In this document: positions 1 to 36,214 of the stretch, in pieces
Layout of the letters: every line of letters starts with the position of its first letter
How positions within the stretch are numbered: the first letter of the stretch is position 1
Assembly: GCA_012837335.1 (NCBI GenBank)
Contig: DURM01000066.1
Span: 1-36,214 of the forward strand
Direction of reading: 5' to 3'
Source of the DNA: Bacillota bacterium
GTDB taxonomy: Bacteria > Bacillota > Limnochordia > Darwinibacteriales > DTU012
Length of the DNA stretch: 36,214 bases
Notes under the pieces: generated by a model
What the model saw: the letters and a program-made list of their open reading frames with translations, nothing else
Told to the model about the DNA's origin: nothing
Databases searched by the model: none
Program-made: the position numbers and the translations under genes

Positions 1-110
1 CGGAGATTGGGTTGTAAGATAGTAACTTATTCCTGAAGCAATTTGTTCACCAGTAACATAAGTTGTGAATGAAGGATAGTCATGTAGTAGGGTACGAGGG
101 AGGTATCTGA

Positions 111-203
111 ATGGGCAAGAGACGCTTCTGCTGGGACGATGAAGTTTGGTTCATCCTCCTGCTGTTACTGGTGATTGTTCTTGTGATAGCTATTCTGCTT
201 TAA
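111..203 (+). CDS. 30-aa hydrophobic membrane peptide, spore-former type
   Basis: This short gene encodes MGKRRFCWDDEVWF followed by about 16 uninterrupted aliphatic residues ending at the stop. A good Shine-Dalgarno (GAGGGAGG, 96-103) lies 7 nt before the ATG, and an intrinsic terminator begins about 16 nt after the stop, so it looks like a complete one-gene unit. A charged head plus a single C-terminal membrane helix resembles the tiny YjcZ-like or sporulation-associated membrane peptides of Bacillota, but I see no family-specific motif. A similar 26-aa peptide lies at 1387-1467, and a spore-coat ATP-grasp gene lies between them. A spore role is inferred from context only. Confidence 0.6.
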   Translation: MGKRRFCWDDEVWFILLLLLVIVLVIAILL

Positions 204-218
204 GCAACTAACGAGAGG

Positions 219-248
219 AAGGCGCCTCGTCTAGAGGCGTCTTTTTTT
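219..248 (+). terminator. intrinsic terminator of the 30-aa peptide gene
   Basis: An 8-bp stem (221-228 with 234-241, one G-T pair) with a 5-nt loop is followed by seven T residues (242-248) on the plus strand. The loop contains the TAG stop of the convergent ATP-grasp gene read on the minus strand, so the two genes share this sequence. Confidence 0.75.
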
Positions 249-1259
249 ACTGCCTAAAAAACTAGCGTACTCCAAGGGAGTGGTCTGCACTTTTTGGAGC
301 AGGTCTGGGTTATCTAACTCCCCATATAGCAGCTTATCCGGTTTCCCGTTAACCTCAATAATCCATGGCTTGCAGCTTTGATCCAGCCCAATATCCACAC
401 TGATTTCTCCTAAATGTCCTAACGCTTTTTCTAATTTCTCCGCTGCAGTGATACTGAGATCTTCTACACAGGCCAAAATCTTGTTGGTAGGATAATCATA
501 TTCAGAAAGCAGCTGACTGGTTAGTAAGATTTTTTCATAAATGTTGGTTATATAGTGGTTTTTCTCCGCAACGCGGCTGGTGATGGCTGTAACCTCCCAG
601 TCTCCGCACCGGTTCTTCTGGACTAGGGCTCGGATATCAAAGGAGGCTCCATCGGCTTTAGCTAAATCGATGTATTCTTGAATGATCATGGTGTAAGGAA
701 TCATCAAAATATGAAGCAGCTTCATCATGGCTTCAGAATATGGGAGCAGAATCGGCAGCGGCAGCTCATGCTCGATTTTCAGCTGATTGGCTGGCTTAAC
801 AGTAAGCCGCCAGATTCCGGCGCCTTGGCGTCCAATGCGTGGTTTTAGTACCACCTGCTGGTGATCAGCAAGCGCTTCATGGAGACCTGCCATGTCATAT
901 TCATAAGTTCGAGGTAGATATGGTTCCAGTTCGGTTTCAACCAGTTCTTTGTAGATGATCCATTTATCCAGTTGAGTGATTTGATTAAAAACCTGCACCG
1001 GCGGCCTAAGCGACATTAACTGCTTGATGGTCTCGCTGTCATGGGGATAAAGGCGGTTGTAAATAACAAGTGGGATCGGCATGGATTTATAATGCAGTCC
1101 ATACTTAGTCCGATACAAGCCGCGGATGGTTCGCCGCCGCCAGTTAATATCTTCGGGATTAAAATAGATTAAATTAAAATCATGTTTGATTTTAAGACCA
1201 GCGTAAGCTTCTCCCGAGTTCCTGTTTACTAAAATTCCGATGACCTGCTTTCTCTGCAT
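231..1259 (-). CDS. YheC/YheD-family ATP-grasp endospore coat-associated protein
   Basis: The protein (342 aa) has the YheC/YheD layout: an N-terminal alpha/beta part with a YNRLYP motif, LDKW before the ATP-grasp lid, VLKPRIGRQG as the nucleotide-binding loop, FDIRALVQ, and WIIEVNGKP near the C-terminus, where E and N would bind metal-ATP. In Bacillus the family is associated with the spore coat; its reaction is unknown, though ATP-grasp enzymes form acyl-phosphate-activated amide or peptide bonds. I chose ATG at 1259 because AAAGGTGG lies 8 nt upstream; an in-frame GTG at 1271 has no spaced ribosome binding site. A diverged paralogue with the same motifs is at 23921-24982. Transcription converges with the 30-aa peptide gene, whose terminator overlaps the last codons here. 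Confidence 0.85.
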   Translation of the reverse strand: MQRKQVIGILVNRNSGEAYAGLKIKHDFNLIYFNPEDINWRRRTIRGLYRTKYGLHYKSMPIPLVIYNRLYPHDSETIKQLMSLRPPVQVFNQITQLDKWIIYKELVETELEPYLPRTYEYDMAGLHEALADHQQVVLKPRIGRQGAGIWRLTVKPANQLKIEHELPLPILLPYSEAMMKLLHILMIPYTMIIQEYIDLAKADGASFDIRALVQKNRCGDWEVTAITSRVAEKNHYITNIYEKILLTSQLLSEYDYPTNKILACVEDLSITAAEKLEKALGHLGEISVDIGLDQSCKPWIIEVNGKPDKLLYGELDNPDLLQKVQTTPLEYASFLGSKKRRL

Positions 1260-1386
1260 CAGCAAAACCACCTTTCAGGAGGATAAAAATAGGCTTTTGC
1301 TCTTAGTTCGAACTGCGGACGTGGCGAATATCTTAAGAGCGAAGAGGCTTTGAACCCCCTTCAGTTTTGACTGGGAGGTGAACGAT

Positions 1387-1467
1387 GTGACTGATGAACA
1401 AAAAACTTTCTTGATTTTCGTAGCGCTGGTTATCGTGTTTGCGTTGGCGATCATTTTGTTTGCCTAG
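1387..1467 (+). CDS. 26-aa hydrophobic membrane peptide, spore-former type
   Basis: The GTG-initiated peptide starts MTDEQKTF and continues as one hydrophobic helix ending in LFA. GGGAGGTG (1373-1380) sits 6 nt before the GTG. The overlapping ATG at 1384 is followed at once by TGA, so GTG is the usable start. A strong hairpin follows the stop. Size and charge pattern match the peptide at 111-203, so these are probably two members of a class of tiny single-span peptides frequent in spore-formers. The function is unknown. Confidence 0.55.
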   Translation: MTDEQKTFLIFVALVIVFALAIILFA

Positions 1468-1485
1468 AATCGTCTTTCCTCCGGT

Positions 1486-1515
1486 GGGGTAGTGGGTAAT
1501 TCCCACTGCCCCTTT
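1486..1515 (+). terminator. GC-rich hairpin, probable terminator
   Basis: An 11-bp stem (1486-1496 with 1502-1512, one G-T pair) with loop TAATT is followed only by TTTAAAAT. The stem is very stable but the T tract is short, so termination may be partial. It separates the 26-aa peptide gene from the next gene. Confidence 0.55.
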
Positions 1516-1590
1516 AAAATAGGAACTGACTACTGCGACATCTTTGCCGATTCAGCAATATAATGGTGTAGGTTTAAGGAGGTGTATTCC

Positions 1591-2070
1591 TTGGGTCGCA
1601 AACTTGATTTTTTAAACATGGATACTCTTTTGGCTGTACTTCCTGCGGTAATGACTGTACTGCCCCAGCTTAAAGACAACAGCGGCAGAGGCAGCAGCAG
1701 GAGCTCACGGCGGGGCAACCGCTCAGCAGAGCGGGCTAATAAAGTTAAGAGCGCGGAGCCACAAAAGAATCTTGATGCAATTATGCAGCTGCTTCCGACT
1801 TTAGCAACCGTACTTCCGGCACTGAAGGCTACAGCCAGCGGTTCGGATGACGCTGATATGGAGAGAGTAATCGATAATCTGCAGAATGTCCTGTCCGAAT
1901 CCAAACTCAGCTCGGGGGAAGTCTCAGCAAAATTGACTGAGATTCTGCCTGATGTGCTAAAGGTACTGTCTCAGCTGAGCAAATTGAATCTCGGACCTCA
2001 GAAAGCAGAGTTGGATCAGGTAAGTGAACTTCTTGCAGAAATGGCAGGTCCAGATCAGCAGTCCGAATAA
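1591..2070 (+). CDS. uncharacterised protein with internal leucine-rich helical repeats
   Basis: I do not recognise a family for this 159-aa protein. A segment near residue 10 (DTLLAVLPAVMTVLPQLK) is repeated near residue 60 (DAIMQLLPTLATVLPALK), and a looser third copy (EILPDVLKVLSQL) lies near residue 125. The first two are separated by a basic, Ser/Arg-rich linker. No signal peptide or cysteine is present; the repeats are probably amphipathic helices that pack together or on a surface. I chose TTG at 1591 because AAGGAGG lies 8 nt upstream, whereas the in-frame GTG at 1582 overlaps that ribosome binding site. It sits among sporulation-type genes and has its own terminator. Confidence 0.7.
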   Translation: MGRKLDFLNMDTLLAVLPAVMTVLPQLKDNSGRGSSRSSRRGNRSAERANKVKSAEPQKNLDAIMQLLPTLATVLPALKATASGSDDADMERVIDNLQNVLSESKLSSGEVSAKLTEILPDVLKVLSQLSKLNLGPQKAELDQVSELLAEMAGPDQQSE

Positions 2071-2076
2071 AGGAAA

Positions 2077-2102
2077 GGGCGATCAATCCGGTCGCCTTTT
2101 TT
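2077..2102 (+). terminator. intrinsic terminator
   Basis: GGCGA (2078-2082) pairs with TCGCC (2092-2096) across a 9-nt loop, followed by six T residues. It lies directly after the repeat-protein gene. Confidence 0.65.
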
Positions 2103-2181
2103 ATTTGCCTTGGCTCAGGAGGTTTTAAGATCGCAATGCAGAAAAACTAACTCTGAATAGTATGTAAAGGTGGGTTAGAGA

Positions 2182-4551
2182 TTGTCGCAAAACAACAAGA
2201 ATAAACTAGTGATGAGATATCCAACTTCATGGTGGTCAAACCCCTGGCGCGAAGCTCTGCCGAGCGGAAATGGGAAGATTGGAGCTGCCGTTTATGGCGG
2301 AATTCACAGAGAAACAGTGTTAATCAATCACAACCAACTGTGGCATGGCGGCAAGAAGGATCTCCTGCCAGATGTCAGCGGTACCCTCCATACAGTGCGC
2401 AGTTTAATGGAGCAAAAGCGGTATCACGAGGCGAATTGGGTATTAGCTGATGCTTTAAAAGAACATGGCTATGACACTAGAATGGCCAAACCCCTTCCTT
2501 TAGGCAACCTGCTGCTGAATACCGAGATTAGAACCGGTTTTACTAATTACCGCCGCGTTTTAGATATGGAAACGGGTGAGGTAACCGTTTCCTGGCAGGA
2601 AGAGGACAAGCAGTTCAACCGCAAGCTCTTTGTTTCTCGGGCTGATGACTTAATTGTGTGCCGCATTCAAGGAAGCGCTCTCAACAGTACCCTGACGCTG
2701 ACATTGCATCAGCAGGATAGCGCTGATAAAAGGCAACTTGAAGAATCCATGCTGCAGTACGCAGATGGTCATTACTTATACTATGCGGCAAAGCATCCCG
2801 ATGAGACTGATTTCGGAGCTGTCGCCCGGATAATTACTAAGGACGGAGAGATTGAAGCGGAACAGGGAAGGCTGATTATCTCAGGTGCGTCGGAGGTATT
2901 AATTCTGGTCAAAGTATTTGTCTATGAGCAGCATCAGGATGCGTGGCAGCGGCTGAGCAGTGAGTTAGCTGCTGAAAACCGCACCTATGATGAGCTCTTA
3001 GCTGCCCACTGTGAACTTCACACTCCCCTATTTAATTCAGTTAAACTGAGTTTAGCGGACTCAGGGGATAAAACGAACGAAGAGCTGCTGTTGGACGCTT
3101 ATGATGGTGAACTGGCACCTGAGCTTGCGGAAAAGATGTGGGCATATGGGCGCTATCTTTTTATTTCGTCCACTGATGAGTCAAGCTATCCCATGCATAT
3201 GTATGGGCTGTGGGTGGGATCATACCGGGCTGTTTGGAGCCATTTCATGGCCAATGAAAACATCCAGATGATTTACTGGCACGCCTTAAGCGGTGGATTA
3301 GCCCATCTGGTGCCGCCTATGTTTGCCTATTACGAGGGCTTGATGGATGATTTTCGCGAAAACGCAAGGAAACTCTTTGGCTGCCGCGGTATCTTTATTC
3401 CAGCAGGCACCACACCTTTAACCGGCTTGCCCAGTCAAGTAGTTCCGGTGATCTTGAATTGGACTGGAGCAGCAGGCTGGCTGTCGCAGCATTTTTATCA
3501 GTACTGGCTTTACACTGGGGATGATGATTTCTTAAAGAACAAGGTTCTGCCCTTTATGCGGGAAGCAGCTCTGTTTTACGAGGATTTCCTGGTAGAGGGT
3601 GTAGATGGTTATCTGCAGCTTTACCCATCGGTTTCGCCGGAGAATACGCCGAGTAACTATGTTACTCCCGAAGCAAGAACCCTAGGACACCCGATGCCTT
3701 CCACCATCAACGCGGCGATGGAGTTCGCAATTGTGAAGGAACTGCTTGCTAATCTGATTGAAGGCAGCAAGTATGCCGGTATGTACGGGGAAGAGCGAGG
3801 TAAGTGGGAAGAACTGCTCAGTAAAATCCCTCCCTACCAGATTAATGAGGACGGTGCGGTTAAAGAGTGGATGCATCCGGACTTTGATGATAATTACAAC
3901 CACCGCCATTTATCGCATCTTTATCCGCTGTTCCCGGGTCAGGAAGTGACTCCGGAAAAGGACCCGGATCTATACGATGCTTTTGTGGAAGCGCTTAAAC
4001 AACGTCTGGTAGTGGGTATTAGTGCCCAAACGGGCTGGTCTTTAGCTCATATGGCAAATCTCTATGCCCGGCTGGGAGACGGCGAGAATGCCCTGACCTG
4101 CCTTGAGCTTTTGTCCCGCTCCTGTTTGATTAATAATTTTTACACCCTCCATAACGACTGGCGCAATATGGGAATTACTCTCCAGATGCCATCAGCACCG
4201 ATCCAGCTTGATGCTAATCTGGGCTGGACTTCAGCGGTGCAGGAAATGCTCTTGTATGTTTCACCGGAACTGATCCGCGTGCTGCCAGCCTGTCCCACTA
4301 AGTGGCAGCGGGGCAGGGTGGAAGACTTCCGGTTCTGCACTGGACAGATCTCTTTCAGCTGGGATCGCCCAAACTTAAGCTTTACCGCAGAGATAACTGC
4401 TGAGCGGGAAACTGATGTAACAATCAGGCTTCCCGACGGATTTGGGGAATACAAGATAGCCTGCACTGACGGGACTGTTGAAAGGTTGGAGAACAGCAGC
4501 TATTGGCAGCTGCGCCTGCCTGCTGGCGCTGTTGTTACTATCAAAGCATAA
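2182..4551 (+). CDS. GH95-family glycoside hydrolase (alpha-L-fucosidase/galactosidase type), cytoplasmic
   Basis: This 789-aa protein has GH95 architecture: an N-terminal beta-sandwich (ALPSGNGKIGA, LINHNQLWHGG), a linker, an (alpha/alpha)6 barrel and a C-terminal beta domain. The expected active-site residues are present: Asn358 and Asn360 (NENIQM), the general-acid Glu487 in PSVSPEN, and Asp677 in LDANLG, plus the typical HRHLSHLYPLFPG block from His574. GH95 enzymes remove alpha-1,2-fucose or alpha-L-galactose by inversion. There is no signal peptide, so it should act on imported oligosaccharides. The start is TTG at 2182, 8 nt after AAGGTGGG; ATG 2212 is an alternative. melA follows 12 nt downstream, indicating an operon. 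The exact sugar specificity cannot be read from sequence. Confidence 0.88.
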   Translation: MSQNNKNKLVMRYPTSWWSNPWREALPSGNGKIGAAVYGGIHRETVLINHNQLWHGGKKDLLPDVSGTLHTVRSLMEQKRYHEANWVLADALKEHGYDTRMAKPLPLGNLLLNTEIRTGFTNYRRVLDMETGEVTVSWQEEDKQFNRKLFVSRADDLIVCRIQGSALNSTLTLTLHQQDSADKRQLEESMLQYADGHYLYYAAKHPDETDFGAVARIITKDGEIEAEQGRLIISGASEVLILVKVFVYEQHQDAWQRLSSELAAENRTYDELLAAHCELHTPLFNSVKLSLADSGDKTNEELLLDAYDGELAPELAEKMWAYGRYLFISSTDESSYPMHMYGLWVGSYRAVWSHFMANENIQMIYWHALSGGLAHLVPPMFAYYEGLMDDFRENARKLFGCRGIFIPAGTTPLTGLPSQVVPVILNWTGAAGWLSQHFYQYWLYTGDDDFLKNKVLPFMREAALFYEDFLVEGVDGYLQLYPSVSPENTPSNYVTPEARTLGHPMPSTINAAMEFAIVKELLANLIEGSKYAGMYGEERGKWEELLSKIPPYQINEDGAVKEWMHPDFDDNYNHRHLSHLYPLFPGQEVTPEKDPDLYDAFVEALKQRLVVGISAQTGWSLAHMANLYARLGDGENALTCLELLSRSCLINNFYTLHNDWRNMGITLQMPSAPIQLDANLGWTSAVQEMLLYVSPELIRVLPACPTKWQRGRVEDFRFCTGQISFSWDRPNLSFTAEITAERETDVTIRLPDGFGEYKIACTDGTVERLENSSYWQLRLPAGAVVTIKA

Positions 4552-4563
4552 GAAAGGGGAAGT

Positions 4564-5868
4564 ATGATGGCGAAGATAGCATTTTTAGGCGCTGGGAGCA
4601 CGGTGTTTGCCAAGAACATACTTGGTGACTGCCTGCTTACTCCTGCGCTCAGAGATTCCGAGTTTGCCCTGTTTGATATTGATTTGCAGCGGCTGAAGGA
4701 TTCGGAGCAGATGCTGAACGCGATTAATAACAACACAGGCAACCACGGAAAAGTTGTCGCGTATACCGATCGCAAAGCTGCGCTAAAAGACGCCGATTAT
4801 GTTATCAACGCGGTGCAGATCGGCGGCTACGAGCCCTGCACAGTGATTGACTTTGAAGTTCCCAAAAAATATGGGTTAAGGCAGACAATCGGAGATACCT
4901 TGGGTATTGGTGGAATTTTCCGCGCTTTAAGGACTCTGCCGGTGATGTTTGATTTTGCCCGGGATATTGAAGAAGTCTGTCCCGATGCTTGGTTCTTAAA
5001 CTATACAAATCCGATGGCGATCTTGACTGGTGCTCTGCAGCGCTATACCGGAGTAAAGACCATCGGACTCTGCCACAGCGTCCAGATCTGCGCTCCCCAC
5101 CTGTTGAAGCACTTGGAAATGCCCACTGATAACATTCAGTGGAAGATAGCAGGCATTAACCATATGGCGTGGCTGTTAGAGATAACCCGCAATGGTGAGG
5201 ATCTTTATCCGGAGATTAAACGGCGGGCGGCCATCAAACAGCAGGAAGGCAAGCATTACGATATGGTCCGCTTTGAGATGATGCGACGCTTCGGTTACTA
5301 TGTAACCGAGTCTAGTGAGCATAACGCCGAATACCTGCCCTATTTCATCAAGTCTAAGTATCCGGAGCTGATTGACGAGTTCAATATTCCGTTAGATGAA
5401 TACCCCCGCCGCTGCGAGGCCCAGATTGCCGGGTGGGAGAAAATGCGGGAGCATCTGGTGAACAATGACAAGCTGACTCATACTAGAACGAATGAGTACG
5501 GCTCGTATATCATGGAAGCGATGGAAACCAATCAACCCTTTAAAATCGGCGGCAATGTGATCAATAACGGCTTGATTCCTAATCTGCCCGCTGAGGCCTG
5601 CGTAGAGGTGCCCTGCCTGGTTGATGCAAGCGGTATTGCCCCGTGCTATGTAGGACCGCTGCCGCCGCAGCTGGCTGCTCTAAACTTAACAAATATTAAC
5701 GTCCATCTCTTAACGATTGAAGCTGCAATTACCGGGAAAAAAGAGCACATCTATCACGCAGCGATGCTTGATCCCCACACGGGAAGCGAGCTTACTCTCG
5801 ATGAAATTGTAAACCTGTGCGACGATTTAATCGAAGCCCACGGCGACTGGCTGCCAAAGTTTAAGTGA
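4564..5868 (+). CDS. melA: GH4 alpha-galactosidase, NAD and Mn dependent
   Basis: This is a 434-aa MelA-type enzyme that hydrolyses terminal alpha-galactosides by the GH4 redox-elimination mechanism. The N-terminus has the NAD-binding GAGSTVF motif. QIGGYEPC, the DTLG block, NYTNPMA, GLCHSVQ and GINHMAW follow; Cys170 and His200 are the expected Mn ligands. SSEHNAEY and the C-terminal HAAMLDPHT and AHGDWLP also match MelA closely, and length is normal. It is cytoplasmic. ATG at 4564 or 4567 follows AGGGG; the second may be preferred. The 12-nt gap to the GH95 gene indicates cotranscription. A solute-binding protein gene follows after 99 nt with no terminator between them. Confidence 0.93.
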   Translation: MMAKIAFLGAGSTVFAKNILGDCLLTPALRDSEFALFDIDLQRLKDSEQMLNAINNNTGNHGKVVAYTDRKAALKDADYVINAVQIGGYEPCTVIDFEVPKKYGLRQTIGDTLGIGGIFRALRTLPVMFDFARDIEEVCPDAWFLNYTNPMAILTGALQRYTGVKTIGLCHSVQICAPHLLKHLEMPTDNIQWKIAGINHMAWLLEITRNGEDLYPEIKRRAAIKQQEGKHYDMVRFEMMRRFGYYVTESSEHNAEYLPYFIKSKYPELIDEFNIPLDEYPRRCEAQIAGWEKMREHLVNNDKLTHTRTNEYGSYIMEAMETNQPFKIGGNVINNGLIPNLPAEACVEVPCLVDASGIAPCYVGPLPPQLAALNLTNINVHLLTIEAAITGKKEHIYHAAMLDPHTGSELTLDEIVNLCDDLIEAHGDWLPKFK

Positions 5869-5967
5869 GTCTATGCCCATTATTAACCTCTAAAATTTAT
5901 ATCCAGCAGGAAAAACACAACATATATTTAATTAATTTAACAATAAAAGTAATTTGGAGGTATGATA

Positions 5968-7299
5968 ATGGGCAAAAAACGGATGTTGTTTCTTAGTGCA
6001 GTTATAGTTTTAGTGTTGGCTGTAGGCGTGCAGGCATTTGACCTAACTGAGTTCGGTTTTAAACCAGCTGGAAGCTATGATTTTGGCGGTGAAACCGTAA
6101 CCATCATCTCCTGGACCAGTGAGCGGATGGAGACTCTTTACTTCCAAGGCTATCTGCCGGTTTTGGATCGGGTAGCAGAGGCGGAAGAACTTTTTAACTG
6201 CAAAATTGAATTTATGCAGACCCGGGAGATTCCTGAGGTTAACTTCAACCGCCTGTTATCCGGTGAATCAGTTAACGATTTATGGCATGTTCAAAACAAA
6301 ATTGGTTATTGGGAATTAGTTTCAGCCAATGCCCTTTATCCAGTGCATGACCTGCTGGGCGATGAATACTATGAAATGCTGCCGCCCAGTCTGATGGCGG
6401 TAGAAGAAGCGTTTAAATACCAAGGCAAATACTGGGGTCTTGGTCCGGTCGAGTGGAGACCCATTTACGGCTATCAAAATGATATGAAGTTTGTTGCTTA
6501 CAACAAAACATTGATCGAACGTGAAGGTCTGCCGGACCCCTACGAACTCTATCTTGCCGGTGAGTGGACGTGGGATGCAGCCACTGATCTCGCTGTAAGA
6601 GCAACTCAGGACACTGACGGCGATGGTGAAATTGATGTATGGGGTATTGTTGGGGCTGGAGCTACTGACTTGGCTGTAGCGAACGGAGCCACAATGACTG
6701 CTGTTGATGAAACAGGCCGCGTAGTTTTTGTGGCCGATGATCCTAAATACATTGAAGCTTTGGAGCAGACTACCCTGTGGTGGACTGAACTTGGTGTGCA
6801 GATGCCGACCTACAGCTCCGGAGACTTGGGTAGTGCATTTAGGAACGGTAGAGCAGCAATGAACTTTGGCATTTCTGCGTTTAACCTGCCTGAGCTCTTG
6901 GAAAACATGACTGATGAGTGGGGGCTCGTTCCATTTCCAATGGGTCCAAGCACAGATCGCCATCACTGGACAGTGCAGGCTTTGAATACCACTGTTATTC
7001 CGGCCAACGCTGCTGATCCGGAAGCTCTGGCTGCTCTCCGCGCGTTCTTGTGGCGCGAAGAAGACATCAGTATCAATGATTTCTTGGCTGCCCATGTCAA
7101 CAGCCAAGAAGCTGCTGATGTACTCTTGACTGCGAATCGTGAGTGGGAAGGCCAAGCTTCACGCCTGTTCGAGACTTTCCTTGGCGATTTTACTACATAT
7201 GAAAGAGAAGTTCAGCAGGGACAGCGGAGCGCAACTGCTGCCATGGCTGAAATCAAGCCGATTATTCAGGCTAATCTCGATGATCTGTTCAGCCAATAA
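5968..7299 (+). CDS. ABC sugar transporter extracellular solute-binding protein, no lipobox
   Basis: This is a 443-aa family-1-type solute-binding protein. A basic start and hydrophobic core end at VQA, a signal peptidase I site near residue 23. No lipobox cysteine is seen, although most Bacillota binding proteins are lipoproteins. Features of the fold include the VTIISWTS first strand, the EWTWDAATDLA helix and a DTDGDGEIDVWG segment like those of sugar-binding proteins. I chose ATG 5968, 7 nt after TGGAGG; ATG 5962 is too close to it. No permease or ATPase gene is present in the window, so partners must be elsewhere. Context suggests it binds a galactose/fucose-containing oligosaccharide. 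A strong terminator follows. Confidence 0.85.
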   Translation: MGKKRMLFLSAVIVLVLAVGVQAFDLTEFGFKPAGSYDFGGETVTIISWTSERMETLYFQGYLPVLDRVAEAEELFNCKIEFMQTREIPEVNFNRLLSGESVNDLWHVQNKIGYWELVSANALYPVHDLLGDEYYEMLPPSLMAVEEAFKYQGKYWGLGPVEWRPIYGYQNDMKFVAYNKTLIEREGLPDPYELYLAGEWTWDAATDLAVRATQDTDGDGEIDVWGIVGAGATDLAVANGATMTAVDETGRVVFVADDPKYIEALEQTTLWWTELGVQMPTYSSGDLGSAFRNGRAAMNFGISAFNLPELLENMTDEWGLVPFPMGPSTDRHHWTVQALNTTVIPANAADPEALAALRAFLWREEDISINDFLAAHVNSQEAADVLLTANREWEGQASRLFETFLGDFTTYEREVQQGQRSATAAMAEIKPIIQANLDDLFSQ

Positions 7300-7318
7300 A
7301 ACAGCTTAATACTGATGG

Positions 7319-7348
7319 GGACTGCAGCTAATGCTGCGGTCCTTTTTT
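7319..7348 (+). terminator. intrinsic terminator ending the GH95-melA-binding protein unit
   Basis: A 10-bp stem (7319-7328 with 7333-7342, one T-G pair) with loop TAAT is followed by six T residues. Confidence 0.88.
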
Positions 7349-7414
7349 GGTTCCCGGGAAAAGCAGTTGCTAGATTCTAGTTTTTTGTATATAGTCAATG
7401 TGAGAGGTGATATA

Positions 7415-9922
7415 ATGGCGAAAGTATCAAAACTAGATCAAGTTGTTGAAGTAAATCCTGCGCTGTATCGCCCCCTCGCATTTTTTGGCATCAATATCGA
7501 ACAAGACGATGACAATATTATCGAGTGGGTGAGATGGTGTAAAAGGCAGGGATTCGGCGGTTTCAACATCATCGTTGGCTCTGACTGTGAAGGCCGGGCC
7601 CATGATGCTTGGATTGAGAAACTGCTCCATGCCTATGAAGTTGCCTTAAGAACTGCCAAAGAAGAAGGATTAGAAGTCTGGATCTTTGACGACTGGGGTT
7701 ATCCCAGCGGCACAGCCGGCGGCTTAGTCTGCACTAATCCTGATTACCGCATTAAGCGGCTGGATATCGTTTATGACTGCATGGTTGAACCCGGCTCCAG
7801 TGTTACAGTCACGGTGCCGGAACGCTTTGTGGCGGCCGGAGTGCTTTCAGGTCGGGATTATCAGCCGCTGAAGCTGACGCCGGGTGAAGAGTTTACATAC
7901 ACTGCTGAAGAACGCTCAGCCCGCTTGGTAATCGTAGGCTGGAATTATGATCCGCATCAAGCTAAGTCAAACTGCAAGTCCTATCCGGGCGATCCGGCTA
8001 TGTCCTGCATTGACATGCTCAACCCCATGGCGACACGGAGATTCATTGAGGTAATGCATGAGCGGTATTTCCAGCGGCTTGAACCGTACATGGGCGATGT
8101 GGTTAAAGGCTTTTTCTATGATGAACCGTTCGTTCAGCACCAGCATCCCTGGACTGAAAAGCTTCCGGAAGTCTTTAAGGCTAAAAAGGGCTATGATCTT
8201 CTGGAAATCCTGCCTGAACTGCTGGTAAAAATGTCCCATCCGCGGGGCCATATCGTGAAATATATCGATGATTTCTTTGATGTTTGGACCGATATGGTTG
8301 CAGAAAACTACTATGGCGAGCTGAGCAGATGGTGCGAGCAGCATGGTCTGGAGCTGTCGGGTCATCTGGATTTAGACCACCATTACAATACCATGTTCTC
8401 CATCAGCGGCCATTTATACAAGAATCTGCGCCACAATCACCGACCAGCGGTGGACGTGATTTGGGCTCAGATTGCACCGGGAGAATACAGTGATTTCCCC
8501 AGATTTGCTGGTTCGGTAAAACACCTGTGGGGCAGAGAAAGAGCAACCACTGAAACCTTTGCTGGCATGGGTCTGGGCTTAAGCGGCGATTTGATGCGCT
8601 TTATTACCGACCATGAAGTGGTGCGGGGAATCAATGATTTCCATCTCATGTATTCGTCCAATAAACCGCCAGCTCACGAAAAGAGTCCCCAGATGCCCAA
8701 TCATATGCTGCAGGAGCCTTTTGGCCGTTTGATTTATGAACGGATGGCAGCTGCTACAGCGGTAGGCAGCCTCGGAGAAGCAGCGATTACAACTGCTTTA
8801 TACATCCCGGCCTTTGATATCAATCGGGCACAGCAGGCGCTCAAAAATGTGGGCATTACCAATGCGGAACGCCTGCCGTGGCAGTGGGTAGCTGATATAG
8901 CGCAGCACCTTACCTATATGCCTGTAGATTTCTGCTATTTATGGCAGGAAGCTCTGTTTGAGCTGGATATTGATTCCGGTGGACTCAGGACCAAGGGCGG
9001 CCAGATTATCGATACCATTATCATTCCGCCGGGAACAACCATGGATGAAAGCGTGGTTGAAAAGCTGATCCAGTTTGCAGAAAACGGCGGCAAGCTGATC
9101 ACAGTCTTTAAACCGGCTTGGCCGTTAATGAATCACGCGGTAATGTGCAACCAGGTCAAAGATCTGACAGAACTGCTGGATCGAGAGATCGAGGTCGACA
9201 CTCGGGGTACCATTTCCTTGGCAACCCGTAAGCTGGAGGATTATACGCTGTACCTGCTGCTCAATGAGGATGACAGGGGTACAGATGCTTTGATCCGCTT
9301 TAAAGAGGGGGCTGTTTATGAAGTCAGTCTGCCTGATTTCTGCCTCAGTCCGGTGGCGGTTAGCGGCAGCCAAGTCGAGTTAGAGTTTGCACCGATGCAG
9401 CTGCGGGTCTTCCTGCTTGATCACAGCTGCAAGCTGGCATTAGCGGACGTTCCTCAAGTTGATGCAGCTCAAGCGGTGATACCAGTCAATTGGGAGATCG
9501 CACTTCCTGATGGGACCAGCCGCTCACTTTCCGGAGATGAGTTCCCATGCTGGGCAGAGCTGGGTTTCCCGGGCTACTCCGGTGACTTAGTCTACACAGC
9601 TGAGTTTGAATGGAGCAGCAGCGCAGAGAAAGCTGTGATTTCCGCCCCAGAGCTGTACAGCCACGCGGAATTCTTTATTGATGATCAGCTGGTAGGTAAA
9701 ATGGCATATCGGCCGTATGAAATAGAAATCAGCGGGCTGACCCCCGGCAAACATGAGCTCAAAGTCAAAGTGTACAACACAGAAGCAAACTTGTACTGCG
9801 GTACACTAGAAATTGAAAAAGAGCGCTATCACGGTAGATTTGCTCACTTAGCTCATTATGACCGCAGGCGGTTAACATCCGGTCTGCTGCGACCAGTAGA
9901 GATTGTTCCTGTCTTGAAATAG
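7415..9922 (+). CDS. large glycosidase, GH106/rhamnosidase-like barrel plus C-terminal beta-sandwich
   Basis: This 835-aa cytoplasmic protein probably cleaves a rhamnoside or related glycoside. The N-terminal half reads as a TIM barrel: IFDDWGYPSGTAGG (residues 90-103) matches the conserved DE-WPSG-AGG segment of GH106-like enzymes, and FFYDEP (Asp236-Glu237) resembles their acidic active-site strand. The C-terminus (GLTPGKHELKVKVYNT) is a galactose-binding-type jelly roll. I chose ATG 7415, 5 nt after GAGAGGTGA; longer readings start inside the preceding terminator. A possible sigma-A promoter is TTGCTA (7367-7372), 17 nt, TATAGT (7390-7395). It is separate from the upstream operon but likely functions with it. 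Family assignment is tentative and substrate unknown. Confidence 0.68.
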   Translation: MAKVSKLDQVVEVNPALYRPLAFFGINIEQDDDNIIEWVRWCKRQGFGGFNIIVGSDCEGRAHDAWIEKLLHAYEVALRTAKEEGLEVWIFDDWGYPSGTAGGLVCTNPDYRIKRLDIVYDCMVEPGSSVTVTVPERFVAAGVLSGRDYQPLKLTPGEEFTYTAEERSARLVIVGWNYDPHQAKSNCKSYPGDPAMSCIDMLNPMATRRFIEVMHERYFQRLEPYMGDVVKGFFYDEPFVQHQHPWTEKLPEVFKAKKGYDLLEILPELLVKMSHPRGHIVKYIDDFFDVWTDMVAENYYGELSRWCEQHGLELSGHLDLDHHYNTMFSISGHLYKNLRHNHRPAVDVIWAQIAPGEYSDFPRFAGSVKHLWGRERATTETFAGMGLGLSGDLMRFITDHEVVRGINDFHLMYSSNKPPAHEKSPQMPNHMLQEPFGRLIYERMAAATAVGSLGEAAITTALYIPAFDINRAQQALKNVGITNAERLPWQWVADIAQHLTYMPVDFCYLWQEALFELDIDSGGLRTKGGQIIDTIIIPPGTTMDESVVEKLIQFAENGGKLITVFKPAWPLMNHAVMCNQVKDLTELLDREIEVDTRGTISLATRKLEDYTLYLLLNEDDRGTDALIRFKEGAVYEVSLPDFCLSPVAVSGSQVELEFAPMQLRVFLLDHSCKLALADVPQVDAAQAVIPVNWEIALPDGTSRSLSGDEFPCWAELGFPGYSGDLVYTAEFEWSSSAEKAVISAPELYSHAEFFIDDQLVGKMAYRPYEIEISGLTPGKHELKVKVYNTEANLYCGTLEIEKERYHGRFAHLAHYDRRRLTSGLLRPVEIVPVLK

Positions 9923-9928
9923 TGAAAA

Positions 9929-10020
9929 ATCCCCCCAAGTTTCGAATCCGGTGTGATTTTTAGAGGATAATTTTGGTTCTATGACGAATTATAACAACCG
10001 GGGTCGAGTAATGGGGGGAT
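9929..10020 (+). promoter_or_regulatory. 92-nt nested hairpin in the dehydratase gene leader
   Basis: Four nested helices can form: 9929-9936 with 10013-10020 (8 bp, six G-C); TCGA 9942-9945 with 10004-10007; TCCGGT 9947-9952 with ACCGGG 9997-10002; and ATAATT 9967-9972 with AATTAT 9987-9992. The last G-run is the only Shine-Dalgarno-like sequence before the TTG start at 10025, so the outer helix would hide it. The element begins 6 nt after the previous stop, and a T-rich tail follows, so termination of the upstream gene is an alternative role. It matches no riboswitch class I recognise. Confidence 0.5.
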
Positions 10021-10024
10021 TGTT

Positions 10025-11908
10025 TTGTGTGCTAATCGAAAAAGGTGGATGGTTGTAGCGGATGCAATTCTCATAAATGCGGCTGCGCTGCTTACTTTGA
10101 CGCTGCCTCTGAATGGGGATTTAGAGGTCAGCCCTGCGTCGCTTGTTTTTGTTATTGCCAGAATTGTGGCGATCAGGCTGCTGTGCCACTGGTATTTCGG
10201 GCTTTACAATCGAGTTTGGGAGTATGCCAGCATTAATGAACTGATCAGCATCATAAAAGCGGTGACTGTTGGTTCTCTGATCAGTCTCTTATTTATGGTA
10301 AATTTTCTGCCAGCTCCCTACAGTGCCTATAGTTTTGAATTGATTAATTGGTTTATCAGCGTGGTTTTAATTGGCGGATTCAGGCTGTTTTTGCGGATCA
10401 GACAGCAGGGCTACCATCTGTTAAAGACTCCGGCGAAAGGCAGGCGGGTGCTGATTGTTGGAGCAGGAGATGCGGGAGCACTGGTTGCCAAGGAGTTCAA
10501 AAATCATTATCAGGATTCAGTTAATGTGATTGGATTTATTGATGACGACCCAAACAAGTTAAATCTAAAATTGTTGGATCACAATATTCTCGGTGCCCGC
10601 AGAGATATTCCGAAAGTTGTAGCCGAGCATCAGATCGAAGAGATAGTCATCGCGATGCCTTCGGTACCCGGTAAGACTATTCGTGAAATTGTGCAGATCT
10701 GTCAGTCGACCGATGCCGATGTTAAGATTCTTCCAGGCGTTTTTGATATTATTGACGGCAATGTCACGATCAATCAGATTCGCGATGTGGAGGTTGAGGA
10801 TCTGCTCGGTCGGGAGCCGGTGCAGGTTGATTTGGACAGCATGTCGGGTTACATCCGCGGTCAAGTCGTGCTGGTAACCGGCGCAGGAGGTTCGATCGGA
10901 TCTGAACTGTGCCGACAATTGGTTCATTTTGACCCCGAGAAACTGCTGATGCTGGACGTTAATGAAAATGGTATTTATGAGATTCTGCTGGATTTAAGAG
11001 AACAAACGCGAGTAGAATTGGTGCCGCTGATCAAAAATGTGCAGGACTTTTACGCAATACATAGGGTATTTCAAGAGTATAAACCGGATGTTATTTTCCA
11101 TGCCGCAGCCCATAAACATGTACCTTTGATGGAAGATAACCCGGAAGAAGCAATTAAGAACAACTGCATGGGTACGTACAATGTGGCCCAGGCTGCCAAC
11201 ATTCATAATGCAAAGCGTTTTGTGCTGGTATCTACTGACAAGGCGGTAAATCCTACCAGTGTAATGGGTGCGTCTAAACGCATTGCTGAGATACTGATTC
11301 AGTATCTGAATTCCGTCAGCAATACTCATTTTGTCGGTGTGCGCTTTGGAAACGTTCTGGGCAGTAAGGGCAGTGTAGTGCCCCTATTTAAGAAACAGAT
11401 CGCTGCCGGCGGACCTGTTACAGTAACCCATGAAGAGATGGTTCGCTACTTTATGACTATTCCCGAGGCTGTTCAGCTGATTATTCAAGCGGGTGCATTT
11501 GCCTCTGATGGTGAAATCTTTGTCTTGGATATGGGTGAGCCAGTGAAGATTATGGACCTAGCCAAGACTTTGATCCGCTTATCCGGATTTGAAGTTGATG
11601 ATATCGGCATTGTGATCACAGGAATGCGGCCTGGGGAAAAGTTATATGAAGAGCTGCTGACAACCGAGGAAGTGCGTAGTAATCCTACCAAGCATGAGCG
11701 GATCTTCATCGCTCCTCCCACTCCGGTCGAGCAGGAAGTTATTACGGGCATCATTCAAGAGTTTATGATGGGAAGCTTCCCGGCAGGACCGGTAGAAACT
11801 GAAGCATGGATTCAGCGGATTCTTCCTGACTTTCAGCTGGTAAGGCATGCTCCGGTTGTACCCGAGCTGGAACCGGCAGATACCGAAGCGGCCAGCACCA
11901 CGGAATAG
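10025..11908 (+). CDS. membrane-bound nucleotide-sugar 4,6-dehydratase (CapD/EpsC/PglF type)
   Basis: This 627-aa polysaccharide biosynthesis enzyme has four N-terminal membrane segments (about residues 8-125), a CoA-binding-type Rossmann domain with VGAGDAGAL near 146, and a C-terminal short-chain dehydrogenase domain with TGAGGSIG at 285-292. The catalytic region keeps Thr404-Asp405-Lys406 (STDKAVNP) and has Met414-x-x-x-Lys418 in place of Tyr-x-x-x-Lys, as in PglF-type UDP-GlcNAc 4,6-dehydratases. The product would be a UDP-4-keto-6-deoxy sugar for capsule, exopolysaccharide or glycoprotein. The start is TTG 10025 after GGGGGGA. No glycosyltransferases adjoin it; galE is 1 kb downstream. 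The hairpin leader suggests post-transcriptional control. Confidence 0.92.
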   Translation: MCANRKRWMVVADAILINAAALLTLTLPLNGDLEVSPASLVFVIARIVAIRLLCHWYFGLYNRVWEYASINELISIIKAVTVGSLISLLFMVNFLPAPYSAYSFELINWFISVVLIGGFRLFLRIRQQGYHLLKTPAKGRRVLIVGAGDAGALVAKEFKNHYQDSVNVIGFIDDDPNKLNLKLLDHNILGARRDIPKVVAEHQIEEIVIAMPSVPGKTIREIVQICQSTDADVKILPGVFDIIDGNVTINQIRDVEVEDLLGREPVQVDLDSMSGYIRGQVVLVTGAGGSIGSELCRQLVHFDPEKLLMLDVNENGIYEILLDLREQTRVELVPLIKNVQDFYAIHRVFQEYKPDVIFHAAAHKHVPLMEDNPEEAIKNNCMGTYNVAQAANIHNAKRFVLVSTDKAVNPTSVMGASKRIAEILIQYLNSVSNTHFVGVRFGNVLGSKGSVVPLFKKQIAAGGPVTVTHEEMVRYFMTIPEAVQLIIQAGAFASDGEIFVLDMGEPVKIMDLAKTLIRLSGFEVDDIGIVITGMRPGEKLYEELLTTEEVRSNPTKHERIFIAPPTPVEQEVITGIIQEFMMGSFPAGPVETEAWIQRILPDFQLVRHAPVVPELEPADTEAASTTE

Positions 11909-11933
11909 CAGGCTGGCAGTACAAGTGAATGGC

Positions 11934-11984
11934 AACGACAGGTTGAGCGGCCTGGACTGATGGCGCAAACCTGTCGTTTTTATT
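11934..11984 (+). terminator. intrinsic terminator after the dehydratase gene
   Basis: An 11-bp perfect stem (11934-11944 with 11968-11978) has a 23-nt loop and a T-rich tail. Confidence 0.8.
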
Positions 11985-12054
11985 ACAGCAGGATTAACCG
12001 CGGCTGTGCTGAAAATATTAAGATGGAGACCACATTCACAAGGAGGGTTTCACA

Positions 12055-12822
12055 GTGGAGTTAACACAGCAGTATTGGCTATCGGTTGCGGCAGGAAAGC
12101 GTTTAATTGCCAAAGCAGTGCTAGAACTGCCTGAGTTTAGGGAAGCACTCGCTGAAAGAACAGTTGTTATTACTGCCGGCACCACTAATGGCTACATAGC
12201 TGAAGCAGTGCTGGAGCTGCTGGGCCAAAAGGACAAGTTTGATATCAAGCGTTTCTTCCGTGGTATTACGCTGCCTCCTGATTACGAAACTTATATGGAG
12301 GCAGAAGGGGAAGAGTTTTTAGGTGATGTAGTCATAAAAGCAGGTAGGTGGGAACAGGGACTGACCCTGCGGGATATTGTCGACAGTCTTAATCCCGGTG
12401 ATCTTATCATTAAAGGTGCCAATGCCGTGAATCTGCAGGACCAGGAAGCTGCAGTTATGGTTGGGGATACCAAAGCGGGTACTACGGGGGTGGCAATGCA
12501 GGCAGTAATTGGCCGCAGAGTTGAGCTGATTATTCCGGTTGGTTTAGAAAAACGCGTGTTCAGTTCGATTGGAACCATAGCCGCAAAGGTAAATGCAGGC
12601 AATGCTTCCGGACCGCGGCTGTTTCCGGTGCGGGGCAGAATCATAACTGAACTGGAAGCGGTTAAAATCTTAACTGGAGCAGATGCGGATCTGATCGCTG
12701 CCGGCGGAGTATCGGGAGCGGAAGGCAGTTACCGGCTAGCGGTAACAGGAACCGAAGAACAGCTCAGAATTGTTGATGAAATGATGACTGGGATCGTCAA
12801 TGAACCGCAGTTGTTTGTTTAA
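12055..12822 (+). CDS. conserved-looking uncharacterised 255-aa protein
   Basis: I do not recognise this protein. It begins with a GTG 8 nt after AAGGAGGG. Visible features are a helical N-terminus; a glycine/threonine loop (VVITAGTTNGYIAE, about residue 39); a GDLIIKGANAV strand-loop; VMVGDTKAGTTGV, which looks like a phosphate- or nucleotide-binding loop; and a Gly-rich IAAGGVSGAEG near residue 220. No signal peptide, membrane segment or cysteines are present. The pattern suggests a soluble alpha/beta enzyme. It has its own space between a terminator and galE, about 100 nt from each side's nearest gene signals. No function is assigned. Confidence 0.75.
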   Translation: MELTQQYWLSVAAGKRLIAKAVLELPEFREALAERTVVITAGTTNGYIAEAVLELLGQKDKFDIKRFFRGITLPPDYETYMEAEGEEFLGDVVIKAGRWEQGLTLRDIVDSLNPGDLIIKGANAVNLQDQEAAVMVGDTKAGTTGVAMQAVIGRRVELIIPVGLEKRVFSSIGTIAAKVNAGNASGPRLFPVRGRIITELEAVKILTGADADLIAAGGVSGAEGSYRLAVTGTEEQLRIVDEMMTGIVNEPQLFV

Positions 12823-12925
12823 CCAGCAGTTTAGTAAAATCCGTTTTAATTTTCTGTAAAATGGTAGATAATTAATGCTGGAAGGATTATCATATATATG
12901 TGACGATCTTTATGGAGGGATTAGG

Positions 12926-13951
12926 ATGGCAATACTGGTAACAGGCGGAGCAGGCTACATTGGGAGCCACACCTGCGTAGAGCTTTTGAATGCAGGGTAT
13001 GACATTGTGGTTGTGGATAATTTATCCAACAGCAAACCGGAAGCGATCAAGAGAATTCGCGCCCTCACCGGCAGAGATTTTCGCTTTTATCCGGTTGATA
13101 TTCTGGATAAGCCTGCTTTATCTGCAGTTTTTATGGATAACCGCATCAACGCAGTTATTCATTTTGCAGGACTCAAAGCAGTAGGCGAGTCAGTAGAAAT
13201 TCCGTTACACTACTATCACAACAATGTAACCGGAACTTTGGTTTTGTGCGAAGTGATGCAGGAATATGGCGTAAAGAAAATGGTATTCAGCTCTTCTGCC
13301 ACCGTATACGGTATGCCGGAACGGGTGCCGATTTCCGAGGATTTTCCCTTAGCGCCTACTAATCCTTATGGAAGAACTAAACTCATGATCGAGCAGATTC
13401 TTCAGGATCTGCAGCAGGCTGATCCGCAGTGGAGCATTGCGCTGCTGCGCTATTTCAATCCGATTGGTGCTCATGCCAGCGGCCGCATCGGTGAAGATCC
13501 GAATGGTATTCCCAACAACTTAATGCCTTATATTACCCAAGTGGCAGTTGGTAAGTTGCCGCAGCTGCGGGTCTTTGGCGATGATTATCCAACCAAAGAC
13601 GGAACTGGGGTCAGGGATTATATCCATGTTGTGGATCTTTCGATCGGTCATTTAAGAGCGCTGGAAAAAATAGACAAGGCCAGCGGTGTTTACATCTATA
13701 ATCTCGGCACCGGCAGAGGATACAGCGTGCTGGAGGTAGTAGAAGCGTTCGCCAAAGCTTCAGGGAAAGATATTCCCTATGTGATTACCGAGCGGCGGGC
13801 CGGTGACGTTGCTGAGTGCTACGCCGATCCGACCAAGGCAAAACAAGAACTTGGTTGGGAGGCAGAGCGGGATATCCTGCAGATGTGTGAGGATTCTTGG
13901 CGCTGGCAGGTTAATAACCCCAACGGGTATGAGGACGAATCAGATCTATAA
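12926..13951 (+). CDS. galE: UDP-glucose 4-epimerase
   Basis: This 341-aa extended short-chain dehydrogenase interconverts UDP-glucose and UDP-galactose. [10 protein letters not shown] (residues 6-15) binds [11 protein letters not shown] carries the catalytic Ser region, and Tyr148-x-x-x-Lys152 (NPYGRTK) is the catalytic pair. RYFNPIGAH and the C-terminal [11 protein letters not shown] are typical GalE. I chose ATG 12926 because GGAGGGA lies 5-10 nt upstream; a longer in-frame reading from 12875 adds a nonconserved extension. It links galactose released by MelA to central metabolism and supplies UDP-galactose for surface polysaccharide. A weak sigma-A-like -10 (GATAAT) lies near 12868. Confidence 0.95.
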
Positions 13952-13958
13952 GAGTTTA

Positions 13959-13990
13959 ATGAGGAGCGGAAGCTCCTCATTTCAATTTTT
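13959..13990 (+). terminator. intrinsic terminator after galE, convergent region
   Basis: A 9-bp perfect stem (13959-13967 with 13972-13980) has loop GGAA and tail TTCAATTTTT. It overlaps the stop of the convergent DUF1540 gene. Confidence 0.75.
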
Positions 13991-14224
13991 GGTTATATTA
14001 TCCACTTCAACGGCATCCGAACCTTTTGCGACAAAAGTTTTACAGCAGGTATCCATACAGGTTTGGGCACTCGCTGTTGGAACTTCCATATGCTGCGAAG
14101 CATCCATTGTATCCGGGGCTTCTGCTGCCCAGGCATCGGCTGTGACTAGAATCTCGGATGCATGACAGACATTTCCCTGTGCCCAATAGTGGCAGTTATC
14201 TACACTGCAGTAGACATGAGGCAA
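13982..14224 (-). CDS. DUF1540 cysteine-motif protein
   Basis: This 80-aa protein matches DUF1540: VYCSVDNCHYWAQGNVCHA at the N-terminus and TCMDTCCKTF in the second half. The spaced cysteines probably bind a metal or form disulfides. The family is common in spore-forming Bacillota but its function is unknown. I chose TTG at 14224, 8 nt after AAAGGAGG; GTG at 14233 overlaps that ribosome binding site. Only one copy of the CSV-NC-YW motif is present, whereas some family members have two. A terminator of the upstream minus-strand unit separates it from the 47-aa ORF. Confidence 0.85.
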   Translation of the reverse strand: MPHVYCSVDNCHYWAQGNVCHASEILVTADAWAAEAPDTMDASQHMEVPTASAQTCMDTCCKTFVAKGSDAVEVDNITKN

Positions 14225-14272
14225 AGCTGGCACCTCCTTTACTGTGATCCATAACTAGTATCCGTCAAATTA

Positions 14273-14311
14273 TAAAAAAAACTCATGGTATGAGTTCTTT
14301 AACCATGAGTT
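14273..14311 (-). terminator. minus-strand intrinsic terminator after the 47-aa ORF
   Basis: A 10-bp perfect stem (14280-14289 with 14302-14311) has a 12-nt loop and eight T residues when read on the minus strand (14281-14274). Confidence 0.85.
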
Positions 14312-14318
14312 GATCAAA

Positions 14319-14350
14319 CGGCAGCTCTAATGTGGGCGTTAGAGCTGCCG
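14319..14350 (-). other. 12-bp perfect hairpin in the 3' region of the 47-aa ORF
   Basis: CGGCAGCTCTAA (14319-14330) pairs perfectly with 14339-14350 around an 8-nt loop. It lies 11 nt after the stop of the minus-strand ORF and just before the terminator. It has no T tract on either strand, so it is more likely a 3'-end stability element or binding site than a second terminator. Confidence 0.5.
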
Positions 14351-14361
14351 CTCACGAAATG

Positions 14362-14505
14362 TTATGCTGCTTTCCCCCGCCCAAAACGTCTGCGCCTTTT
14401 ATTACCAATCTTGATGTATAACTGTTTAGATTCCACTTCTCTAAAAAACCGGATTCTAAATAACTTCAGCGGAGTCCAAATTTCTTTAAAAACCAAGTAA
14501 GGCAC
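14362..14505 (-). CDS. 47-aa basic small protein, unrecognised
   Basis: A GTG-initiated ORF begins MPYLVFKEIWTPLKLF and ends in a strongly basic tail, KRRRRFGRGKAA. GGGGGG lies 5 nt before the GTG, and the ORF is followed by a perfect hairpin and a strong terminator, so it has the framing of a real gene. The N-terminal half is aromatic and amphipathic; the C-terminal half could bind nucleic acid, the ribosome or anionic membrane. Promoter sequences directly upstream are unconvincing. The nearest strong promoter (14716-14745) is followed by a terminator at 14577-14613, so expression may need readthrough. No homologue comes to mind. Confidence 0.55.
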   Translation of the reverse strand: MPYLVFKEIWTPLKLFRIRFFREVESKQLYIKIGNKRRRRFGRGKAA

Positions 14506-14576
14506 TTAATCCCCCCTATTTTGCATAACATTTAGTTCAGTTACGTACCATAATAATGAGATGTAATATTAAATTA

Positions 14577-14613
14577 AAAAACGAAAAAACCGACCAGCAT
14601 AGCTTGGTCGGTT
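14577..14613 (-). terminator. minus-strand intrinsic terminator of the small RNA
   Basis: AACCGACCA (minus strand 14613-14605) pairs with TGGTCGGTT (14596-14588) around an 8-nt loop, followed on the minus strand by TTTT, CG and TTTTTT. Confidence 0.85.
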
Positions 14614-14709
14614 GCACTACTAACTCGAGACAGTTTCCAGTGCCCACTCCTGAAACTGTCCGTCATCGTTTCCAGCTATTAATTAGATTCCAGACAATTC
14701 CTGGAAATC
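14577..14709 (-). ncRNA. probable small RNA or attenuated leader, about 130 nt
   Basis: A strong minus-strand promoter is followed by about 130 nt with no convincing ORF and then an intrinsic terminator. Predicted stems are TTCCAG/CTGGAA (14688-14693 with 14701-14706) near the 5' end, a 9-bp GACAGTTTC/GAAACTGTC helix (14629-14637 with 14652-14660) whose loop carries AGGAGTGGG, and the terminator helix. The ends do not pair as in 6S RNA, and I recognise no Rfam class. It could be a free small RNA or an attenuator controlling the 47-aa ORF 72 nt downstream. The transcript start is inferred from the -10. Confidence 0.55.
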
Positions 14710-14715
14710 CTTCTA

Positions 14716-14745
14716 ATTATAATAATAAATTCTCATACTTGTCAT
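14716..14745 (-). promoter_or_regulatory. sigma-A-type promoter of the small RNA
   Basis: On the minus strand the -35 is ATGACA (14745-14740), the spacer is 18 nt and the -10 is a perfect TATAAT (14721-14716), predicting a start near 14709. The surrounding DNA is AT-rich. Confidence 0.65.
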
Positions 14746-14813
14746 TGTTTTTCACCTAAAACTTTGATAACCTTTAATTAGAATGAATTTAACCAGAATG
14801 CGGAGGTGTCACA

Positions 14814-15056
14814 ATGAGTTTCGAACCGAGAGATGGCAGCATTGTTCTGGGAGGAATTCCTTGGCTGGCCAGAATGATTGATAAAGCCAGGGCAAAAGCA
14901 GATGGAACGATCGAGGATTACATTTATCCCTGTCCGAAAGATCAGGATTTGTTGAAAAAATTGAGCCTAACTGCGGAGGAGTTTTCGGCCATTGTTGCCG
15001 AAAGTAATAGTGATGAGGAAATTGTGGAAAAGGTAAAAGCAAACTATCGCGGATAA
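14814..15056 (+). CDS. DUF5069 family protein
   Basis: This 80-aa protein matches DUF5069: LGGIPWLARMIDKARAKADG, a TIEDYIYPCPKDQ segment, LSLTAEEF and the acidic SDEEIVEKV helix near the end. The domain is small, soluble and of unknown function. ATG 14814 follows GCGGAGGTG. The gene ends 13 nt before the oxidoreductase gene, so the two are very likely cotranscribed; a role alongside that enzyme is inferred only from this pairing. It is divergent from the small RNA, and their promoter regions share the 14.72-14.81 kb interval. Confidence 0.82.
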   Translation: MSFEPRDGSIVLGGIPWLARMIDKARAKADGTIEDYIYPCPKDQDLLKKLSLTAEEFSAIVAESNSDEEIVEKVKANYRG

Positions 15057-15069
15057 GGGAGTGGGCTGG

Positions 15070-16281
15070 GTGAAACAAGTTGCGGTTGTGCTGGTGGGAA
15101 TCGGAGGATACGGCAGCGGTTATGTCGACCAGCTGTTACAAGCCGGGCGGGATGACGTGGTTATTGCCGGAGTTGTCGATCCTTATCCTAATAATTATGA
15201 GGGGATTGCGAGGCTGCGCGAGCTGCAGATTCCGATTTACAATACACTTAATGAGTTTTATGCCGAGCATAAAGCCGATCTGGCTGTGATTTCATCACCG
15301 ATCCATTTCCACTGCGAGCAGACCACGACAGCTCTTGCTAACGGCAGTCATGTGCTGTGTGAGAAGCCGGTCAGCGCTGTGGTTCAGGAAGCGCTGAAGA
15401 TGAAAGAAGCCCAGGAGCATGCTGATAAGCTGGTAGGGATTGGTTATCAGTGGTCATTCAGCGAACCAATCCTGAGCTTAAAGCAGGACATTTTAGCTGG
15501 AAAGCTTGGTCATCCGGAGCTTTTGAAAACCTTAGTTTTATGGCCGCGGAACCTAACCTACTATTCCCGCGGTTGGGCAGGGAGGATGAAAGCGCCTGAC
15601 GGCAGCTGGGTCTTAGACAGTGTCGCCAATAACGCCACCGCTCATTTCCTCCACAACATGTTCTTTATTCTCGGTGATCGGATTGATCATAGCGCATCTC
15701 TAAAGCAGGTTGAGGCTGAGCTGTATCGAGCCAATCGAATCGAAAACTTTGATACCTGCGCTGTGAGAGCGGTTACAACTGGTGGAACTGAAATTTTGTT
15801 TTATGCCAGTCACGCGGTGAAAACCAGCATCGGGCCAATCTTCGAATACCGCTTCAGTGATGCAGTAGTTCGCTACAATGAAGGCTCATCAGAACCTAAT
15901 ATCACGGTTAAATACAACGATGGCACTTGGAAATCTTACGGCAACCCTAAACTGAATCCCCGGCGGAAGCTGTGGATGATGGTTGATGCGGTGAGGGGAG
16001 AAGGGATCGTCCCCTGCGGCATTGACGCGTCTTTAACCCAGACCATCTGCATTAATGGAGCCCAGGAATGCATGCCTGAGATTAAGACACTTCCCGAAGA
16101 GATTGTGATCCATGATCCCAAATCGGACACAATCTATGTGGATCACCTGGAGGAGTTATTCGTCCATCTATATCAGGGTGAGATTCTGCCCCATCAGGAT
16201 AATGTAGATTGGGCTGCAGCTGGGAAGGTGGTCAATTTGGAGAACTACCGCTATTATCCTTCACTAGGACTGGATTCCTAA
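15070..16281 (+). CDS. Gfo/Idh/MocA family NAD(P)-dependent oxidoreductase
   Basis: This 403-aa protein has an N-terminal Rossmann fold (VLVGIGGYGSGY), a VISSPIHFHCEQ strand and the family signature Glu98-Lys99-Pro100 (CEKPVS), where Lys is the usual catalytic residue, followed by the C-terminal alpha/beta substrate domain. Members oxidise or reduce sugars, inositols or their derivatives; the substrate here is not readable. GTG 15070 is preferred, 8 nt after AGGGAG; GTG 15061 would add three residues. It is cotranscribed with the DUF5069 gene and lies near galactose and uronate catabolic genes, suggesting a sugar substrate. Confidence 0.88.
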   Translation: MKQVAVVLVGIGGYGSGYVDQLLQAGRDDVVIAGVVDPYPNNYEGIARLRELQIPIYNTLNEFYAEHKADLAVISSPIHFHCEQTTTALANGSHVLCEKPVSAVVQEALKMKEAQEHADKLVGIGYQWSFSEPILSLKQDILAGKLGHPELLKTLVLWPRNLTYYSRGWAGRMKAPDGSWVLDSVANNATAHFLHNMFFILGDRIDHSASLKQVEAELYRANRIENFDTCAVRAVTTGGTEILFYASHAVKTSIGPIFEYRFSDAVVRYNEGSSEPNITVKYNDGTWKSYGNPKLNPRRKLWMMVDAVRGEGIVPCGIDASLTQTICINGAQECMPEIKTLPEEIVIHDPKSDTIYVDHLEELFVHLYQGEILPHQDNVDWAAAGKVVNLENYRYYPSLGLDS

Positions 16282-16356
16282 TTTTGTATCCCACAAAATT
16301 CACAGTCATATAGTGTTAGTGCATGAGATGCTAACCTGAGACGAAGGAGTGATTTT

Positions 16357-16602
16357 GTGGGCTTAAACAGTCGATGCATCTGTCCTGATGTGCTGGAGCA
16401 GTTTATTAATGATTGGTTCTTTATCTACACCGAAAACGATACAGAGGCATTTTATGATGTGCAGTGGCAGTTAGTTGATGTTGGAGTCAACTATATTGTC
16501 GTCAGGCGGTTTGTAGTAGATATCGGCGGTACCCAAACCGCGATTCTCTTCTGCAGTCAAATTGTCGGTTTAGTCGAGGCACATCCGGGACCAATGCCGT
16601 AA
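16357..16602 (+). CDS. uncharacterised 81-aa protein
   Basis: The GTG start at 16357 follows ACGAAGGAGTG by a normal spacing. The protein has two Cys near the N-terminus (SRCICPDV), an aromatic acidic middle (NDWFFIYTENDTEAFYDVQW) and a beta-rich C-terminal half (YIVVRRFVVDIGG, TAILFCSQIVG). No signal peptide is apparent. I recognise no family. A 7-bp hairpin (16281-16287 with 16293-16299) and about 75 nt separate it from the oxidoreductase gene, and a strong terminator follows, so it may be transcribed alone. Confidence 0.62.
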   Translation: MGLNSRCICPDVLEQFINDWFFIYTENDTEAFYDVQWQLVDVGVNYIVVRRFVVDIGGTQTAILFCSQIVGLVEAHPGPMP

Positions 16603-16615
16603 ACAAGGTAATAAG

Positions 16616-16663
16616 AAAGCTGTGGCAGGACTAGCAAAGTCCTAACCACAGCTTTAGTTTTTT
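16616..16663 (+). terminator. long two-part terminator hairpin, convergent with uxaC
   Basis: AAAGCTGTGG and AGGACT (16616-16625, 16627-16632) pair with AGTCCT and CCACAGCTTT (16638-16643, 16646-16655), about 16 bp in total, followed by six T residues from 16658. The same hairpin may serve the minus-strand uronate operon, though its minus-strand tail is less T-rich. Confidence 0.85.
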
Positions 16664-16671
16664 GGTTTAGA

Positions 16672-17922
16672 TTAATTGTTTTCCCGTTCAATAAAGCGCC
16701 AGAAGTTTGCTCCGAAGAGGTCTTCTACATCGCGCTTGATTTCTGCTTCTGTGACTGCCCAACCTGCATCCATAATATCGCTGTATTTGTCGATTAATAC
16801 TTCTGCGATTAATTTGCGGGAGTGGTTCCATTTGTAAATCAGCTGGTCAAGGACGCGAGCGTCGGAATGCTGCGGGATAAAGGAAAGTCCCAGAGTTTCC
16901 ATTCTGACGCGGGTCATTTCGTCAATGACGCTTGGGTTGTTCAAGAACCACCAGCAGCCGAAAATCATCAAGTTGCGGAACTTGCGAGCGGTAATTGCCA
17001 GCTCATGCTGATTCTCTCTGGAAAGGAGAGTAACCATGAATTTGTTTTCCGGATATGTGCGGCAGAGATACTCGACGGTAGCAATATCTGCTTTGCCGAC
17101 GGAGTCTCCTGCTAATCCCAGCTGGTAATTAACGAGTTTCTTCACACCAATCATCATTGCGAACGGAATGTTCTGCTCGCGGCAGACCGGAATAATGCAC
17201 TGCTCTACAATTCTGGAGCGGAGTGAATCTTCCGGAACTGTGTAGCTCGGTGGTAATGATACTGCCAGATACAGCGCATCCATTTTCTTAATCCAGTCGG
17301 TTAAGAATCTCTTGATCTCGTCAATTGATTTTTGATCTAAATCGAGGGACACGTCATAGCCCCAATCCTGCAGTTTCTTGTAGGATGTTGGGTACTCGTT
17401 CAGCAGCGGGTCAATTCTTAAAGCTGCTTTAAAGCGGCTGTCGCTGTTGCCTTCGGTATCCCAGAACGGTTTTTCCAGAGGATCAAACGGGTCGTTAGTC
17501 ATTACTACGTTTTTAACACCAGCAACTTCGAATACTTTGTCAACATATTCTTGGGTGCTCATTTTTTCAAAGTATGCGCGGAAACTTGCCAGATCCCGGG
17601 ATTGAACATCCAGGCCAAGTTCATTAAGTACGGTCAGCACACCGCGCTGCGCTTCACTGACAGGCGAGTGATCCAGAAAAAGAGTCTGCCAGATCAGGTC
17701 AGCCTGCTCCCGCTTGGACAGGGCAAAAAAGTCTGCGTAGCTCATGTTGCTGTAGCGGAAGTATTCTGCGATCAGGTAGTGGTAGGTGAGCAGCTCGTCA
17801 ACACCCCAGAGCAGCAGATCACCAAAGTGACCCGGATAAATATGGGTGTGGATATCAGTAATCTGGACATTATTTACTTCTCTTACAACTACATCGCGTA
17901 AAACATTTTTATCAGTAATCAT
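16672..17922 (-). CDS. uxaC: uronate isomerase, short UxaC-like subfamily
   Basis: This 416-aa amidohydrolase-superfamily protein should convert galacturonate to tagaturonate or glucuronate to fructuronate. The metal motif His25-Thr-His27 (TDIHTHIYPG) is at the N-terminus, with a DELLTYHYLIAEYFR block and DARVLDQLIYKW near the C-terminus as in UxaC-like proteins. It is shorter than classical UxaC (about 470 aa), so it belongs to a divergent subfamily. I chose ATG 17922, 8 nt after AGGAGG; TTG 17928 is too close to that site. It is the last gene of the operon, 13 nt after uxaE. Confidence 0.83.
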   Translation of the reverse strand: MITDKNVLRDVVVREVNNVQITDIHTHIYPGHFGDLLLWGVDELLTYHYLIAEYFRYSNMSYADFFALSKREQADLIWQTLFLDHSPVSEAQRGVLTVLNELGLDVQSRDLASFRAYFEKMSTQEYVDKVFEVAGVKNVVMTNDPFDPLEKPFWDTEGNSDSRFKAALRIDPLLNEYPTSYKKLQDWGYDVSLDLDQKSIDEIKRFLTDWIKKMDALYLAVSLPPSYTVPEDSLRSRIVEQCIIPVCREQNIPFAMMIGVKKLVNYQLGLAGDSVGKADIATVEYLCRTYPENKFMVTLLSRENQHELAITARKFRNLMIFGCWWFLNNPSVIDEMTRVRMETLGLSFIPQHSDARVLDQLIYKWNHSRKLIAEVLIDKYSDIMDAGWAVTEAEIKRDVEDLFGANFWRFIERENN

Positions 17923-17935
17923 TTGCAAAGCCTCC

Positions 17936-19471
17936 TTACTTTTCTTTTACATTTAACAGGTCTAAGTGCTTGCCGATATGGGTTCTCAAGCGTTCAGAAT
18001 ACAAATCACTGTTAGTAATCAGGTCGCGATAAAACCGGTCTTTGAACAAATAGCTGCCGTCTGCGTTTTTAGCCTGGAGCAGGATGCCGTAGGTAATATG
18101 GATTGCTTGGCGGGCGGCGTCCTGATTCATTAAGTCCGGAAGTTCCTCGTCGCTCAAATCATCCAGACTGGGAATAGCTGCTGGATCAAAGGTAACGTGA
18201 TAGTACTTCTTAGCTTCATCCAGATTATTGAGCGCATATTGGTGCATTTCGCGGTAGAGTCCCGGATTAACCATGGCAATCACTCGAACAGCTTCTAACC
18301 AGTTAGTACCGGCTGTTTTAACGTGGAAGCGGCCTTTGGTGTATTTGCCGACAATACCGAAGACCATGAATTTATCGCTGCCGGAGTGAACGCTGACCTT
18401 GTAGCCGAAGTGATCAGCTATTTCGGCATGAATCTTAAACTCTGCTTCAAACTGCTTTGGATCGCCAATGTAATCAATGCCTTTTTGGAATTCGCCGACA
18501 AATCTTGGGGCGACGCTGTTGAATTTAACACCGCGTGCGATCAGTTCATTTGCAACAAAGAAATGGTCCTGAGGAGTTGTGGGCGTTGCTACTTCGTCGA
18601 TACTCATCTCAAAGTCAATTTCGCGATTAGTGGGCACAACGATATTCTTGTAGACATCTTCAGCAAAATCAAGGGCATGAACGTAAACTAAAACCATTCT
18701 GCGGAAACTGTCAGCTGCAAACTTAACTGTACTGCCGCTCTTAAGAGTAAACTTTTGGTTTAGATAGGTCTTTTCAAAATGCGCTCGCAGGTTCGAGTCA
18801 AGTTTTTCGTATTCGGCATCAACCTCGGCGTCGCTGAATGAGCTGACTTTATCATTGATATGCTCGCTGCAGTCCAGGGTAATCATGCTGAAACCAAGAT
18901 CGAGAGCCATCTGCACATCGCTGGGCTTTTTCAAGTGATCGCCATCGGCGCCGTAGCCCTTGGTGTATCCTTCTTGAAATACCGCCCATGCTGCTGCATC
19001 CAGCACTTCCGTATAATTGCGGCCGGTAAGATCCAGCTCTCTGATGGACTGCTGGGCCAGGATAGGCATTACATCGCGACTGCGCACCGCAGCAATATGT
19101 CCCGGAGATGCCAACCCTAGTCTGTCTCCCAGTCCGATTGAAGCAATTTCAGTTCCAACCGCCCGGGGAACCAGCCAGTCAAAAATGGCCTGAAGAGCCT
19201 TGCGGTTATCGGTAGTCAAAGGGCATACTTTCACCTGATATCCATTGACTTGGTCTTCTGTTCCGGTAAACTTGTCAGCGGATTTTTCGCCTACAACTAC
19301 CAGCTTTCTTTCCAAGCCCTCCTGCACCATAAAAAAGACTTCGCCATCGACCAGCTGTACAGACCGCTTATAAACAGACGCATCTGCGCTCGTTGTCAGC
19401 TGAGTGTAGAGTGCCGCAGTATCGTTCCCGGATTGAGGGAATCCAGACCGCCAGCTGCTGCTTGCTGTCAT
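17936..19471 (-). CDS. uxaE: tagaturonate/fructuronate epimerase
   Basis: This 511-aa protein matches the UxaE family, first characterised in Thermotoga, which interconverts D-tagaturonate and D-fructuronate and so joins the galacturonate and glucuronate routes. Segments supporting this are IGLGDRLGLASPGHI, GYGADGDHLK, SMITLDCSEHIND, a VSVHSGSDKFMVFG block and KTAGTNWLEAVRV, which together resemble a TIM-barrel metal-dependent epimerase. ATG 19471 follows AAGGAGGAG. It lies between uxaA and uxaC with short gaps. With UxaE present, one reductase/dehydratase pair can handle both uronates, which may be why no uxuA or uxuB is seen here. Confidence 0.87.
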   Translation of the reverse strand: MTASSSWRSGFPQSGNDTAALYTQLTTSADASVYKRSVQLVDGEVFFMVQEGLERKLVVVGEKSADKFTGTEDQVNGYQVKVCPLTTDNRKALQAIFDWLVPRAVGTEIASIGLGDRLGLASPGHIAAVRSRDVMPILAQQSIRELDLTGRNYTEVLDAAAWAVFQEGYTKGYGADGDHLKKPSDVQMALDLGFSMITLDCSEHINDKVSSFSDAEVDAEYEKLDSNLRAHFEKTYLNQKFTLKSGSTVKFAADSFRRMVLVYVHALDFAEDVYKNIVVPTNREIDFEMSIDEVATPTTPQDHFFVANELIARGVKFNSVAPRFVGEFQKGIDYIGDPKQFEAEFKIHAEIADHFGYKVSVHSGSDKFMVFGIVGKYTKGRFHVKTAGTNWLEAVRVIAMVNPGLYREMHQYALNNLDEAKKYYHVTFDPAAIPSLDDLSDEELPDLMNQDAARQAIHITYGILLQAKNADGSYLFKDRFYRDLITNSDLYSERLRTHIGKHLDLLNVKEK

Positions 19472-19497
19472 ACTTCAACTCCTCCTTGAATTTTATT

Positions 19498-20997
19498 TTA
19501 TAGTGTAACACCATCTTTCCAGATGGCAATTTCACGAAAACCCATCTGTTCAGCTTTTGTCTTTGCGCCATTTGCGGTAGCAATTACGGTGTCGAACAGC
19601 TGATCTGCCGCTTCTTCCATCCTGACTCCTTCAGTGAGAATTCCGGCGTTGAAATCGATCCAATGCTGTTTCTTATTATATAGTTGGGTATTGGTAGCAA
19701 TTTTAATCACAGGCACGCAGGTGCCAAGAGGAGTGCCTCTGCCTGTGGTAAACAGGATAATCTGGCATCCCGCTGCCGCCAGTGCTGTTACAGCTACAAT
19801 ATCATTGCCTGGGCTGCAGAGCAGGTTAAGACCCGGTTTCGAGGCTGCTTCGCCGTAGTTGTGAACGGCTACAACTTGACCTCTACCGCCTTTTTCAGTA
19901 CAACCTAATGATTTGTCCTCCAAGGTTGTAATTCCTCCTTCCCGGTTACCCGGTGAAGGGTTTTCATAGACCGGTTGGTTGTGACTGATAAAGTACTCCT
20001 TAAAATCATTGATCAGCTTTACAACATCTTCAAAGACATTTTCGTCCACAGCGCGGTTCATGAGCAGATGTTCAGCTCCGAACATCTCCGGAACTTCAGT
20101 TAAAACACTGGTGCCTCCGGCCGCAACTGTGTAGTCTGAGATCCAGCCTACTAGAGGATTCGCAGTAACACCAGATAAGCCGTCGGAACCGCCGCATTTT
20201 AAGCCGACTTTGAGATAGGTTAAAGGCAGTTCCTGTCTTTGAGCAGCGCTGGCCTGTTTAGCCAAGTCCAGGACAATTTCTGTACCTGCGTCAATCTCAT
20301 CCTCAACTTCTTGGGTAACCAGGAATTTGATCCGGTTGGGATCGTAGTCGCCCAGGGCATCCTTCATCTGATTAACTTGATTATTTTCGCAGCCAAGACC
20401 CAGGATTAAGACTCCGGCTGCGTTCGGATGCTTGGCTAGGCCGCATAAGATTTTCTGGGTATTGAGATGGTCATCTCCCAGCTGCGAGCAGCCGAAGGGA
20501 TGGGGGAAGGCGTAGACCCCATCAACATTTTGTCCCCAAGGTTCTGCGGCGATTACAGCATTTGCCTGCTTAGCAATGATTTCAGCCGTTTGATTGGTGC
20601 ATCCCACAGTTGGAATAATCCAGATTTCATTGCGGACCCCGGCTTGGCCATCGCTGCGGAGGTAGCCCATAAAGCTGCCTGCTTTTGGCTTCGGCAGCTC
20701 TACAGGGGCTTCCGGGTTATACTGGTATTCCAAAGTGCTGTTAAGATTGGTTTTGCAGTTATGGGTGTGAACATGCTCACCGGGAGAAATTGCCTCAGTC
20801 GCATGGCCAATACTGGAGCCGTATTTAATGATGTCGGCTCCAGCTTCGATGTCAGTGATCGCAAATTTGTGGGCTTGCGGGATATCGGCTTTGAGTATAA
20901 TTTTTACATCGTCAATCACCAGCTCAGTGCCGGCACTGAGCTGGGTGAGGGCTACAGCTACGTTATCACTGGGATTGATTTTAATATGTCTGAACAT
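19498..20997 (-). CDS. uxaA: altronate dehydratase
   Basis: This 499-aa UxaA converts D-altronate to 2-keto-3-deoxygluconate using iron or a similar metal. It carries an N-terminal SAF domain (about residues 1-95) with GEHVHTHN at its end, then the large catalytic domain with RNEIWIIPTVGCTNQTAE, HPFGCSQLGDDH, LGLGCENNQ, LKCGGSDGLSGVTANP and TTGRGTPLG. These are the conserved altronate/galactarate dehydratase blocks. ATG 20997 is preferred, 8 nt after AGGAG; a longer reading to 21036 lies inside uxaB. The start overlaps the uxaB end by 17 nt, indicating translational coupling. Confidence 0.95.
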   Translation of the reverse strand: MFRHIKINPSDNVAVALTQLSAGTELVIDDVKIILKADIPQAHKFAITDIEAGADIIKYGSSIGHATEAISPGEHVHTHNCKTNLNSTLEYQYNPEAPVELPKPKAGSFMGYLRSDGQAGVRNEIWIIPTVGCTNQTAEIIAKQANAVIAAEPWGQNVDGVYAFPHPFGCSQLGDDHLNTQKILCGLAKHPNAAGVLILGLGCENNQVNQMKDALGDYDPNRIKFLVTQEVEDEIDAGTEIVLDLAKQASAAQRQELPLTYLKVGLKCGGSDGLSGVTANPLVGWISDYTVAAGGTSVLTEVPEMFGAEHLLMNRAVDENVFEDVVKLINDFKEYFISHNQPVYENPSPGNREGGITTLEDKSLGCTEKGGRGQVVAVHNYGEAASKPGLNLLCSPGNDIVAVTALAAAGCQIILFTTGRGTPLGTCVPVIKIATNTQLYNKKQHWIDFNAGILTEGVRMEEAADQLFDTVIATANGAKTKAEQMGFREIAIWKDGVTL

Positions 20998-22489
20998 AGT
21001 CCACGCTCCTGCTTGATTTTTCCAGTGCAGCTTCAATAGTTTTGACTACACCCACTGTATTCATAGATTCGAGATAGGATGCGATTTGACCTACCAACTC
21101 ATGATATTTAGTCAGATCATCGCCCCAAAAATCGGTTTGAGACAGGACCTGCTCAGCAACAGCTGTGTAGTTGTCGCCCGCCGAGCGCCACAATTCGTCA
21201 AAGAATTCCAGAGCTGCCCGGTCATCGCGGACGGTGTATTCCCGCTCAAAGTTAGCGCAGGCGAGTCCGTCAGCAGTTAATTCATTGCTGCGGTAGAAAT
21301 TGATCAATCCAGCAAAAGCTAAGCTTAACAGCGGAGGAACCTGCTCTTTTTCGAGATAGGGCAGCAGAGAAGGCAGAACTCTGGCCTTAAACTTCGAGAC
21401 TGCGTTTAAAGAAATATCGAGCCAGCGGTGCTGGATAAATGGATTTTTAAAGCGCTGGATAACTTCTGCCGCAAACTCGCTCAACTCATCTTGACCCATT
21501 GCAACGGTAGGAATGATTTCCGAGAAAACAACTGATTTAATAAACTCGCCCACAATTTTGTCTTCAGTCGCTTCCCTGACATGGTCAAACCCGGCTAAAT
21601 AGGAGAGGGCATAGCTTGAGGTGTGAGCTCCATTAAGAATCCGCACTTTTTGAGTCCGGTACGGAGTCAGATCCTCGACCCATTTAACATTCAAACCAGC
21701 TTCGTGGAGCGGGAATCTGGCGCTGGTGCCGTTAGGAGCTTCAATAACCCAGAGATGGAAAATCTCAGCGGTGGTTAAAAGCTGATCGTCATATTCTAAT
21801 TCAGCGCAGATCTCAGCAACTTCCTCCACGCCTGGGTAGCCGGTCACGATTCTGTCAACTAAGGTGTTGCAGAAGACGTTGGCAGTTTTAATCCAGTCAA
21901 TAAACTCAGCCTCCAGCTTCCAGTCTTCCGCGAGCTTGATTACAATTTCTTGGAGGTTTCCGCCATTGTTTTCAATCAGTTCGCAGGGAAGGATCAGCAT
22001 ACCCTTGTCTTGAGCACCAGCAAAGGTTTTGTAGCGGTGATAGAGGTAAGCGCAGACCTTGCCCGGGAAAGAGCTGGGCGGGGTTTGTTCCAAACTATCT
22101 GTGGGAACATAAGTAATGCCCGCTTCGGTAGTGTTAGAAACCAAGATATCGATATCTGGATCGGCAGCGCAGGCCAACACTTGCTCCCACTCACTGACAG
22201 CATTTAAAGCCCGGCTGATTGAGGAAACAAGATTACGTTTAACAACCGGTTTTCCGTTTTGGAGTCCTCTGGTAACAACTGTAAACAAACCATCCTGCTC
22301 GTTGATTTTATCAGCCAGCCCTTGGGCAATTGGCTGCACAACAACCACGCTGCCTTGGAATATGCCTGCCTGGTTGGCGTGGTCGATCATCCAATCAACG
22401 AATGCTCTTAAAAAGTTCCCTTCACCAAATTGAATAACGCGCTCAGGATAGCGGTTAGAATTGAAATTAGTGCGGTTTAATTTCTTCAT
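20981..22489 (-). CDS. uxaB: tagaturonate reductase (altronate oxidoreductase)
   Basis: This 502-aa mannitol-dehydrogenase-family enzyme reduces tagaturonate to altronate with NADH. VIQFGEGNFLRAFVDWM is the family N-terminal cofactor region. The middle contains the WVIEAPNG segment and KVRILNGAHTSSYALSYLAG, where Lys and Asn-Gly-His form the active site. Length is typical of UxaB. ATG 22489 follows GGAAA, a modest ribosome binding site. It follows the regulator gene by 18 nt and overlaps uxaA by 17 nt. Membership in the mannonate branch is less likely because uxaA is adjacent. Confidence 0.93.
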   Translation of the reverse strand: MKKLNRTNFNSNRYPERVIQFGEGNFLRAFVDWMIDHANQAGIFQGSVVVVQPIAQGLADKINEQDGLFTVVTRGLQNGKPVVKRNLVSSISRALNAVSEWEQVLACAADPDIDILVSNTTEAGITYVPTDSLEQTPPSSFPGKVCAYLYHRYKTFAGAQDKGMLILPCELIENNGGNLQEIVIKLAEDWKLEAEFIDWIKTANVFCNTLVDRIVTGYPGVEEVAEICAELEYDDQLLTTAEIFHLWVIEAPNGTSARFPLHEAGLNVKWVEDLTPYRTQKVRILNGAHTSSYALSYLAGFDHVREATEDKIVGEFIKSVVFSEIIPTVAMGQDELSEFAAEVIQRFKNPFIQHRWLDISLNAVSKFKARVLPSLLPYLEKEQVPPLLSLAFAGLINFYRSNELTADGLACANFEREYTVRDDRAALEFFDELWRSAGDNYTAVAEQVLSQTDFWGDDLTKYHELVGQIASYLESMNTVGVVKTIEAALEKSSRSVDYVQTY

Positions 22490-22507
22490 GCTAGATTTCC
22501 TTTCTAA

Positions 22508-23713
22508 TTAACTTATTGGTTTAAACATATCTTCCAAAATTAAAGTTACTGCTCCGATTGCTGGAGAATACTCACCAAGCTCAACGCCGCGAATTTCCAG
22601 CCTTTGGGCAGGGATTTCCATAGCTCTGGTCTGAACCGTTTCAGTTAGAGTAGGGAGAATGAAGTCCAGCGCCGGTGCCAGGTCTCCTCCAATCAGAATC
22701 TTGGTTGGATTGAGGACATTGGTGAGGCTGGCGAGGGCAATTCCTAAATAGCGCCCAGTTTCCTGCAGCAGCCGGATCGCTAAAGGATCGTTTTGAGCTG
22801 CAGCTGTAAAAATATGCTGGGGCTGTACTGCGTCAGCTGCTCCCGCTAACTCGAGGATTTTACTGTCCTGCCCGGATTTTAACGCCCGTGCGGCGTTTCT
22901 CACCAAGGCATTGACCGATGCCAATGCTTCCAAGCAGCCATAGTTCCCACAATCACATAGTGGACCGTCGATGGTCACGGTCGTGTGACCAATCTCTCCG
23001 GCTGTAAAATCAACACCCCTAAAGATCTGGCCGTTGAGAATGATACCGGATCCGATTCCATAGCCTACTTTTAAAGCAATAAAGTTAGTGGAATTGCGGC
23101 CTGCCCCAAACCACCACTCGCCCAAGGCCATGGCTCTGGCGTTGTTTTCCAGCCGCACCGGCATGTTAAAGCGTTTTTCCAGGAGTTCACCAAGGGGAAG
23201 ATCTTTCCAGCCGAAAGCCGGGGGAAAGAGCGCGATGCCTTTTGCACTGTCCACTAAGCCGTGCATGGCAACACCGATCCCGATAATCTCTTGATCGGAA
23301 CCGGCGGCCTGATCAAGCAGCCAGTCCACAGCTCTAATGATTGCACCCAGCACATCCTCTTTACTGTGTGATGGTAAAGGCAGGTGGATATTGTAAATGA
23401 TGTCTCCAACCAGGTTAGAAACAATTCCGATGACTAAGTTTGTTTCTACGTTTATCCCGATAATGAAAGCTGCGTCTGGAACTAAATCCACTAGGATTGG
23501 CTTGCGTCCGCCATGGGAATCTGCGTATCCGGTTTCCCGGACGAAACCCTCTTCGATTAAATCTGCGATGATGCGGGTAACAGTGGAAGGATTAAGCTTT
23601 GTAGTTTTGGCGATTTCAGCGCGGCTGATTTCTCCATGCTGCCGAATAGTGTCAAGGATAAGCCGGCGGTTCAGCTCTTTCATGTAGAGCAGATCGGCTT
23701 TTATGCGGCCCAT
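22508..23713 (-). CDS. ROK-family transcriptional regulator of the uronate operon
   Basis: This 401-aa NagC/XylR-type regulator has an N-terminal winged helix (RAEIAKTTKLNPSTVTRIIADLIEEG) and a C-terminal ROK sugar-kinase fold. The latter has GIGVAMHG, EIGHTTV and CDCGNYGCLE, the zinc-binding ROK signature, at about residues 250-260. It probably represses the downstream uxaBAEC genes and is released by a uronate or intermediate. ATG 23713 is preferred after GGGTGA; GTG 23725 lacks a ribosome binding site. As first gene of the operon it would be autoregulated; TTAATTG repeats upstream are its candidate operator. Confidence 0.92.
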   Translation of the reverse strand: MGRIKADLLYMKELNRRLILDTIRQHGEISRAEIAKTTKLNPSTVTRIIADLIEEGFVRETGYADSHGGRKPILVDLVPDAAFIIGINVETNLVIGIVSNLVGDIIYNIHLPLPSHSKEDVLGAIIRAVDWLLDQAAGSDQEIIGIGVAMHGLVDSAKGIALFPPAFGWKDLPLGELLEKRFNMPVRLENNARAMALGEWWFGAGRNSTNFIALKVGYGIGSGIILNGQIFRGVDFTAGEIGHTTVTIDGPLCDCGNYGCLEALASVNALVRNAARALKSGQDSKILELAGAADAVQPQHIFTAAAQNDPLAIRLLQETGRYLGIALASLTNVLNPTKILIGGDLAPALDFILPTLTETVQTRAMEIPAQRLEIRGVELGEYSPAIGAVTLILEDMFKPIS

Positions 23714-23739
23714 AGGTTCACCCACTTATTTTCATTGTG

Positions 23740-23830
23740 CAATTAAGTTTGGTTCTTTCATCAAAAACAACTGATGAATTCACCTAAATTTTGCAACCTT
23801 TTTATTAACTTAATTGTTAGTAGCAATTAA
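23740..23830. promoter_or_regulatory. candidate operator with repeated TTAATTG half-sites
   Basis: Three half-sites occur between the ROK gene and the divergent spore-protein gene. CAATTAAGTT (23740-23749) is the exact inverse of AACTTAATTG (23807-23816). TTAATTG (23810-23816) also forms a 7-7-7 inverted repeat with CAATTAA (23824-23830). A perfect TTGACA -35 for the ROK gene lies at 23848-23843 on the minus strand; the 7-7-7 repeat covers its expected -10 region, whose sequence is weak. This arrangement suits autorepression. The assignment to the ROK protein is inferred. Confidence 0.5.
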
Positions 23831-23920
23831 ATCATAGCACTTTGTCAATCAAGAGTCAACGCAGTTTTTGTAAAAAGTGGCGGGAAATCTCGAGCTGCAT
23901 ATATTAGAACGGTGATCAAA

Positions 23921-24982
23921 TTGAAAAACAAACCTCTAATCGGTATCATAACTATTTCTTTAGGCTGGGTGGAAGACAGCTATCACATCTATTTTGAGCT
24001 GGAAGAAGAATTAACCGAGCTTGGAGTTGAGCTGGTGGTTTTTACACCCTATGGGATTGATTGGATGCGAGACAAGATCCGCGGTTTAGTGTTTAAGGAT
24101 GGAGAGTGGGAGAGAGGGGAAACGCGGCTTCCGGATGCGGTTTACAACCGTCTCTACGGCACAAATCCCAAGACAATCGCGAGATTGGTTAAGGAGCTCG
24201 GCACAAATCATGTCTATAACCATGAAAACCGCCTCGATAAGAGTGTGGTAGCCAATCTGCTCGCCCGCTCTAAACTGAAGGAATACCTGCCGGCCACTTA
24301 TGGATACAGCTGGGATAACCTTAAAATGCTTCTCGATAACCAGAGTCGGGTTGTTCTCAAACCGGTTTATGGGCACTACGGCCTCGATATCTTTCTGATT
24401 GAGCAGGGGGAAAATGGCTGGGAGGTCTTTGTCGAAACACTTCGCAGTCCTAGATTCCGTTTTGACCGACTCCAGGGCTTACGAGCTTGGACAGAGGAAC
24501 TGAATTCCCAGACTAAGAGCGGATATTTGGTACAGCGGTGGATCGAACCCCTTAAGTATAATGGACGCTATTTTGACCTGCGGCTGCTGCTGCAGCGGGG
24601 AGGTCGGGGAGCTTGGGAAACAACAGCGGTAATGAGCCGCATTACCCGCTTAAACTATTTTGTCAGTAATTTTGTTTACAAGACTGTAGACGGGGAAGAA
24701 CTTCTGCGGCAGGTTGGATTGCCGACTTTACCCCGGAAGCTGGGTTCAATCGCCTATCAGGCGGCTGAGCTTCTAGAACGAAGGTTAGGCCACTTTGCGG
24801 AACTAAGCGTGGATTTCCTGGTAGATAACAAGAACCAGCCTTGGATTATTGAAATCAACGGCAAACCCCGCCGCGATTTATTTGAAGACTACGCCGACGA
24901 AGAGCTGCTGAAAAAAATTTATCTCCGTCCGATTGTCTACGGACGCTATCTGGCTGCAAAAAAGCTGAAAGGGCAGCGCTAA
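23921..24982 (+). CDS. YheC/YheD-family ATP-grasp endospore coat-associated protein, second copy
   Basis: This 353-aa paralogue of the protein at 231-1259 has the same order of motifs: VYNRLYG, LDKSVVA, VVLKPVYGHYG, FDLRLLLQ, VMSRITRLNYF and WIIEINGKPRR. The N-terminal segment (IGIITISLGW) also matches YheC/D proteins. TTG 23921 is preferred because GGTGAT lies about 4 nt before it; GTG 23912 has no ribosome binding site. CATATATTA at 23898-23906 resembles a sporulation sigma-K -10, but no good -35 is seen. The stop codon sits in the loop of the terminator hairpin. Confidence 0.88.
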   Translation: MKNKPLIGIITISLGWVEDSYHIYFELEEELTELGVELVVFTPYGIDWMRDKIRGLVFKDGEWERGETRLPDAVYNRLYGTNPKTIARLVKELGTNHVYNHENRLDKSVVANLLARSKLKEYLPATYGYSWDNLKMLLDNQSRVVLKPVYGHYGLDIFLIEQGENGWEVFVETLRSPRFRFDRLQGLRAWTEELNSQTKSGYLVQRWIEPLKYNGRYFDLRLLLQRGGRGAWETTAVMSRITRLNYFVSNFVYKTVDGEELLRQVGLPTLPRKLGSIAYQAAELLERRLGHFAELSVDFLVDNKNQPWIIEINGKPRRDLFEDYADEELLKKIYLRPIVYGRYLAAKKLKGQR

Positions 24983-25005
24983 AACTGCCCTCCCAGCTTT
25001 TTGCT
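24961..25005 (+). terminator. intrinsic terminator overlapping the end of the ATP-grasp gene
   Basis: AAAGCTG (24961-24967) and GGGCAG (24971-24976) pair with CTGCCC (24985-24990) and CAGCTTT (24994-25000), with 3-nt symmetric internal loops, followed by T residues. The TAA stop (24980-24982) is in the apical loop. Confidence 0.8.
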
Positions 25006-25026
25006 TATGATACTGCCTGCAGCGAT

Positions 25027-25278
25027 TTAGGCGAGGTTTTCATTAGCAGTGCCTGGTGCACCGACAATAGCAACAATTTTTCTGCAGTCGATGGTAATGC
25101 GGCGATCGTCTTCATCGGCTACTACAATACAATCACAGCCCACCTGAAGCACTTCAAAAATTTGGGTACCGTCCAATCCTAAGTCAAAATCATCTTCGAT
25201 GCTCTCTACAAAGATTCTGGCATTCCTGCCTTGATAAAAATCATATTGATCACAGCAGCTGCAGCGCTGAATACCCAT
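25027..25278 (-). CDS. uncharacterised 83-aa cysteine-containing protein
   Basis: The ATG follows AAAGGAGGG by 6 nt, an excellent ribosome binding site, so this is very likely a real gene. The protein starts MGIQRCSCCDQYDF; three clustered Cys near the N-terminus and later VGCDCIVV and TIDCRK give six Cys in total. The middle is acidic (ESIEDDFDLG) and the rest is beta-rich. It is reminiscent of small cysteine-rich spore or metal-binding proteins, but I cannot name a family. It is convergent with the ATP-grasp gene and divergent from adenosine deaminase. Confidence 0.72.
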   Translation of the reverse strand: MGIQRCSCCDQYDFYQGRNARIFVESIEDDFDLGLDGTQIFEVLQVGCDCIVVADEDDRRITIDCRKIVAIVGAPGTANENLA

Positions 25279-25440
25279 GGTTTTCCCTCCTTTGGATTTG
25301 AAACCAGATCAAATAGTTTCTACTCGGTTACAATATATGGAGAAGAAGATAGATTTGCTGTAGTGCCCGGTTCCCATTTTGCAAGGCTTTCGGCGCTTTT
25401 TGGCGAAATAATCAATAAATGCAGGGGATGGGGTGAAAAT

Positions 25441-26484
25441 ATGAAAACCAATGATATTTGGGTAAAACTGCCGAAAGTAAATCTGCATCACCACTTGGAA
25501 GGTGCGATTCGGCTGGAGACTTTTTTGGAGATAGCATCTACCCACATGCTTCCGATTCCAGTGCGAACTTTAGAGGATGCAGCAGATTATCTGCAGGTTT
25601 CTGATGAGGACAAAAGCCTGGCCGATTTTCTGGTTAAAGTTGACCGCTCCCTTGAGGTGTCTAAATTTCCGGGAGTTTTAGAGCGGATGGCCTATGAAGC
25701 GGTTGAAGATGCTTACCGGCAGAATGTGCGCTATTTAGAGATCAGGTTTGGTCCCTGGCTCCATGTGACGCCGGAGCGTTCCCTTAGAAATGTAATTGAA
25801 GAAACGCTTTCCGGGATCAATCAGGCTTGCAGCAGGTATCCGATTACCGCCCGCTTGATTGTCTGTGCCCTTAGACAGCATGAGCCCAAGCAGAATCTGA
25901 TCCTTGCTAGAACTGCTGCGGAATATATCGAGCAGGGTGCAGCCGGCTTTGACATTGCGGGAGATGAAGCGGCATATCCTGCCGATATTTTTGCCGAGGC
26001 ATTCAAGACAGCTAAGAAAAGTGGACTGGGTATTACTGTTCACGCGGGAGAAGTCGGCGATGGCAGCCGCGTCTTGGAGGCGATTGAAGTTTTGGGCGCT
26101 GATCGGATCGGTCACGGTATTCAGATAGCGGATAACACAAGCTTAATGGAGGCAGTAAAAAAGGCGGGCGTCACACTGGAAGTGTGTCCCACCAGCAATG
26201 TCCACACGCGGGCGGTGCCGGAGCTGGCTGTCCATCCCATTCGCAGACTATATGATTGGGGAGTAAAAGTGAGTCTCGGTGATGATGATCCTACCACATC
26301 CTCCATCACGATTTCTTCAGAGTACGAGCTGATTGGGGAGCAGTTTAATTTTACGCCTGCTGAAATCGCTGCGATTGTCCTGACCGGAGCGGAGGCCGCG
26401 TTCTTACCAGCAGAGCAGAAACACAAGCTGGTTACCGAACTTAATCAAGAACTAACTTCTTGGCTGAAACAGGCACAAAACTGA
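25441..26484 (+). CDS. add: adenosine deaminase
   Basis: This 347-aa metal-dependent TIM-barrel enzyme deaminates adenosine or deoxyadenosine to inosine for purine salvage. The zinc ligands His16 and His18 lie in LHHHLEGAIR, His201 and catalytic Glu204 in HAGEVGDG, then DRIGHGIQI, LEVCPTSNVHT, and the Asp282-Asp283 pair in SLGDDDPTTS. These are all in the standard order, and length is normal. ATG 25441 follows GGGGTG by 5 nt; a longer reading from 25231 runs through the divergent cysteine-protein gene and lacks conserved residues. Its last 44 nt overlap the convergent kinase gene. An aminodeoxyfutalosine-type deaminase is an alternative specificity. Confidence 0.88.
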   Translation: MKTNDIWVKLPKVNLHHHLEGAIRLETFLEIASTHMLPIPVRTLEDAADYLQVSDEDKSLADFLVKVDRSLEVSKFPGVLERMAYEAVEDAYRQNVRYLEIRFGPWLHVTPERSLRNVIEETLSGINQACSRYPITARLIVCALRQHEPKQNLILARTAAEYIEQGAAGFDIAGDEAAYPADIFAEAFKTAKKSGLGITVHAGEVGDGSRVLEAIEVLGADRIGHGIQIADNTSLMEAVKKAGVTLEVCPTSNVHTRAVPELAVHPIRRLYDWGVKVSLGDDDPTTSSITISSEYELIGEQFNFTPAEIAAIVLTGAEAAFLPAEQKHKLVTELNQELTSWLKQAQN

Positions 26485-27628
26485 TAATAAAGGCTGTACC
26501 CCTGGGGCTAGTTTCGACCGCGAGTGACGCGTCGTTGCGTTTAGCCAGAGAGCGGCAGATTGCTAATCCTAATCCGGAACCGCCGGATTTGGTAGTGAAA
26601 AAGGGTTCCCAGATTCTATTCAGCGCTTCTCGGGGTATGCCCGGACCCTGATCGCGGACCACCAGCTCCACATTGTGCGCCTCATACCTAGTTGTAATGG
26701 TAAGAGTTTTACCTGCTTCGTCCATTGCTTCTAGTCCGTTAAGAGCAAGATTGAGGAGCAGCTGGGTGATATCGTTGTAGTTAACATAAACTGGCGGACA
26801 AGCTTTAAGATTATAGACAATGTTTTTGTGCTCGCGTGTACCTTTTGCATCGAGGAGATACCGCATATCCTCGACAATTTCTTCGAGGTGGTACTCTGCT
26901 CTTTCGCTGCGTTTAACTTTATTGATCGTCAGATAGTTAGATAAAATAGTATTAATGCGGTCGAGTTCGCTGATCAGTATTTCAATTTTATCATGATCGA
27001 GGGGGCTTCTGGTTAATCTGGCGAGATCCAGGAGAGCGTGCATTGTGGTCATGGGGTTTTTGATTTCGTGGGCGACGCAGGCTGCCAGTTGATTGGATAG
27101 ATTGCAGCTGTTAAATTGGATGAACTGTTCCAAAGGGCCGCAGATTGAATCCTTGTCCTGAGGTATTTGACATTGAGGAGTGGTTAGGTGATCATGGTGC
27201 GGCTCCTGCTTAATCTGATTTAAATAACAGCGGAAGTTTAAAAAACCCTGTACTTTCCACAGCAGAACTTCCGGCTTGCAGGGCTTGGCGATGTAATCGA
27301 TGCATCCCTCACAGTTGTCAATGGTATGGACTAACTGGTGTTCGCCCAGATAGAGCACTATTAATGGAATGTGCCTGGTTTTGCTGCGGTTGCGAATGAT
27401 CCTTGATGCTAAACTACCATCAAGTCCTAAGGTTTCTAGATCAAGAACAATTAGGGCTACCGAAGCCTCCTGCGCTGCATGCAGCACTTCATGGCTGGAA
27501 TGAACCTCAATCAGTTCGTGCTGATCCGGGAGAAACTGCCGCAAAACTTTTAACAGGACAGGATCTGATGAACCAACTAAGATTTTGGTACTCACAGTCG
27601 GCTCGAGTTGAGTGGAAAGGTGTAGCAT
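26441..27628 (-). CDS. soluble receiver-histidine kinase, orphan
   Basis: This 395-aa protein has an N-terminal receiver domain, about residues 15-130, with phosphoacceptor Asp63 (LIVLDLE) and Lys115 (IAKPC). It then has a HisKA domain with His187 (VAHEIKNPMTT) and a HATPase_c domain with NLALNGLEAM, DQGPGIP and GGSGLGLAI. The receiver lacks the usual paired acidic residues and its conserved Thr is replaced (VLYLG), so it may be regulatory rather than a normal relay. Cys cluster CEGCIDYIAKPC is unusual. No membrane segment is seen. ATG 27628 is preferred, 7 nt after AAAGGAG. No response regulator adjoins it; a Spo0A-phosphorelay input is possible but unproven. Confidence 0.87.
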   Translation of the reverse strand: MLHLSTQLEPTVSTKILVGSSDPVLLKVLRQFLPDQHELIEVHSSHEVLHAAQEASVALIVLDLETLGLDGSLASRIIRNRSKTRHIPLIVLYLGEHQLVHTIDNCEGCIDYIAKPCKPEVLLWKVQGFLNFRCYLNQIKQEPHHDHLTTPQCQIPQDKDSICGPLEQFIQFNSCNLSNQLAACVAHEIKNPMTTMHALLDLARLTRSPLDHDKIEILISELDRINTILSNYLTINKVKRSERAEYHLEEIVEDMRYLLDAKGTREHKNIVYNLKACPPVYVNYNDITQLLLNLALNGLEAMDEAGKTLTITTRYEAHNVELVVRDQGPGIPREALNRIWEPFFTTKSGGSGLGLAICRSLAKRNDASLAVETSPRGTAFIISFVPVSAKKLVLD

Positions 27629-27706
27629 GAGCATGCTCCTTTCAGTTCGCAGCTTAGCTGATCGGTTTTGAAGTAAAACATACCTGCAGAAGTCATGAGT
27701 ACCCGG

Positions 27707-27745
27707 CTATCATAGTCAGGATTGTATAGCTACGACTATCATAGT
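27707..27745. repeat. two direct copies of a palindromic 10-mer, candidate operator
   Basis: CTATCATAGT occurs at 27707-27716 and 27736-27745, start to start 29 bp, close to three helical turns. Each copy is nearly palindromic (ACTAT-ATAGT in the second). They sit in the 278-nt divergent region between the kinase and AEC transporter genes, nearer the kinase. This looks like a dimeric regulator binding on one face of the helix. The rest of the region holds the transporter promoter and nothing else I can identify. Confidence 0.5.
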
Positions 27746-27837
27746 TGACTTGGGATCATACTTCTACACCTAAAATCGATCTCCTTTTTTTACTGCTGAC
27801 AACATTTCGACAGATTCCTACACTTTTGAACATCTAC

Positions 27838-27866
27838 TTGGCAAAATGGCAGATAAGTTGTATTAT
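27838..27866 (+). promoter_or_regulatory. sigma-A promoter of the AEC transporter gene
   Basis: The -35 is TTGGCA (27838-27843), the spacer is 17 nt and the -10 is TATTAT (27861-27866), predicting a start near 27873 and a leader of about 34 nt. Confidence 0.65.
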
Positions 27867-27906
27867 CTAAGGGAATGCCGAATACTTTGTCCAAAGGATT
27901 GATATA

Positions 27907-28872
27907 ATGCAGGTTTTCTTCTATATTTTAGGCAGCAATATTGTTCCGATCTTTACGCTCATATTTCTTGGCTTTATCTTAAGCAGAGCGTTCAAAATTG
28001 ATATCTTTACTTTGACTAAGTTTAATCTCTATATTTACGTTCCAATTTTTGTGTTTGTAAATTTATACACGACACCGATAGACATTACCATGCTGAAGGC
28101 GCTCATGTTCGCTATTGCGATCTTGATAGTCAATACCGTGGTCAGTACCTGGACAGCGAAAATGAGAGGATATGACTTGAGCATGACCAGCGCCTTTAAA
28201 AACGCGGTCATGTTTTATAACTCCGGCAATATTGGCCTGCCCTTGATTATGCTGGTGTTCAGCAGCTATCCCTATGTGATTGATGGACAAACCCCCTACC
28301 TGGATTTGGCGGTGACTACTCAGGTAATGGTGCTGGTGATTCAGAATGTAACGACCAATACAATTGCGGTCTTTAACGCGGGCCGGGCTTATCTTGATTG
28401 GAAGGAATCGCTGCGGAAAATACTGCATATGCCCACTGTCTATTCAATTCCAACGGCACTTATTTTAAAATATCTGCCGCTGGATTTAACGCAGGCTCCG
28501 TTTTGGCCGGGACTGCAGTTTGTCCGCCAAGGATTAATTTCGATTGCCTTGTTAACCTTAGGCGTTCAGCTATCTCGAACCACGTTTGACTTTAAAGATC
28601 GGGAAACCTATCTAGCGGTGGCGATGCGGCTTCTCGGCGGACCGGTTCTTGCTTTCTTCTTAATTAAGATATTTGGATTTTCCGGCATTGTGGCTCAAAC
28701 ATTAATGATTTCATCATCGGTTCCCACCGCTGTCAATACCGCATTGATTGCAGTGGAATTTGACAACCGTCCTGATTTTGCTTCGCAGGCAGTAATGGTT
28801 TCAACTCTGTTGAGCGCAGTTACTCTCACCCTAGTAATTTACTTTGCTCGCCTGCTGTTTCCCGTGATTTAA
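27907..28872 (+). CDS. AEC-family transporter (auxin efflux carrier/malate permease type)
   Basis: This 321-aa integral membrane protein has about ten predicted spans. NIVPIFTLIFLGFILSRAF at the N-terminus, a central FYNSGNIGLPL, with the Asn-x-Gly-Asn-like motif of the family's first repeat, and SSSVPTAVNTALIAVEF in the second half are typical of AEC carriers. They export or exchange organic anions such as malate, or other small solutes. ATG 27907 follows AAAGGA with slightly long spacing. It has its own promoter and is followed 83 nt later by the Lrp-type regulator gene, which has a separate promoter. The substrate is unknown. Confidence 0.88.
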   Translation: MQVFFYILGSNIVPIFTLIFLGFILSRAFKIDIFTLTKFNLYIYVPIFVFVNLYTTPIDITMLKALMFAIAILIVNTVVSTWTAKMRGYDLSMTSAFKNAVMFYNSGNIGLPLIMLVFSSYPYVIDGQTPYLDLAVTTQVMVLVIQNVTTNTIAVFNAGRAYLDWKESLRKILHMPTVYSIPTALILKYLPLDLTQAPFWPGLQFVRQGLISIALLTLGVQLSRTTFDFKDRETYLAVAMRLLGGPVLAFFLIKIFGFSGIVAQTLMISSSVPTAVNTALIAVEFDNRPDFASQAVMVSTLLSAVTLTLVIYFARLLFPVI

Positions 28873-28885
28873 TCGGTGTTTGGTA

Positions 28886-28914
28886 TTGAATTTTTATCCA
28901 TAATCGGATAAAAT
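28886..28914 (+). promoter_or_regulatory. sigma-A promoter of the Lrp-aminotransferase-aspartokinase operon
   Basis: The -35 is TTGAAT (28886-28891), the spacer is 17 nt and the -10 is TAAAAT (28909-28914), about 40 nt before the GTG start. Confidence 0.5.
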
Positions 28915-28955
28915 TAAGCAATATTAGTTTATGCTGGATTCAGGAGGGATCAGGC

Positions 28956-29438
28956 GTGGAAAAGAAGCTTCTCGGAATTCTAGAGCGCAATAGTCGGATT
29001 TCCGTTGAACAGCTGGCTGTGATGCTGGAAATCTCTGAGGAAGACGTGATCGAGCTCTTAACTAAACTTGAGAAAAATCGCACGATTTTGGGCTATCACA
29101 CCGTGATTGATTGGGAGAAGACCCAGCGGGAGCTGGTTACTGCTTTAATCGAGGTTAAGGTTACTCCGCAGCGTGGCTTGGGTTTTGACAAAATCGCTGA
29201 ACGGATCTATCAGTATCCGGAGGTGAACAGTGTTTTCCTGATGTCGGGTGGTTTTGATCTGACTGTGATTATCCAAGGTAAAACCATGAAGGAAGTGGCC
29301 ATGTTTGTCTCCCAGAAGTTGGCGCCGTTAGAAGGAGTATTGAGCTGCTCAACTCACTTTGTCCTCAAGAAGTATAAACAGGAGGGCTTTGTCTTCGGAC
29401 CGGAAGAAAAAGATCAACGGGCGGCGATCTGGTTATGA
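28956..29438 (+). CDS. Lrp/AsnC-family transcriptional regulator
   Basis: This 160-aa protein has an N-terminal winged helix (ISVEQLAVMLEISEEDVIELLTKLE, about residues 15-40) and ILGYHTVIDW joining it to the C-terminal RAM ligand-binding domain (VNSVFLMSGGFDLTVII, about 90-106). GTG 28956 follows AGGAGGGATC. The stop overlaps the aminotransferase start by ATGA, so translation is coupled. The pairing resembles Bacillus alaR-alaT (yugG-yugH), in which an Lrp-like protein controls an adjacent alanine transaminase. It probably senses an amino acid and controls its own operon. Confidence 0.93.
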   Translation: MEKKLLGILERNSRISVEQLAVMLEISEEDVIELLTKLEKNRTILGYHTVIDWEKTQRELVTALIEVKVTPQRGLGFDKIAERIYQYPEVNSVFLMSGGFDLTVIIQGKTMKEVAMFVSQKLAPLEGVLSCSTHFVLKKYKQEGFVFGPEEKDQRAAIWL

Positions 29439-30607
29439 GCAGATCTTGGATCAACAGCCGAGTGCAGAGTTTAAAACCGTCCGGAATTCGCAAATTCTTT
29501 GATATTGTCGCCCAGATGGACGATGTTGTCTCCTTGGGAGTGGGCGAACCTGATTTCCTGACTCCCTGGCATGTCCGGGAAGAAGGTATCTATGCCCTGG
29601 AAAAGGGACTGACTACCTATACCTCTAACTCCGGTTTACTTGAGCTGCGCGAAGAAGTAAGCCGCTATTTGGAACAGCAGTACAATTTGAGTTATCGGCC
29701 TCAAGATCAGGTCTTAATTACAGTCGGGGCCAGTGAAGCGATAGATTTGGCTATGCGGGCTGTAATCGAGCCCGGCGATGAGGTATTAATTCCGGAGCCG
29801 TCCTATGTCTCCTACGCACCCTGCGTTATCCTGGCAGGAGGTGTTCCGGTTGCTGTGCCGACAACCAACGCAACCGATTTTCGCTTAACTGGCTCTGATT
29901 TAGAAAGCAGCATTACCGATAAATCCAAGATTTTAGTGCTGCCTTATCCTAATAATCCTACCGGAGCAATTATGGAGAGACATGATTTAGCTGATATTGC
30001 TCGGGTTATTGATAAGTATGATCTTTTGGTTGTCTCAGACGAAATTTACAGCGAACTGACTTATGGAACGAAACACGTCTCCATTGCATCGCTTCCGGGT
30101 ATGTATGAGCGAACGCTGGTGATCAATGGGTTTTCTAAGGCCTTTTCCATGACCGGATGGCGTTTAGGCTATGTAGCGGGAGATCCTGAACTGATCGCTG
30201 CCATGACTAAAGTGCATCAGTTTACGATTATGTGTACACCGACGATCAGTCAGTATGCCGCAGTAGAAGCGCTGCGAAACGGAAGTGAATCAGTTGAAAT
30301 GATGCGCAGCGAATATGATCTGCGGCGCAAATTCTTGGTGCACGCGTTTCGCCAGATGGGATTGGAGTGCTTTGAACCCAAAGGCGCTTTTTATGTATTC
30401 CCGTCGATAAAATCTCTGGGAATGAATAGTGAGGAATTCTGCAACCGTCTCCTCGAAGAAGAGCGGGTGGCTGTAGTGCCGGGAACTGCTTTCGGCAGCT
30501 GCGGCGAAGGTCATATCCGGGTTTCGTACGCGTATTCCCTGCGCAATCTTGAGGAAGCAGTCAAAAGGATCGGCCGCTTTGTGCATCGGGTGAGGCAGAA
30601 GCAGTAG
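29435..30607 (+). CDS. class I PLP-dependent aminotransferase
   Basis: This 390-aa fold-type I aminotransferase has SLGVGEPDF near the N-terminus, YTSNSGLLELREEV, PNNPTGA, VSDEIYSELTY, and the PLP lysine Lys235 in GFSKAFSMTGWRLGYVAG; Arg near HIRVSYAYS binds the carboxylate. Similar Bacillus enzymes act on alanine, aspartate or aromatic amino acids; location between an Lrp regulator and aspartate kinase suggests aspartate or alanine. The ATG overlaps the regulator stop by 4 nt, and aspartate kinase follows after 31 nt. Confidence 0.93.
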   Translation: MSRSWINSRVQSLKPSGIRKFFDIVAQMDDVVSLGVGEPDFLTPWHVREEGIYALEKGLTTYTSNSGLLELREEVSRYLEQQYNLSYRPQDQVLITVGASEAIDLAMRAVIEPGDEVLIPEPSYVSYAPCVILAGGVPVAVPTTNATDFRLTGSDLESSITDKSKILVLPYPNNPTGAIMERHDLADIARVIDKYDLLVVSDEIYSELTYGTKHVSIASLPGMYERTLVINGFSKAFSMTGWRLGYVAGDPELIAAMTKVHQFTIMCTPTISQYAAVEALRNGSESVEMMRSEYDLRRKFLVHAFRQMGLECFEPKGAFYVFPSIKSLGMNSEEFCNRLLEEERVAVVPGTAFGSCGEGHIRVSYAYSLRNLEEAVKRIGRFVHRVRQKQ

Positions 30608-30638
30608 TGTAATTGGTGTTTGGGAGGATGTTGTCAGA

Positions 30639-31955
30639 ATGGGATTAAAAGTTGTTAAGTTCGGCGGCACATCACTAGCGTCAGCTGAAGCCTTTAAAAA
30701 AGTAAAAGCGATTGTTCTCTCGGATCCAAGCCGTCGTTTGGTGATTCCTTCTGCACCGGGCAGACGCTGTCCGGAAGATGAGAAGGTAACCGATCTGCTT
30801 TACCAGTGTCACGAGCGGGTCAGCGCAGGCGTGAGTTTTGATGACCTGTTTGTCAAAATTAAGGAGCGCTATCAGGTTATTGTGTCTGGATTAGAGCTGG
30901 ATTTGAATCTGGAACCATGGCTGGACGAGATTTACGCTCAACTGCCTAAAGAATCAGAACCGGACTACGCGGCAAGCCGGGGCGAATTTCTCAACGGGGT
31001 TATTTTAGCCGCTTATTTAGGCTTTGACTTTGTTGATCCGCAGGAGATGATTCGCTTTAATGAGCACGGCTTTTTGGATTTGAAATTAACAGAGGAACTG
31101 GTCGGCCGGCAGCTGAATCCGAAAAAGCCAGCTGTGATCCCTGGATTCTACGGCAGCATGCCGGATGGGTCGGTGAAAACCTTTCCTCGGGGCGGCTCAG
31201 ATATTACCGGAGCAGTGATTGCTCGCGGTGTCAAAGCCGATTTATATGAAAATTGGACAGATGTGTCCGGATTTTTCATGACAGATCCCCGCATTGTTCC
31301 TGATGCGAAGCAGATATCTTTGATTACTTACCGGGAGCTGCGGGAGCTTGCGTATAATGGCGCGAATGTGCTTCATGAAGCTGCGATTTATCCGGTCAGC
31401 GAGGTAGGTATTCCGATTAATATCCGCAATACCAATGATCCGGATGCGCCCGGCACGATGATTGTGAAAGAAGTCAATCAGCCCCGCGACTGTGGTGATA
31501 TCATTGGCATTGCTGGCCAGAAAGACTTTGTGGTGATTCAAATTGAAAAAGCGCTGCTGAACGAGGAAATGGGTTTTGTGAGGCGGCTGCTCTCTATTTT
31601 AGAAGAAATGCATATATCTTTTGCTCATATGCCTTCGGGAATTGACATGGTTTCCCTGGTGATTTTAAAGACGGAGCTTAATGGAAAACTCGATCAAGTT
31701 ATCGACCTGATTGCAAAACGCCTTAATCCCGATCGCATTGAGGTTGTGGACCAAATTGCCCTCATTGCCACAGTTGGCTTGGGGCTATCCCAAAAGTGTG
31801 GAATCGCTGCCACTTTGTTCAATGCTTTAGCCGCGGCACAGATCAATGTGCGGATGATCGATCAGAACTCGGGCGGCATTAACTTGATTGTCGGTGTCGA
31901 CAACCGTGATTTTGAACAAGCTGTTAAGGCGATTTACAGTGCTTTTGTATCGTAA
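30639..31955 (+). CDS. lysC: aspartate kinase
   Basis: This 438-aa enzyme phosphorylates aspartate, the first step to lysine, threonine, methionine and diaminopimelate. KFGGTS (residues 7-12) and PGFYGSMPDG, with FPRGGSDITGA as the kinase core, are followed by two C-terminal ACT domains (FVVIQIEKALLNEEMG; IALIATVGLGLSQKCGIAATLF) for feedback control. ATG 30639 lies 11 nt from GGAGG, a long spacing seen at several genes here. It ends the three-gene unit. Diaminopimelate also supplies peptidoglycan and spore dipicolinate. No lysine riboswitch is present in the 31-nt gap, so control is probably via the Lrp gene. Confidence 0.94.
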   Translation: MGLKVVKFGGTSLASAEAFKKVKAIVLSDPSRRLVIPSAPGRRCPEDEKVTDLLYQCHERVSAGVSFDDLFVKIKERYQVIVSGLELDLNLEPWLDEIYAQLPKESEPDYAASRGEFLNGVILAAYLGFDFVDPQEMIRFNEHGFLDLKLTEELVGRQLNPKKPAVIPGFYGSMPDGSVKTFPRGGSDITGAVIARGVKADLYENWTDVSGFFMTDPRIVPDAKQISLITYRELRELAYNGANVLHEAAIYPVSEVGIPINIRNTNDPDAPGTMIVKEVNQPRDCGDIIGIAGQKDFVVIQIEKALLNEEMGFVRRLLSILEEMHISFAHMPSGIDMVSLVILKTELNGKLDQVIDLIAKRLNPDRIEVVDQIALIATVGLGLSQKCGIAATLFNALAAAQINVRMIDQNSGGINLIVGVDNRDFEQAVKAIYSAFVS

Positions 31956-32010
31956 CCTCGAGATAATGGCAAAAATATCGAAAAAAGATTGACATGCAGT
32001 AAATATGTAC

Positions 32011-32039
32011 TTAAACAAATGCTAAATATTTGTTATAAT
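32011..32039 (+). promoter_or_regulatory. extended -10 promoter of the exported lipoprotein gene
   Basis: TGTTATAAT (32031-32039) is a perfect extended -10; the -35 at 32011-32016 (TTAAAC) is weak. A perfect TTGACA at 31989-31994 is too far away to serve this -10, and no good -10 is spaced 17 nt from it. Confidence 0.6.
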
Positions 32040-32074
32040 TACAAGAGAAAAAACTGTGAGGAGGTACATATTTA

Positions 32075-32869
32075 ATGCGAAACCTAAGATTTAATCTCGG
32101 TATTTTATCTTTGATTGTCCTGGCAGTTTTATTTGCCGGATGCAGTGCCGGACCGGTTGTGAAGATTACGGGTGTTGAAGACGGCAAAGTATATGGGGAT
32201 GCGGTTACTCCTGGGGTAGCAGTTGATCCGGAAGATGCAGAGGTTACTTTAACTTTAAACGGCAATCCTTATGACGGCAGCCCAATTACTGAAAACGGGT
32301 CGTATACACTGACTGCTGCAGCAACAGCCGAGGGAGTTACCCAATCTCAGTCAGTATCTTTCAGCATTCGTAAAGGTGTTTCTAATTATGTTCTCCTTGA
32401 TGATTTCGAAATCTTTGATGGATACTCCACTGAAAATGATGCGAGTTTAGCTCAAACCACCAATCATAATTTTGTTTTCAAAGGCAATGGTGCTCTGCGG
32501 GTAGACAAAGCCGGTACTGACGCCCGCTCCATGGTGCGTCTCCGGGATTATCACCGCAATTTCAGATCAGACTTATCCGGTTTTAACCGCTTAGGTTTCT
32601 GGGTGTACTTCCCGGATGCATCGCTTTTGAGACCAGATGCCGCGCTGCATGTGGTCATCTGGCAGTCGGATGGAAATAAACCTACTTGGGCCTTTACTTC
32701 CGACCAGTTTGTCGATGGCTGGAATTATGTTGAAATCGACTTAACTGATCCGGAAAAAGCTTTATCCCCAAACAGTATTGGCTTAATCGAATTCCAAGTT
32801 CGGACTGCAGATGGTGGAACTCAAATGACTTATTACTATGATGAAATCGAACTTTGGTGGCAGGAATAA
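32075..32869 (+). CDS. lipoprotein with Ig-like and carbohydrate-binding-like domains
   Basis: This 264-aa protein has a lipobox LFAGC with the acylated Cys23, one bacterial Ig-like domain (about residues 30-100: GKVYGDAVTPGV, LNGNPYDG, ENGSYTLTA), and a C-terminal beta-sandwich (about 107-264). The sandwich has FWVYFPD, DGWNYVEIDL and a final TYYYDEIELWW, a pattern like CBM11/CBM4-type galactose-binding folds. It should sit on the outer face of the membrane and bind glycan; no catalytic domain is visible. ATG 32075 follows GAGGAGGT. The C-terminal domain is closely related to the protein at 34623-35183 and more distantly to the one at 35301. A very strong terminator follows. Confidence 0.85.
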   Translation: MRNLRFNLGILSLIVLAVLFAGCSAGPVVKITGVEDGKVYGDAVTPGVAVDPEDAEVTLTLNGNPYDGSPITENGSYTLTAAATAEGVTQSQSVSFSIRKGVSNYVLLDDFEIFDGYSTENDASLAQTTNHNFVFKGNGALRVDKAGTDARSMVRLRDYHRNFRSDLSGFNRLGFWVYFPDASLLRPDAALHVVIWQSDGNKPTWAFTSDQFVDGWNYVEIDLTDPEKALSPNSIGLIEFQVRTADGGTQMTYYYDEIELWWQE

Positions 32870-32892
32870 TTATACAGGTTTAAGTTAATTGG

Positions 32893-32928
32893 AAGCTGCC
32901 GCTCAGTCCAGACTGGGCGGCAGCTTTT
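32893..32928 (+). terminator. very strong intrinsic terminator
   Basis: AAGCTGCCGC and CAGTC pair with GACTG and GCGGCAGCTT (32893-32925), about 15 bp, with a 2-nt apical loop as written and TTTT at the end. Confidence 0.85.
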
Positions 32929-32949
32929 CCTGTTTGGACGGAAAAAATG

Positions 32950-32979
32950 TGTGCATATTTCGCCAAATCGTGATATAAT
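32950..32979 (+). promoter_or_regulatory. extended -10 promoter of the CorC leader
   Basis: TGATATAAT (32971-32979) is a perfect extended -10. The -35 region around 32950-32956 is poor. It predicts a start near 32986 and a leader of about 190 nt before the transporter gene. Confidence 0.55.
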
Positions 32980-33011
32980 GTTTCTAATAAGATTTGAAAG
33001 AGGGATGATAA

Positions 33012-33110
33012 GTGGACGATCCTGTGCCGAGGCTGTGTATGCATATTCTTTTCTATGCTCGAACCTTGGTGAATTTATCTAAGGAACGACCCATTCGACT
33101 GCTGTGTTGA
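33012..33110 (+). CDS. 32-aa leader peptide upstream of the CNNM/CorC gene
   Basis: The GTG start is 7 nt after AGAGGG, giving a peptide that begins MDDPVPRLCMHILFYART and ends RPIRLLC. It lies wholly in the leader of the transporter gene, 65 nt before its ATG. The codons for the C-terminal RPIR cover the left arm (33090-33098) of a helix that would hide the transporter's ribosome binding site. Translation of this ORF could therefore open or close that helix. A separate ATG at 33005 gives a 25-aa reading but has no proper spacing from a ribosome binding site. The peptide itself matches nothing I know. Confidence 0.55.
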   Translation: MDDPVPRLCMHILFYARTLVNLSKERPIRLLC

Positions 33111-33164
33111 GCGGAAGTTTATCCGCAAAACCATATTATTATTTTTTATTATTCGAATGGGGGA
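33090..33164 (+). promoter_or_regulatory. SD-sequestering hairpin in the CNNM/CorC leader
   Basis: CCCATTCGA (33090-33098) is the exact complement of TCGAATGGG (33153-33161), which overlaps the GGGGGA ribosome binding site (33159-33164) of the gene starting at 33176. Between the arms lie a small GCGGA/TCCGC hairpin (33111-33115 with 33122-33126) and an AT-rich stretch. The left arm is inside the leader peptide ORF. I recognise no M-box or manganese riboswitch consensus. Confidence 0.55.
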
Positions 33165-33175
33165 ATAAGATTTAA

Positions 33176-34441
33176 ATGGACAGTGGTAGTAGTATAACGA
33201 TGATCATCAGCATTGCTGGTCTGATTTTAATGTCAGCCTATTTTTCGGCGACTGAGACCGCATTTTCAGCGCTGAGCAAAATCCGCTTAAAAAACATGGC
33301 TTCTGAAGGAAATAAGCGGGCTGAGTTGACTCTGAAACTGGCGGAGAATTATGATCAACTGCTGTCAACAATTTTAATCGGGAACAATGTCGTTAATATC
33401 CTGGCAGCCTCCTTAGCAACTGTAATTTTTGTGCGGTACTTCGGCCAAGCTGGAGTAAGTATTTCAACCGTGGTGCTGACTATCTTAGTGCTGATTTTTG
33501 GAGAAATCTCACCGAAGATTATAGCCAAAGGATCGCCGGAGAAGTTTGCGATGTTTTCCGCACCAATCATTAATTTTTGCATCAAGCTGTTAAAACCGAT
33601 CAACTATGTATTTACTAAGTGGACTAAGTTCTTGACTGAGTCTGTTGCCACAGAGGAAGACCAGGGAATCACCGAAGAAGAACTGCTGACCTATGTGGAA
33701 GTTGCAGAACATGATGGCGGCATTAATCAGAATGAAGGGGATCTGATCCGCAGCGTCATTGAATTTGATGATCTCGAAGCGGTTGATATTCTCACCCCTA
33801 GGGTAGATGTGGCGGCTCTGCCGATCACCGCATCGAACGAGGAAATCATGGAGCTGTTCAGGGAAACCGGTTACTCCAGAATTCCGATTTATCAGGGGAC
33901 GATAGATGACATTATCGGTATTCTGCACTATAAGGATTTCCACAACCGGGTTGTCGTCAACAGCGAACCGGTTAAACGGGTGATGCAGCCGGCGATCTTC
34001 ATTGCTGAGTCGATGAAAATCTCGGACGTGCTTACAGTACTTAAACAGTCAAAGGCTCATATGGCAGTGGTAACAGATGAGTTCGGGGGAACTGTAGGTA
34101 TTGTAACGCTTGAAGATATTCTGGAAGAATTGGTCGGTGAGATCTGGGATGAGCATGATGAGGTAATCAACGAATTTGAACAGATCGGCACTCATGAGTA
34201 TAAAATCCTCTGCAGTGCTAATATCGATAAAATGTTTGACCTTTTTGATATTGATTACGAAACCGATGCAGCTTCAGTAAGCGGTTGGGTAATTCAGGAA
34301 TTAGGCAGAATTCCCAATGAAGGCGACACCTTTGAATTTGGGAATCTGTTTGTCACAGTAACCAAGACTGATTTCCGCCGCGTATTAGAAATAACTGTTG
34401 TTGTAAGGGAAGATGCTGAGTCTAAGGAGCAGGCCAGCTGA
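33176..34441 (+). CDS. CNNM/CorC-HlyC family membrane transporter with CBS domains
   Basis: This 421-aa membrane protein has an N-terminal DUF21/CNNM domain with four hydrophobic stretches (SYFSATETAFSAL motif in the first; IGNNVVNILAAS and LIFGEISPKIIAK later), a CBS pair (about 190-320: LTPRVDVAAL, YSRIPIY, AVVTDEFGGTVGIVTLEDILEELVG) and a C-terminal CorC_HlyC domain. Family members such as Bacillus MpfA are linked to magnesium efflux and resistance; the old hemolysin label is misleading. ATG 33176 is 11 nt from GGGGGA. A structured leader with a peptide ORF precedes it. It lies between two related exported protein genes but has its own promoter and terminator. Confidence 0.93.
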   Translation: MDSGSSITMIISIAGLILMSAYFSATETAFSALSKIRLKNMASEGNKRAELTLKLAENYDQLLSTILIGNNVVNILAASLATVIFVRYFGQAGVSISTVVLTILVLIFGEISPKIIAKGSPEKFAMFSAPIINFCIKLLKPINYVFTKWTKFLTESVATEEDQGITEEELLTYVEVAEHDGGINQNEGDLIRSVIEFDDLEAVDILTPRVDVAALPITASNEEIMELFRETGYSRIPIYQGTIDDIIGILHYKDFHNRVVVNSEPVKRVMQPAIFIAESMKISDVLTVLKQSKAHMAVVTDEFGGTVGIVTLEDILEELVGEIWDEHDEVINEFEQIGTHEYKILCSANIDKMFDLFDIDYETDAASVSGWVIQELGRIPNEGDTFEFGNLFVTVTKTDFRRVLEITVVVREDAESKEQAS

Positions 34442-34455
34442 ATATAATAATATCC

Positions 34456-34482
34456 GGAGTCACGAACAGTGGCTCCTTTTTT
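34456..34482 (+). terminator. intrinsic terminator after the CNNM/CorC gene
   Basis: GGAGTCAC (34456-34463) pairs with GTGGCTCC (34469-34476, one T-G pair), followed by six T residues. Confidence 0.85.
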
Positions 34483-34622
34483 GTTATATATTTGCATATG
34501 CTGAGCGAATCTGTGGAAAAGCCCCAGTTTATTGGGTAAATTGGTGTTTAAAAATACCTAACAATATGCTATGATATAGCTGTATGCATTAAATATATTA
34601 CATAAGGGGGAAATTTACTCAC

Positions 34623-35183
34623 ATGAAAAGAGCAGTCAGTTTGTTGGTATTGTTGGCTTTAGTTGTTGCAGCAGCGGGTGTTGTAAGTGCGCAGGAGACA
34701 AGACATGTTTTAGAAAACTTCAACCGGGTGCATGGTTTTACAACCGAGAACAAAGCAATCATTTCTTACAATTACGACCCGGCTTACGTAAAAGAAGGCG
34801 ATGTCAGCCTGAAGGTTGTTAAGGAAGCTGGCGACCAGCGCTCAATGGTTCGCTTCCGCAATTATCACAGCAACTTCATCAGTGATTTAACTGCATATAA
34901 CCGCTTAAGCTTCTGGGTTTACTTTGAAGATGTTTCCTTGTTAAGAGAAGATGCAGCTATCGGTGTAAGTTTCTGGCTTACCTCCGGCAGCAAGATTAAC
35001 TTCATGTACACAGTGGACATTTTACAGGATGGCTGGAACTATGTTGTAGTTGACATGGCAGATCCGCAAAAATACTTCATGCGCAAAGATGTTGACTTAA
35101 TCGAGTTCCAAGTCCGCACAGCTGATGGTGAGACTGAAATGGTTTACTACTACGACGACATTTCCCTGTACTGGGAAGACTAA
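34623..35183 (+). CDS. secreted single-domain carbohydrate-binding-like protein
   Basis: This 186-aa protein has a signal peptide with signal peptidase I site after Ala23 (VVSA-QE) and then only the beta-sandwich domain found at the C-terminus of the 32075 lipoprotein. The two share RSMVR-R-YH-NF, DL-YNRL-FWVYF, DGWNYV, DLIEFQVRTADG and YYYDDISLYW in the same order. No lipobox, Ig-like domain or catalytic domain is present, so it is a free or periplasmic glycan-binding protein if the fold is right. ATG 34623 lies about 12 nt from AAGGGGG. A possible promoter is TTTAAA, 17 nt, TATGAT (34547-34575). Confidence 0.82.
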   Translation: MKRAVSLLVLLALVVAAAGVVSAQETRHVLENFNRVHGFTTENKAIISYNYDPAYVKEGDVSLKVVKEAGDQRSMVRFRNYHSNFISDLTAYNRLSFWVYFEDVSLLREDAAIGVSFWLTSGSKINFMYTVDILQDGWNYVVVDMADPQKYFMRKDVDLIEFQVRTADGETEMVYYYDDISLYWED

Positions 35184-35209
35184 TCTATCCTGTAGAGACT
35201 AAATCTAAG

Positions 35210-35244
35210 CCTCTGCTTCACGATTGGTGGGGCAGAGGTTTTTT
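35210..35244 (+). terminator. intrinsic terminator after the secreted binding protein gene
   Basis: CCTCTGC (35210-35216) pairs with GCAGAGG (35232-35238) around a 15-nt loop, followed by six T residues. Confidence 0.8.
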
Positions 35245-35254
35245 GAACGTAAAA

Positions 35255-35285
35255 ATGGCTGTTGGAAAACCAACAGCCATTTTTC
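35255..35285. terminator. bidirectional terminator between convergent paralogues
   Basis: An 11-bp perfect stem (35255-35265 with 35270-35280) with loop AAAA has T tracts on both strands. It lies 16 nt beyond the stop of the minus-strand gene and can also back up the preceding plus-strand terminator. Confidence 0.85.
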
Positions 35286-35300
35286 ATGCGAGATTTTTAT

Positions 35301-36214
35301 TTACTCAGCCATTGAATACCAAGTGACCTGATCAAAGTAAAGAGTCATTTCTGCAGAGCTTCTTACGATGATATCCAAGAATGATTCATATTTGCCATCA
35401 CCGTTGTCGTCCCAGTAGAGATTACCAAGGGCTTCCCAGTTTTCTCCGGCATAGTCTTTAAGGTCTATTTCAATCAGGTTCCAGCCATCTACAAGCTGAT
35501 CACTGCTCCATTTTTTGCTGAGTGTTCCGGCTGAAGTACCGAGCGCGAATTCGATTTCATTCAACGGAGTTTTATCCTCAATATAGATCCACATGGACCA
35601 GTGCGTATATTCAGTCCAGTCTTCTGGCCAGATGCGGGCGCCTTTCGGATCGCGGTTCCATCTGAAAGCAGACTTTGTATCCGCCTGGTTTGTAAACTTG
35701 AGGCTGAAATCACCCTCCTTGATGTAGGCGGGATCTTCGTTCAGCTCTGGAGCAGAGCCTCTGTCATGCCACAAACCATCCAGTTTGGAATCGTCATGTA
35801 CGAAAATTTTCTTAACAACAATGAAGCTAACTGATTTGGTGAGGGATTGTTCACCAGCGGTTGCCACTACTTCAAGGGTATACTTGCCTGGTTTAGTGAT
35901 AGCTTTATCGGCATCAATTTCTTCACCGTTCAGTTTCAGAACATAACTGTCAGCACCTGTTACAGTTACTTCTGGTGTAATCTCTGTATACATTTTGCCT
36001 TCTTCAATGTTTTTAATCTCAATGGCTATCTCTACGATTGCAAATTTGTAAGTAAATACCGCATCTTTCGTACCGGCTTTAGCAACTATTGTTAACTCGT
36101 ATTCGCCAACTTCTTCAAGGGTTGCTCCCACTTCATAATCAACTTCAACGCCGTCTTTGGTTAGTGTTATCGATTCGATTTCAGTTTTCTTACCTGCTTT
36201 GATTGTCGGCGTAA
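35301..36214 (-). CDS. exported-type protein with tandem Ig-like repeats and a carbohydrate-binding-like domain, 5' end outside window
   Basis: The reading frame is open to the window edge, so about 304 C-terminal residues are visible and the start lies beyond 36214. An internal GTG at 36131 is not a credible start because coding character continues upstream (KKTEIESITLTKDGVEV). Two bacterial Ig-like repeats are seen, the second with IEEGKMYTEITPEVTV, LKLNGEEID and KPGKYTLEVVA, which match the Ig domain of the 32075 lipoprotein. The C-terminal about 155 residues repeat the beta-sandwich plan (AYIKEGDFSLKF, WSMWIYIED, DGWNLIEIDL, MTLYFDQVTWY). A DDNGDGKYES insertion resembles a calcium loop. 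It is probably surface-exposed; partial. Confidence 0.78.
   Translation of the reverse strand, partial: TPTIKAGKKTEIESITLTKDGVEVDYEVGATLEEVGEYELTIVAKAGTKDAVFTYKFAIVEIAIEIKNIEEGKMYTEITPEVTVTGADSYVLKLNGEEIDADKAITKPGKYTLEVVATAGEQSLTKSVSFIVVKKIFVHDDSKLDGLWHDRGSAPELNEDPAYIKEGDFSLKFTNQADTKSAFRWNRDPKGARIWPEDWTEYTHWSMWIYIEDKTPLNEIEFALGTSAGTLSKKWSSDQLVDGWNLIEIDLKDYAGENWEALGNLYWDDNGDGKYESFLDIIVRSSAEMTLYFDQVTWYSMAE

Follow-up and report, generated by a model that had tools for sequence, protein, structure and literature searches.

The window, the whole 36,214-nucleotide stretch analysed here, carries on its minus strand what is very probably a transcriptional ON switch for cyclic di-GMP (c-di-GMP): a c-di-GMP-II riboswitch that would govern the synthesis of a conserved microprotein of 47 amino acids, itself probably a participant in surface-attached life. 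The elements would constitute a stand-alone unit in the order promoter, riboswitch, terminator, microprotein gene and terminator, as follows.

14716 to 14745, minus strand: predicted sigma-A-type promoter, ATGACA-18-TATAAT (consensus scan, 11 of 12 bases matching)
14597 to 14681, minus strand: c-di-GMP-II riboswitch aptamer, RF01786 (cmscan, 59.4 bits, full length)
14588 to 14613, minus strand: intrinsic terminator 1, the expression platform, followed by a U-tract (terminator scan; fold of -15 kcal/mol)
14511 to 14517, minus strand: Shine-Dalgarno sequence AGGGGGG, 5 nt upstream of the GTG start (sequence)
14362 to 14505, minus strand: open reading frame (ORF) for the basic microprotein of 47 amino acids, with a GTG start and the motif FKEIWTPL (homologs; low dN)
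14316 to 14353, minus strand: long perfect hairpin 3' of the stop codon, without a U-tract (fold)
14274 to 14310, minus strand: intrinsic terminator 2, ACTCATGGT...ACCATGAGT followed by T8, closing a monocistronic unit (sequence, fold)

Much of this layout had been anticipated by a sequence-only reading of the DNA, which called the promoter, a terminator after the leader and a second terminator beyond the ORF, all of which were recovered at the places given above. The promoter was the best of three matches in the 761 bp scanned, where shuffled sequences lead one to expect 1.4, and transcription would start at about position 14709. A perfect hairpin of 12 bp had also been described; it is present, with arms GGCAGCTCTAA...TTAGAGCTGCC at 14349-14320, but its folded stem (-24.8 kcal/mol) is somewhat longer than 12 bp. 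This hairpin exists as a single copy in the genome of the window, which rules out a dispersed repeat, and it possibly serves to protect the 3' end of the mRNA. In a relative from the same genus (G006) a hairpin terminator stands at the place equivalent to terminator 2.

The stem-rich leader is a c-di-GMP-II riboswitch aptamer. A covariance search against Rfam, which the sequence-only reading had proposed for a leader whose identity it had missed, returned one RNA only from the whole window: a match to RF01786 at 14681-14597 of the minus strand that scored 59.4 bits against a gathering score of 53.5, covered model positions 1-84 of 84 and had an E-value of 6.5e-11 over the whole window, more than chance would give. 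In the alignment to the Rfam model all of the strongly conserved positions are kept, namely CGAUGA, UGGGCACU and GAG..AGU.GUGCAACCG.CCAA, and the segment UGGGCAC, which the model places in a loop, is complementary to the conserved downstream GUGC. We infer that the window's copy binds c-di-GMP. The suggestion that the loop sequence AGGAGTGGG presents a Shine-Dalgarno-like element did not hold, as this sequence shares nucleotides with the aptamer's invariant UGGGCAC and is no exposed ribosome-binding signal. The riboswitch adds one member to an already known class; its interest lies in its target.

How the riboswitch would act is indicated by its position in the leader, where its expression platform overlaps the aptamer. 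Aptamer and terminator 1 have AACCGACC in common: the conserved 3' end of the former doubles as the 5' arm of the latter (AACCGACCA), and the 3' strand of P1 (AGCTAT) falls within the loop of the terminator. In three relatives (G006, G010 and G011) the segment AACCG(A/G)(C/T)C likewise serves both structures. Because aptamer and terminator draw on the same nucleotides, the two are mutually exclusive, and c-di-GMP is therefore predicted to prevent termination, making the window's riboswitch a transcriptional ON switch. We argue the direction from this architecture, since secondary-structure energies ignore both the pseudoknot and the ligand. At low levels of c-di-GMP, nascent AACCGACC would pair with TGGTCGGTT to form terminator 1, and transcription would stop after about 130 nt. 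At high levels, the ligand would keep AACCGACC and the P1 strand within the aptamer, terminator 1 would be blocked and RNA polymerase would continue into the 47-codon gene, such that a basic microprotein of a conserved and undescribed family, probably acting in the surface-attachment switch, would be induced by c-di-GMP. The opposite polarity, with c-di-GMP favoring termination upstream of the ORF, has precedent in that some c-di-GMP riboswitches are OFF switches, as class I riboswitches of Clostridioides difficile have been described to be (PMC11477304). Such a polarity is improbable here, however: the ligand-bound aptamer and the terminator exclude each other, no separate anti-terminator is seen between them and the class II riboswitches of C. 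difficile that have been tested are ON switches (PMC11477304, PMC3649979).

The sequence-only reading had left a choice between a free small RNA and an attenuator that admits readthrough into the small gene, and it is the attenuator that has stood. Were the leader a trans-acting RNA and the ORF a separate gene with a promoter of its own, one might point to the strength of terminator 1, by which most transcripts would be about 130 nt long at low c-di-GMP, and to the riboswitch leaders of C. difficile, which have been observed as short RNAs (PMC3649979). But RF01786 is a cis-regulatory class, a promoter scan of the minus strand from terminator 1 to the ORF found none, and riboswitch and ORF occur together in the window's genome (G000), G006, G010 and G011 despite differing flanking genes. 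We have accordingly rejected a trans-acting small RNA, which is very improbable in the face of this conserved linkage to the ORF and of membership in a cis-regulatory family.

The linkage was seen in a comparison of relatives. Four intact copies of the ORF were found in the window's taxonomic family (those of the window, G006, G010 and G011), every one of them immediately preceded by an RF01786 aptamer with its terminator. In G010 and G011 the flanking genes differ and the pair has stayed together; in G006 both elements are kept next to the DUF1540 flank. In G009, where both flanks (DUF5069 and DUF1540) are conserved, the ORF contains two in-frame stop codons and is preceded only by remnants of the riboswitch, seen by eye; evidently, riboswitch and ORF have decayed together. 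The absence of both elements from relatives with conserved flanks, which the sequence-only reading had named as evidence against itself, was thus not encountered, with both retained in G006 and remnants in G009. The genome G008 has neither the ORF nor the flanking genes, and G007 could not be used, because both of its contigs end within the interval.

These arrangements also bear on whether the true target might be the DUF1540 gene downstream (14233-13982), with the ORF as a mere leader peptide. That gene does follow in all three genomes of the genus with an intact interval, the window's, G006 and G009. Terminator 2 intervenes, however, DUF1540 is intact in G009 where the riboswitch and the ORF have decayed, and the riboswitch and ORF persist in G010, where DUF1540 lies 3 kb away, and in G011, which has none. 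On the grounds of terminator 2 and of the arrangements in these three genomes we have rejected the leader-peptide interpretation as very improbable, and we take the microprotein gene to be the target. The wider neighborhood affords no firm assignment of function, since no Pfam family recurs more than three times among 74 neighboring proteins (sugar-nucleotide epimerases, three; DUF218, three; GGDEF, two); genes for EPS and the S-layer lie nearby in a neighborhood that is not conserved.

Judged by its sequence, the ORF of 47 codons is a true gene. The homolog search that the sequence-only reading had recommended, carried out with the 47-amino-acid query, found relatives in another 11 genomes from the order (E-values of 5e-17 to 6e-7, more than chance would give), so that homologs are present in 12 of its 37 genomes, the window's included, one of the 12 (G009) being a pseudogene. 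The small ORF with its ribosome site has been borne out. Selection on the coding sequence is indicated by dN/dS values of 0.23 and 0.10 in two pairs; in other pairs dS was saturated, with dN of 0.09-0.28. A scan of 84,980 species genomes for the peptide pattern F[RK]EIWTPL yielded 44 loci, mainly in Bacillaceae and Paenibacillus, and no member from Clostridioides. An alignment of 38 sequences revealed invariant residues F6, I9, W10, T11 and P12 and near-invariant residues E8, L13, K32 and R38, all of which the window's ORF possesses. Searches of Pfam, NCBIfam, PHROG and the PDB gave no match to the microprotein, nor did searches of phages and plasmids, and no paper was found in a literature search for the motif EIWTPL. 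The FKEIWTPL microproteins (about 40-55 amino acids, across Bacillota) are an undescribed family. One relative was seen on a 164-kb contig of a viral collection (L124:2001-2120).

The window's microprotein has a pI of 11.6, a net charge of +11 and the tail KRRRRFGRGK, and an AlphaFold2 model of moderate confidence (pLDDT 79.6, pTM 0.50) depicts a small beta-rich fold, for which a fold search of the PDB found no neighbor (best E-value 3.7). The charge and the arginine-rich tail, together with the small beta-rich fold, could be taken to mean that the microprotein binds c-di-GMP or RNA and itself tunes c-di-GMP output, rather than being a partner to a surface machine, a variant of our main explanation that concerns the protein only. 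We regard this variant as unlikely: net charge ranges from +3 to +11 among the four family members checked, it is FKEIWTPL and not the tail that is most conserved, and neither fold nor sequence matches a c-di-GMP-binding domain.

Further evidence for a connection to c-di-GMP came from Bacillaceae, in which members of the same protein family lie behind class I riboswitches. A c-di-GMP-I aptamer (RF01051, 65-72 bits) ends 23-32 nt upstream of the microprotein ORF at three loci, L051 (Cytobacillus), L055 and L061 (Bacillus suaedae). At each, P1 is flanked by a CCUCC (or ACCUC) sequence able to pair with GGGG(G) in the ribosome site, and when P1 was forced to form, the mean accessibility of the Shine-Dalgarno sequence rose from 0.04, 0.08 and 0.02 to 0.34, 0.40 and 0.60, respectively. 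These class I leaders thus also point to ON control. A fourth sequence (L056:3882-3980), which by eye resembles a degenerate c-di-GMP-I aptamer (GCAAAG and GCCAGCCAGCT are kept) upstream of a microprotein, was below Rfam detection and has been left out of the class I count. No recognizable riboswitch of a c-di-GMP type was found upstream of most homologs from Paenibacillus, other Bacillaceae and family f3 of the order; control by c-di-GMP does not, then, extend to the whole protein family and depends on lineage. Two loci in which no riboswitch was recognized (L047:3931-3965 and L048:469-505) share an imperfect hairpin of the GGGACC..GGTCC type upstream of the microprotein, in which two base pairs differ from one locus to the other with both partners altered; it may be a further regulatory RNA or else an operator.

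We infer that c-di-GMP control was gained twice independently. Unless the protein has a part in c-di-GMP signaling, it is difficult to see why two unrelated classes of RNA with one ligand should precede one orphan family, and the microprotein probably belongs to c-di-GMP (sessile-life) signaling. The genome of the window contains 12 matches to GGDEF domains, and hence the ligand can be made. RF01786 matches are found in 28 of the 37 genomes of the order, and other class II targets, assigned from the ORFs that lie downstream, include PilB-type ATPases with an MshEN domain, curlin-repeat proteins and further secreted proteins. These co-targets represent surface functions and, taken with the regulation of the microprotein, hint at a role for it in surface-attached life.

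Several of these other targets merit description in their own right. The PilB/GspE-type ATPases with MshEN lie behind a c-di-GMP-II riboswitch, in most cases with a terminator, in many genomes of the order (L002, L004, L005, L008-L011, L022-L024 and others; Pfam was run on L002 and L005 only). The curlin-repeat proteins (L020:1611-3086 and L025:1615-2994; PF07012, with 11-12 repeats, and L027, which is alike by sequence) are encoded by genes in which a c-di-GMP-II aptamer without a terminator is located directly upstream of an AGGAGG ribosome site, and it is likely that this curlin-repeat amyloid of Bacillota is under translational control by c-di-GMP. Finally, the only c-di-GMP-I riboswitch in the window's genome (G000:C1:609-698; L123) lies upstream of a gene for a protein with an HD domain (HD_5) that may be a phosphodiesterase of the HD-GYP type; possibly the riboswitch exerts feedback on c-di-GMP turnover.

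The closest known counterparts of the window's riboswitch include Cdi2_3 and Cdi2_4 of C. difficile (RF01786), which have the same aptamer sequence and structure and for which ON control is reported, whereas here it is predicted (PMC11477304, PMC3649979). The class II targets reported for C. difficile comprise a pilin operon along with surface proteins and a signal-transduction system, in contrast to the uncharacterized 47-amino-acid protein that is alone in its unit in the window; as compared with the C. difficile systems, no group I ribozyme was found at the window's riboswitch. The c-di-GMP-I riboswitches (RF01051) of the three Bacillaceae loci have the same ligand and the same target family but differ from the window's in having an unrelated RNA fold, a predicted translational mode of control (access to the Shine-Dalgarno sequence) and a place in another lineage. 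For a conserved orphan microprotein, regulation here reveals the signal ahead of the function; two unrelated classes of c-di-GMP riboswitch on one such family are a strong clue to c-di-GMP signaling in Bacillota, and the class I pairing offers culturable species (Cytobacillus, Bacillus) in which the microprotein can be tested.

Small proteins under c-di-GMP riboswitches have been described elsewhere. In C. difficile, small proteins of 58 amino acids are under class I riboswitches (PMC11477304), an arrangement that, by its description, resembles ours in placing a c-di-GMP riboswitch before a short protein that lacks known domains. Bacillus methanolicus has a c-di-GMP riboswitch upstream of sinI (PMC4342826), again a riboswitch before the gene for a small regulatory protein, and SinI is a known antagonist of SinR (PMC4342826 and general knowledge); the likeness to the FKEIWTPL family is one of arrangement. 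Tentatively, and with slightly less than even confidence, we propose that the FKEIWTPL family is a dedicated c-di-GMP output, recruited independently by two riboswitch classes, whose members would, like SinI, be small effectors, setting the activity of attachment, matrix or pilus functions.
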